Positions 1 to 42,899 of a stretch of DNA of 42,899 nt are shown here, one piece after another. Below the pieces are notes generated by a model, which had not been told where the DNA came from, did not search any database, and saw only the letters and a list, made by a program, of their open reading frames with translations. Each line of letters begins with the position of its first letter. Within the stretch, counting starts at the first letter, position 1. Where the stretch lies: positions 1-42,899 of the forward strand of contig CANQQJ010000030.1 of assembly GCA_947625905.1 (NCBI GenBank), read 5' to 3'. A program made the position numbers and the translations under genes. The DNA is from an uncultured Clostridia bacterium (GTDB lineage Bacteria > Bacillota > Clostridia > Monoglobales > Monoglobaceae).

Positions 1-34
1 ATTCGCTATTTACTAATCGCTAATCACTACGTTC
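1..34 (+). repeat. Interspersed repeat family 1, tail-only copy at window edge
   Basis: This copy carries the tail TATTCGCTA...ACTACGTT, built of degenerate CTAATCRCT heptamers, that recurs throughout the window. The hairpin that precedes the tail in full copies would lie off the left edge. It is identical or nearly so to the tails at 166-200 and 348-382. Confidence 0.75.
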
Positions 35-125
35 CCACCTCCGTCAGGCTTCGCCTGACACCTCCTCCCGGGAGGAGACAAAACGGGCGGATAATATCCG
101 CCCCTACAGGGTTATGCAAAACAAA

Positions 126-201
126 CGCGGGAACTTGGCAAAAAATCTGCCGAATTATTCCCGCGTATTCGCTATTTACTAATCGCTAATCACTACGTTA
201 A
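126..201 (+). repeat. Interspersed repeat family 1, full copy (hairpin plus CTAATCACT tail)
   Basis: A hairpin with arms CGCGGGAA (126-133) and TTCCCGCG (158-165) is followed by the tail ending in ACTACGTTAA. A second full copy begins 181 nt further on with the same architecture and a closely matching hairpin loop (shared AATCTGCCGAATT). This stretch is therefore a tandem duplication of a repeat unit. It lies downstream of the glutamate synthase operon. Confidence 0.8.
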
Positions 202-284
202 CCCCTCTCAGTCAGCTTCGCTGACAGCTCTCCCCAAGGGGCGAGCCGGGACGTCGAGGGCGCCGTCCCCTACAAACGTAGTTT
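201..284. repeat. Interspersed repeat family 3 (CTCAGTCAGCTTCGCTGA ... GTCCCCTAC type)
   Basis: This short palindromic element contains GTCAGCTTCGCTGAC and an AAGGGGCGAGCCGGGACGTC block that ends in GTCCCCTACA. The reverse complement of the block recurs at 14813-14855 and 25051-25094. A related GGGCGGATA-ATCCGCCC palindrome is at about 85-105. No coding potential is seen. Confidence 0.7.
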
Positions 285-306
285 ATCAACAATTACACAA
301 AGCAAG

Positions 307-382
307 CGCGGGAACACAGCAAAGAAATCTGCCGAATTGTTCCCGCGTATTCGCTATTCTCTAATCGCTAATCACTACGTTA
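307..382 (+). repeat. Interspersed repeat family 1, full copy abutting the glutamate synthase gene end
   Basis: Arms CGCGGGAAC (307-315) and GTTCCCGCG (339-347) are followed by the CTAATCGCTAATCACTACGTTAA tail. The last bases of the tail overlap the TAA stop (380-382) of the convergent gene on the minus strand. The element may therefore contribute both the 3' boundary and a stem-loop to the operon's transcript end. Confidence 0.8.
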
Positions 383-1105
383 ACATGCCGTATATATCTG
401 CTTATACTGGTTCTTGCTGTCGGGGGTCAGGACGAAAAAGTTTTTCTTCATGATTATCGCCTTGTCGCCGCCGAACATCTCTATATACTCGTCGATGTAG
501 CACTCTATCTCGTCAAGATCGGCCTTTTCGGCCTTGCGCGCGTTGACCTGGGGCGGGATATCAAACGGCAGCTCCTCGCACCGCAGGAATATCTTGCCGC
601 CGTGCATTCCCGTGGCGCAGAATCTTTCAACAACAGTCTTTCTGTCGTCGTGTCCCAGGCCCAGCACGATTATATATCCGCCCGCCTGGTACTCGCCGAG
701 AAAGCTTCCGGCCTTGCCGCCGATCACCAGCACCGGCACTTTGTCCTTGTAGGCCTTCATGTGGATGCCCGCGCGATAGCCCGCGTCGCCCTGCACGAAG
801 ATCTTTCCGCCGCGCATAGCGTAGCCCGTGGCGTCGCCCGACGAGCCGTGTATCGAGATCACGCCGTCGTTCATGGTATCGCCGGTGGCGTCCTGCGCGT
901 TCCCGTAGACCGTCACGGTGCCGCCGTTTAAGTAGGCCCCCAGCGCGTTGCCCGGCGTGCCGTTCACCACAAGCTCCTTGCCGGATATTCCGCAGCCGAT
1001 ATATCTCTGACCCAGGCAGTTGTCGACCTCGACTTTTTTATCGCGCGTGGCGCGGATCTTTTTGTTTATCTCATCGTAGTATGTGAGTCCCGCGTTGATC
1101 TTCAT
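380..1105 (-). CDS. Glutamate synthase GXGXG-domain subunit (GltB domain 3)
   Basis: This 241-residue protein corresponds to the C-terminal GXGXG right-handed beta-helix domain of the glutamate synthase large subunit, here a separate polypeptide. Glycine-rich repeats such as GNALGAYLNGGTVTVYG, GDATGYAMRGGKIFVQG and GSFLGEYQAGG (about residues 50-150) are diagnostic. In one-chain enzymes this domain structurally couples the amidotransferase and FMN sites around the ammonia tunnel. Its start overlaps the stop of the FAD oxidoreductase gene, and it is the last gene of the five-gene operon that begins at 5432. The same fold occurs in formylmethanofuran dehydrogenase subunit C and GlxC, but the gene neighbours make glutamate synthase by far the best reading. 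Confidence 0.88.
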   Translation of the reverse strand: MKINAGLTYYDEINKKIRATRDKKVEVDNCLGQRYIGCGISGKELVVNGTPGNALGAYLNGGTVTVYGNAQDATGDTMNDGVISIHGSSGDATGYAMRGGKIFVQGDAGYRAGIHMKAYKDKVPVLVIGGKAGSFLGEYQAGGYIIVLGLGHDDRKTVVERFCATGMHGGKIFLRCEELPFDIPPQVNARKAEKADLDEIECYIDEYIEMFGGDKAIIMKKNFFVLTPDSKNQYKQIYTAC

Positions 1106-2343
1106 TACTTGACACCTCCCAAGTCGTCTTTTCTGACCGCTCTCGAAAACGCCATTTCCTGCGGTCTCTCTTTTATTGCCTCGAAATCTATCTCGTCAAG
1201 CGGCGTCTTTTCGCGCACCAGACGGGTGTAGATCCCGGCTCTTTCGATATCGTCGATCAGTATGAAGCCGCGCAGATTGTTGTCCGCGGTGACCAGCTTT
1301 TTGTACTTGATGCCCTCGCGCTTAACATAAGCCTCGCCCTCGTAGTCGCCCGCGGTTATGATATGCAGGCCCCAGAATCCGATAGCGTTCATCGGTATCG
1401 CGTCGTCGTACAGCTCTTCGCCGCCGCTCATGTTGACGCCCGCCGCGTGCCCCATCATGTAGGCGTTTGGCAGCAGCGCCAGGACCTGGCTCTTGCCCGT
1501 TATGCTGTTTAGGCACTCGGCGCAGTCGCCCGCGGCATACACGTCGGGAATCGTGGTCGCGCACTTTAAGTCGGTCGCGATACCGCGGTTCACCTCGCCG
1601 CCCGCGTCGGCCGCGAGAGCTGTGTTGGGCCGCACGCCCACCGCGATAACCACCGCGTCGTAGTCTATCTTTTTGCCGCTTGCCAGCGTCGCCGTTCCGT
1701 CTTTAAACTCCGCCACGCTGTCGTTTAAGTAAAACTTAACGCCTCGGCGCTCGATGTGCTTCCGCACTATTGCGGAACCCTTTTCATCCAGGATGCTCGG
1801 AAGTATCCTGTTCGCCAGATCGACAACGGTCAAGCTGCCCGCGCGGTCGCTTATGCCCTCGGCACACTTGAGACCGATAAGTCCCGCGCCGACTATCAGC
1901 ACGCGGCTGTCTTTATCTATCGCTTCCGCCAGAGCCTTGGCGTCGTCCAGCGTCATAAAGCTGAATTTCTTTTCCACGCCGTCGAGCCCCTTCATGGGCG
2001 GCACAAACGGCGATGAGCCCGCGGCGATCAGCAGCTTGCCGTAGCCGATCTCGCTGCCGCCGCTCAGACTGACCGTTTTCTTTTCGGTGTTTATCTTCTC
2101 GGCCCGCGTGCCGAGCATAAGCTCGACGTCGTTTTTCTTATAAAAATTATCCGGCCTGTAGCTCAGCATCTTTTTCTCGGTGGTCTTGTTCCACAGATAG
2201 TACGAGATCAGCGGTCGTCCGTAAACTCTGTAATTCTCATCGGTAACAACGCAGATGCTGCCTTCGTTATCGTTTTCCCTTATGCCCTCGATGCAGCCGA
2301 CAGCGGCGATAGAGTTACCGATTATCAAGTAATCATATTTCAT
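1105..2343 (-). CDS. FAD-dependent pyridine nucleotide oxidoreductase of the glutamate synthase operon
   Basis: This 412-residue two-dinucleotide-fold oxidoreductase resembles NADH oxidase, rubredoxin reductase and NirB N-terminal domains. The FAD fold starts at YLIIGNSIAAVGC, where GNSIAA replaces the usual GxGxxG. The NAD(P) fold carries VLIVGAGLIGLKCAEG near residue 145-160, and the second FAD motif is DVYAAGDCAE near residue 265. It probably feeds NAD(P)H electrons through the adjacent ferredoxin to the synthase subunit, replacing classical GltD. It sits between the ferredoxin gene (10-nt gap) and the GXGXG gene (overlap). A role as a stand-alone NADH oxidase cannot be excluded from sequence alone. 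Confidence 0.85.
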   Translation of the reverse strand: MKYDYLIIGNSIAAVGCIEGIRENDNEGSICVVTDENYRVYGRPLISYYLWNKTTEKKMLSYRPDNFYKKNDVELMLGTRAEKINTEKKTVSLSGGSEIGYGKLLIAAGSSPFVPPMKGLDGVEKKFSFMTLDDAKALAEAIDKDSRVLIVGAGLIGLKCAEGISDRAGSLTVVDLANRILPSILDEKGSAIVRKHIERRGVKFYLNDSVAEFKDGTATLASGKKIDYDAVVIAVGVRPNTALAADAGGEVNRGIATDLKCATTIPDVYAAGDCAECLNSITGKSQVLALLPNAYMMGHAAGVNMSGGEELYDDAIPMNAIGFWGLHIITAGDYEGEAYVKREGIKYKKLVTADNNLRGFILIDDIERAGIYTRLVREKTPLDEIDFEAIKERPQEMAFSRAVRKDDLGGVK

Positions 2344-2352
2344 AATATCACC

Positions 2353-2790
2353 CTAAATCCTTTCCTCATATACTATCGCTCTGTTGGGGCAGCCCTTGAC
2401 GCAGGCGGGTTCTCCCGACGCGTTGTCCATGCAAAGCTGGCACTTCTGCACTACCGAATGGTCGCTCGACGGCATTATCGCGCCGTAGGGGCAGGACAGT
2501 ATGCAGGTAAAGCAGCCCACGCATTTGTCGGTGTCTATCACCACGACTCCGTCCTTGTCGCGAGACAGGGCGCCCGAAATGCAGCCCTTGACGCAGCGGG
2601 CGTCGGAGCAGTGGCGGCAGTTGACCGCGAAGCTTATCTTGTTGTCGCCCTCGACCTTAATCCTCGGGTGGATCGTCTTGCCCTTTAAGGCCTTGACCAT
2701 ATCATCCATTCCCGAGTTGGCGAAAGCGCATTGGTATTCGCACAGATGACAGCCGAGGCACCATTCTTCATTAACATAAATTCTTTTCAT
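2353..2790 (-). CDS. Four-cluster 4Fe-4S ferredoxin-type electron transfer protein
   Basis: This 145-residue iron-sulfur protein has cysteine groups CLGCHLCEYQC near the N terminus, CRHCSDARCVKGC, CVGCFTCILSCP, and CQLCMDNASGEPACVKGCP near the C terminus. That is enough for four 4Fe-4S clusters, the arrangement of the HycB/DmsB/CooF group. It has no transmembrane segment or signal peptide. It is encoded between the FMN synthase subunit (15-nt gap) and the FAD oxidoreductase, so it most likely wires NAD(P)H oxidation to glutamate synthesis. The start ATG is preceded by GGAGGGAAT. Confidence 0.88.
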   Translation of the reverse strand: MKRIYVNEEWCLGCHLCEYQCAFANSGMDDMVKALKGKTIHPRIKVEGDNKISFAVNCRHCSDARCVKGCISGALSRDKDGVVVIDTDKCVGCFTCILSCPYGAIMPSSDHSVVQKCQLCMDNASGEPACVKGCPNRAIVYEERI

Positions 2791-2805
2791 TTCGGCATTC
2801 CCTCC

Positions 2806-4311
2806 TTATTCGCCCGCGTGTTTGATGCCCAGGATCTCGAGCTCCTTGTTTGTGAGCCCTATTCCTCTGAGCATAAGTCTGTTTCCGCGCAGAGCCTCGA
2901 TCGAGTTGATGCCCATGCCGCCCATCATTTCTTTGATCTCATGCGTCCACGCACGGACCAGGTTCACAAGCCTTTCCTTGCCGTCCGCGGGATTGAGCCG
3001 CTTTACCAGCTCGGGCACCTGGGTGGCAATGCCCCAGTTGCATTTGCCCGCCTGACAGCTGCGGCAAAGGTGGCAGCCCATGGCGATAAGAGCGGAAGTC
3101 GCGATATAGACCGCGTCGGCGCCCAGCGCTATCGCCTTTACCACATCGGCACTGCTTCTGATGCTTCCGCCGACGACCACTGACACCTCGTCGCGTATGC
3201 CCTCGTCGCGCAGGCGCTGGTCGACGCTGGCGAGCGCCAGCTCAATCGGGATACCCACGTTGTCGCGTATTCTCTTGGGAGCCGCTCCCGTGCCGCCGCG
3301 GTAGCCGTCGATGGCGATTATGTCCGCGCCGCTTCTGGCTATGCCGCTGGCGATCGCCGCCACGTTATGCACGGCCGCGATCTTGACGATGACCGGCTTT
3401 TTGTAGTCGCTGGCCTCTTTCAGCGAGAACACCAGCTGCCGCAGGTCCTCGATCGAGTATATGTCGTGATGGGGCGCCGGCGATATGGCGTCGGTACCCT
3501 CGGGGATCATTCTTGTTTTTGAAATATCGTCGACTATTTTCTCGCCGGGCAGGTGACCGCCGATGCCGGGCTTGGCGCCCTGGCCCATTTTAATCTCTAT
3601 GGCGGCGCCCGCGTTCAGATAGTCCTCATGCACGCCGAATCTTCCCGACGCGACCTGAACGATCGTGTTGGGGCCGTACTGATAAAAGTCCTCGTGCAGT
3701 CCGCCCTCGCCGGTGTTGTATAAGATGCCCAGTTCCTCGGCAGCCGTCGCGAGGCTCTTGTGAGCGTTGTAGCTGATCGAGCCGTAGGACATGGCCGAGA
3801 ACATGATCGGCGTCTCCAGCTCAAGCTGCGGCGATGTCTCGGGAATGATGTTTCCGTTTCTGTCTCTCTGTATCTCCTCGGACTTTTTGCCGAGATATGT
3901 TTTTGTCTCCATAGGCTCGCGCAGCGGGTCGATCGAGGGATTGGTCACCTGGGACGCGTTTATCAGCATTTTGTCCCAGTAGACAGGGTATTCCTTCGGA
4001 TTGCCCATGGCGGAAAGCAGCACCGCTCCGGTGCCCGCCTGACGAATAACGTCGGTTATCGCCTCCTGCGTCCAGTTGGCGTTGAGCTTGAATGTGTGGT
4101 CGCTCTTTACTATTTTAAGAGCGTGGGTCGGGCAGAGGCAGACGCACCTCTGGCAGTCAACGCAATTTGTGCTGTCGCTCACCATTTTGCCCAGGTCGCT
4201 GTCGTAGCGATGAACCTCGTTTGAGCACTGCCGCTCGCAGGCGCGGCAGCCGATGCACAGGTCGGAGTTGCGCACCGCCTCGTATTCGGGATATAAGTAG
4301 TCACGCAGCAT
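2806..4311 (-). CDS. Glutamate synthase FMN-binding synthase subunit with N-terminal ferredoxin domain (GltB domain 2)
   Basis: This 501-residue protein makes glutamate from 2-oxoglutarate and ammonia at an FMN site. Residues about 15-75 carry two 4Fe-4S motifs (CIGCRACERQC and CVDCQRCVCLCP). The TIM-barrel synthase domain follows, with AMSYGSISYNAHKSLA, GEGG, KMGQGAKPGIGGHLPG, HHDIYSIEDL and GYRGGTGAAP. A cysteine-rich stretch GCHLCRSCQAGKCNWGIATQ near residue 415-435 corresponds to the 3Fe-4S ligand region of glutamate synthases. This is the ferredoxin-fused, archaeal-like split form. The gene start overlaps the stop of the amidotransferase gene by one base, which implies translational coupling. 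Confidence 0.93.
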   Translation of the reverse strand: MLRDYLYPEYEAVRNSDLCIGCRACERQCSNEVHRYDSDLGKMVSDSTNCVDCQRCVCLCPTHALKIVKSDHTFKLNANWTQEAITDVIRQAGTGAVLLSAMGNPKEYPVYWDKMLINASQVTNPSIDPLREPMETKTYLGKKSEEIQRDRNGNIIPETSPQLELETPIMFSAMSYGSISYNAHKSLATAAEELGILYNTGEGGLHEDFYQYGPNTIVQVASGRFGVHEDYLNAGAAIEIKMGQGAKPGIGGHLPGEKIVDDISKTRMIPEGTDAISPAPHHDIYSIEDLRQLVFSLKEASDYKKPVIVKIAAVHNVAAIASGIARSGADIIAIDGYRGGTGAAPKRIRDNVGIPIELALASVDQRLRDEGIRDEVSVVVGGSIRSSADVVKAIALGADAVYIATSALIAMGCHLCRSCQAGKCNWGIATQVPELVKRLNPADGKERLVNLVRAWTHEIKEMMGGMGINSIEALRGNRLMLRGIGLTNKELEILGIKHAGE

Positions 4312-5432
4312 TATTCGTCACCTCCGATCTCTTCCATTGCCTCGTCGTAAAGCCGCACGATCACCGGCTCGCCGCCTCTGGGCGACCAGATAGTGTCAAG
4401 GTTCGGCTCTATCACGCGCATGGCGCATTCCTCGCTGGCGATATACACCATATCGTCCTTCTCGCCCACGACCATGCTGCGCAGCTTGAGCCTGTCGTTT
4501 AAGGCCATCATGCCTCCGGTAAAGCCCAGCAAGATCGAGAACGGGCCCGTGATAAGCAGACTGCTGAACTTGTTGCGCAGGAACTTGAGCCTGCTTTTTT
4601 CCGGCTCCTCCATGTGGTCAATTGTCGACCAGAAGGGCGCCGCCACAACGCTCGCCATTTCCTCAAGGCTCAGTTTCTGCTTGCGGAGCAGGTAGTCGGT
4701 TATGTAGGTAATGACCTCGGTGTCGGTCAAAAGGTTGCATTTGTAGCCGTACATCTCGATAAAGCGGCGGTTCGCGTCGTAGGACGAGATCTCACCGTTG
4801 TGCACGATCGAGTAGTCAAGCATCGCGAACGGGTGCGCCCCGCCCCACCAGCCGGGGGTGTTTGTGGGATAGCGGCCGTGCGCCGTCCAGCAGTAGCCGT
4901 CGTATTCGTTTAATCTGTAGAATCTGCCCACGTCCTCGGGGAATCCCACCGCCTTGAACACGCCCATATTTTTTCCGCACGAGAAAACATAGCAGCCGTC
5001 AAGTTTGGTGTTTATCCTGTTGACGCAGCGCACAACGTACTCCTTTTCGTCAAGCTGCGAGGCCGCCAGCCGCGTGCGCAGGGGGTCGACAAAATACCTC
5101 CAGATCAGGGGCTCGTCCTTGATCTCGGGGATCCTTCTGATGGGTATTTTTGAAAGGTTGATAACGTCAAAATGACGGTCGAGGTACCTTTCGCAAATTT
5201 CTTTCGCCTCGTTTGTTTCGTAGAAAACGTGGAAGGCATACTGATTCTTGTATTCGGGATAAATGCCGTAACCCGCGAATCCGCCGCCGAGACCGTTTGA
5301 GCGGTCGTGCATAACGGAAATCGAATCGATGATCTGCTTGCCGTTGATTCTCGTTCCGCTTTTCGAGAAAATACCGGATATAGCGCATCCCGCCGGAATT
5401 CTGTTGCCGTTTTCGCCTTCTCTGAGTAGCAT
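4311..5432 (-). CDS. Glutamate synthase class II glutamine amidotransferase subunit (GltB domain 1)
   Basis: This subunit, about 373 residues long, hydrolyses glutamine and passes ammonia to the FMN subunit. Class II (Ntn) amidotransferase features are GCAISGIFSKSG, HDRSNGLGGGFAGYG, HGRYPTNTPGWWGGAHPF, IVHNGEISSY and LLTDTEVITYITD. The ATG at 5432 is chosen because GGAAGGAG lies 8 nt upstream. An in-frame ATG at 5453 has no Shine-Dalgarno sequence. The presumed catalytic cysteine is then residue 16, so as in other Ntn enzymes the leader would have to be removed to expose it. This is the first gene of the operon, downstream of a promoter and a terminator-like hairpin. Confidence 0.9.
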   Translation of the reverse strand: MLLREGENGNRIPAGCAISGIFSKSGTRINGKQIIDSISVMHDRSNGLGGGFAGYGIYPEYKNQYAFHVFYETNEAKEICERYLDRHFDVINLSKIPIRRIPEIKDEPLIWRYFVDPLRTRLAASQLDEKEYVVRCVNRINTKLDGCYVFSCGKNMGVFKAVGFPEDVGRFYRLNEYDGYCWTAHGRYPTNTPGWWGGAHPFAMLDYSIVHNGEISSYDANRRFIEMYGYKCNLLTDTEVITYITDYLLRKQKLSLEEMASVVAAPFWSTIDHMEEPEKSRLKFLRNKFSSLLITGPFSILLGFTGGMMALNDRLKLRSMVVGEKDDMVYIASEECAMRVIEPNLDTIWSPRGGEPVIVRLYDEAMEEIGGDE

Positions 5433-5505
5433 AGCTCTTTCTCCTTCCAACATAGCGTTCGGGGATATTCAATAAAATGATCCGCCGCCGCCCGTATTCC
5501 GAGCA

Positions 5506-5547
5506 AAAAAACAGGCGTTCGCCGCTCATTGAGCAGACGAACGCCTT
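5506..5547 (-). terminator. Promoter-proximal terminator-like hairpin (attenuator candidate) ahead of the glutamate synthase operon
   Basis: On the minus strand GGCGTTCG (5537-5544) pairs with CGAACGCC (5514-5521). The inner helix continues CTGCTC/GAGCGG around an AAT loop, and a run of seven T follows directly. It begins about 10-15 nt after the inferred transcription start, so nearly the whole early transcript is a terminator. No glutamine riboswitch signature (GGAAGUAGG) is seen. It is probably a conditional attenuator, but the factor is unknown. Confidence 0.65.
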
Positions 5548-5561
5548 TGTTCGGTTTATAC

Positions 5562-5590
5562 AGTATACCACGGTATGAGAAAAAAGTCAA
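5562..5590 (-). promoter_or_regulatory. Sigma-A promoter of the glutamate synthase operon
   Basis: Minus-strand TTGACT (5585-5590), a 17-nt spacer, and TATACT (5562-5567). The start of transcription would be near 5555. Confidence 0.8.
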
Positions 5591-5652
5591 CAAAAAAATT
5601 ACACAAAACAACCGCTGAAATGCGCGGCTTTTTTGTAAAGCCGTCTTCGACC

Positions 5653-5681
5653 TTGACATCATGCCGTATTTTATGTAAAAT
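5653..5681 (+). promoter_or_regulatory. Sigma-A promoter of the cyclophilin lipoprotein gene
   Basis: TTGACA (5653-5658), a 17-nt spacer, and TAAAAT (5676-5681). The leader to 5824 carries the palindrome GGGCGGATATCATCCGCCC (5734-5752), which resembles the repeat near position 90. The interval 5454-5823 holds only these two divergent promoters, the attenuator hairpin and this palindrome. Confidence 0.75.
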
Positions 5682-5823
5682 ATATATCACAGTCAAATTC
5701 GCAAAATAAACCGACGTATCCCTATCTTGCAGGGGCGGATATCATCCGCCCGCTCGGCAACTCATAACAGCCTTTTTTAAAATCAGGAAAAAATATAAAT
5801 TTATTAATACAGGAGGAAAACAA

Positions 5824-6486
5824 ATGAAACACACAAAGATCTTAAAACTGCTCTGTCTGATCGCCGCGCTCGCTCTGGCAGTGTCGGCGCTGTCAGCCTG
5901 CGGCTCGCAGAGCGCATCAAAATCAAGCGCCTCAAATGCCGAAAGCGCGCCGAAGACCGAGGGCAAGGCGTTCGAGTTTGACGGAAAAGTTCCCGATGAC
6001 GGCCCGGCCGTTAAGTTCACCATGAGCGACGGCGGAACATTCACCATAGTATGCGCGCCCGAGTACGCGCCCGAGACTGTCGAAAACTTCCTTAGTCTGG
6101 TAAAAAGCGGCTTTTACGACGGCCTGACTTTCCACCGCGTGATCGACGCGTTTGTGGCGCAGGGCGGCGACCCGGAAGGCAACGGCACGGGCGGCAGCGA
6201 CAAAAAGATCAAAGGCGAGTTTTACTCAAACGGCTTTGAACAAAACACGCTTCCCCACCTGCGCGGCAGCGTGGCGATGGCGCGTTCTCAGGCTCCCGAC
6301 TCCGCGTCCAGCCAGTTCTATATCTGCTATGACGACCTGCCGAATCTCGACGGCGAATACGCGGTGTTCGGACAAGTGACCGAGGGCATGGAGGTCGTGG
6401 ACGGATTCCTTGATGTTCCAAGGGACGCGCAGGGAATGCCCCAAACCCCGATAGTGATCGAAAAGGCCGAGGTCGTTTCGGAATAA
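5824..6486 (+). CDS. Lipoprotein peptidyl-prolyl cis-trans isomerase, cyclophilin type
   Basis: This 220-residue exported lipoprotein has a basic start MKHTKILK, a hydrophobic stretch and the lipobox LSAC (lipidated Cys near residue 26). A serine/alanine-rich linker follows, then a cyclophilin domain from about residue 58. Core motifs are APETVENFLSLVKSGFYDGL, TFHRVIDAFVAQGGDPEGNG, GSVAMARSQAPDSASSQFYI and YAVFGQVTEGMEVVD. The catalytic-type Arg in FHR and the QGG and FGQV elements are present. It probably assists folding of secreted proteins at the outer face of the membrane. A strong GGAGG ribosome binding site precedes the ATG. It is a single-gene transcript diverging from the glutamate synthase operon. 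Confidence 0.93.
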   Translation: MKHTKILKLLCLIAALALAVSALSACGSQSASKSSASNAESAPKTEGKAFEFDGKVPDDGPAVKFTMSDGGTFTIVCAPEYAPETVENFLSLVKSGFYDGLTFHRVIDAFVAQGGDPEGNGTGGSDKKIKGEFYSNGFEQNTLPHLRGSVAMARSQAPDSASSQFYICYDDLPNLDGEYAVFGQVTEGMEVVDGFLDVPRDAQGMPQTPIVIEKAEVVSE

Positions 6487-6505
6487 CACAACATTTTAAT
6501 ACAGA

Positions 6506-6533
6506 AAGACCCGAGCAGCGATGCTCGGGCCTT
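6506..6533 (+). terminator. Rho-independent terminator after the cyclophilin gene
   Basis: CCCGAGCA (6510-6517), GCGA loop, TGCTCGGG (6522-6529), flanked by AAAG and CCTTT that extend the pairing. The U tract is weak. Confidence 0.65.
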
Positions 6534-6641
6534 TCAAAGGGTTTTATTAATAAAACTCACCAATTCGGCCGCTGCGCCCGCACACGTCCGATGATCGTAT
6601 TATAACACAAAAATCACGCAAAAAATCGCTACACGGTAAAA

Positions 6642-6671
6642 CTGGTCTGTTTTTCGGAAAAAATAGACCGG
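6642..6671 (-). terminator. Probable terminator of the two-component operon
   Basis: On the minus strand GGTCT and AGACC arms flank an A/T-rich inner helix (TTTTT/AAAAA) and are followed by AGTTTTA. It lies just downstream of the kinase stop codon. Confidence 0.5.
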
Positions 6672-6692
6672 CAAAGCAAATCCGTCAAAAAT

Positions 6693-7973
6693 TTAATCAA
6701 TAAAAATCAAAATTTCGGATATAAAAACTCCGTTTTCATATTTTTGGACCGACTCGCCGTTGTATTTGTTCACGATGCGCTTTATATTTCTCAGGCCGAT
6801 ACCGTGAGAGTCTGCGTCCGCCTTTGACGTTTTTAAAGCGCCGCGTCCGATCTTGACCGGATTCGACGTGTTTTCAACGACGCAGAGCAGATAATTGTTT
6901 CTGTATTTCAGCGTCAGCCTTATCCGCTTTTCCGCCGCGGCGGCTCTCTCGCAGCCTTCAATGGCGTTGTCCAGCAGGTTGCCCAGGAGTATGACCGCGT
7001 CCGCATTGCTCAATTTCAGACCTTCCGGAACAGTTATTTTCTCACGAAAATCTATACCGAGGCGCCGCGCGGCGCTCTTTTTTCCGCTGACCAAGATATC
7101 TATCGCCGTGTTTCCGGTGTCGATCAGCCCGTCGTCGCCGTCAAAATCAAGATCCAGCTCGTCTATATAGCGGTCCGCCGCCTCGGGATCGCCGCGCCGT
7201 ATCAGCGATTGAATGACCCGCATATGGTTTATTATGTCATGTCTGACCGACATGATATGCTCTTCTTTTTTGTTGACCCCCGCGGTTTGGCGCCCCTGTC
7301 CGCCCACCTGCTCGCTCAGCGCGTCGCGCTCCGAGAGCAGCGCCGTCAGCTTATCGAAAAGATAAAACACAAGCAGGGTCGAATACATCACGGAGAGTGT
7401 CAGTATAACAAGAGAATACGAAAACTCCGCGTTGATACCGTAGAGATAGCGGGTGTAATGCAGAATAAAAATAATATTTACAACGGGGATACTGAGCAGC
7501 AATATCCAATAACTCACGCTGACTTTCGCGCGGCTTCTGTTAAAAAACAATCCCGCCGCTTTTACCATTATGGTCATCAGGATCATAACAATAACCAGCC
7601 CCATGATATTGTATATGCTTTTTTCTCTTACCATTTCCTCGATGGGGATCCCGAATGCCAATCCCGTCAAAATAAAAACAAAATTGGATATCGCTATAAA
7701 GAGCATATAAAGCATCGACATCAATAATTTTTTCAGCACGCTGTCTTTGTAAACGACGGTGCACATAAACGTCAAAAGGAGCATAACAACAAAATTCAAA
7801 ACAAACGACTCAACATAAGTATTATATATCCATGTCAGAACGCTGTATGCCGCGGCGACCGCCGCGCGCGCCAAAGCGCCGCCTCTGCGCGAATCAAGCA
7901 CCGCGTCGAAAAGCATATATGTAACTATTATCTCAAACACCAACGTTATCAAGTCAATCGCCGTATATATCAT
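6693..7973 (-). CDS. GHKL-family sensor histidine kinase (AgrC-like)
   Basis: This 426-residue membrane kinase has about six hydrophobic segments in residues 1-210. A short linker with a probable coiled coil leads to the H-box SVRHDIINHMRVIQSLI, with the phosphoacceptor His at 245. The N-box ILLGNLLDNAIEGCERA is near residue 325-340. A G-box, SHGIGLRNI, sits near the C terminus. This is the quorum-sensing/peptide-sensing class of kinases that pairs with LytTR regulators. It overlaps the upstream regulator gene by 20 nt, so the two are translationally coupled. No agrB or agrD homologue is visible nearby, so the ligand is unknown. Confidence 0.9.
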   Translation of the reverse strand: MIYTAIDLITLVFEIIVTYMLFDAVLDSRRGGALARAAVAAAYSVLTWIYNTYVESFVLNFVVMLLLTFMCTVVYKDSVLKKLLMSMLYMLFIAISNFVFILTGLAFGIPIEEMVREKSIYNIMGLVIVMILMTIMVKAAGLFFNRSRAKVSVSYWILLLSIPVVNIIFILHYTRYLYGINAEFSYSLVILTLSVMYSTLLVFYLFDKLTALLSERDALSEQVGGQGRQTAGVNKKEEHIMSVRHDIINHMRVIQSLIRRGDPEAADRYIDELDLDFDGDDGLIDTGNTAIDILVSGKKSAARRLGIDFREKITVPEGLKLSNADAVILLGNLLDNAIEGCERAAAAEKRIRLTLKYRNNYLLCVVENTSNPVKIGRGALKTSKADADSHGIGLRNIKRIVNKYNGESVQKYENGVFISEILIFID

Positions 7974-8682
7974 AATTATCTCCGCTCACATACTCAAGAA
8001 AATCCTTTTTGAACTGCTGCCTTCTCGACTTGCTGACCGGTATATGCTCTCCACCGCTCAGTATTACCTCTTTTGCGTTAAAGGTCTCCACCTTGTCGAG
8101 ATTAACGACGTACGACTTATGGGGAGACGAAAAGCCGCGCGACCCGAGCCGATCGGAAATGCCTTTCAGCGTGCCGTATATTTCAAAATTCCCGCTTTCG
8201 GTGCCAATCAGCACTTTTTTCGCGCTGCTCGCAATATATATCACACGCCCGCGCGGGATCTTTTTGTACTCGCCGCGGCATTTGAAAACAAGCTCTTTTT
8301 TCATGTCGCAGGACTTTCGAATAACTTCCTCAAAGTCATCGCGCAGGACTTCATACTCGACCGGCTTGACCCAAAAATTCGCGGGCGCGGGCTTAAAGCA
8401 GTCGTAAACATACTTCGTGTGTGACGTCATGAAAAAAATAGCGGCTTTTTTGTCCGCCTCGCGTATTTTTAAAGCGGTCTCGATGCCCGACAGCTCTTTG
8501 AGCTCGATGTCAAGTATCAAAATATCAAAAAATACTCCGCCGCGGGAATAATGCTCAACAAGCTGCTCGCCCGAATAGAATACCTCCCATTCGATATCCT
8601 CGTGAGATTCCTTGAATCTGAGCAAATATTCCTCTATTTTATTTACCCAAACATTCTCGTCGTCACAAACAGCAACACGCAC
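7954..8682 (-). CDS. LytTR-family response regulator (AgrA-like)
   Basis: This DNA-binding response regulator has about 242 residues. The N-terminal receiver contains VAVCDDE, the phosphoacceptor region ILILDIELKELSG, and FFMTSHTKY with the conserved Thr/Ser and Lys positions nearby. The C-terminal LytTR domain (from about residue 135) shows FKCRGEYKKIPRGRVIYIAS, FSSPHKSYVVNLDKVE and IPVSKSRRQQFKKDFLEYV. The GTG at 8682 is preferred because AAAGGG lies 8 nt upstream and the product then begins VRVAVCDDE. A GTG at 8691 is also open but overlaps that site. It is the first gene of a two-gene operon with its own strong promoter. Confidence 0.92.
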   Translation of the reverse strand: MRVAVCDDENVWVNKIEEYLLRFKESHEDIEWEVFYSGEQLVEHYSRGGVFFDILILDIELKELSGIETALKIREADKKAAIFFMTSHTKYVYDCFKPAPANFWVKPVEYEVLRDDFEEVIRKSCDMKKELVFKCRGEYKKIPRGRVIYIASSAKKVLIGTESGNFEIYGTLKGISDRLGSRGFSSPHKSYVVNLDKVETFNAKEVILSGGEHIPVSKSRRQQFKKDFLEYVSGDNYDIYGD

Positions 8683-8736
8683 ATGCCTCACCCTTTGTTC
8701 AAGTACTAAAGTAATTGCTGAAAGCTATAATATTAA

Positions 8737-8765
8737 ATTATAATAGCGTCCGCGAAAAATGTCAA
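8737..8765 (-). promoter_or_regulatory. Sigma-A promoter of the LytTR/GHKL two-component operon
   Basis: Minus-strand TTGACA (8760-8765), a 17-nt spacer, TATAAT (8737-8742): a consensus promoter. It lies between the terminator of the phage-like cassette and the regulator, so the two units are transcribed separately. Confidence 0.85.
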
Positions 8766-8775
8766 TAATTAATTC

Positions 8776-8814
8776 AAAAAACGCCTCCGAATTATGATCC
8801 TGAAGGCGTTTTTA
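8776..8814 (-). terminator. Terminator at the end of the phage-like structural cassette
   Basis: AAAAACGCCT (8777-8786) and AGGCGTTTTT (8804-8813) form a 10-bp stem with T tracts on both strands. It lies immediately after the last cassette gene (stop at 8823). Only the minus-strand direction has an upstream gene. Confidence 0.8.
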
Positions 8815-8822
8815 TGAGCGCT

Positions 8823-10043
8823 TTACATGCCGAGCATGTTCTGAAGGATCAATTGGTTTATGCGCTCCTGCGTAAGGCGGTTGCCGAGGCGCTCACTCTC
8901 AAGCTGCGCGCGGAGCATATCGTTATAGTAGCCCATATAGATCCCCTGCATAATATTCTCGTTCGCGGCGTTTTCAAGCCCCAGCATGTTGGACTGCGAC
9001 TTCTGACCGTTCAGCACGTCGGTCCAGTTGTAATCCTGGCTGTTCTGTCTCTCTGTCCAGTTGTAGTCCTGAGAGTTCAGCGCCTCCGCCCAGCGCCGCT
9101 CGAAAGCGTTTTGGTCCCTCGCGGCATTGCTCGAAAGCGAGGAATTGGCGTTGCTTATCGTCTTGTTGTTCGCGGCGTACGCGTTGCCCCAAACCGTGTC
9201 GTAAAGCCCGATCATGCTGCCAAGCAGCTCCGCGTCGCGGCTCAGTCCGTCCGAGTACCTCTCGTACGCCTCCCGCGCCAGCTCGGGTATCATTTCCGAA
9301 AGGCGGCTCATGTAATACTGCTGAGCCAGTCCCGCCGCGGTTACCGCGGCCGAATTCGAATAGCCTCCGGTCATGGCGGAATACGCCGCCATCGTGTCCT
9401 CGGCCGCGCGCTCGGCATTGAGCGTATATTGATCGCGGTAAGCCCCGTACACCGGGTCGGTCTCGGGGTCGTACGAAAATTCCTTTCGGTTCATGATCGA
9501 ATTACTGAGGCTCTCGATACGCGGCAGATACATATCGTTGTACTGCTCGAGGAGCTCGTTGGGCGAAACAGCGCCTATAGAGTTAACATAATTGTTGACC
9601 GCCGACCGCACGTCGTTTTGAAAGGCCCACGCCTTGCCGTCGTCGTCTATATACAATGTGTCAAGCGGTATTCCGCCGATCGTTACTACTCCGTTCGAGT
9701 ATCCCAGCGCATCGGCGGACAGACCGTATCTGCCCGCGTAGCCGCTGTAGGCGTCCGAGACTCTGACGACAGGATTGCTCGTGTTTGAATAAAACTGAGC
9801 CACGCTGCGCTGTATATCCGCGGGCATCGAGAAAGATATTCCCGCCTGCTCGTTTACGTACTGCGGCTTCATCAGTTCTCTGCCGCCCAGAGTGACCGTT
9901 TTGTTCGCCTCATTGTACCCTATCAGATTGTTGTCGATGCCCATGTTGCGCAGAGTGGCGCGGACGCCGACCATGCCGTCGGGGCGCCGCGGGACCTCGA
10001 CCTTGATCTGATTTGTTTTTGTTCTACCTGATGTCTTCGACAT
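8823..10043 (-). CDS. Phage-like structural protein, possible internal/ejection protein
   Basis: This 406-residue protein is the last gene of the capsid cassette. Residues about 20-65 (GVRATLRNMGIDNNLIGYNE, then KTVTLGGRELM), and again about 140-165 (GVVTIGGIPLDTLYIDDDGK), resemble the short beta repeats of copper-amine-oxidase N-terminal/stalk-type domains. The middle and C-terminal parts are helical, with an Ala/Gly/Ser-rich stretch SAMTGGYSNSAAVTAAGLAQ followed by predicted long helices. A tandem repeat NSQDYNWTERQ / NSQDYNWTDVL sits near residue 340-360. I do not recognise a specific family. Position after the tail nozzle and the helical Ala-rich composition suggest an internal or ejection-type virion protein. 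That is inference. It overlaps the nozzle gene by 20 nt and has GGAGG upstream. Confidence 0.6.
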   Translation of the reverse strand: MSKTSGRTKTNQIKVEVPRRPDGMVGVRATLRNMGIDNNLIGYNEANKTVTLGGRELMKPQYVNEQAGISFSMPADIQRSVAQFYSNTSNPVVRVSDAYSGYAGRYGLSADALGYSNGVVTIGGIPLDTLYIDDDGKAWAFQNDVRSAVNNYVNSIGAVSPNELLEQYNDMYLPRIESLSNSIMNRKEFSYDPETDPVYGAYRDQYTLNAERAAEDTMAAYSAMTGGYSNSAAVTAAGLAQQYYMSRLSEMIPELAREAYERYSDGLSRDAELLGSMIGLYDTVWGNAYAANNKTISNANSSLSSNAARDQNAFERRWAEALNSQDYNWTERQNSQDYNWTDVLNGQKSQSNMLGLENAANENIMQGIYMGYYNDMLRAQLESERLGNRLTQERINQLILQNMLGM

Positions 10044-11715
10044 TTGTTTTACCTCCTGTGTAGGTTATCATTTCTATATCATGGACGACCGCTTTTCCCT
10101 CGCCCTCCAGCATGATGCGGAAGCTGTCGCACTTTTTGAGCCTTATCGGGATGCGATGCACCGAGAAGCCCTTCTTCCCTTTTATCTCGCCGCGGACGGT
10201 GAAATCCTCATCGTCGGCCGCGAAGCTCAGCGTCACCTTTGTGTCGGACTCGGACTCAAGACGGATATAGACGGCGTTCACGCTCTTAAAATCAAAATCG
10301 TCAAGCGTGAATTTTTTGGATACCACGCACCATCTTATTATCTCGTCCGCTTCCTCGTCTCCCAGCAGGTACACGTCGGTCCCGGTCGCGCCGTACAATC
10401 TCTCGCCCAGGCGGACAAAGTCAACAAATTTCGTGTCGTCCTCTCTGTGCCAGACGCCCATATCGGGATCATACACCAGCAGCGACGTTTTGCCGCTTTT
10501 GTCCGCGGCGCAGGCGTAGTAGCGCCTGCCGTCGGTGCCGCTCTTGCACGATGTGAACATGGTCTTGATCGGGCGGCTTATCCTCTCGGGCTCGCCGCCT
10601 GTATACTCATAAAACCCGTCAGCCGCCATGTAGTAGAGGACGCCGCCGACCTCGGCGACGCTCTTTCCGTCAAGAGCGCCGCTAAGAGTCTGCTTCGGCA
10701 CCGAGAAATTGGTCGGCGAATCGCCGTACACATGATGGATATAGTCGCGTTTGAACGCCACGACCGATGTCCTGTAGCTGACGATCCCGGTAAAGGCGCC
10801 GGGCGTGCCGATCTCGGCGAACCAGCTGTCGTCGGCGAGACCTCTGAACGACGAAAAGTTGAAGCAGTCGCCAAGCTTTGAAGCGAAAATATACTCGCCG
10901 TTTTCCGAAGCCCCGAACAGGCGGTTGTTGTGCACGCAGGCGCAGGCGATATCGGGAATATAGACCTCGATCTTGACCTCCGCGCTCTCGTGTCCGTTCT
11001 CAAAAAAAGCGTAGCCGCCCTTTTTGTTATACAGCAGCAGCTCCAGATCGCTCACGCCGGCCTCTTTGACGATCGCGCTGACGATGCTCTCGTCGGAAAC
11101 GACGTCCTTTTTGCTGTCAAGCACGCGCGTGTTGTTTTGAGCCTTGGAGCAGCCGGATATCACAAGGCTGTCGCCGGGCCTGAACAGCAAGTCAAACCGC
11201 GCGCTGTCGTCACGGCTTATCCTCGCTCTGTATCTGCCGCTTATCTCGTCATAGTAGGAGTAAAACGAGGCATTCGTCACGGTCGTGCTTCTTCCCATAG
11301 GCCTGAGTTCGCTCTTGATCTCCCCGTCCTCCGGGTCGGGCAGATAACGGTAGTACACCTTATCGGGAAAAATACAGATGTTGCCGCCGAAATCCACGAT
11401 CGACTTTTCGCCCTTGCTCAGCGCGATATTGTCTATCCGTCTGCCCCTATAATAAAAGCTTCCGTCCGCGGCGCCCGTGAACGAGTCAAGGCCGCCCGGG
11501 TCGTACTCCGGAAGAGCAAGCGCGGTGATGCCCTTCTGCGAAGCGATATGCCGTCTGGGTTTTCGGGGCGCCAGACAGGGCGCCGCGTCGGATGACATGT
11601 TGAGCATTTCCGCGAGCTGTCTGTCGTCGATCTTTTCTCTTTGGTCGTATCCGAAAAAACTCAGGATATCAACTTTTTTGTTTTTGCTCTTTTGAGCCGC
11701 GATCGGCATATACAT
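10024..11715 (-). CDS. Podovirus-like tail nozzle / stabilisation protein (T7 gp12 / P22 gp10-like beta-propeller)
   Basis: This 563-residue protein has a beta-propeller-like pattern. The segment CVHNNRLFGASENGEYIFAS, KLGDCFNF, DSWFAEIGTPGAFTGIVSYR, then VVAFKRDYIHHVYGDSPTNF matches the characteristic core of tubular tail proteins of short-tailed phages. The C-terminal region ends in a beta-sandwich-like part (FDFKSVNAVYIRLESESDTK ... VHRIPIRLKKCDSFRIMLEG). In virions such proteins plug and extend the neck below the adaptor. The ATG at 11715 has GGAGG 8 nt upstream. The frame is intact, with no internal stops. The family is inferred from motif resemblance only. Confidence 0.68.
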   Translation of the reverse strand: MYMPIAAQKSKNKKVDILSFFGYDQREKIDDRQLAEMLNMSSDAAPCLAPRKPRRHIASQKGITALALPEYDPGGLDSFTGAADGSFYYRGRRIDNIALSKGEKSIVDFGGNICIFPDKVYYRYLPDPEDGEIKSELRPMGRSTTVTNASFYSYYDEISGRYRARISRDDSARFDLLFRPGDSLVISGCSKAQNNTRVLDSKKDVVSDESIVSAIVKEAGVSDLELLLYNKKGGYAFFENGHESAEVKIEVYIPDIACACVHNNRLFGASENGEYIFASKLGDCFNFSSFRGLADDSWFAEIGTPGAFTGIVSYRTSVVAFKRDYIHHVYGDSPTNFSVPKQTLSGALDGKSVAEVGGVLYYMAADGFYEYTGGEPERISRPIKTMFTSCKSGTDGRRYYACAADKSGKTSLLVYDPDMGVWHREDDTKFVDFVRLGERLYGATGTDVYLLGDEEADEIIRWCVVSKKFTLDDFDFKSVNAVYIRLESESDTKVTLSFAADDEDFTVRGEIKGKKGFSVHRIPIRLKKCDSFRIMLEGEGKAVVHDIEMITYTGGKTNVEDIR

Positions 11716-11727
11716 AATTTCCGCCTC

Positions 11728-12504
11728 CTACCAATAATTTTTGAAACGCGCCAAATCGTTCAGCGGGTTTCGCGTTTTGTAGTCCCTTTTGTACTCATCA
11801 TAGATGTTGTTGTACTGCATCATGTGGCTCGAGTATGTGTCGTAATCGTGCTGATAAAGGGCGATCTTCGCCAGCAGATATTCGATGTACATGCGGTCAT
11901 AGGGGGCCTCCGCCTCGGTCTCATCGTCGATCACGCGCTTTATCACAAGCCTGGCGCCGCTCTCCGGAGTAAAGATATCATCGGTCAGCCGCACCCTCTC
12001 GCCGTCGTTTTCATAGACATAGGTACGCGCGGGCTCAAACTCCGGATCGTCGGGCATCTCGCAGATTATCTCATCGCCCTGCTCAAAGGGCAGCATCCAC
12101 CCCTCGATCACGCTCTCGCTTATGTTGAACTCGCCCTCGATGCAGATATCGCGCACCTCGCCCGGAGTTGTGAGATAAATTATCTTGAGCAGCTTGGGCG
12201 AGCCGAAAGTCAGACCGAACCTGCGGCGGAGGTCGGCGCCCGCCAGATACGGCAGGCTTCTGAGGTCCGCCTTGGTCAGCGGTCTGCCTCCGAGATAAGC
12301 CGCCTCTATATTGTCGATCGAGATATCCTCGGGCAGCTCCAGCTCCTCGCGGCAGGTCACAACGGTCTCGATGATGTCGTAATACTTTTTGACGTGGCGG
12401 CGCAGGGACAGCGACACCTCGCCGCACCAGCCCAGCTTTTCCTCAAAGTCAAAGCTGTTGGGGCTGAGAGCGTCCGCCGCCTCTATCGCTTTTAAAAGCT
12501 TCAA
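11728..12504 (-). CDS. Probable phage head-tail adaptor (neck) protein
   Basis: This 258-residue protein starts with TTG at 12504, with GGTGAT just upstream. The C-terminal helical segment DRMYIEYLLAKIALYQHDYD followed by NNIYDEYKRDYKTRNPL resembles the helices of podovirus adaptor/gp4-like connector proteins that insert under the portal ring. The middle region (about 100-200) looks beta-rich. It lies between the capsid genes and the nozzle gene, exactly where an adaptor is expected. The identification rests on position and helix pattern, not on a decisive motif. Confidence 0.55.
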   Translation of the reverse strand: MKLLKAIEAADALSPNSFDFEEKLGWCGEVSLSLRRHVKKYYDIIETVVTCREELELPEDISIDNIEAAYLGGRPLTKADLRSLPYLAGADLRRRFGLTFGSPKLLKIIYLTTPGEVRDICIEGEFNISESVIEGWMLPFEQGDEIICEMPDDPEFEPARTYVYENDGERVRLTDDIFTPESGARLVIKRVIDDETEAEAPYDRMYIEYLLAKIALYQHDYDTYSSHMMQYNNIYDEYKRDYKTRNPLNDLARFKNYW

Positions 12505-12517
12505 TCAAATCACCGTC

Positions 12518-12760
12518 CTACGCCTTCAGGCTGTCAATATATTTTTCGGCGGCGAGCTCCTGCCTGTGGGCGCGTTCCACCGCCAAGGCGACCTTTCGGG
12601 GGACCGTTACGGTCTCGCCGCGCTTTATCTGGTAATTTGTGCCGTTGACCGTCACGGTCAGGTCGTCCTTGTTCTTCCAGTTGTCCTTGACCAGCATAAG
12701 CGGCACCGGCTCGTTATAGAACGCCTCAAGCTCCGCCTCGTATTTCTGTTTTTTTGTCAT
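12518..12760 (-). CDS. Small conserved protein of the capsid cassette
   Basis: This 80-residue protein starts MTKKQKYEAELEAFYNEPVP and has a central beta-rich stretch (LTVTVNGTNYQIKRGETVTV) and a helical C terminus (ALAVERAHRQELAAEKYIDS). Small proteins of this kind are commonly encoded directly after N4-gp56 type capsid genes in prophages. The function is not established. GGAGG lies 8 nt before the ATG, and the gene is 13 nt upstream of the adaptor gene. Confidence 0.7.
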   Translation of the reverse strand: MTKKQKYEAELEAFYNEPVPLMLVKDNWKNKDDLTVTVNGTNYQIKRGETVTVPRKVALAVERAHRQELAAEKYIDSLKA

Positions 12761-12777
12761 TTGTCCCGCCTCCCGAT

Positions 12778-14010
12778 TTAGTAGCTGCAGGTGGTCTCGA
12801 CTCTCACCATGAACTCGGGAGAAAGGATCTCCGCCGTCTGAGTGGCCTTCCAGCCGACGGTGCTTCTCTGGTCGAGAGGATCGCCCGTGCCGGCGCTGCC
12901 CTTCTGCTTGATGATGGTCTCAAGACCGCCGCCCGCTATATTTGTAACGCCGTAGGCGTTCTGACCGATAAACAGCGTGGAGTAAATATCTCTGCCGTCC
13001 TTGCCCGCGCCCGCGGGATAGATTATCGAGCCCGCCGTCACTGTGGGGCTCAGAGCTTCGGTCACCGTGATCTTCGCCGCTCCGGGCTCACCCGCCGTCG
13101 CGGACGTGATCGTGTAGTCAAAGCCGTTTATCTGGACCGCTTTGCCGCTCAGCGCCTCCGCGTCGCTCGACGCGATCTCCTCGGCCACCGTGATGACCTT
13201 GCCCGAAACCTCAGCCACGGTCAGGCTCTCGGGATCGCCGATCGTGATGTTTTCCATCTTGCGCAGAGGCTCGGCTCTGAAAATTTTCGCCTCGGTTGAC
13301 TCGACGAACACAACGCCGTGGATCTTGCCGATCGTGCCGTTGTACCAGTCCTTGGGGTCCACGTTCTGCTTAACGGCCTTCCATTCGGGGTCGTTTGTCA
13401 GATCGTTCGCCACATCGGGGTGTATGATCGCCACATAGCAGCCGTCCTTGATGGGCTGGGCGTTGTTGCGCTTGAGCGTGGCGACCGCTCTCTTGACCGC
13501 GGCCACGCTGAGATAATCGTTGCCGCTCGCCTGGCCGCCCACAAGCACGTTTCTGTCGGCCTTGCCGTCACCGTACTGCACATTGGTGCCGGCGTTGATC
13601 TTCTCGCGGATGACCGTGTCAAGAGTTCTTCCGGCCTGGTCACCCAGCACGTTCTGTGTCTCGACAATAACGTTGTCGATAGCCGAAAGCGTCAGCATAT
13701 CCGACAGAGTGACATAATCGCCGTACTGATCGACCGTTGACTCAACGGTGGTCACGTTCAGCCGGTTGCCCTTGGGCGTAACGCCCTCGGTCAGGGGCTT
13801 CATCGCCTTGGGCAGGGGGCTGAATCTGCGGAACTCGATGGTCTTGCCCGAGCCCTTGGGGATCGGCTTGCTCTGGCCGAACTGGGCATGGACCAGCTTT
13901 GGAGAGGCGAAGCGGATCATCTGCCTGTCGTAATACGCCTTCATCTCCGGGGTAACGTTGTTGCCCGCGCGGTTCGTGGCCGTTGTCTGGGTGTTATAAT
14001 TAATACTCAT
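12778..14010 (-). CDS. N4-gp56 family major capsid protein
   Basis: This 410-residue HK97-fold type capsid protein is intact. N-terminal motifs are TPEMKAYYDRQMIRFASPKL and GSGKTIEFRRFSPLPKAMKP followed by LTEGVTP. The core has YGDYVTLSDMLTLSAIDNVI, LDTVIREKINAGTNVQYGDG and YVAIIHPDVANDLTNDPEWK. The C terminus shows GGGLETIIKQKGSAGTGDPL then DQRSTVGWKATQTAEIL. Residues about 265-335 look like an inserted beta-rich domain (VQINGFDYTITSATAGEPGA). The start ATG follows GGAGG. With the scaffold-like gene upstream and neck/tail genes downstream it forms a minimal podovirus-like shell module. Confidence 0.88.
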   Translation of the reverse strand: MSINYNTQTTATNRAGNNVTPEMKAYYDRQMIRFASPKLVHAQFGQSKPIPKGSGKTIEFRRFSPLPKAMKPLTEGVTPKGNRLNVTTVESTVDQYGDYVTLSDMLTLSAIDNVIVETQNVLGDQAGRTLDTVIREKINAGTNVQYGDGKADRNVLVGGQASGNDYLSVAAVKRAVATLKRNNAQPIKDGCYVAIIHPDVANDLTNDPEWKAVKQNVDPKDWYNGTIGKIHGVVFVESTEAKIFRAEPLRKMENITIGDPESLTVAEVSGKVITVAEEIASSDAEALSGKAVQINGFDYTITSATAGEPGAAKITVTEALSPTVTAGSIIYPAGAGKDGRDIYSTLFIGQNAYGVTNIAGGGLETIIKQKGSAGTGDPLDQRSTVGWKATQTAEILSPEFMVRVETTCSY

Positions 14011-14051
14011 TAAAAATACCTCCGTTTAAAATTTTTTGTTTTTTCCTCGGA

Positions 14052-14627
14052 CTAAAACGAGATCTTCTCGCCGCGGCGGACGCGTCTTATGATGTCGTCG
14101 ACCTCTTCGTCGCTCATGTCCTCGGGGTTCTTTTTCACCATGCCGCTGCCGCCCGGCTTCGATGTCCCGTTCTCCGAGATCCTCTTTTCGGGCTCCTCGG
14201 GCTTTGCGCGGCCGTTTTCCGCATTATCCTCGCCGCGGTGGGCAAGATAGCAGGCGTCCTCGACGCTGAGCCCGTTGCCCCACAGATAATTGCAGAACTT
14301 AGGATCGCGAAGCTCGCGCCTGATGTCAAAGTCGGGATTCTTTCTCGAGAACTCCCTTACCTGCGCGTCGATCTCCGCGGTCCTTTTGGCTATGTAAGCC
14401 TCAAGCTGCGGATCGGACGCACCGCTCATGCCCCGAGCGGGCATCGGCATACCGTACTGCGCGGCCGCGGCGGACGGCATCATTCCGGGCATCATTTCCC
14501 GCATGGGCGCCGCTCCCGGCTGCGCCTGCATGGGATAGCCCTGAGGCTGAGCCGGATATCCGCCGCGCGCGGCCTCGGGATACTCCCGCTCCTCCGGAAT
14601 CTGTTTTCTGTTTCCAAATCCAAGCAT
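14052..14627 (-). CDS. Scaffold-like protein upstream of the major capsid gene
   Basis: This 191-residue protein has a disordered N terminus rich in Pro, Gln, Met and Ala (about residues 10-70: QPQGYPMQAQPGAAP and similar). A conserved-looking helical block NPDFDIRRELRDPKFCNYLW and LSVEDACYLAHRGED (about 98-130) follows, then an acidic/basic tail ending DEEVDDIIRRVRRGEKISF. The layout and the position just ahead of the capsid gene suggest a scaffolding protein. Similarity to a named family is not certain. AAAGGAG precedes the ATG. A TATAAT-like -10 exists at about 14668-14673 on the minus strand, but no good -35 was found. Confidence 0.6.
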   Translation of the reverse strand: MLGFGNRKQIPEEREYPEAARGGYPAQPQGYPMQAQPGAAPMREMMPGMMPSAAAAQYGMPMPARGMSGASDPQLEAYIAKRTAEIDAQVREFSRKNPDFDIRRELRDPKFCNYLWGNGLSVEDACYLAHRGEDNAENGRAKPEEPEKRISENGTSKPGGSGMVKKNPEDMSDEEVDDIIRRVRRGEKISF

Positions 14628-14709
14628 AATTATGCTCCTTTCATAATAATTTCGCGCCGTTTTCCCGGCACAATTTTATTATAAACGGACTTGAGTGCCG
14701 CGTGGTGCC

Positions 14710-14749
14710 AACGTAGTGATTAGTGATTAGCGAATAGCGAATACGCGGA
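14710..14749 (-). repeat. Interspersed repeat family 1, minus-strand copy
   Basis: On the minus strand it reads CCGCGTATTCGCTATTCGC followed by TAATCACTAATCACTACGTT. It lies about 80 nt upstream of the scaffold-like gene. A GC-rich imperfect hairpin (TTCGCGGGTAAG ... ) precedes the tail, to about 14785. Confidence 0.75.
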
Positions 14750-14812
14750 GTAAACCCGGCTAAAAACCCTCGGCCTTACCCGCGAACGTAGTAATTGACG
14801 TAAAATGGGGCT

Positions 14813-14855
14813 GTAGGGGACGGCGCACTCGACGTCCCGGCTCCCCCCTCGGGGA
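14813..14855. repeat. Interspersed repeat family 3 copy
   Basis: The block GTAGGGGACGGCGCACTCGA through CGTCCCGGCTCCCCCCTCGGGG is shared, in either orientation, with 201-284 and 25051-25094. Confidence 0.75.
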
Positions 14856-14925
14856 TAATCAGCAAGCTTGCTTGCGGGTTCAAAGCTATCTTTCAAAATT
14901 GCTTGCAATTTTGACCAAGAGCTTC
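14855..14925. repeat. Interspersed repeat family 2 copy A
   Basis: This approximately 70-nt block contains GCAAGCTTGCTTGC and CAAAATTGCTTGCAATTTTG palindromes and ends at AAGAGCTTC. It is almost identical to 24851-24918 and, truncated, to 25094-25147. The rest of 14926-15054 carries further palindromic fragments (for example GCGGCCGGAGCCGC) with no gene. Confidence 0.8.
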
Positions 14926-15054
14926 ATTAGAGCTGTCTGCGGCCGGAGCCGCGAAGCGGGTTCGTGGCACTAAAGCATTTCTTTTTATCGGATAAACGAG
15001 GCCACAAATCATTAACGTGAGCGGATATGGGGCAAAGCCCGACTGAGGGGGGAA

Positions 15055-15142
15055 TCCTAATCACTATTCGCTAATCGCTAATCACTACGTTGACTGAGGG
15101 GGATGCTTAGTTCCTAGTCCCTATTCTCTAGTCCCTACGTTA
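15055..15142 (+). repeat. Interspersed repeat family 1, two adjacent tails
   Basis: One tail copy (15055-15091, ending CTAATCGCTAATCACTACGTT) is followed by a diverged copy (15107-15142, CTAGTCCCTATTCTCTAGTC then CCTACGTTA). Both point toward the end of the ANTAR gene. Confidence 0.7.
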
Positions 15143-15186
15143 AAAGCGCTATATTTAAATGACAAGTCATTTAAATATAGCGCTTT
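15143..15186 (-). terminator. 21-bp perfect hairpin overlapping the ANTAR gene stop codon
   Basis: Arms 15143-15163 and 15166-15186 are perfectly complementary (AAAGCGCTATATTTAAATGA...) around a 2-nt loop. The stop codon (15171-15173) and the last codons of the ANTAR gene lie inside the stem. TTTTAACG follows on the minus strand. It is probably the operon terminator. Confidence 0.65.
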
Positions 15187-15740
15187 AAAATTCCCGCTGC
15201 AATGTTCGCTCGGCTCTCGCGTTTATCCATCGCCTGCTTTTCTATAAATCGGTGGGCTTCCTTTTCGGTCAGTCCCTCCCGCTCGATCAGCACACATTTG
15301 GCTCTGGATATTACCCGCAGCTCCTCGTACTTTTTTTCCTGCTTCGCCATCTTTTTGTCGATCTCGGCGATTCGGGCCGAAAACGCCAGCCCCAGCCTCA
15401 CCGCGCTCCAAAACTGCCGCTGCTGAAGCGGCTTCGGGACCACGAACACCCCGTCGCCCTCGACCTTTGACGCCAGCACGTCGACGATATCGTTTTTGGC
15501 GATCAATATCACCGACGACCTTGTGCCGCGTACCATATCCGCCGCCAGAGCGTTCCCCTGCTCGTCTTTAAGCGGCGCGTTTATAATGATCAGAGCGTAG
15601 CCGACGCGCAGCACCGCGCGTCTGGTCTCGGCCCCGCCCGAGGCAAAATCTATGTTGTTTATCGCGTATCTTCGCAGAATACGCGCCAGCGCGTCGGAGC
15701 TTTTTTCCGACGCGGAAACAATCAGAATCCTGTCATTCAA
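15171..15740 (-). CDS. ANTAR-domain response regulator, probable transcription antiterminator of nitrogen genes
   Basis: This 189-residue protein has an N-terminal receiver-like domain (RILIVSASEKSSDALARILR, IIINAPLKDEQGNALA, VFVVPKPLQQRQFWSAV). A coiled-coil segment IDKKMAKQEKKYEELRVISR leads to a C-terminal ANTAR domain with AKCVLIEREGLTEKEAHRFI, EKQAMDKRESRANIAAGIL. ANTAR proteins bind paired hexaloop RNA hairpins to prevent termination. Homologues next to glutamine synthetase genes are known in Clostridia. It begins with TTG at 15740, because an in-frame TAG lies two codons upstream. It lies 54 nt after the glnA stop. The receiver lacks the usual DD pair at the N terminus, so phosphorylation is uncertain. 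Confidence 0.88.
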   Translation of the reverse strand: MNDRILIVSASEKSSDALARILRRYAINNIDFASGGAETRRAVLRVGYALIIINAPLKDEQGNALAADMVRGTRSSVILIAKNDIVDVLASKVEGDGVFVVPKPLQQRQFWSAVRLGLAFSARIAEIDKKMAKQEKKYEELRVISRAKCVLIEREGLTEKEAHRFIEKQAMDKRESRANIAAGILKRYI

Positions 15741-15794
15741 TCGCTATCACATTCTTTCCCGTTATGAATTTGCAAATCCGCAGCAAACACGTTC

Positions 15795-17060
15795 CTATTT
15801 TTTCTCGGTTCTGAGATATTCCTCGTATTCGCGGCGCTTTTCGGTGATATATGTCGCCGTTATGTTGCGCGGCAGCACCCGTTTCACAAACTCGCTGTTT
15901 TCGGCAAAGCGCACGGCCTCCTCGAGGTTCCGCGGCAGGCGCACGAGCCCCTCGATGCCTTCCTTGTAAGTAACATTAACGGGATCGGCGAGCCGCATCT
16001 CGTTTTTGATGCCGTCGATGCCCGCGTAGATCATCAGCGCGATAACCAGATACGGATTCGAGCAGCCGTCGGGCGAGCGCAGCTCGAGACGGCTCTCTCC
16101 CACCGTGTTTGTGGGGATGCGCATAAGCTGCTGGCGGTTCTGGTGAGACCATGTCACAAACTTCGGCGCCTCGAACTGACCCAGCCTGCTGTACGAATTC
16201 ACGGTCGGGCACAGGAACAGACTTATTTCATTAATATGCGCCAAAATTCCCGCTATGAAGCGGCGGCCCGTTTCGCAGCCTATGTCAATAAGGCTCTTTC
16301 CGGTCTTGTTTTCATATAAAGACAGGTGTACATGCATTCCGTTTCCGCTCTTGTCGGGAATGGGGCGCGGCATAAACGAGGCGTACAGTCCGTTCATGTC
16401 GGCTATCGTCCGAACCAGATTTTTAAATGTCATCACATGGTCGGCCGCCTCGACGGGCGCGCCGTGGTTATAAACGATCTGGTGCTGGCCGGGACCGCCC
16501 GCGTGCTTTGAGCTTCTGGGCTGTATACCCATTTCCTCAAGCGTCAGGCAGATCTCGCGGCGGATATTCTCGCCCCTGTCCGAGGGCGCCACGTCATAAT
16601 ACGTCCCGTTGTCGTGGGGAGTATCGGTCATCTCGCCGTGCTCGTCAAGATTGAAAAGGTAGAATTTGCACTCGGTGCCTATCTCGCAGTACAGACCGTT
16701 CTCTCCGAGATCGTCTATCGACTTTTTGAGTATGTTGCGGGAATCTCCCTCAAACATCTTGCCGTCGGGATAGCATATGTCACAGAATATTCTGAGAACT
16801 CTGGCATGCTGGGGCCTCCACGGCAGTATCTCGGCCGTGGTCGGGTCGGGGCGCAGCATCAGGTCGCTCTCGCCCACGTTCATAAATCCGTTGATCTCCG
16901 AGGCGTCAAAGGTCACGCCGTACTCCAGCGCCCTCGGCAGCTCAGAGGCGAAGATCGAGATATTCTTCATATTTCCGAATATGTCAAAAAACACCAGACG
17001 TATAAACTTAACGTCGTTATCCTCGATATACTCCATTATGTCATCCAAAGAAAACAGCAT
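15795..17060 (-). CDS. glnA: Glutamine synthetase type I
   Basis: This roughly 421-residue GSI-type enzyme joins ammonia to glutamate using ATP. Recognisable parts are the N-terminal beta-grasp region (VKFIRLVFFDIFGNMKNISI), the metal/glutamate region YCEIGTECKFYLF, the HAGGPGQHQIVYNHGAPVEA block, NGMHVHLSLYENKTGKSL, and the substrate Arg loop SRLELRSPDGCSNPYLVIAL. It is shorter than enterobacterial GlnA (about 470). The second Met (17060) is preferred as start because AAAGGG lies 8 nt before it. The first ATG at 17066 has this site too close. It is co-transcribed with the ANTAR regulator, and with the glutamate synthase genes of this window it completes a GS/GOGAT pair. Confidence 0.93.
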   Translation of the reverse strand: MLFSLDDIMEYIEDNDVKFIRLVFFDIFGNMKNISIFASELPRALEYGVTFDASEINGFMNVGESDLMLRPDPTTAEILPWRPQHARVLRIFCDICYPDGKMFEGDSRNILKKSIDDLGENGLYCEIGTECKFYLFNLDEHGEMTDTPHDNGTYYDVAPSDRGENIRREICLTLEEMGIQPRSSKHAGGPGQHQIVYNHGAPVEAADHVMTFKNLVRTIADMNGLYASFMPRPIPDKSGNGMHVHLSLYENKTGKSLIDIGCETGRRFIAGILAHINEISLFLCPTVNSYSRLGQFEAPKFVTWSHQNRQQLMRIPTNTVGESRLELRSPDGCSNPYLVIALMIYAGIDGIKNEMRLADPVNVTYKEGIEGLVRLPRNLEEAVRFAENSEFVKRVLPRNITATYITEKRREYEEYLRTEKK

Positions 17061-17110
17061 ACACATTTCCCTTTCCGTATTAAATTTTCGCGAATCACAA
17101 ACCGCACAAG

Positions 17111-17186
17111 CGCGGGAACATCTTAACGCTTTAAGATGAATTATATCCGCGTATTCGCTATTCGCTGATCACTAATCCCTATGTTA
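17111..17186 (+). repeat. Interspersed repeat family 1 copy upstream of glnA
   Basis: CGCGGGAAC, an inner ATCTTAACGCTTTAAGAT hairpin, then CCGCGTATTCGCTATTCGCT and a CTGATCACTAATCCCTATGTTA tail. It occupies the leader/promoter region of glnA. No consensus promoter could be assigned between it and the gene. Confidence 0.7.
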
Positions 17187-17264
17187 GCACAAAACTCAAA
17201 ATATGTCAATTAAAAAGCCGGGGCCCGACACAAGCCGACAACTGTGAAAAACCGACAAAAATTT

Positions 17265-17287
17265 AAAAGGACGGCCGCAGCCGTCCC
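17265..17287 (-). terminator. Rho-independent terminator of mecA
   Basis: GGACGGC (17269-17275), CGCA loop, GCCGTCC (17280-17286), followed on the minus strand by TTTTAAATTTTTGT. Confidence 0.75.
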
Positions 17288-17302
17288 TTAAAAATAAGCC
17301 GT

Positions 17303-17929
17303 TTACGAAAAATACTCAACCAGCACGTTGACCGCGTCATGCCCTATCATGATCTCGCCCAGCTCGTTGAGCCTGCCGTGGGATATCAGCGTGCGGTTCT
17401 GCTTGTCTGAAAACTCGAGCATTATTTTTTCAACGCTCATCATTATTCTTATGTCGTCGGGCGCCAGCAGCATATAATAACAGCCGTCGCACTTATACAA
17501 AACGCTGTCGCCCGAAAAATCTCTATGTATAGCTTCGGCCGCGCGGCACACGTTGTCGAAATCGCCGAAGCGGAATATGCGGCAGCTTTTTATTTTGCTT
17601 TCCGCGGTCTCGGGATAGAGACAGCGTTTTTTGATCCTTCCTCTGTAGGAGCAGTTGGCTACCGCGGCGTTTAAGTCCTTGTCGCTGAAAATCCTGGTTA
17701 TCAGCATCCCGAATCCGTCGGTATGTCCGGGGATTGCCTCAACAAACAGCTTGGCGCCGTCGATGCTGAACCTAACCTCCTCCTGCGCAAGGCGTATGGC
17801 GGTTCTGAACATCTCCCTTACCTCGGGCGAATCGGACGCCATGTTGCCGGCGCTTATGTTCCACTCCCGCGCCTCGTCGGTGTCGATCAGAACCTTTATT
17901 TTATTTTCGTTAATTTTTTCGATTCTCAT
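17303..17929 (-). CDS. mecA: MecA/NegA-family adaptor protein
   Basis: This 208-residue protein has the MecA layout. The N-terminal substrate-recognition part has MRIEKINENKIKVLIDTDEA, then REMFRTAIRLAQEEVRF and KLFVEAIPGHTDGFGMLITR. The C-terminal Clp-binding-type domain follows a linker (KSCRIFRFGDFDNVCRAAEA, CDGCYYMLLAPDD, LISHGRLNELGEIMIGHDAV). MecA proteins deliver substrates to ClpC/ClpP and regulate competence and stress proteins in Firmicutes. Monocistronic: its own promoter and terminator flank it. CAGGAG lies before the ATG. Confidence 0.88.
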   Translation of the reverse strand: MRIEKINENKIKVLIDTDEAREWNISAGNMASDSPEVREMFRTAIRLAQEEVRFSIDGAKLFVEAIPGHTDGFGMLITRIFSDKDLNAAVANCSYRGRIKKRCLYPETAESKIKSCRIFRFGDFDNVCRAAEAIHRDFSGDSVLYKCDGCYYMLLAPDDIRIMMSVEKIMLEFSDKQNRTLISHGRLNELGEIMIGHDAVNVLVEYFS

Positions 17930-18013
17930 ATTTTTTCTCCTGATTTTTCGAAAACCGCGTCAATATAAAAGCTTATCAATAATTATAATCAAAAATATGC
18001 GTTCACAATTTTA

Positions 18014-18041
18014 ATTATACCTAAATAAAATATAATTTCAA
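18014..18041 (-). promoter_or_regulatory. Probable promoter of mecA
   Basis: Minus-strand TTGAAA (18036-18041), a 16-nt spacer, TATAAT (18014-18019), in an AT-rich stretch upstream of mecA. Confidence 0.65.
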
Positions 18042-18166
18042 TGCAAAAAATATGGAAACAAGAAATTGTTAATTCTCTGTAAACCGCCCGAAAAAACTTG
18101 TAACATAACAGAAACGTTTGTAACAATAATCAATTAAAATTGTTATAAAAAGAACACAAAAATGTG

Positions 18167-18195
18167 TTGTAATTTCACGCTTTATATGATATAAT
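18167..18195 (+). promoter_or_regulatory. Promoter of the 6S-like RNA
   Basis: TTGTAA (18167-18172), a 17-nt spacer, TATAAT (18190-18195). The predicted start of transcription is at about 18203-18210, just ahead of the closing stem of the RNA. Confidence 0.7.
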
Positions 18196-18210
18196 ATGAA
18201 CATAAAATAA

Positions 18211-18399
18211 TTCCCTGCGTTGTGCGTAATTATGACATTAATGTAAAACCAACAAAATTATTAAGGGATTTTAATCTTCGGGGGCGGCGCACATGCCTCA
18301 CACCCTTCGGGGTCGTCCAGTGGACTTGTAATGTTTCCGAGAAAATCCCACCTGGTTTCCAGGTTTTTACTTTAGTCATTCTACGGCAATCGCGGGGTT
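18211..18399 (+). ncRNA. ssrS: Probable 6S RNA
   Basis: A roughly 185-nt untranslated segment whose ends pair: CCCTGCG (18213-18219) with CGCGGGG (18391-18397), with adjacent TTG / GGCAAT in the manner of 6S RNA termini (CCYUGYRUUG ... GCAAUCGCGGG). The interior forms further helices, for example CCACCTGG and CCAGGTTTTT. It has its own promoter, high local G+C within AT-rich flanks, and no good ribosome binding site. 6S RNA binds sigma-A RNA polymerase. Identification is by size, end motifs and context; I could not run a covariance model. Confidence 0.72.
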
Positions 18400-18460
18400 T
18401 ATTTATGTCGGCAAATAATTTGTTAAAATCGCTGTATTTTTACAAATTTATTTAAAACCC

Positions 18461-18489
18461 TTGACAAATTTACAATTTTGATATATAAA
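18461..18489 (+). promoter_or_regulatory. Promoter of rsmD-coaD
   Basis: TTGACA (18461-18466), a 17-nt spacer, TATAAA (18484-18489). Confidence 0.75.
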
Positions 18490-18540
18490 TATAAGGTGAA
18501 TGTAATTATTTTGAAAAATTCTTTCGTTTGGAGGCTTGTT

Positions 18541-19128
18541 TTGCGAATAATATCGGGCAAAAGACGAGGATACAAATTAAAGGCCCCCGACGGGCTCGAT
18601 ACCCGTCCCACAACCGACAGGGTGAAGGAATCGGTCTTTAATATCATTCAGTCTCATCTGCCATGCGGCTTTGTGCTTGACATGTTCGCAGGCAGCGGAG
18701 CGATGGGGATCGAGGCTTTGAGCCGCGGGGCGGAAGGCGCCGTGTTCATTGAGCAAAACCCGTCGTCATTCAAAATCGTTGAGTCTAATCTCATCGGCTC
18801 GGGTCTTATGGACGGAGCCGCGCTGTTTAAGGCCGACGCGTATCCGCTTATCAGCCGCCTCGCAAACGGAACTGTGACCGCCGTGACGGCCGGCGGCGCC
18901 CGATTTGACAAAAATCGCGGCTTTGACATAATATTCCTTGACCCGCCTTACAACAAGGGGCACGCCTTGAAAGCGCTCGGCGAGATCGGCAGACTCGATC
19001 TGCTTGGCGAAAGCGGCGTGATCGTTGCCGAGACCGAGGTCGGAGGAGAGGAAATTTCGCGGTGCGGCTTCGATGTCATAAGAGAGGCGCGGTACGGCAA
19101 GACTATAATAACGGTCATGCAGAGGTGA
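18541..19128 (+). CDS. rsmD: 16S rRNA (guanine(966)-N(2))-methyltransferase RsmD
   Basis: This protein of about 195 residues methylates G966 of 16S rRNA. It starts [17 protein letters not shown], and then shows [17 protein letters not shown], the SAM-binding motif [20 protein letters not shown] and the catalytic motif [14 protein letters not shown] at 18541 is chosen because GGAGG (18530-18534) lies 6 nt upstream and the product then begins like other RsmD proteins. The open frame extends upstream to 18478 without a better site. The coaD start follows 4 nt after its stop, the usual rsmD-coaD pair in Firmicutes. Confidence 0.92.
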
Positions 19129-19132
19129 AGCC

Positions 19133-19621
19133 ATGAAAACTGCTGTGTATCCGGGCAGCTTTGACCCATGCACCAACGGACATCTTGACGTCATAAAGCG
19201 CGCGTCCCGCCAGTTTGACAAGCTGGTCGTGGCGGTACTTATAAACAGCTCAAAACAGCCGTCTTTTTCGGTCGAGGAGCGCGTGGATATGCTCAAGCGG
19301 GTGACAAAAGACATAGACAACGTTGAGATCTGTTCGTTTTCCGGGCTGCTCGCGGATTTTATGAAAAATATTAACTCAAGTATAATTATTAAGGGAATTA
19401 GAGCGGTATCTGATTTCGAGTACGAATTCCAGATGGCATTGACCAACCGTACGCTGAACCCGGAGCTCGAGACTTTGTTTTTGCACACAAGTCAGGACTA
19501 CATGTTTCTAAGCTCCAGCATCGTTAAGGAGATCGCGAAGTACGGCGGATGTCTTGACGGGCTCGTTCCGGACGATTTAATCCCTATTATTAAAAGTCGT
19601 TTTGAAAACGCGGACGCATGA
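19133..19621 (+). CDS. coaD: Pantetheine-phosphate adenylyltransferase
   Basis: This 162-residue nucleotidyltransferase catalyses the penultimate step of coenzyme A synthesis. The N-terminal [20 protein letters not shown] contains the TxGH-like signature (here TNGH). [20 protein letters not shown] and the ISSxxVRE-like motif [14 protein letters not shown] are present. The length is typical. It is translated from an ATG 4 nt after rsmD with an AGAGGTGA site overlapping the rsmD end. Confidence 0.95.
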
Positions 19622-19654
19622 TTCGGCTTTATATTTTTAAGGAGGTATTTGCAA

Positions 19655-20179
19655 ATGGATGCATTAGAACTGTTGGATGAACTGGAGGATATAATTGACA
19701 AAGGCGCGTCGGTGCCGTTTTCGGGCCGCTGTATTCTCGATAAGGACGAATTGCTTGATGTGCTTCAGGAGATAAAGCTGAAGCTGCCCGAGGACCTCAA
19801 GCAGGCCAAGTGGATAAAAGAAGAGCGCCAGAGGATCCTTCAGGAGGCGCAGACCGAGTCCGACAATCTTATCAAGAGCGCCGAGGACAAGATCATCGCC
19901 ATGGTGAACGAGAACGAGATCACGAAAAAGGCGATCGTTCAGGGCAACCAGATCATCGAGAACGCGCGCAGCAGCGCTCAGCAGATCTCGGATTCATCGT
20001 ACAACTACGCCGACAGTCTGCTTGAGACAGTCGAAAAGGTTGTTATGTCGTCAATGAAGGACCTGGAGCAGTGCGTAAACATAGTTCGCAGCAACAGAAG
20101 CGAGATGCGCAGCAACGGAAACGTTGTTCCCGCGGCCGCCGCGGGAGTACCCGCCGACAACGCGCAGCCCATTGAGTAA
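19655..20179 (+). CDS. Coiled-coil protein downstream of coaD, function unknown
   Basis: This 174-residue, largely helical and charged protein begins MDALELLDELEDIIDKGASV and contains a short PFSGRCILDKDELLDVLQEI motif. A long coiled-coil-like stretch (about 50-140, with EERQRILQEAQTESDNLIKS) is followed by an Asn/Arg/Ala-rich tail. Homologues placed after coaD are common in Clostridia, sometimes described as F-ATPase subunit b-like or ATPase, without demonstrated function. No transmembrane segment is seen. The ATG at 19655 has GGAGG 9 nt upstream. Confidence 0.8.
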   Translation: MDALELLDELEDIIDKGASVPFSGRCILDKDELLDVLQEIKLKLPEDLKQAKWIKEERQRILQEAQTESDNLIKSAEDKIIAMVNENEITKKAIVQGNQIIENARSSAQQISDSSYNYADSLLETVEKVVMSSMKDLEQCVNIVRSNRSEMRSNGNVVPAAAAGVPADNAQPIE

Positions 20180-20187
20180 GACAAAAC

Positions 20188-20220
20188 CAAGCCTTCGGGA
20201 AACCCCCGAAGGCTTTTTCT
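20188..20220 (+). terminator. Rho-independent terminator after the rsmD-coaD operon
   Basis: AGCCTTCGGG (20190-20199) pairs with CCCGAAGGCT (20205-20214), followed by TTTTCTTTTT. Confidence 0.9.
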
Positions 20221-20254
20221 TTTTAAATTATCTTACAAAATTTATTATTTTGGC

Positions 20255-20283
20255 TTGAAATATGTAACTTTATATGTTAAAAT
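20255..20283 (+). promoter_or_regulatory. Promoter of pheS
   Basis: TTGAAA (20255-20260), a 17-nt spacer, TAAAAT (20278-20283). The leader to the pheS ATG is only about 37 nt, which leaves no room for a T-box. Confidence 0.7.
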
Positions 20284-20326
20284 ATTTAGATGACAATTTG
20301 TGAAAACACTATTGGGAGGTTATATA

Positions 20327-21352
20327 ATGAAAGACCGGTTAAACAGTATAAAGCTGAGCGCCGAAAGCGAGCTCCAAAATGCGGCGGACTTAAACGCCCT
20401 TGAGGCGCTCAGGGTCAAATATCTCGGCAAGAAAGGCGAGCTCACCGCCGTTATGAAGGGCATGGGCAAGCTCTCCAAAGAGGAGCGCCCTGTGATAGGA
20501 CAACTGGCGAACAAGGTGCGCTCGGGCATCGAGAGCGCTCTTGAGGAAAAGAAAAAAGCGCTGACCGAGCTGGCGAAGGAAATGAAGCTCAAGGCCGAGA
20601 CCATAGACGTGGCGCTGCCCGGCAGAAAGCCCGAGACGGGCGCCAAGCACCCGCTCACCACGGTGCTCGACGATCTGCAGGACATTTTTATCGGCATGGG
20701 ATTCTCGATCGTCGAGGGCCCCGAGGTCGAGCTTGACTACTACAACTTTGAGGCGCTGAACCTGCCGCCCGACCACCCCGCGAGAGACACGCAGGACACG
20801 TTCTATATCAGCGACAACGTGCTGCTCAGGACGCAGACCTCTCCGGTGCAGGTGCGCGTTATGGAAAAGCAGAAGCCTCCCATACGCATAATCTCGCCCG
20901 GCAGAGTTTACAGAAGCGACACGGTAGACGCCACCCACTCGCCTGTGTTCCATCAGGTCGAAGGCCTCGTTATCGACAAGGGCATAACGATGGCCGACCT
21001 TAAGGGCACACTCGAGGTATTCGCCAAAAAGCTGTACGGCGACGACACGAGGCTCCGTTTCCGCCCCCACCACTTCCCGTTCACCGAGCCCAGCGCCGAG
21101 GTCGATATCTCGTGCTTCAACTGCAAGGGCAAAGGCTGCAATATCTGCAAAGGCGAGGGCTGGATCGAGATACTTGGCTGCGGAATGGTCCACCCCAAGG
21201 TGCTGCGCAACTGCGGCATCGACCCGGAGGTATACTCCGGCTTCGCGTTCGGAATGGGACTTGAGCGCGTGACGATGTTCCGCTACGGAATAAAGGACCT
21301 GCGCCTGTTCTACGAAAACGATCTTCAGTTCTTAAAGCAGTTTAAGATATAA
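20327..21352 (+). CDS. pheS: Phenylalanyl-tRNA synthetase alpha subunit
   Basis: This 341-residue catalytic subunit has an N-terminal coiled coil (about 1-85). The class II core contains [93 protein letters not shown] and [19 protein letters not shown] Cys-rich insert [17 protein letters not shown] near residue 265 suggests a metal site, as in many clostridial PheS. The ATG at 20327 follows GGGAGG. An in-frame upstream ATG at 20300 lacks a site. It pairs with pheT, but a kinase gene intervenes. Confidence 0.96.
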
Positions 21353-21374
21353 AATATTTATTCGGAATGATTAT

Positions 21375-21884
21375 ATGAAGCGAGTAATGATATTCGGATT
21401 TTCGGGCGCGGGCAAATCAACGCTGGCGCGGCGGACAGCCGAAAAAATCGGGACCGAGCCCATCCATCTGGACGCGCTGCACTGGCTGCCCGGCTGGGTC
21501 GAAAGCGGCAGAGAGCATAAACGGAACGCCCTGCGCCCTGTTCTCGAAAGGGAAAAATGGGTCATAGACGGCAACTATATGAAAGTGCTGTTTGACGAGC
21601 GGCTTAACATGGCGGACACGGTCGTGTTTCTGGACTTTAACCGATTCATCTGCCTGTTTCGGGTGATAAAGCGATATATTAACTACCGCGGAAGATCCCG
21701 TCCCGACATGGGCGCGGGCTGCCCCGAAAAGATCGATCTTGAATTTCTGCGCTGGGTGCTGCTCGACGGGCGGAAAAACCGCGAAAAATACCGCGCCGCG
21801 ATCCGCGAAGCGGCCGCTTCGGGCAAGCGGACCGAAACACTTAAAAACCCTCGCGAGGTCAAGGATTTTCTGAATAATCTTTAA
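21375..21884 (+). CDS. P-loop kinase-like protein (adenylate kinase / topology modulation family)
   Basis: This 169-residue nucleotide-binding protein starts KRVMIFGFSGAGKSTLARRT (Walker A GFSGAGKST). IHLDALHWLPGW, KWVIDGNYMKVLFDERLNMA and VVFLDFNRFICLFRVIKRYI follow, all characteristic of the group annotated as topology modulation protein or adenylate kinase-like. The substrate is not known. It lies 22 nt after pheS and 33 nt before pheT on the same strand, and so interrupts the usually adjacent pheS-pheT pair. It is probably co-transcribed with them. Confidence 0.85.
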   Translation: MKRVMIFGFSGAGKSTLARRTAEKIGTEPIHLDALHWLPGWVESGREHKRNALRPVLEREKWVIDGNYMKVLFDERLNMADTVVFLDFNRFICLFRVIKRYINYRGRSRPDMGAGCPEKIDLEFLRWVLLDGRKNREKYRAAIREAAASGKRTETLKNPREVKDFLNNL

Positions 21885-21917
21885 AAACAAGACATATAAC
21901 AGTAGGAGGAATATATA

Positions 21918-24263
21918 ATGAACTTACCACTTTCATGGCTCAAGGACTACATGAACACCGACGGCATATCCGAAAAGGAATACGCCGACCGGCTCACCAT
22001 GAGCGGCTCGATAGTTGAGGGGATAAAAAACCTCGGAGCCGAGTTCAAAAACGTGGTCGTGGGCAGGATCACCAAGATAGAAAAACATCCCGACGCGGAC
22101 AAACTGGTCGTTTGCCAAGTCGACGTGGGAGACGAGGAAATACAGATAGTCACCGGAGCGCCCAACGTGTTCGAGGGCGCGGTCGTGCCGGTCGCCAAAC
22201 ACAAGAGCACCCTTCCCGGCGGCGTTAAGATCACCAAGGGCAAGCTCCGAGGCGTTATGAGCTTCGGCATGATGTGCTCCACCGACGAGCTGGGCATCTC
22301 CAAGGAGCGCGCCACCGGCATACTTATCCTGCCCGACGACACTCCGATAGGCGAGGACATCACCCACACCCTGGGTCTTGATGAGAGCGTGGCGGAATTT
22401 GAGATAACATCCAACCGCCCCGACTGCATGAGCATAATCGGTCTCGCCCGCGAGACGGCCGCGACTTTCGCCAGAGATTTTAAAATTCCCGAGATAAAGG
22501 CCACGGGCAATGACGAGGACGTAAGCGACTACGCCGCCGTTGAGATCGCGGACAGCAGCCTCTGCTCCAGATTCACAGCCAGAGCGGTCAAAAACGTCAA
22601 GATCGGCCCCTCGCCCAAATGGATGCAGAACCGACTGACCGCAGCGGGCCTCCGCGCGATCAACAACGTGGTCGACATCACCAACTATATCATGCTGGAA
22701 TACGGCCAGCCGATGCACGCCTATGACCTTGACCATGTCGAGGGCAGAAAGATAATCGTGCGCGACGCCGGAAACGGCGAGATGCTTGAAACGCTGGACG
22801 ACAAGCCCAGAGAGCTGAGATCGGGCATGATCGCCATATCCGACGAGAAGCGAGCCATCGGCGTTGCGGGCGTTATGGGCGGAGCCAATTCCGAAGTCAC
22901 CGACGACACCACGACCGTGCTGTTTGAGAGCGCCTGCTTCAATCCGGTGCTGGTCCGCCGCGGCGCGAAAGCGCTGGGCATGAGGACCGACGCGTCCGCC
23001 CTGTTTGAAAAGGGACTGGACAGCGAGAACTGTCTGCCCGCGATCAACCGCGCCTGCGAGCTGCTTCAGGACATGGGCGGCGGCGAAGTCGTCGGCGGCG
23101 TGATCGACGTGTATCCCGTGAAAAAGCAAAACACCGTGCTCCCCTTTGAGCCCGAAAAAATAAACAAGTTCCTGGGAACAGACATTCCCGAGAGCGACAT
23201 GATCGAGTACCTCGGCCGCCTGGAGTTTGAGGTAAAGGACGGCAACGTTATCGTTCCCACCTTCCGCGGCGACATAGAGAGCATGGCGGACATAGCAGAG
23301 GAAGTAGCCAGACTGTACGGATATGACAACCTGCCCGTTACCATGATGCAGGGCAGAGTAGTCGTTGGCGGCAAGACGTTTAAGCAGAAGATAGTCGACA
23401 GCATAAAAACCACGCTGACGGGCTGCGGACTGTACGAGGCGATGACATACTCGTTCATCGACCCCAATGAGTTCAAGCAGACCCGCGTTCCCATGGACAA
23501 TGTCGTGAAAATCACCAACCCTCTGGGCGAGGAAAACAGCGTTATGAGGACCTCGATGCTCTCATCGATAATAAAGACGCTAAAGGTCAACTACAACCGC
23601 AGAGCTTCATCGGCCAAGATTTTCGAGCTGGGCATGACATACAACCCGATCGGCGAGACCCTGCCCGACGAGCGGCAGATCGTTGCGATCGGCATGTACG
23701 GCAAAACAGATTTCTTCGACCTCAAGGGCATAGTCCAGAATCTTTTGAGCCGTCTGGGTGTTTCGGACGTTGCCTTTGAAACCGAAAAAGAAAATTTATC
23801 GTACCACCCCGGCAGGTGCGCCAAGGTAACGGCGGGCGGCGATCTCGTCGGCTATATCGGTCAGATCCATCCCGCGGTGGCCGACAGCTTTAAAATAGAC
23901 ACCGAGATATATGCCGCGGAGCTCGACCTCAACACGATAATCGAGCACGCGTCGTTTGACAGAACATACAAGCCGCTGCCCAAGTTCCCGTCCTCAAGCC
24001 GCGACATAGCGCTGGTTGTCGAAAAAGACATAAGCGTCGGCGAGATCGAGAAAATTATAAACGGCGTTAGCAGCGATATTCTCGAAAATGTCAAGCTGTT
24101 CGATGTTTATGAGGGCGAGCAGGTCGGCGAAAACAAAAAAAGCGTGGCATACTCGCTGAATTTCCGCGCCGCCGACAGGACCCTGACCGACGACGAAGTA
24201 AGCGCCATGACCAAAAAGATACTCGCCGCACTCAAAGACGGCGTGAACGCCGAGCTGAGATAA
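21918..24263 (+). CDS. pheT: Phenylalanyl-tRNA synthetase beta subunit
   Basis: This 781-residue subunit has an N-terminal tRNA-binding (EMAP-like) domain (about 40-150: VVVGRITKIEKHPDADKLVV, QIVTGAPN). The B3/B4 editing domain follows (TSNRPDCMSIIGLARETAAT, NVVDITNYIMLEYGQPMHAY, and RGAKALGMRTDASALFEKGL). A B5 domain (about 395-470), a catalytic-like core (LTGCGLYEAMTYSFIDPNEF, NPLGEENSVMRTS) and a C-terminal anticodon-binding FDX domain (FPSSSRDIALVVEKDISVGE; SVAYSLNFRAADRTLTDDEV) complete it. Length and domain order are canonical. AGGAGG lies before the ATG. Confidence 0.97.
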   Translation: MNLPLSWLKDYMNTDGISEKEYADRLTMSGSIVEGIKNLGAEFKNVVVGRITKIEKHPDADKLVVCQVDVGDEEIQIVTGAPNVFEGAVVPVAKHKSTLPGGVKITKGKLRGVMSFGMMCSTDELGISKERATGILILPDDTPIGEDITHTLGLDESVAEFEITSNRPDCMSIIGLARETAATFARDFKIPEIKATGNDEDVSDYAAVEIADSSLCSRFTARAVKNVKIGPSPKWMQNRLTAAGLRAINNVVDITNYIMLEYGQPMHAYDLDHVEGRKIIVRDAGNGEMLETLDDKPRELRSGMIAISDEKRAIGVAGVMGGANSEVTDDTTTVLFESACFNPVLVRRGAKALGMRTDASALFEKGLDSENCLPAINRACELLQDMGGGEVVGGVIDVYPVKKQNTVLPFEPEKINKFLGTDIPESDMIEYLGRLEFEVKDGNVIVPTFRGDIESMADIAEEVARLYGYDNLPVTMMQGRVVVGGKTFKQKIVDSIKTTLTGCGLYEAMTYSFIDPNEFKQTRVPMDNVVKITNPLGEENSVMRTSMLSSIIKTLKVNYNRRASSAKIFELGMTYNPIGETLPDERQIVAIGMYGKTDFFDLKGIVQNLLSRLGVSDVAFETEKENLSYHPGRCAKVTAGGDLVGYIGQIHPAVADSFKIDTEIYAAELDLNTIIEHASFDRTYKPLPKFPSSSRDIALVVEKDISVGEIEKIINGVSSDILENVKLFDVYEGEQVGENKKSVAYSLNFRAADRTLTDDEVSAMTKKILAALKDGVNAELR

Positions 24264-24269
24264 AGCTAT

Positions 24270-24298
24270 CTAATCACTAATTGCTAATCACTACGTTA
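24270..24298 (+). repeat. Interspersed repeat family 1 tail between pheT and ireB
   Basis: CTAATCACTAATTGCTAATC followed by ACTACGTTAGG. Its end runs into the AGGAGG ribosome binding site of ireB (24298-24303), so the repeat sits directly against a functional translation signal. Confidence 0.75.
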
Positions 24299-24312
24299 GG
24301 AGGTGTTTATAA

Positions 24313-24561
24313 ATGGAAAATCAGGAAACCAAAAAATTCAATTTCGACATGGAAAGACCCGACCCGAAAAAGATAATCATGACGGTGTATGCGGCGCTGA
24401 ACGAAAAAGGCTACAACCCGATAAATCAAATCGTGGGATATATTCTGTCGGGCGATCCCTCCTATATCACTTCATACGACGGCGCCAGAAGCCTTATCCG
24501 CAAGCTGGAGCGCGATGAGATCCTCGACGAGCTGGTCTCGTTCTATGTGAACAACAATTAG
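24313..24561 (+). CDS. ireB: IreB family regulatory phosphoprotein (UPF0297/DUF965)
   Basis: This 82-residue protein matches IreB almost along its whole length: [60 protein letters not shown] and [11 protein letters not shown]. IreB of Enterococcus is a phosphorylation target of the PASTA kinase IreK and influences cephalosporin resistance. In many Firmicutes the gene neighbours the Holliday-junction resolvase gene ruvX, which is not present here. AGGAGG lies 9 nt upstream of the ATG. It is followed by its own terminator. Confidence 0.93.
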
Positions 24562-24573
24562 CTGAGCCTTCAA

Positions 24574-24610
24574 ACAAAGACGTCCGCTCACGGACGTCTT
24601 TGTTGTTTCC
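24574..24610 (+). terminator. Terminator after ireB
   Basis: A perfect 13-bp stem ACAAAGACGTCCG (24574-24586) / CGGACGTCTTTGT (24591-24603) with a CTCA tetraloop, then TGTTTCC. Confidence 0.85.
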
Positions 24611-24649
24611 GAATCATGAAAAATTTTTTCGGAACCGGCAAAATAAATC

Positions 24650-24678
24650 TTGACAACTGCCCAAACTTATTGTATAAT
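24650..24678 (+). promoter_or_regulatory. Promoter of tRNA-Thr
   Basis: TTGACA (24650-24655), a 17-nt spacer, TATAAT (24673-24678): full consensus, ending 14 nt before the tRNA. Confidence 0.9.
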
Positions 24679-24692
24679 ATATATTTGTGAGC

Positions 24693-24768
24693 GCCGATAT
24701 AGCTCAGTCGGTAGAGCGATTCACTCGTAATGAATAGGTCAGCGGTTCGAATCCGCTTATCGGCTCCA
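24693..24768 (+). tRNA. tRNA-Thr (anticodon CGT)
   Basis: The 76-nt cloverleaf has acceptor arms GCCGATA / TATCGGC and a D arm GCTC-AGTCGGTA-GAGC. The anticodon arm ATTCA-CTCGTAA-TGAAT gives anticodon CGT (reads ACG, Thr). The T arm is AGCGG-TTCGAAT-CCGCT, and T plus an encoded CCA end the gene. It has its own consensus promoter and a strong downstream hairpin. Confidence 0.97.
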
Positions 24769-24841
24769 GCGGAAAAATGACCGCTTTTTTACGAACACCT
24801 TGCAAGCAAGGTGTTCTTTTTTTAGCGGTCATTTTTCCGCT
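24768..24841 (+). terminator. Nested palindromic terminator after tRNA-Thr
   Basis: The inner hairpin GAACACCTTGC (24793-24803) / GCAAGGTGTTC (24806-24816) with a TTTTTTT tract is a terminator. It is enclosed by a perfect 17-bp inverted repeat, AGCGGAAAAATGACCGC (24768-24784) and its complement at 24825-24841. The left arm starts at the final A of the encoded CCA. Confidence 0.85.
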
Positions 24842-24850
24842 TCTTCCCTG

Positions 24851-24918
24851 ATCAGCAAGCTTGCTTGCGGGTTCAAAGCTATCTTTCAAAATTGCTTGCA
24901 ATTTTGACCAAGAGCTTC
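24851..24918. repeat. Interspersed repeat family 2 copy B
   Basis: Near-identical to 14855-14925: ATCAGCAAGCTTGCTTGCGG ... CAAAATTGCTTGCAATTTTG ... AAGAGCTTC. Confidence 0.8.
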
Positions 24919-24958
24919 CTTAATAGAAACGCACTCCGCTGGCGTTTTATGGGAGCCA

Positions 24959-25033
24959 ACGTAGTGATTAGTGATTAGCGAATAGTAATTACGCGGAAAC
25001 ATTATTTCTAAAATCGTTAGTATTGTTTCCGCG
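24959..25033 (-). repeat. Interspersed repeat family 1, full minus-strand copy
   Basis: On the minus strand the hairpin arms CGCGGAAAC (25025-25033) and GTTTCCGCG (24992-25000) are followed by TAATTACTATTCGCTAATCA and CTAATCACTACGTT. The hairpin sequence differs from the other copies but pairing is kept by matched changes. Confidence 0.8.
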
Positions 25034-25050
25034 AAATATCGAAAAATGTC

Positions 25051-25094
25051 GTAGGGGACGACGACCTCGGCGTCCCGGCTCCCCCCCCTTGGGG
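25051..25094. repeat. Interspersed repeat family 3 copy
   Basis: GTAGGGGACGACGACCTCGG, then CGTCCCGGCTCCCCCCCCTT. It matches 14813-14855 and the complement of 201-284. Confidence 0.75.
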
Positions 25095-25147
25095 ATAATC
25101 AACAAGCTTGCTTGCGGGTTCAAAGCTATCTTTCAAAATTGCTTGCT
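25094..25147. repeat. Interspersed repeat family 2 copy C (truncated)
   Basis: GATAATCAACAAGCTTGCTT ... TTTCAAAATTGCTTGC matches copies A and B, then the match stops. The -35 box of the next promoter lies at the truncation point. Confidence 0.75.
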
Positions 25148-25171
25148 ATTCTTTCGGATATGCGTTATAAT
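25143..25171 (+). promoter_or_regulatory. Promoter of the small membrane protein locus
   Basis: TTGCTA (25143-25148), a 17-nt spacer, TATAAT (25166-25171). The -35 overlaps the truncated end of the family 2 repeat. Confidence 0.7.
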
Positions 25172-25203
25172 ATAACCAATAAATAAAAAAGGAGGTGATC
25201 GGA

Positions 25204-25242
25204 GTGCGGATCTGTCACCGCTTAGAGCACCCCGCACTCTGA
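25204..25242 (+). CDS. 12-codon leader ORF within a stem-loop
   Basis: GTG start 8 nt after a perfect GGAGG (in AAAAAAGGAGGTGATC), encoding VRICHRLEHPAL and ending TGA at 25240-25242. GTGCGG near its start and CCGCAC near its end can pair (GAGTGCGG/CCGCACTC), so the leader ORF is enclosed in a stem-loop. The stop lies 4 nt before the ATG of the next ORF, which lacks its own ribosome binding site. That suggests translational coupling or control. Whether the peptide is made is unproven. Confidence 0.5.
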   Translation: MRICHRLEHPAL

Positions 25243-25246
25243 ATTT

Positions 25247-25426
25247 ATGGCCGAGTTTTTCAAGAAAAACTATATGTACATTTTAGAAATAATATCGTTT
25301 ATATTATTAATATCCGAAATTGATTTTACCGCAATTTCTACGGTTAAAATTATCATTCTGGCAACTGCCTCTGCCGCAACCGTGTTAAACGCGATCGTTT
25401 TAATACTAAATATTTTCAAAAAATAA
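25247..25426 (+). CDS. 59-residue small membrane protein, unknown function (toxin-like architecture)
   Basis: The ORF begins MAEFFKKNYMYILEIISFIL and ends VLNAIVLILNIFKK. Two hydrophobic segments (about 10-23 and 33-57) are separated by a short polar turn (SEIDFTAIST), with lysines at both ends. No Shine-Dalgarno sequence precedes its ATG; the only one serves the leader ORF. The locus has its own promoter, is codon-biased toward A/T unlike its neighbours, and sits in a repeat-rich gap. Its size, charge pattern and controlled translation recall small type I toxin or holin-like peptides, but I know of no family assignment. No antisense RNA promoter was identified. Confidence 0.55.
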   Translation: MAEFFKKNYMYILEIISFILLISEIDFTAISTVKIIILATASAATVLNAIVLILNIFKK

Positions 25427-25457
25427 AACCGCCCCCCGTTCGACACTTATGAGCGGT
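25413..25457 (-). terminator. Terminator of the thiamine operon
   Basis: On the minus strand ACCGCTC (25451-25457) pairs with GGGCGGT (25428-25434), followed by TTTTATTTTTT. The U tract overlaps the last codons of the convergent 59-residue ORF. Confidence 0.65.
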
Positions 25458-25480
25458 CTAACTGCCGCAAAATAATTTTT

Positions 25481-26053
25481 TCAAATAATATGCCTATATC
25501 CTTCAATATATTCAAACGGATCCGCGCACTTCATAAAGCCCGACATGACGCAGACGCCGTCGGCGCCTGCGGATAACGCTTCCCGCGCGTTTTCGGGCGA
25601 GATACCGCCCAGGGCGTATACCTGAATATCAACTTCTTTTTTTATATCCGCAAGCAGGCCCGTTCCGCGCGGCGCGAGCCCTTTTTTGCAGTCGGTGGCG
25701 AACACGTGCCCCGCCGTTATATAGGATGCGCCAAGCTCCCGCGCGCGTGCCGCCTCCCGAACCGAATGCGTCGAGGCGCCTACCTCCGCAAATCCGGAGA
25801 TGTCCGCCGTCTCAAGCAGCGGCAGCGGCAGATGTATTTTCGCGCAGCCAAAATCCCGCGCCGCCCGAACAAAGCTGTGCGCGACAATATCCGCGCGGCC
25901 GATCTCGCAAAGCAGCTTATAATACTCTCGCTCGGCAAGATCTTTCTCGCGCAGAATAACCGGAATACCCGCGTCGATAATGTCCCTGACACGCCTTATG
26001 AAATCCTCTCCGCACAGTCCGCGGTTTGAAATACAAATAAGCCTGTTACACAT
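25481..26053 (-). CDS. thiE: Thiamine phosphate synthase (ThiE/TenI family)
   Basis: This protein of about 190 residues has the ThiE/TenI TIM-barrel fold. It shows LICISNRGLC, IIDAGIPVILREKDLAEREY (RxKxL motif), VGASTHSVREAARARELGAS, YITAGHVFATDCKKGLAPRG and YALGGISPENAREALSAGAD. ThiE couples the thiazole and HMP-PP moieties; TenI-type paralogues aromatise the thiazole. With G-[AV]-S-x-H, HVFAT and GGI all visible, either role is possible, and the operon position (last, after thiH) does not decide. The ATG at 26053 or a GTG at 26065 may be the start. The gene overlaps the thiH stop. Confidence 0.85.
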   Translation of the reverse strand: MCNRLICISNRGLCGEDFIRRVRDIIDAGIPVILREKDLAEREYYKLLCEIGRADIVAHSFVRAARDFGCAKIHLPLPLLETADISGFAEVGASTHSVREAARARELGASYITAGHVFATDCKKGLAPRGTGLLADIKKEVDIQVYALGGISPENAREALSAGADGVCVMSGFMKCADPFEYIEGYRHII

Positions 26054-27227
26054 AGATATAATCACTCATGACCGGCTGCATGCCCATTTCCTCGATCTCC
26101 CGATAAACATCATCGACCGACGCGCCGTCGTTGATCTTAAACTGCGCGTCGCCCTTTGCTTCCTCGCCCTCGATGTGGCCTCCTATCCCGGTGGACACTC
26201 CGGCGGAGATTTTGGTTGCCGCGATGGATATAACATGCTTTCGGAACACATTGCTTTCGCGCGTGGAAATTGTTATGCTCGCGAAAGGCAGAAACAGTCT
26301 GTAGGCGCATATCACCTGCAGCAGCTGACGCTCGTGCACGTCCTTCGGATTGATCTTATCGTTGTTTATAATAGGTCTGAGCCTCGGACACGATATGGCG
26401 ATTTCCGCGTGCGGGTACTTTTGCTGCAAAAGATATGCGTGATAGCCCGTCGCGAACCCGTCCTTTCTGAAATCGTCAAGTCCCAGAAGCGCCGCGAAGC
26501 CTACGCCGCGCATTCCGCCGAGCACAGCGCGCTCCTGCGCGTTGAACCGATAGGGCCATATTCGCTTGTGCCCGGCAAGGTGCAGGGTCTCGTATTTGTC
26601 GCTGTTGTATGTCTCCTGGAACACCGTAACATAATCCGCTCCGCATTCGTGAAGATATTTGTATTCGTCGGAGTTCATCGGATAGACCTCGAGCCCTATG
26701 ACCTTGAAGTATTTGCGCGCAAGCCCGCACGCTTCGCCGATATACCGAACATCCGAGCCCTTGCGGCTTTCGCCCGTGAGAATAAGCACCTCCTGAAGGC
26801 CCGTTTTCGCGATTGCCTCAAACTCTCTTTCCATTTCATCAAAATCAAGCTTTGCCCTGCGGATCTTGTTGTGGCGGTTAAAACCGCAGTATACGCAGAG
26901 ATTCTCGCAGTAATTCGCGATATACACCGGAGTGAACATCATGACGGAATTCCCGAAATGCTTCCGCGTCTCCCGCTGCGCGCGCCGCGCGATCTGTTCC
27001 AGCAGCGGTTCGGCCGCCGGCGAGAGCAGAGCCTGAAAATCACGCGGAGACAGAACGTCCTTTTCGAGCGCCGCAAGCACGTCGTTTTCGGTAAAGAGCG
27101 TGTAGTCATATTCGTTCATTGCTTTCACGACCCGCTTATCAAGGTCAGAGTCTATTACCTCCATATCGGGCAGATATGTCATATGGTCGATCCTGTTTTT
27201 CGGGTCAAGCTCTTTTATTTTTTCCAT
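26046..27227 (-). CDS. thiH: 2-iminoacetate synthase ThiH
   Basis: This 393-residue radical SAM enzyme cleaves tyrosine to dehydroglycine (2-iminoacetate) for thiazole synthesis, the oxygen-sensitive alternative to ThiO. The radical SAM Cys motif is in NYCENLCVYCGF (CxxxCxxC). KIRRAKLDFDEMEREFEAIA, ILTGESRKGSDVRYIGEACG, FQETYNSDKYETLHLAGHKR, ISCPRLRPIINND and SITISTRESNVFRKHVISIA are characteristic. The gene is followed by an overlapping thiE, and it follows thiG by 12 nt. Confidence 0.95.
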   Translation of the reverse strand: MEKIKELDPKNRIDHMTYLPDMEVIDSDLDKRVVKAMNEYDYTLFTENDVLAALEKDVLSPRDFQALLSPAAEPLLEQIARRAQRETRKHFGNSVMMFTPVYIANYCENLCVYCGFNRHNKIRRAKLDFDEMEREFEAIAKTGLQEVLILTGESRKGSDVRYIGEACGLARKYFKVIGLEVYPMNSDEYKYLHECGADYVTVFQETYNSDKYETLHLAGHKRIWPYRFNAQERAVLGGMRGVGFAALLGLDDFRKDGFATGYHAYLLQQKYPHAEIAISCPRLRPIINNDKINPKDVHERQLLQVICAYRLFLPFASITISTRESNVFRKHVISIAATKISAGVSTGIGGHIEGEEAKGDAQFKINDGASVDDVYREIEEMGMQPVMSDYIYV

Positions 27228-27239
27228 GCCGTAACCTCC

Positions 27240-28007
27240 TTAATCGGCGAGAAAGCCCGTGAGCGGCGATGACGCCGCCGCGCCGGTTTCAAGCACGCGG
27301 CCCGTGCCCGCGAGGTATGCCGCGCGTCCCGCCGTGATCGCGTGTTTGAACGCTTCCGCCATCGCGGGAACGTCGCCCGCCGTGGCTATGGCGGTGTTTG
27401 CCATGACCGCCGCCGCGCCCATCTCCATTGCTTCGCACGCCTGCGACGGTTTGCCGATGCCCGCGTCAACGATCACGGGCAGGTCGATCTCGTCTATCAG
27501 TATTTTGATAAATTCTTTTGTCGCGAGGCCCTTGTTGGTGCCGATCGGCGCTCCGAGCGGCATGATGCAGGCGGCGCCCGCGTTTGCCATATCGCGCGCC
27601 GCGTTAAGGTCGGGATACATATACGGCATTACGACAAAGCCCTCCTTTGCGAGGATCTCCGTCGCCTTCGCGGTTTCGTAGTTATCCGGCAGAAGATATT
27701 TTGAGTCCCTTATGCACTCGATCTTGATAAAGTCGCCGCAGCCCACCTCTCTCGCAAGCCGCGCGATACGCACGGCTTCATCGGCGTTTCTCGCGCCCGA
27801 GGTGTTCGGCAGCAGAGTCACGCCCTTTGGTATGTAATCAAGAATATTCGCGACGTTTCCGGTCGCGGCGCGGCGCAGAGCGAGCGTTATTATCTGCGCG
27901 CCCGCGTTCTCGACCGCCGCCTTTATGAGATCGAGCGAATATTTGCCCGATCCGAGAATAAAACGGGACGTGAATTCATAGTCCCCCAATTTCCATGTGT
28001 CTTTCAT
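27240..28007 (-). CDS. thiG: Thiazole synthase ThiG
   Basis: This 255-residue enzyme builds the thiazole ring from DXP, 2-iminoacetate and ThiS thiocarboxylate. Conserved blocks are [28 protein letters not shown]-like [86 protein letters not shown] and [20 protein letters not shown]. Full length. It starts one base after the thiF stop. Confidence 0.95.
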
Positions 28008-28643
28008 TTATGCTTCCCTCTCTCCCAATATCAATCTGATTATCATATTTGCCTGATGGTTCGCGCATATCGCGACGCGCGGCGCCATAAGTCCGTTCAC
28101 ATCCGCGCTGTCGGTCACGGCGTCGCCGCATATGTAGAGCCGATCAAACGCGCGCTTTGTCCGTATCGTGTTCGAGCTGAGATAACCCGCCATGCCGGAG
28201 CCCGACACTATCACGGTATCGCGGCATTCACCAAGCAGCGCGTTTATCAGCATCGCCTTTCTGTCCGCGCGGTCGAACGCCTCGCAAACTATGCCGAATC
28301 CGCCGAATATCTCGGCGGCATTCTCCGCCGTTACCCTTACGGTTTTGCGGCTCAGCTTCATATACGGGTTGATTCGCTTCAGCCGCTCGGAAAGCGCTTC
28401 GGTCTTATATCTTCCAAGATCAGCGATCTCGTACTGCTGACGGTTAAGATTACTCAGATCAACTCTGTCGAAATCGACGAGCATCAGCTCGCCCACGCCC
28501 GCTCTCGCGAGAGACACAGCTGCGTTTGAGCCTAAGCCCCCGAGCCCCGCAACGGCGACCCGCGCCGCCTTCAGCTTATCATACACGGGACGGGTGTGGC
28601 GTTCTGTCATTATCCGCTCAAAATCCTCGTATGATGGCGTCAT
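28008..28643 (-). CDS. thiF: ThiS adenylyltransferase ThiF
   Basis: This E1-like enzyme of about 211 residues activates the C terminus of ThiS. The nucleotide-binding motif VAVAGLGGLGSNAAVSLARA and then LMLVDFDRVDLSNLNRQQYE are clear, and RINPYMKLSRKTVRV, CEAFDRADRKAMLINALLG and VIVSGSGMAGY follow. It is short and lacks the CxxC zinc motifs, as in the small clostridial ThiF. The ATG at 28643 is preferred: the run GGAGGGGG lies 8 nt upstream, within the last codons of thiS. An earlier GTG-type start at 28664 would overlap thiS more deeply. Confidence 0.92.
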   Translation of the reverse strand: MTPSYEDFERIMTERHTRPVYDKLKAARVAVAGLGGLGSNAAVSLARAGVGELMLVDFDRVDLSNLNRQQYEIADLGRYKTEALSERLKRINPYMKLSRKTVRVTAENAAEIFGGFGIVCEAFDRADRKAMLINALLGECRDTVIVSGSGMAGYLSSNTIRTKRAFDRLYICGDAVTDSADVNGLMAPRVAICANHQANMIIRLILGEREA

Positions 28644-28647
28644 AAAA

Positions 28648-28845
28648 TCAACCCCCTCCGACAAAATTTACTACTTCCAATCGATCCCCGTCCTTCAGCA
28701 CGACTGAGCCGTAGCTGCCTTTTTTTACAATATCGCCGTTCAGTTCGACAGCGATATACGCCTCTTTATATCCAAGCCCGCAAAGCAGTTCCGACAGCGT
28801 TTTGCCCGAAAAGCCCTCGCGGTTTTCGCCGTTTACCTTTATCAT
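28648..28845 (-). CDS. thiS: Sulfur carrier protein ThiS
   Basis: This 65-residue ubiquitin-fold sulfur carrier starts MIKVNGENREGFSGKTLSEL, carries AYIAVELNGDIVKKGSYGSV, and ends LEVVNFVGGG with the diglycine terminus that is adenylated by ThiF and converted to a thiocarboxylate. It is the first gene of thiSFGHE, downstream of a terminator-embedded leader. The codons of its glycine tail double as the ribosome binding site of thiF. Confidence 0.95.
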   Translation of the reverse strand: MIKVNGENREGFSGKTLSELLCGLGYKEAYIAVELNGDIVKKGSYGSVVLKDGDRLEVVNFVGGG

Positions 28846-28879
28846 CCTGTCCCGCCTTTCTGAAATTATCTTATAAAAG

Positions 28880-28927
28880 AAAAATCAAAAGAAGTCGTAC
28901 CCGTGGTGGTGCGCCCCTTTTGATTTA
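28880..28927 (-). promoter_or_regulatory. Probable HMP-PP riboswitch (thiS-motif, terminator-embedded aptamer)
   Basis: On the minus strand AAATCAAAAG (28917-28926) pairs with CTTTTGATTT (28882-28891), followed by TTCTTTT, an intrinsic terminator. The large G/C-rich loop holds GGGCGCACCACCACGGGTAC. It begins a few bases after the transcription start and precedes thiS. The thiS-motif class senses the thiamine precursor HMP-PP with an aptamer embedded in a terminator stem, which fits size and position. I judged this from architecture, not an alignment. Confidence 0.68.
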
Positions 28928-28931
28928 GTTA

Positions 28932-28960
28932 AGTATACCATGCGTTTTCGATTCTGTCAA
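28932..28960 (-). promoter_or_regulatory. Promoter of the thiSFGHE operon
   Basis: Minus-strand TTGACA (28955-28960), a 17-nt spacer, TATACT (28932-28937). Confidence 0.85.
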
Positions 28961-29004
28961 GAGTGTTTTACGGGCATGCCGAGATCACAAGCCCGCGCAA
29001 AAAA

Positions 29005-30420
29005 TCATTCGATCAGGTCGGCGTCCGAATCGTCCTCTTCCTCCGAGGATGTGTCCGCGCGGCCGCTCTCGCCCGAGGACTCTTCATCATCATCAACATT
29101 TGACTTTGACTTCGATTCCTGAGCCGTCGTTTTGGTCGATTTTGCGGCATTCGGCTTTGCCGCGGGCTCCGACTCGCTGTCCTCGTCAACTTCCTCGTCG
29201 ACGTCATCATCGGTTTTGCTTTTGTTTGATTTTTTCGTATCGCTCTCGTCGGGATCCTCGCTCGCTTTCGGATCGGAGCCGTCATCAATAACTATCGGCG
29301 TCCTGTAGTTCGCCGAGCGGACATAAAGCTTTGAGTCGCGGAAATCGATTATCGCTCTCTCATACGGCGAAAGATTGTTGTTTATCACCGTGGCGGTGAA
29401 CTTGGCCTTATACTCGAACTCGTCAAAGCCGCCGAACCATACCTCCAGCCTGTCCTCGACCGTGAACTTCACATCATTCACATTCTCGGCGTCAAACTTG
29501 GTCGTTCTGTCCAAAAGCCCCGCCGCGTCAAGGGCTCTGAGCGCGCTCAGCACCGACTCCAGCTTCTCGCTGTCGCTGCTCTCTATTCTTTTTCCGACAT
29601 CATACTTTTTAAGCTCCACGCCGTAAACCACGGGCGCGCTGTATATGACCGCGCCGCCTTGGGTGCGCAGCACGTCTCCGTCCTTCGGCTCCGCGTCCCT
29701 CGGTTCCTCGGTCGGCTCGGGCGATTCCTCGGGCGTGTCATCCACGAAAAACCTGTTGCCGTCCTCGTCGAACTCGTAATGACCGCCGTTTATGCGGTAT
29801 ATCGGGTCTCCGTCGTCGTCATATCCCCAGATGGTGCCGTCGGCCGTCGAGTCGGGATCGGGCTCATCCGAGTCATCCTCGCCGTCCTCATCGTCGGGCA
29901 GCGGCGTCTCGCTCGGCTCGGGTTCCTCGGTTATTTTAGTCTTGATTATCTCTTCCGCGTCAGCAGAATTCAGGACCTCCAAAACGCCGCCGTCCATATC
30001 GGTCACCGCCAGACCGCCGGTCAAATTAAAGTATGCGGCCGGGTGCCTCTCCACGACGGTTATCTTGATCGTATCGGGCAGCTCGCGGGTTATCTCGCAG
30101 CTTTCGATATAATCCAGCTCCTCGATATGCTTTTTCTTGTCCGAAAGAGATGTCAGAAAAATATTTCTTCCGGTTTGTATCCCCGAGGTCTGCGCGAGGA
30201 CCTCGGAACTGATCTTGGTATTTCCCTCGCACGCCACCGTCTCAATATCAAAGGCGGGAGCAAGCAGAAAAACGCATACCAAAATCACCGCCAGCGCCGC
30301 TATTCCCGCAGCGCACATGGCGGTCACGCGCGTTTTGACGGGATCGCGCCTGCCGGCTCTGCGCCTCGGCCGCCTGTTTCCTCTTCTTGGGTTTACTCGC
30401 CCGGTGTTTCTTTCGTTCAT
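29005..30420 (-). CDS. divIB: Cell division protein DivIB/FtsQ with acidic insert and acidic tail
   Basis: This 471-residue bitopic membrane protein links FtsL/FtsB-type proteins in the divisome. A basic N terminus (NPRRGNRRPRRRAGRRD) precedes one transmembrane helix (about 32-53: AGIAALAVILVCVFLLAPAF). A POTRA domain follows (FDIETVACEGNTKISSEVLA, RNIFLTSL, YIESCEITRELPDTIKITVV, ERHPAAYF). Residues about 160-245 are an unusual Asp/Glu/Pro-rich insert, and after the beta domain (to about 375) a roughly 95-residue acidic/Ser/Lys tail ends the protein. Ordinary DivIB is about 260-290 residues. It is the last gene of the dcw cluster, 30 nt after murA. Confidence 0.88.
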   Translation of the reverse strand: MNERNTGRVNPRRGNRRPRRRAGRRDPVKTRVTAMCAAGIAALAVILVCVFLLAPAFDIETVACEGNTKISSEVLAQTSGIQTGRNIFLTSLSDKKKHIEELDYIESCEITRELPDTIKITVVERHPAAYFNLTGGLAVTDMDGGVLEVLNSADAEEIIKTKITEEPEPSETPLPDDEDGEDDSDEPDPDSTADGTIWGYDDDGDPIYRINGGHYEFDEDGNRFFVDDTPEESPEPTEEPRDAEPKDGDVLRTQGGAVIYSAPVVYGVELKKYDVGKRIESSDSEKLESVLSALRALDAAGLLDRTTKFDAENVNDVKFTVEDRLEVWFGGFDEFEYKAKFTATVINNNLSPYERAIIDFRDSKLYVRSANYRTPIVIDDGSDPKASEDPDESDTKKSNKSKTDDDVDEEVDEDSESEPAAKPNAAKSTKTTAQESKSKSNVDDDEESSGESGRADTSSEEEDDSDADLIE

Positions 30421-30450
30421 ATCAATTCTCCTATGTATATTCCGAATTTT

Positions 30451-31746
30451 TTAACAGCTCTTTTTTATATCCGCGCCCAGCGCCTCAAAATCGGCGGCTA
30501 TATCCTCATACCCGCGCTCGATGTGTCCCGCGCCGCTCACGCGCGTGGTCCCGTCGGCTATCAGTCCGCCGATCACCATGGCGGCCCCTCCTCTCAGGTC
30601 AAAGGCTCTGACCTCGGCGCCGCTCAAACATTCCCTGCCGCGGACAATGGCGTGGCATATGTTCACGTCTATGTCGGCTCCGAGCTTGACCAGCTCCGGC
30701 GCGTGCCTGAACCTGTTTTCAAAAATCGACTCAACAAACACGGTGGCGCCCCTCGCGACCGTCATGGCCGCCATAAACGCGGGCTGCGCGTCGGTGGGAA
30801 AGCCGGGATAATACAGAGTTTTTATCCGCTTTACCGCTCTCGGACGTCCGTTCATCTCAAGCAGCGCGCCGTCGGCGGTTATCTTGATCTCGGCGCCCAT
30901 GTCCCGCAGGATCGCCAAACAGATCGACAAATGCTCCGGATTAACACCGAGCAGATTTATCTTTCCGCCGCACGCCGCCGCCGCGGACATATATGTAAGC
31001 GCCGCTATCCTGTCGGGCATTATTTCAAACTCCGCCCCATGCAGGCACTTTACTCCGTTTATCACAATAACATCGCTGCCCGCGCCCCTGATATCCGCGC
31101 CCATCGCGTTGAGAAAATTCTGCAGGTCCACTATCTCGGGCTCTCTGGCAGCGTTTCTGATGATCGTCTCGCCTTCCGACTTGGCCATAAGCAGCATAAT
31201 GTTTTCGGTCGCTCCCACGCTCGGACAGAGCAGCGGCACCTGGGCCGGTTTTAAACCCGAACGGGCGCGGCACCTGATCGTTCCGCCCTCTTCCTCTATC
31301 ACGATCCCTAGCCTCCTGAAAGCGCCGAGGTGCATATCTATCGGTCTCAGACCGATTTCGCACCCTCCCGGATAGCCCAGCTCGGCCTCTCCGTTTCTTG
31401 AAAGCATAGCCCCCATAAAAAGTATTGACGACCTCATGCGGTTCATCATATTGTTTTCGATAGCCGTGCCGAACGCGTTTTCGGCATCGGTCTCGATAAG
31501 TTTGTCTTTTTCCGAAAAGGCGCATCTGCAGCCCAATCTCTCCAATATCTCGACCGTGTTTTCCACATCGGTGAGACGCGGACAATTTTTCAGTCGGCAA
31601 CGTCCCTTTTCGCACAGCAGGCAGGCGGTCAGACACGGGAGCGCGGAGTTTTTGCATCCCTGAACTCTGATCTCGCCCGACAGCTTTCTTCTTCCGTTTA
31701 CGGTCAAACAGCTGTCCGTCACATAAATCCCTCCGTTTTCACGCAT
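30451..31746 (-). CDS. murA: UDP-N-acetylglucosamine 1-carboxyvinyltransferase
   Basis: This 431-residue enol-pyruvyl transferase performs the first committed step of peptidoglycan precursor synthesis and is the fosfomycin target. The N-terminal KLSGEIRVQGCKNSALP provides the substrate Lys/Asn. The active-site cysteine is Cys129 in GYPGGCEIGLRPIDMHL. PSVGATENIMLLMAKSEGET, DRIAALTYMSAAA and TDAQPAFMAAMTVARG also match. Two starts are possible: ATG at 31746 with AAAAGGG 8 nt upstream, and GTG at 31722 with GGAGG 7 nt upstream. It is encoded near the end of the dcw cluster. Confidence 0.94.
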   Translation of the reverse strand: MRENGGIYVTDSCLTVNGRRKLSGEIRVQGCKNSALPCLTACLLCEKGRCRLKNCPRLTDVENTVEILERLGCRCAFSEKDKLIETDAENAFGTAIENNMMNRMRSSILFMGAMLSRNGEAELGYPGGCEIGLRPIDMHLGAFRRLGIVIEEEGGTIRCRARSGLKPAQVPLLCPSVGATENIMLLMAKSEGETIIRNAAREPEIVDLQNFLNAMGADIRGAGSDVIVINGVKCLHGAEFEIMPDRIAALTYMSAAAACGGKINLLGVNPEHLSICLAILRDMGAEIKITADGALLEMNGRPRAVKRIKTLYYPGFPTDAQPAFMAAMTVARGATVFVESIFENRFRHAPELVKLGADIDVNICHAIVRGRECLSGAEVRAFDLRGGAAMVIGGLIADGTTRVSGAGHIERGYEDIAADFEALGADIKKSC

Positions 31747-31795
31747 ATTAAAATCCCTTTTAAAGATATAATATGCGCCGAAAGCGGGTTTGTGA

Positions 31796-32902
31796 TTATG
31801 ACGTCAGCCGTTTTACCTCGTTGTATATGTCCTCCGTGGCAGTAACTGTGCCCGCGTTCTTCGCCGAGCGCCGCATTTCCGCAAGTTTTTTTCTGTCAAA
31901 AACCAGCTTTTCGATAACCTCGCCGAGCGCCGCGGGAGTGAAGTCCTTTTCAAGGATAACTTCGGCTCCGCCTTCCTTTTCGACCGCTCTGGCGTTGTGC
32001 TCCTGATGATTGGCTGTCACATACGGCGACGGCACAAGCACCGACGGCTTGCCGAGAGCGGTCAGCTCGCTGAGCGTGCTGGCTCCCGCGCGGCACACCA
32101 CCAAGTCGGCCGCCGACATAACGATGTCCATATCATATATATATTCATTGACGTCAATATCGGGATATTTCTCAAGCTCTGTTCCGTTTTCTTTGAATCT
32201 CTCGATAACCGCGTCGTATTGATGGAACTTTCCGGTGCCCATCATTATACGGTACTTCCCGCTGTCGGCGACGCTTGATATCCAGTCAACGACCGTTTTG
32301 TTAAAATCCTTCGCGCCGAGACTGCCGCCGAAAAACACGATAAAAGGCCGCTCATCAAGCTTGAGTCTGCGGCGCGCGTCAAACGAGTCGGCAGACAGGA
32401 TCGACGGGCGCACCGGATTTCCCGTATACAGCACGCGCTTCGCATTTTTCATGTAATCCGCCGCGGGCTTGGCGCCGATCGCCACGGTATCGACCCTCGG
32501 GGCCAGCATGCGCGTGGTCACGCCGGGATAGGCGTTTGACTCGTGCACCAGAGTGGGGATCCCCATTTCGGCCGCCGCCAGCAGCACGGGACCGCAGACG
32601 TAGCCTCCCGTGCCGATCACTATGTCGGGCCCGAACTCTTTAATAATTTTTCTCGAGGCTCGATAGCTCAAGGGCAGCTCGAAAATATTTTTAAAATTCT
32701 GCAAATTCAGCGTCCGCTCAAAGCCGTGTATTTTTATAAGATACAGCTTGTGCTCAAGCCGCGGTATGAGCTCCGCCTCAAGGCCTTCCTTTGTGCCGAC
32801 AAAGGCGATCTCGGTCTTTTCCCGTCCGCAAATATAATTGGCGATGGCAAGAGCGGGATTGATATGTCCCGCCGTGCCGCCGCCCGCGAATAAAATTCTC
32901 AT
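31796..32902 (-). CDS. murG: UDP-N-acetylglucosamine--N-acetylmuramyl-(pentapeptide) pyrophosphoryl-undecaprenol transferase
   Basis: This 368-residue GT-B glycosyltransferase makes lipid II from lipid I at the inner membrane face. The N-terminal loop ILFAGGGTAGHINPALAIA is diagnostic. VIGTGGYVCGPVLLAAAEMG, IPTLVHESNAYPGVTTRMLA, FFGGSLGAKDFN and SAADLVVCRAGASTLSELTA with PSVLVPSPYVTANHQEHNAR follow. It begins right after ftsW (1-nt gap) with AGAGGGTG upstream. Confidence 0.96.
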   Translation of the reverse strand: MRILFAGGGTAGHINPALAIANYICGREKTEIAFVGTKEGLEAELIPRLEHKLYLIKIHGFERTLNLQNFKNIFELPLSYRASRKIIKEFGPDIVIGTGGYVCGPVLLAAAEMGIPTLVHESNAYPGVTTRMLAPRVDTVAIGAKPAADYMKNAKRVLYTGNPVRPSILSADSFDARRRLKLDERPFIVFFGGSLGAKDFNKTVVDWISSVADSGKYRIMMGTGKFHQYDAVIERFKENGTELEKYPDIDVNEYIYDMDIVMSAADLVVCRAGASTLSELTALGKPSVLVPSPYVTANHQEHNARAVEKEGGAEVILEKDFTPAALGEVIEKLVFDRKKLAEMRRSAKNAGTVTATEDIYNEVKRLTS

Positions 32903-32903
32903 G

Positions 32904-34169
32904 TCACAGCACCCTCTCTTGTCTTGAAACGTTCAGAATAAGCCCGATCTCAGCCATTGTTATCGCAAGAGCCGTGCCGCCGTAGCTGAAAAACGGCATC
33001 GGCATTCCCGTAACCGGAAACGAAGACGAAACAACGCCTATGTTTATCAAAGCCTGAACGCCTATTATTCCTATGCAGCCGACCACAATGAGCATGCCGA
33101 GCATATCGGGAGCCTTTTGCGCTATTCTTATTCCCCGCCACACAAGGCAGATAAACAAAACTATGACCACTATGACGCCGAACCAGCCGAGCTCCTCGGC
33201 GAGAACAGAAAAAATAAAGTCATTGTGCGGCTCGGGCAGAGACATATATTTCTGTCTGCTCTGTCCGAAACCGACGCCGAATATACCGCCCGAGCCGATG
33301 GCGTACAGCGACTGAACTATCTGCCAGCCTGAGCCCTGCTTATCCATAAACGGGTCCCTGAACGCGATTATTCTCTGGAGTCTGTAAGGCGACGTGATAA
33401 CCATCGCGATACCGCCCAGCACAACGGGAATACACATTATTCCGAAATGGCGGTATTTCGCCCCCGCCGCGAACATCATCAAAAGTCCGGTGAACACAAT
33501 AAGGATCGTGGCGCTGAAATGCGGCTCCATCATCAGAAGCACCGCCACGGCGGCCAGGATTCCCAAACAGGGTAAGAATCCGGTAAAAAATTTCCCCAAA
33601 TTCGCTCGGTATCTGTCAAGATACAGCGCCACAACAAGTATGGTGGCCAGCTTCATGATCTCGGAGGGCTGGAAGCCGAAAAGCCATCTGGTAGCGCCTC
33701 CGGCCGTTGTTCCCACGCCCGGTATAAGCACCATGATAAGCATGATGAATCCGGCGCCGTACATGATCGGCGATATCCTCGCCAGCACATGATAGTCGAT
33801 CATCATAAAGAAAAACATGAAAATAACGCCCAGTCCGAGGCCGCCCAGCTGCTTTTTTACATAATACAGACTGTCGCCGTCCCGGGTGGCATACGCGCGC
33901 GAACTGCTGGCGCTGTACAGCATTATTATGCCGAAAGCCACAAGAATGATAGTGATCATCAAAAACTGGTAGTCAAAGGCTCCCAGTCTGATTTTTGTGT
34001 CACCTATTTTAAGTATATTTTTCGCGGTAACGCGCACTCCCGACGGCCGCGCGCCGCTGTCCGACCGAGCGCGTCTTAAGGGGTCGGCGCGCCGCGCCTC
34101 GCCGTACGAATAACCCCGCTCTCCGCCGGGTCTCCGTCCGTTATTTATATTTCTGTTATAATCCGCCAA
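32904..34169 (-). CDS. ftsW: FtsW/SpoVE-type peptidoglycan polymerase (SEDS family)
   Basis: This SEDS protein of about 421 residues has roughly ten transmembrane helices. It polymerises lipid II in partnership with the class B PBP encoded in the same cluster. An Arg-rich N-terminal cytoplasmic extension of about 55 residues precedes FDYQFLMITIILVAFGIIML. Motifs include GGATRWLFGFQPSEIMKLAT, FRDPFMDKQGSGWQIVQSLY, GSGGIFGVGFGQSRQKYMSL, PEPHNDFIFSVLAEELGWFG and VTGMPMPFFSYGGTALAITM. TTG at 34169 is the likely start since GAGGTGAT lies just upstream; the GTG at 34178 is inside that site. It follows mraY directly; murD, usually between them, is absent. Confidence 0.93.
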   Translation of the reverse strand: MADYNRNINNGRRPGGERGYSYGEARRADPLRRARSDSGARPSGVRVTAKNILKIGDTKIRLGAFDYQFLMITIILVAFGIIMLYSASSSRAYATRDGDSLYYVKKQLGGLGLGVIFMFFFMMIDYHVLARISPIMYGAGFIMLIMVLIPGVGTTAGGATRWLFGFQPSEIMKLATILVVALYLDRYRANLGKFFTGFLPCLGILAAVAVLLMMEPHFSATILIVFTGLLMMFAAGAKYRHFGIMCIPVVLGGIAMVITSPYRLQRIIAFRDPFMDKQGSGWQIVQSLYAIGSGGIFGVGFGQSRQKYMSLPEPHNDFIFSVLAEELGWFGVIVVIVLFICLVWRGIRIAQKAPDMLGMLIVVGCIGIIGVQALINIGVVSSSFPVTGMPMPFFSYGGTALAITMAEIGLILNVSRQERVL

Positions 34170-34214
34170 TAAAATCACCTCACAGGGTATAAACCCGCCG
34201 ATAAATCCGATATT

Positions 34215-35192
34215 CTAACCGAAGAAATACATCACCGCGCACAGCAGCAATGTCACGAGCGAGAACACGCATACTATTTTTTCCTCGCTCCAGCCGCACA
34301 TTTCAAAATGATGATGAATAGGCGACATCTTAAATATTCTTTTGCCGGTCAGCTTGTAGGACGTCACCTGCATAATGACCGACAGCGTCTCGATCACATA
34401 AACAAGTCCCACGATAAGCAGCGTGAGCGGCTGCCTCAGAATTATGGCGAGGCCGCAAACGGCGCCGCCGAGGAACAGCGAGCCCGTGTCTCCCATGAAA
34501 ACCTTCGCCGGCTTTCTGTTATAGAACAAAAATCCCGCCAGCGCGCCCAGCATAACCGCCGCGAACAGCGCCATGGCGCTGTTTTTTATCCTCAGCGATA
34601 TCAAAAGATAAAACAGCATGACGACCATGGTTATGGTGGTGGCCAGACCGTCGAGCCCGTCGGTCAGATTAACGCTGTTGACCGTGGCAAGCATAACAAA
34701 TATAATAAACGGAATATAGAACCAGTTTAAATCAATATTCGTTTCGACAAACGGCAGATCAATAACCGTTCCGGTATCTCCGAACACCGCCACAAACGTC
34801 GCGAAAACCAATGCCGCCAAAAACTGCAGACCGAACTTCTGAACGGCCGTCAAACCCAGGTTGCGCTTTTTCACGACCTTGATATAGTCGTCGATAAAAC
34901 CGATGACGCCGAACGACAGCGAAAGCAGCTCCACGATCAGAAGTTCCGCAAAACCGCCGCTCCTGCCGCCGAGCAGAAAACCGCACAGGCAGGTGACAGC
35001 AAGCGCCGCCGCGGAGGAAATGATAAAAATCACTCCGCCCATTGTGGGGGTCCCGGATTTTGACGCGTGCCAGGACGGTCCTATCTCGCGGATTTCCTGA
35101 CCGAATTTAAGGCGTCTGAGCATCGGAATGACAAACATTCCCAGCAGCAGCGACAAAGCGAGCGCCGCGACGCCTCCCATCATATAATACAT
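34215..35192 (-). CDS. mraY: Phospho-N-acetylmuramoyl-pentapeptide-transferase
   Basis: This integral membrane enzyme of about 325 residues has roughly ten helices and makes lipid I. Signatures are GPSWHASKSGTPTMGGVIFI, GFIDDYIKVVKKRNLGLTA, NLTDGLDGLATTITMV, FNRKPAKVF-like FYNRKPAKVFMGDTGSLFLG and the loop SPIHHHFEMCGWSEEKIV. The ATG at 35192 is chosen because GGGAGAG lies about 6 nt upstream and the length becomes typical. The open frame continues upstream to 35285 into a region overlapping the murF end. Confidence 0.95.
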   Translation of the reverse strand: MYYMMGGVAALALSLLLGMFVIPMLRRLKFGQEIREIGPSWHASKSGTPTMGGVIFIISSAAALAVTCLCGFLLGGRSGGFAELLIVELLSLSFGVIGFIDDYIKVVKKRNLGLTAVQKFGLQFLAALVFATFVAVFGDTGTVIDLPFVETNIDLNWFYIPFIIFVMLATVNSVNLTDGLDGLATTITMVVMLFYLLISLRIKNSAMALFAAVMLGALAGFLFYNRKPAKVFMGDTGSLFLGGAVCGLAIILRQPLTLLIVGLVYVIETLSVIMQVTSYKLTGKRIFKMSPIHHHFEMCGWSEEKIVCVFSLVTLLLCAVMYFFG

Positions 35193-35238
35193 AAGCTTCT
35201 CTCCCATCAAACAGATTCGGGATCGATCAAACCCGAGA

Positions 35239-36642
35239 TCAATCCTTGTTTCCCAATTTATCGAGCGCCTCCGCGATTTTTTCAAGGCGCATACCTCTTG
35301 AGCCCTTTATCCAGATCACGTCGCCTTTTCGGATTACAGAGCCTATTTTTTCTATGGCTTCGGGTCCCGATTCGAACTCATATATGTCATTCGGGTTCAT
35401 TCCGCCGTCAATGGCGCCGCGCGCTATGTTGCGCGCCATTTCCCCGATAGTGATCAGACAGTCGATATTTTTCTCGACGCACATTCCGCCGACCTTGTAA
35501 TGGGCCTCGACCGACTTGTCTCCAAGCTCCAGCATATCGCCCAGGCAAGCCACCTTGCGCGCTCCGCGGCCGTTTTCATCGGCGGTGAGGCCGAGAACGT
35601 CCATTCCCGATTCCATCGAGTCGGGACAGGCGTTGTAGCAATCGTTTATAACCGTGAAATCGCGGTACTCGGTAACCGACTGCCTGAAGCCCTCGGGCGC
35701 GAAATCGTGCACTCCTTTTATCATGTTCTTGACGCTGACGTTATATCTGTATCCCGTAAGGATCGCCGCCAGCGCGTTATAAATATGATGCACCCCGGGA
35801 ACGTTTGTTTCAAATCTGTAGTCCTCTCCGTCTATGCGGACCGTGAACTCGCTGCCCGAGGAGAACAGTCTGATATCGGTGGCGACCAGATCGCAGGCCT
35901 TGTTTTCTATTCCGTAATACAAAGTCTCGTATTCAAGCTCGCCGTTTTTTGACCAGAGCAGATCGTCGTCGCCGTTTAAAATAACGGTCCCGTCGATCGA
36001 GAGTCCGTCCAGGATCTCGGTTTTCGCCTTTAATATCCCCTCGCGGCTGCCCAGATGCTCGATATGCGATATTCCGATATTGGTGATGACCGCTGTATCG
36101 GGCTTAACGATCCGCGACAGGCGCGAGATCTCGCCGAAGGCGCTCATGCCCATCTCGATAACGGCGGCCTCGTCGTCGTCCGAAAGACGGAAAAGCGTCA
36201 GCGGGACGCCGACCTCATTGTTATAATTTCCCTCGGTCTTGAGAGTCGTAAACTCGGTGCTCATGACCGAGGCTATCATGCCCTTGGTCGAAGTCTTTCC
36301 GACGCTGCCGGTTATGCCTATAACCGGAATGTTAAAACGGTCGCGATATGCAGAGGCTATATCGCGAAGCGCCTTAAACGTGTCGTCCACCGCAACAACG
36401 GGCAGACTGCCGAAGTCGCCCTCATCCTTATTCACAACGCAGCAGACAGCACCGTTTTCCACCGCTCTTTCCACAAATCTGTGGCCGTTATTGTTCTCGC
36501 CTCTGAGAGCCACAAAAACTGTGCCCTCTTCTGCTTCTCTGTCGTCGCGCACGATATTTTTGACGATCTCGTCACCGCTCAGATTTCGGATCTCTCCGCC
36601 CGAGGCTTTGGCTATCGCGCTGACATTCATACACCATTTCAT
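35239..36642 (-). CDS. murF: UDP-N-acetylmuramoyl-tripeptide--D-alanyl-D-alanine ligase
   Basis: This 467-residue Mur ligase adds D-Ala-D-Ala. The ATP-binding loop is GITGSVGKTSTKGMIASV. The N-terminal domain (FVALRGENNNGHRFVERAVE), the central motif AVIEMGMSAFGEISRLSRIV, VITNIGISHIEHLGSREGIL, the substrate Asn region VINDCYNACPDSMESGMDVL and the C-terminal VIWIKGSRGMRLEKIAEAL are all present. AAGGAG lies 9-10 nt before the ATG at 36642. It is 35 nt downstream of murE. Confidence 0.95.
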   Translation of the reverse strand: MKWCMNVSAIAKASGGEIRNLSGDEIVKNIVRDDREAEEGTVFVALRGENNNGHRFVERAVENGAVCCVVNKDEGDFGSLPVVAVDDTFKALRDIASAYRDRFNIPVIGITGSVGKTSTKGMIASVMSTEFTTLKTEGNYNNEVGVPLTLFRLSDDDEAAVIEMGMSAFGEISRLSRIVKPDTAVITNIGISHIEHLGSREGILKAKTEILDGLSIDGTVILNGDDDLLWSKNGELEYETLYYGIENKACDLVATDIRLFSSGSEFTVRIDGEDYRFETNVPGVHHIYNALAAILTGYRYNVSVKNMIKGVHDFAPEGFRQSVTEYRDFTVINDCYNACPDSMESGMDVLGLTADENGRGARKVACLGDMLELGDKSVEAHYKVGGMCVEKNIDCLITIGEMARNIARGAIDGGMNPNDIYEFESGPEAIEKIGSVIRKGDVIWIKGSRGMRLEKIAEALDKLGNKD

Positions 36643-36677
36643 AACTCTCTCTCCTTAGTTTGCCTATATCTTAAAAA

Positions 36678-38123
36678 TCAGACCCCGAGAAGCTTTTGAA
36701 CGATCTCTCTCTCGTCAAATTTTATCGTGTCGGTCCCAAGTATCTGATACGTCTCATGGCCCTTGCCCGCAAGTAATATTATATCATCTTTTTGGGCGTG
36801 GTCAAGAGCATATTCGATCGCCTCGAACCTGTTTGTAATAACAACATGCTCGCAGTCCGTCTGCTCAACTCCCTCAACGACCTGCCGAACTATCTTTTCC
36901 GGGTCCTCGGTGCGCGGATTGTCGCTGGTGACGATACAAAAATCCGAAAGCTCCGCCGCGATCTTTCCCATCTTGGGACGCTTGGACGCGTCGCGGTCGC
37001 CGCCGCATCCGAACAGCGTCACAACACGTCCTTTGGCGAAGCCTCTGATAGCGCTGATAACGTTCAGAAGTCCGTCGGGCGTGTGGGCGTAATCAATTAT
37101 AACCGTGTAATCCGTGCCGGGCGTCTTGACTATCTCTATCCTGCCCTTTACTCCGTGGGCGGTGTGTATCCCTTCGACCGCGTCTTTAAGGGATATCCCG
37201 TCCGCCAGGCAGCAGCCTATTGCGGTCATGGCGTTGTATACCGAAAATCTGCCCGGTATCGGCAGATCGACTCTTTGGGTCTCGCCTTTAAAGGTCAGAT
37301 CAAATTTCACGCCGTCGCTTCTGAGCTCGATATTTGACGCCTTGAGGTCGCAGTCGCCGTCTATGCCGTAGGTGATAACGCTGTCGCACGTCTCTTTTTC
37401 CAGCAGCATACCGCTGCCGCTGTCGTCTATATTTATCACGCCGTTTTTACAGATGTTAAAGAGTATGCTTTTGGCGGCGAGATATTCCTCCATCGTCTTA
37501 TGGAAATCCAGGTGGTCCTGGGTTATATTCGTGAACGCTCCCACATTAAACTCAGACGAGGTAACTCGGTCGAGAGCGAGGGCGTGAGACGAGACCTCCA
37601 TGACCACATAGTCCACGTCGTGCCTCGCTATCTCATCAAAAAGCTGCATAAGCTCCAAAGAATCGGGGGTCGTGCGCGACGCGGGAATAACCGTATCGCC
37701 GATCATGTTCTGGTTGGTGCCGATAAGGCCCACCTTTTTGCCCATATGCTCAAGAATGGCTTTTATCAAATACGTCGACGTGGTCTTTCCGTTTGTTCCG
37801 GTTATGCCTATAAGATTAAATTTCCTGAAGGGATAATCATAATACGTGGCGGCAATATGCGCCATAGCCTTTCTGGTATTTTCGACGATCACGCAGGGCA
37901 CGTCGACCGTCGGCAGATCATGCTCCGCCACGACCGCGACCGCTCCGTTTTCCACAGCGGAACGCGCGAACTTGTGTCCGTCGGTCGCGAATCCGGTTAT
38001 GCAGACAAAAACATAACCCGGCTTTACCTTTCTTGAATCATAGGCGACTCCGTTTATTTTCATACCGCCGCCGCCCGACATTTTTTTGATTTTAACATCT
38101 TTAAGCAGTTCCGATAAAGTCAT
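36678..38123 (-). CDS. murE: UDP-N-acetylmuramoyl-L-alanyl-D-glutamate--2,6-diaminopimelate ligase
   Basis: This 481-residue Mur ligase has the P-loop GITGTNGKTTSTYLIKAILE and EVSSHALALDRV, FTNITQDHLDFHKTMEEYL and VIIDYAHTPDGLLNVISAIR. The C-terminal TSDNPRTEDPEKIV contains the DNPR motif associated with meso-diaminopimelate specificity (L-Lys enzymes differ here), so this organism most likely has mDAP-type peptidoglycan. AAAAGGAG precedes the ATG at 38123. It follows the PBP gene by 37 nt. Confidence 0.95.
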   Translation of the reverse strand: MTLSELLKDVKIKKMSGGGGMKINGVAYDSRKVKPGYVFVCITGFATDGHKFARSAVENGAVAVVAEHDLPTVDVPCVIVENTRKAMAHIAATYYDYPFRKFNLIGITGTNGKTTSTYLIKAILEHMGKKVGLIGTNQNMIGDTVIPASRTTPDSLELMQLFDEIARHDVDYVVMEVSSHALALDRVTSSEFNVGAFTNITQDHLDFHKTMEEYLAAKSILFNICKNGVINIDDSGSGMLLEKETCDSVITYGIDGDCDLKASNIELRSDGVKFDLTFKGETQRVDLPIPGRFSVYNAMTAIGCCLADGISLKDAVEGIHTAHGVKGRIEIVKTPGTDYTVIIDYAHTPDGLLNVISAIRGFAKGRVVTLFGCGGDRDASKRPKMGKIAAELSDFCIVTSDNPRTEDPEKIVRQVVEGVEQTDCEHVVITNRFEAIEYALDHAQKDDIILLAGKGHETYQILGTDTIKFDEREIVQKLLGV

Positions 38124-38160
38124 AAGCTTCTCCTTTTCCCGTCAATCGCGCAAGTTTATT

Positions 38161-40416
38161 TTAATCGTTGGTCGTTTCCGACTCGTCATATCTGAAATTA
38201 AGCGTCACGACCGTTCCGGGCTCGACCATGGTTCCCTCTACCGGGGACTGACCGATACACGTGGCGTTTTTGCCGTATTTTGAAACGCCCTTTATCCTGG
38301 CGTTCAGCCCGTTATTCTCAAGCGTCGCGTTGGCCGAGGCCGGGGTCTCGCCGGTAACATTGGGAACCGCCACGGTCCGCTCGGCGCCGCCGCTTTCGGT
38401 ATACACAACGATCGTGCTGCCCTGAGTTACTCTGGTATGAGGCTTGGGGATCTGATCGACGACCGTCTCTCCGTTTCCGCTGACCTTTACAACAAGCCCG
38501 TTTTCATCAGCCGCGATACCCGCGTCGGACTTGCTCATTCCCGAAACATCGGGAACCTCAACATCTATATACTCTTCCTCATCGGCGTTGTACATGGGCT
38601 CGACTCCCAGATACTGCAAAGTCTCACCCAAAATATCGCGCACGACCGGAGCCGCTATCTGTCCGCCGTAGTAGCTGTCGCCGTTCGGCTCATCCATAAT
38701 AACCAGACACAGCACGCGCGGATCGTCGGCCGGAGCGAATCCGATAAACGAGGCGATATATTTTCCGTTTCCTCTCGGGATCTTTTCGGAGGTTCCGGTC
38801 TTGCCGGCTATTCTGTACCCCGCGAGGTACGCGTTTTTGCCGCCGCCCTCCGACACGACCGATTCAAGGATCTTGCACATTTCCGCGCTGGTCTCTTTCG
38901 AGATGACCTGGCGCACGATCTCGGGCTCGGTGCTCTCGACGATTCCCATATCGGAATTCACTATCTGCTTCACGATATGCGGCTTCATCAATGTGCCGCC
39001 GTTCGCGACCGCACTGACCGCCGCCGCCATTTGAAGAGGCGTGACCGTTATGGACTGACCGAACGACTCGGTCGCGAGATCGACGTCGCTCATGCTGGCA
39101 TCGTATCCCATACCCGCGGCCTCGCCGGGTATCTCGATACCCGTTTTGCTCAAAAATCCGAACGCCTTCACGCCGTCTACAAATCTTTCCTTGCCTATTT
39201 TCTGGCCTATCTGGATAAACGCGGGGTTGCACGAATTCTGAACGGCCTGTGAAAAGTCCTGCGTTCCGTGGCCCGAGGTATTGGCGCAGTTAATGGTCCT
39301 GTCGGCCACCTGATACGAGCCGCCGCAGGTAAACATATCCGTCAGGGCGCAGGCGCGCGTTTCGAGCGCGATAGACGCGGTCACCGACTTAAATGTCGAG
39401 CCCGGCTCGTACGAGTCGACCACCGCCTTGTTGCGGCGCACCGTCTGCATTACCTCTCCCAGCTTTTCATTATACTCCTCGCCCTCAAGTTTTTCAAGCT
39501 CTTGTTCAATATCCGGATATTTTTCTTTGACAGCGTCGGTAATTTCAAAGGGCTCATTCAGATTATAGTCCGGTTCGGTGCACATGGCTAAAATTTCGGC
39601 CGTGTCAACATCCATAACGATAGCCGCGGCTCCCTCGGCAACTCTGTTGTCCGCCGCAGCCGCTTCCAGATTTTTCTGGGCATAGTTCTGTATCGTCTCG
39701 TCTATCGTCAGCACAACGCTGTTGCCATCCTGCGCGGCGATATAGTTTTCATATCCGCTGTTGCCCTCAAGACCGGTTGACTGCTGCGCGGAAACGACCC
39801 TTCCGGGCACTCCGCTCAGCTGGTCGTCGTAAATGCTCTCGATACCCTCAAGGCCTTGATTGTCGGTTCCGCAGAAGCCTATGACCTGCGCGGCAAAATT
39901 GTTGTACGGATAATAACGCTTCACATCCTCGGTAAACACGATGCCGCTCAAATCGACCGAATCCACATACTCGCGCAGCGTGTCGGCAACCTCTTTGTCT
40001 ACCTTCTTTTTTAGGGTCTCGTTCTGGATCTTTTTATCGATCTTATCCTTGACGGTTTCCATATCCATGTCAAGAATATCGCCGATGTTTCTCGCCACGC
40101 TGTCCACGCCGAGACCTTTTTCCTCAATGGATTTCCTGAGCGTCTCGGGACTTATGCTTATCGACTCGACCGTTATGTTTGAGGCCAGGACCTTATAATT
40201 GCGGTCATATATGCTGCCCCGCTTCGCGCTGACGGTATTGTCGCTGGTTTGCTGATCGAGCGCCTGCCGCGACAGATCCTTGCCGCGCACGATCTGTATC
40301 CAGCCGATGCGCAAACAAAGCAGCGCCATCAAAAGCGCAAACGCGGCGGCTATAAAAATAAGTCTGCCGCTTGTTCCGCTTCTCTTTTTTGCTTTTCTTA
40401 TCTTTTTAGGCGACAT
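38161..40416 (-). CDS. Class B penicillin-binding protein with PASTA domains (SpoVD/PBP2-type)
   Basis: This 751-residue transpeptidase has an N-terminal transmembrane helix (about 18-38), a dimerisation/pedestal domain (about 60-215, with SAKRGSIYDRNYKVLASNIT), and a transpeptidase domain with Ser340 in EPGSTFK. The second motif is in QAVQNSCNPAFIQIG (SCN) and the third in RIAGKTGTSEK (KTG). Two C-terminal PASTA repeats (about 625-680 and 693-745) follow. It cross-links septal or spore peptidoglycan together with FtsW. The cluster holds a single such gene, where many Firmicutes have two (pbpB and spoVD), so it may serve division, sporulation or both. GGAGG precedes the ATG. The 198-nt gap upstream, to ftsL, holds GC-rich hairpins (CGCCGCCCAAGCGGCG) but no clear promoter. 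Confidence 0.93.
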   Translation of the reverse strand: MSPKKIRKAKKRSGTSGRLIFIAAAFALLMALLCLRIGWIQIVRGKDLSRQALDQQTSDNTVSAKRGSIYDRNYKVLASNITVESISISPETLRKSIEEKGLGVDSVARNIGDILDMDMETVKDKIDKKIQNETLKKKVDKEVADTLREYVDSVDLSGIVFTEDVKRYYPYNNFAAQVIGFCGTDNQGLEGIESIYDDQLSGVPGRVVSAQQSTGLEGNSGYENYIAAQDGNSVVLTIDETIQNYAQKNLEAAAADNRVAEGAAAIVMDVDTAEILAMCTEPDYNLNEPFEITDAVKEKYPDIEQELEKLEGEEYNEKLGEVMQTVRRNKAVVDSYEPGSTFKSVTASIALETRACALTDMFTCGGSYQVADRTINCANTSGHGTQDFSQAVQNSCNPAFIQIGQKIGKERFVDGVKAFGFLSKTGIEIPGEAAGMGYDASMSDVDLATESFGQSITVTPLQMAAAVSAVANGGTLMKPHIVKQIVNSDMGIVESTEPEIVRQVISKETSAEMCKILESVVSEGGGKNAYLAGYRIAGKTGTSEKIPRGNGKYIASFIGFAPADDPRVLCLVIMDEPNGDSYYGGQIAAPVVRDILGETLQYLGVEPMYNADEEEYIDVEVPDVSGMSKSDAGIAADENGLVVKVSGNGETVVDQIPKPHTRVTQGSTIVVYTESGGAERTVAVPNVTGETPASANATLENNGLNARIKGVSKYGKNATCIGQSPVEGTMVEPGTVVTLNFRYDESETTND

Positions 40417-40614
40417 ACGCTTTCCTCCATAAATCCAACAAGGCGACCGTGCGCGGCCGCCGTTCTCTTTAAGCAGCCGCCGATCCGAAGCCGTCTTTGG
40501 GCCCGCCGCGGCGGTTACTTGAGCAAACGCCGCTTGGGCGGCGCTTACTTGGAAAGTTTATTTCAAATTTCACTGCTTTAGAACAGTTAGGTTACACAAA
40601 ATACGAAACCGCCG

Positions 40615-41439
40615 CTATTTTGACGACGAAGACTTCACGACCTCGTCTCTTGCGCCCATATCGACGTAAAAAATCTGCGACGAGTCGGGATTGATCATTC
40701 CCAATCGGTTCTTCGCGTAGGTTTCAAGGTTCCCGAGCTCTATCGACCTGTCGATGCTCGACTGAATACCCTCGTTTGTCACAAGTATTCCCGACAATTC
40801 ATTATTCAGTCTCTCGATCTCTCTATTTTTGCCGAAGATCGCCGTCTGTCTGTATATCATAACCGCGCTCATCAGAAATATTACTCCGATAAGGCAGATC
40901 ATTTTCATTCTGGCGCGAACCTTTTTGCGTCCCGCCTCGCGCTGCTCCCGCGTGAGCACGCGTCTCTGAGCCGGCCGGGTATCGCGGACATCGGTGCGCG
41001 TCTCTCTCTCAGGACGGTCATAGCGCCGTCTTTGGGGCGCCGCCGGCGGATAGTTCGTATAGGTCCCGTATCTCTGCGGCGTATGACCCGAGGCGCGGAC
41101 GTCTCTTTCGGGATAAGGCCGAGCGGGAGCCGAATAATTCGCTCCGCCGCCGCTGTATCTGTACGCGCCGTTTATTGAGCCGCTCGAATACCCGCGGCCG
41201 TCGTACGCGGAACGGGCGGTTTGAGTATTCTCGACATAACGCCGGCGATACGAAGTCTGCGCCGTATAAGCGCTCCTTTGATTATAACGTCTTTGACTCT
41301 CGGCGCGTCTTGTGTTTTCATACCTGTTATCATAGCGGGAGGGCGCGGATGCCCAGTATTCGTTTCGATAACTGTAGTTCCGATCAGGCGCCGACTGACG
41401 CCTGTATGATTCTTTCTGTCCGGTTGGCACCTGCCCCAT
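40615..41439 (-). CDS. ftsL: FtsL/DivIC-like septum protein with a long Arg/Tyr-rich N-terminal extension
   Basis: This 274-residue protein sits between rsmH and the class B PBP, the normal ftsL position. The C-terminal 100 residues are typical: transmembrane helix (about 183-201, MICLIGVIFLMSAVMIY), then a leucine-zipper-like periplasmic coiled coil REIERLNNELSGILVTNEGI ... RSIELGNLETYAKNRLGMIN. Ordinary FtsL is about 100-130 residues. Here about 175 cytoplasmic residues of low complexity, dense in Arg, Tyr, Ser and Asn, precede the helix. The start ATG has GGAAAGGG immediately adjacent, so initiation further downstream cannot be excluded. Confidence 0.82.
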   Translation of the reverse strand: MGQVPTGQKESYRRQSAPDRNYSYRNEYWASAPSRYDNRYENTRRAESQRRYNQRSAYTAQTSYRRRYVENTQTARSAYDGRGYSSGSINGAYRYSGGGANYSAPARPYPERDVRASGHTPQRYGTYTNYPPAAPQRRRYDRPERETRTDVRDTRPAQRRVLTREQREAGRKKVRARMKMICLIGVIFLMSAVMIYRQTAIFGKNREIERLNNELSGILVTNEGIQSSIDRSIELGNLETYAKNRLGMINPDSSQIFYVDMGARDEVVKSSSSK

Positions 41440-41454
41440 CCCTTTCCGTAAATT

Positions 41455-42390
41455 TTAAAGTTTTCTTGCCGCTCTCAGCTTGGCGCTGTGAGCGCGGTTA
41501 TTTTGTTTGAGCTCGTCCGCCGACGCGGTTATCGGTTTTCGGTTCACGAGCTCTATTTTCGGTTTGTTTCCGCAGACGCACACGGGAAAATCCTTCGGAC
41601 ATGTGCAGCCTGTTTTGAGCTTGTTAAATGTGTTTTTAACGATTCGGTCCTCAAGCGAGTGAAACGTTATGACCGCCAGAACTCCGCCGGGCCTCAGCGC
41701 TTCGACAAAATCCTCGACCGCTTTGTCAAGGCCTCGAAGCTCGCCGTTGACCTCGATCCTGAACGCCTGAAAGCTCCGCTTTGCGGGGTGCTTGTCCCCG
41801 TACCGCTTTTGCGGCGGGAACGAGTATTTTATAATGTCGCTGAGTTCCGTCGTGGTTTCTATCGGCTTTTTCTCCCGCGCCCGCGCGATCGAGCGCGCGA
41901 TGTTTGCGGCGTTTTTTTCCTCTCCGTATTCTCTGAGGATCCGCCTCAGCTCCTCCTCGGGGTATGTGTTGACCACATCCGCCGCGGTCAAACGCTCCTC
42001 TCGGTCCATTCTCATGTCAAGGGGCGCATCCGCGTTATAGCTGAAGCCGCGCTCCGCCTCGTCGAGCTGATATGACGAGACCCCCAGATCCAGAACGGCG
42101 CCGTCGATTTTTTCAATGCCCAGACTTTTTAGTATCTCTTTTATGTTGAAAAAATTGTCATGGCGGAACATGATCTCGCACTTGTATTGCCTAAGCCGTT
42201 CCTTCGCGGCGCCGAGCGCGTCAAGATCGCGGTCAATACCGATCAAGGTCCCGCCTTCGCCGAGCTTTTCGCAAATCAGCGACGCGTGTCCGCCGCCGCC
42301 GAGCGTGCCGTCAACATAAACGCCGCCGGGCCTTACGCCGAGCATTCTGACGCTCTCGTCGGGCAGCACGGAAATATGATTAAACTCCAT
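41455..42390 (-). CDS. rsmH: 16S rRNA (cytosine(1402)-N(4))-methyltransferase RsmH
   Basis: This 311-residue MraW/RsmH methylates C1402 of 16S rRNA. It contains HISVLPDESVRMLGVRPGGV, the SAM motif YVDGTLGGGGHASLICEKLG, DGAVLDLGVSSYQLDEAERG, FSYNADAPLDMRMD, AKRSFQAFRIEVNGELRGLD and the C-terminal ITFHSLEDRIVKNTF. The CTCPKDFPVCVCG segment near residue 265 is family-typical. It starts 2 nt after the mraZ stop with only a weak ribosome binding site, which implies translational coupling. Confidence 0.95.
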   Translation of the reverse strand: MEFNHISVLPDESVRMLGVRPGGVYVDGTLGGGGHASLICEKLGEGGTLIGIDRDLDALGAAKERLRQYKCEIMFRHDNFFNIKEILKSLGIEKIDGAVLDLGVSSYQLDEAERGFSYNADAPLDMRMDREERLTAADVVNTYPEEELRRILREYGEEKNAANIARSIARAREKKPIETTTELSDIIKYSFPPQKRYGDKHPAKRSFQAFRIEVNGELRGLDKAVEDFVEALRPGGVLAVITFHSLEDRIVKNTFNKLKTGCTCPKDFPVCVCGNKPKIELVNRKPITASADELKQNNRAHSAKLRAARKL

Positions 42391-42392
42391 AT

Positions 42393-42800
42393 TTATATCA
42401 GCTCATGCTCCTCCATAATTTTTCCGATATTTTCGGCACTGTATTCATCATCATCGAAATATTCTTTCCACGCGTCTCTGTTCCAGATCTCAACGTGTCT
42501 GAACGTTCCGACGACCGCTATCTCCTTCTTAAGCCCCAGATACTCGCGCAGATCGGGCGGTATGACCACCCTTCCCTGCGTGTCCAGCTCGCACTCCTTT
42601 GAGCCCGAGGTGAAAAACAGCAGCTTTTTTCTCTCTTTTATCCTGTTGAGGAAGCCTTCCCATTCGGAGCGCGGATAGAGCGCGATGCAGTTCACGCCTT
42701 TGGCAACGACGAATGTCTGGCCCAGCTCCGCGCGGAAACCCGCGGGAACATTGACTCTGAACTTAGCGTCCACAGTTTGTAAATATTCGCCAATAAACAT
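42393..42800 (-). CDS. mraZ: Transcriptional regulator MraZ
   Basis: This regulator of about 135 residues has two AbrB-like half domains. The first motif is VDAKFRVNVP (the usual DxKGR Gly is Phe here), the second LDTQGRVVIPPDLREYLGL. FVVAKGVNCIALYPRSEWEG and VGTFRHVEIWNRDAWKEYF match MraZ. It binds repeated TGGG elements upstream of the dcw cluster and controls it. The ATG at 42800 follows GGAGG by 9 nt; the frame stays open upstream but that stretch is unlike MraZ. One TGGGAAGGAG (about 42889-42898, minus strand) is visible at the window edge. Confidence 0.93.
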   Translation of the reverse strand: MFIGEYLQTVDAKFRVNVPAGFRAELGQTFVVAKGVNCIALYPRSEWEGFLNRIKERKKLLFFTSGSKECELDTQGRVVIPPDLREYLGLKKEIAVVGTFRHVEIWNRDAWKEYFDDDEYSAENIGKIMEEHELI

Positions 42801-42801
42801 G

Positions 42802-42899
42802 TCGTCGCACCTCCTTCGTCGCGCCTCGCCTCTTGGCTCGTTCCGACGCAAGCGTCGGAAGCTTCGCCCTTACCGGCGGTCGCTCCTCCTTCCCACAAA
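42802..42899 (-). promoter_or_regulatory. Leader of the dcw cluster with a possible MraZ box
   Basis: The minus strand shows GTGGGAAGG at the window end, a TTCCGACGC/GCGTCGGAA hairpin (about 42840-42858), and the mraZ ribosome binding site. The promoter itself is outside the window. Confidence 0.4.

Follow-up and report, generated by a model that had tools for sequence, protein, structure and literature searches.

The six-gene block at positions 8823 to 14627 of the window, by which we mean the whole 42,899-nucleotide stretch analyzed here, is probably the capsid-neck-tail operon of a podovirus-derived, vertically inherited particle that resembles a gene transfer agent (GTA) and is dispersed over several loci, and the genes involved make it most likely that the DNA it packages and carries is that of the bacterium itself. 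A gene-transfer particle was one of the options raised in an earlier sequence-only reading of the block, and it is now the best reading. With less assurance, but still on balance, we regard the particle as an ancient short-tailed GTA common to an entire gut Clostridia family, which includes Monoglobus and Ructibacterium, with genes at four or more chromosomal sites united in one regulon by a single promoter element. Living relatives would still show the steps of taming, in which the portal moved out of the head locus, TerS gave up its DNA-binding domain, and the operons became separated. It may be older than the family, because two contigs with no family assigned (L151 and L152) have their head locus unsplit, surrounded by what by eye seem to be cellular genes.

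The capsid-neck-tail operon

All six genes lie on the minus strand and, as had been claimed, are genuine and intact. Gene A (14052..14627) encodes a scaffold-like protein of 191 aa with orthologues from 23 family genomes (dN/dS 0.17), and its position at other capsid-family loci holds a product of about 170-360 aa. Gene B (12778..14010) encodes an N4-gp56 family major capsid protein of 410 aa that matches NCBIfam TIGR04387 (E 7.5e-81; 271.9 bits, above the cut-off of 60) and phrog_1357, while gene E (10024..11715) encodes a tail nozzle of 563 aa in which the P22 gp10/T7 gp12 fold spans almost the entire chain; both identities, previously drawn from motifs, are thereby borne out. Gene C (12518..12760) encodes a small, presumed virion-associated protein of 80 aa that matches phrog_15239 (7.3e-19; function unannotated), and phages have a matching gene at the equivalent position. 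Gene D (11728..12504; TTG start) sits between the capsid and nozzle genes, an arrangement also found in phages, and from this position and a match to phrog_12105 its 258-aa product is presumed to be a head-tail adaptor. Gene F (8823..10043) encodes a helix-rich protein of 406 aa, presumably an internal or DNA-transfer virion protein; its profile matches occur 3' of gene E in many phage-like loci, and its predicted model (pLDDT 65, poor past residue 308) matches unnamed Podoviridae proteins in BFVD (E 5e-7). Sequence searches against solved structures gave no match for the capsid protein, nozzle, or gene F product, weak and implausible matches for gene D, none of them convincing, and an E of 0.018 for the portal described below. 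A rho-independent terminator follows gene F (8771..8815, minus strand; -16.9 kcal/mol, z -5.2).

The locus is flanked by cellular genes, and no integrase was found among the tested neighbors of the operon. The earlier observation that terminase, portal, integrase, and lysis genes are absent beside the six genes is correct locally.

Packaging, fiber, and lysis loci

The supposition of a self-contained six-gene shell is not supported, since this genome (G000) encodes the portal, TerL, a TerS-like protein, and a tail fiber elsewhere on the chromosome. The search for terminase and portal genes elsewhere, which the earlier reading had proposed, located both at a second chromosomal locus (G000:C43), where portal and TerL are 1.9 kb apart. 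The packaging operon there encodes a tail-like protein, the portal, an S24 repressor, a zinc-finger-like protein, a late-regulator-like protein, the TerS-like protein, and TerL, and its neighbors are the cellular genes SecD/SecF and RuvX. A functional temperate prophage would form one contiguous element, whereas cellular genes flank both the capsid and the packaging loci. The tail fiber is encoded at a third locus, which ends in genes that by eye look cellular. In the single-contig genome G002, the capsid (1.909 Mb), packaging (1.634-1.639 Mb), and fiber (2.396 Mb) loci are hundreds of kb apart. Judged by their sequences, the particle genes occupy three or more unlinked loci, namely the capsid operon, the packaging operon, and the fiber gene. 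The holin is not a conserved part of the system, since the profile phrog_199 has matches in 17 of 38 genomes (5 of the 15 of high quality) and none in G000; no endolysin was located in G000, where the genome-wide profile search covered the holin (phrog_199).

TerL retains its Walker A, DE, FDFG, ADPA, and DHLYD motifs in all 23 genomes (23/23). The 78-aa protein is called TerS-like from its position and its alignment with the TerS of relative G012, which retains an HTH (PF13022, 7.7e-10). In G000 and G002 this protein belongs to no Pfam family and has no detectable DNA-binding domain; the Pfam test covered 3 of 23 genomes, and at least 14 of the 23 aligned. Absence of the N-terminal HTH, a mark of GTA-type small terminases (PMC6854486), is thus seen in G000 and G002. 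In the S24 repressor, the Ser motif is present in 20 of 21 sequences (G020 being the exception) and the Lys/Arg position in 21 of 21, and the cleavage motif is unmatched in 3 of 21. Winged-helix proteins were also seen, their likeness being one judged by eye; a pattern for a common C-terminal tail matched at none of four loci.

A shared promoter element

A putative promoter element is common to the fiber gene and both main operons, and in sister species it also precedes paired endolysin and holin genes and the gene of a small membrane protein at further sites. Its capsid-operon copy, TTGGCACCACGCGGCACTCAAGTCCGTTTATAATAAAAT (14673..14711, minus strand), is also found before the packaging operon (G000:C43:5372-5410), and the element reads TTGGCAC-N5-GGCACT-N10-TAYAATAAAAT. 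With at most two mismatches allowed, this strict pattern occurs at exactly two sites in 2.96 Mb, both perfect and one 5' of each operon, and its reversed control gave no sites in 12 genomes. A relaxed pattern gave 37 sites in 12 genomes against 2 control sites; three of the 37 (G005:C103, G000:C26, and G011:C23) have no assigned phage-type gene, and several of our tests drew on loci picked for holding particle genes. In genera outside matrix building, 9 of 10 regions upstream of tail genes scored at a level reached by at most 7 of 863 other upstream regions, the top null scores themselves including such promoter sites. Before fiber genes, 8 of 20 rows scored at 5/863 or better, these rows including second fiber-like ORFs and misplaced starts.

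The match before the capsid operon is weak or absent in six of nine genomes of genera g5, g6, and g9, and also in g2 and g3. It is clear in G017, G019, and G020 and, at fixed spacing, not clear in G018, G021, G034, G035, G036 (whose contig stops inside gene A), and G037; GGCAC-type repeats are visible before the operon in G021, G034, G035, and G037. Neither G001 nor G002 has a site within two mismatches; their scores are 16-18 of 24. The leader of the capsid operon begins with a hairpin (14652..14673, minus strand); no shuffled sequence of 200 was as good in G000, and the hairpin also forms from the altered sequences of G009 (1/200 shuffles) and G007 (4/200). The resemblance of TGGCAC to the -24 box raised the possibility of a sigma-54 promoter; the sigma-54 consensus has a GG-to-GC spacing of 10 nt, whereas the spacing here is 9 nt and a TAYAAT box lies at a fixed distance downstream, and the idea was dropped.

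Distribution, selection, and inheritance

Of 38 family genomes, most of them fragmented, 24 have the capsid protein and 25 the portal; the two occupy the identical six of nine genera, with the portal in none of g4, g7, and g8. In 21 further genomes from five genera the capsid protein is 71-97% identical over almost its entire length, the two genomes of g3 encode a shorter form, and no internal stops occur; the family-type locus is present as one copy per genome. Gene order in both operons is conserved across g1, g5, g6, and g9 where contigs reach, and g2 and g3 deviate.

For all 13 genes of the two operons, dN/dS was 0.04-0.17 (0.05-0.17 for the six window genes, 0.06 for the capsid gene, and 0.041 for TerL), which indicates purifying selection, and dS was host-like (0.20-0.42, compared with 0.25 for rpoB and 0.28 for glnA). 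Distances from seven gene trees correlate with those of rpoB (r 0.73-0.92; none of 999 shuffles as high), and distances at the capsid and packaging loci correlate with each other (r 0.967). The capsid tree has 11 of 20 splits in common with rpoB. The family capsid proteins and those of three further contigs form a single clade (SH-aLRT 99), to which none of the 70 other capsid proteins, from phages and phage-like contigs, belongs. These comparisons demonstrate that the two main operons are vertically inherited and maintained by purifying selection. The block, sought in related genomes as had been suggested, is conserved and open in six genera, and with the dN/dS values and congruent trees this upholds the view that it is domesticated rather than decaying.

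The earlier reading had held that a terminase and portal immediately linked to the block in close relatives would instead indicate a recent deletion here. On this point the evidence is mixed: in genus g3 and on L151 and L152, which have no family assigned, the portal does adjoin the scaffold and capsid genes, yet the reading frames of these copies are open and the stretch covered shows no TerL beside them. The arrangement therefore looks like an earlier stage of splitting, not a recent deletion in the present genome.

Discussion

By the published definition, a GTA has Caudoviricete-derived structural and packaging genes and is transmitted vertically in a cellular genome, can encapsidate no more than a portion of the genes that encode it, and involves random packaging of host DNA in a small producing subpopulation, with delivery to recipients (PMC9662315). 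Here, the capsid protein, nozzle, portal, and TerL are of such derivation, and family-wide presence, low dN/dS with host-like dS, and congruence with rpoB show vertical transmission. Random packaging, release, and transfer are predicted.

A possible mechanism begins with a cleavable S24 (CI/LexA-type) repressor that would silence a divergent promoter producing the late regulator, TerS, and TerL. Cleavage of the repressor, probably following DNA damage in a few cells, would free the late regulator. At a guess, the protein reading the promoter is this phrog_36-type regulator, or a winged-helix protein with the same promoter, and it would switch on all TTGGCAC-N5-GGCAC promoters together. Heads would be assembled empty, and the HTH-less TerS would give TerL no sequence preference, such that any chromosomal DNA could enter the head by way of the portal. 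With nozzle and fiber added, the short tail would be complete, and the cell would be burst by holin and endolysin, allowing DNA to reach sister cells.

It is also conceivable, albeit unlikely, that the same tamed podovirus packs host DNA and kills competitors instead of delivering genes. PBSX of Bacillus subtilis, a defective particle fixed in the chromosome, likewise packages host DNA and possesses a lysis set (XhlA, SPP1-type holin, and amidase) like that found here, and lysis genes and long, varied fibers share the promoter element. PBSX is a long-tailed particle encoded at one contiguous locus, as opposed to the dispersed loci and short tail described here. Against a killing role stand a complete packaging motor under strong purifying selection, which exceeds what killing would need, and congruence across the whole family. 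That the particle has given up DNA and serves as a shell for protein delivery or storage is very improbable; the scaffold-like gene is short and the capsid operon stands apart from the packaging genes, but the ATPase and nuclease motifs of TerL are universally kept, and the capsid operon shares both its evolutionary course and its promoter element with portal and TerL. We give hardly any weight to a decaying prophage that recently lost its other genes, as the lack of terminase, portal, integrase, and lysis genes beside the block might imply, given that the missing genes exist elsewhere in the genome and the capsid gene remains open and constrained across genera. No more credible is a phage satellite or mobile island borrowing packaging from a helper, which the small structural cassette and the lack of an integrase among tested neighbors might suggest, because borrowing is unnecessary in a genome with its own portal, TerS-like protein, and TerL, and the single family-type copy is rpoB-congruent, with one flank common to g3 and the g6 genome G019.

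A GTA-like particle remains the preferred reading, and it can be set beside known systems. The capsid protein is 41% identical over 74% to that of Bacillus phage Pascal (Pagevirus), in which terminase is followed by a portal-type protein, an unnamed gene, and capsid, as in the present gene order. Pascal and most phage-like loci keep TerL and portal in one run with the scaffold and capsid genes, whereas here they are split and the capsid proteins form their own clade. The RcGTA of Rhodobacter capsulatus has dispersed loci and vertical inheritance, both also features here, and is siphovirus-like, in contrast to the podovirus-type tail and P22 gp10/T7 gp12 nozzle of the present particle. Its TerS likewise lacks an N-terminal HTH (PMC6854486).

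Whereas formally classified GTAs are listed as alphaproteobacterial or spirochaetal (PMC9662315), a short-tailed GTA of gut Clostridia was published in 2026, namely the podovirus-like FpGTA of Faecalibacterium prausnitzii, with two distant operons (Borodovich et al. 2026, PMC12946183). As described there, FpGTA also has genes for portal, scaffold, and capsid, a TerS in which a DNA-binding domain is not obvious, and a tail fiber, holin, and endolysin separate from the head genes, and by description rather than sequence homology the present system appears similar in kind; none of 76 genome matches was titled Faecalibacterium. The published account places TerS, TerL, portal, scaffold, and capsid of FpGTA I in one operon and concerns one genus (PMC12946183), whereas here head and packaging genes occupy different operons, and six genera and further loci with one promoter element are involved. 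Among the matches listed, no title on Monoglobus, Monoglobaceae, or Ructibacterium with gene transfer agent, prophage, or phage announced an account of this system, and the relevant match for GTAs in Clostridia was PMC12946183. The particle would represent a second host family for a gut-Clostridia GTA, with a different architecture.

The DNA motif could be used for genome-wide finding of dispersed GTA parts, and intermediates such as the HTH-bearing TerS of G012 and the still linked portal of g3 make the order of domestication testable. Furthermore, both the named isolate Ructibacterium gallinarum DSM 107454 and the single-contig genome G002 carry the system, so that chromosomal DNA exchange in the gut is directly testable.

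Packaging locus

The sequence-only reading had noted that the cassette carries neither terminase nor portal genes; this holds beside the cassette. Both are present on contig C43 of the same genome, where portal (phrog_156) and TerL (phrog_2) are separated by 1.9 kb. Along this locus (L102) lie genes for a tail-like protein of 284 aa (5467-6321; its top phrog match has no known function, and a tail family matches at 0.001), the portal (6370-8058; P22_portal, 1.7e-26), an S24 repressor on the strand opposite to the rest of the operon (8055-8783; Peptidase_S24, 1.9e-20), a zinc-finger-like protein of 93 aa (8961-9242; a weak match under cut-off), a regulator of 144 aa (9284-9718; phrog_36, 1.1e-5), a TerS-like protein of 78 aa that matches no family (9702-9938), and TerL (9963-11357; phrog_2). 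The operon has SecD/SecF and RuvX genes as neighbours. Its gene order is kept in genera g1, g5, g6, and g9 wherever contigs span the locus, which contig ends break in G012 and some other genomes; in g3, the portal sits at the capsid locus. In the relative G002, whose 2,757,678 bases form one contig, the capsid gene lies at 1.909 Mb, packaging at 1.634-1.639 Mb, and fibre at 2.396 Mb, and in G020 the capsid and packaging loci share one contig, about 11 kb apart.

The portal was found in 25 of the 38 family genomes, in the same six genera as the capsid protein. A phrog_2 match is near-universal (37/38) because other prophages bring their own terminases; orthologues of the packaging-locus TerL were taken from 23 genomes, and all 23 keep the Walker A, DE, FDFG, ADPA, and DHLYD motifs. 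The TerS-like proteins of 23 genomes measure 59-174 aa (median 78), the longest being that of G017. Pfam domain results cover those of G000 (the window's own genome), G002, and G012: the G012 protein has an N-terminal HTH (PF13022, 7.7e-10; Terminase_5, 4.3e-6) and can be aligned over its C-terminal portion to the short TerS-like proteins found in other genomes, and the G000 and G002 proteins gave no Pfam match. According to PMC6854486, the TerS of RcGTA likewise lacks this HTH domain, and the authors connect the missing HTH with random packaging. By the same token, the HTH-less TerS-like proteins would have lost sequence recognition.

A shared promoter element

Judged from sequence, a single promoter element serves several particle loci. 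Aligned upstream regions place the same element, with identical spacing, before the capsid operon (window 14673..14711, minus strand) and the packaging operon. A strict pattern (at most two mismatches) gave 13 sites in seven of the 12 genus genomes and no control sites; the two sites in G000 are perfect, one upstream of either main operon. With a relaxed pattern, 37 sites were found in ten genomes versus two control sites. Downstream of these lie eight capsid and ten packaging operons, three fibre genes, four Amidase_3-type endolysins (all four read, two of them together with a preceding SPP1-type holin gene), five small membrane proteins (all five read), and four genes for winged-helix or Lin1244-like proteins; three sites have no assigned downstream gene. 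Pfam covered one holin and one endolysin among these genes. The small membrane protein, of a kind found between fibre and holin in G001, had no Pfam match at cut-off, and we take it to be XhlA-like.

A matrix built from 18 genus sites was tested on genera outside that set, where nine of ten upstreams of tail genes score at or above a level that no more than 7 of the 863 upstreams of other ORFs attain. The capsid-operon element is clear in only three of nine cases outside the genus, and the matrix scan of upstreams did not find it in g2 and g3. Across the fetched family loci, which were picked for carrying particle genes and so do not give a genome-wide rate, 42 distinct sites score at least 12 (44 rows, two being duplicates). 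Forty of them lie upstream of gene A (the scaffold-like gene heading the capsid operon), the tail-like gene, or a fibre gene; the other two, both in g6 (L110:5496, plus strand; L131:17271, minus strand), precede a gene of 332-333 aa with no Pfam family at cut-off. Phage-like and outgroup loci totalling 1,326,380 bases hold one site at this score.

The element sits at the edge of a short-repeat island (window 14628-15170), which is AT-richer than the cassette (48% versus 57% GC). Its repeats resemble those upstream of the packaging operon, and its length and content vary among close species.

Regulation and lysis

The repressor keeps its Ser motif in 20 of 21 proteins, the Lys or Arg position in all 21, and AAAG or AAAE in 18. 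A promoter of TTGACA/TATAAT type, conserved in the eight aligned genomes, lies between the repressor and zinc-finger genes; together with the S24 domain, it is the basis of the role proposed for the repressor, which would hold down this promoter until cleaved. A relative of the phrog_36 regulator is encoded directly ahead of TerS and TerL in phage locus L019 and in close copies of that locus, a position from which the regulator may be an activator. In four genus genomes, the shared promoter element also precedes a gene whose product, roughly 171-215 aa long, is winged-helix (weak HTH_36) or Lin1244-like (L352:127-711; L365). It is possible that this protein is the master activator. Lysis genes were not found in G000 with the phrog_199 holin profile or on reading the fibre locus.

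Distribution and descent

The particle cassette is fixed in one bacterial family, the Monoglobaceae. The capsid protein occurs in 24 of 38 family genomes, including 14 of 15 high-quality ones, and in six of nine genera; in the order, it occurs in 24 of 51 genomes and was not found in any of the 13 outside the family. Family assemblies are mostly fragmented, and those of the capsid-less genera g4, g7, and g8 measure 0.9-1.8 Mb and are 68-93% complete. The genus search gave one match per genome in 11 of 12 genomes, and in ten genus relatives the protein is 87-97% identical and stop-free. G005 (88% complete, 180 contigs) is the sole genus genome without a capsid match, yet it carries the portal. 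It also has a near-perfect promoter element at C103:7279-7317, with the contig ending 124 nt further on, and the start of its capsid operon may fall in the assembly gap past this element. Capsid contigs match records of Monoglobus MAGs, Candidatus Monoglobus merdigallinarum, Candidatus Roslinia caecavium, and the isolate Ructibacterium gallinarum DSM 107454.

Median dN/dS over ten pairs among the five closest genomes was 0.041 for TerL, 0.039 for the portal, 0.060 for the capsid, 0.073 for the nozzle, and 0.171 for the scaffold-like protein, with all 13 particle genes within 0.04-0.17; their dS (0.20-0.42) is comparable to that of rpoB (0.247) and glnA (0.280). Seven gene trees follow rpoB with distance correlations of r 0.73-0.92, reached by none of 999 shuffles, and splits in common with the rpoB tree number 18/21 for the portal and 11/20 for the capsid. 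Trees of the capsid and packaging loci agree with each other (r 0.967; 14 of 18 splits; 21 genomes). Presence and absence on the rpoB tree (30 of 38 genomes) require two changes, or one in 42% of bootstrap trees, and g3 shares two flank genes with the g6 genome G019. Against 70 other proteins labelled phage by origin or context, the family capsid proteins and those of contigs L151, L152, and L155 form a single clade (SH-aLRT 99).

By descent and gene content, the system is probably a gene transfer agent. Among known systems, FpGTA (PMC12946183) comes closest in type, a likeness that does not imply identity of lineage. The picture of stepwise taming draws on few genomes, with G012 in 260 contigs and g3 comprising two genomes, and on the family-unassigned contigs L151 and L152.

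Several further observations concern the capsid gene and its surroundings. Between genera, the capsid protein (window 12778-14010) is far better conserved than its neighbours (about 80% versus 40-50%); an insert at around residues 247-334 is missing from the g3 form. The IMG/VR viral entry IMGVR_UViG_3300013414_001080 carries the cassette, with a capsid protein 88% identical, and is probably a bacterial fragment rather than a virus, because a gene resembling a chromosomal peptidyl-prolyl isomerase comes after the cassette. G019 holds a second capsid copy of the same family (35% identity) adjoining portal and TerL in a phage-like, terminase-bearing locus on its contig C18, and contig C4 of G000 is a further phage-like locus with a terminase. 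In the window, a perfect (12/12) sigma-70 promoter (8737-8765, minus strand) precedes the LytTR-kinase pair just past the cassette terminator; MecA, a negative competence regulator, is encoded near the cassette on the far side of glnA (17303-17929, minus strand), and the flank also holds a 6S RNA (RF00013, 79.5 bits) at 18209-18402 on the plus strand.
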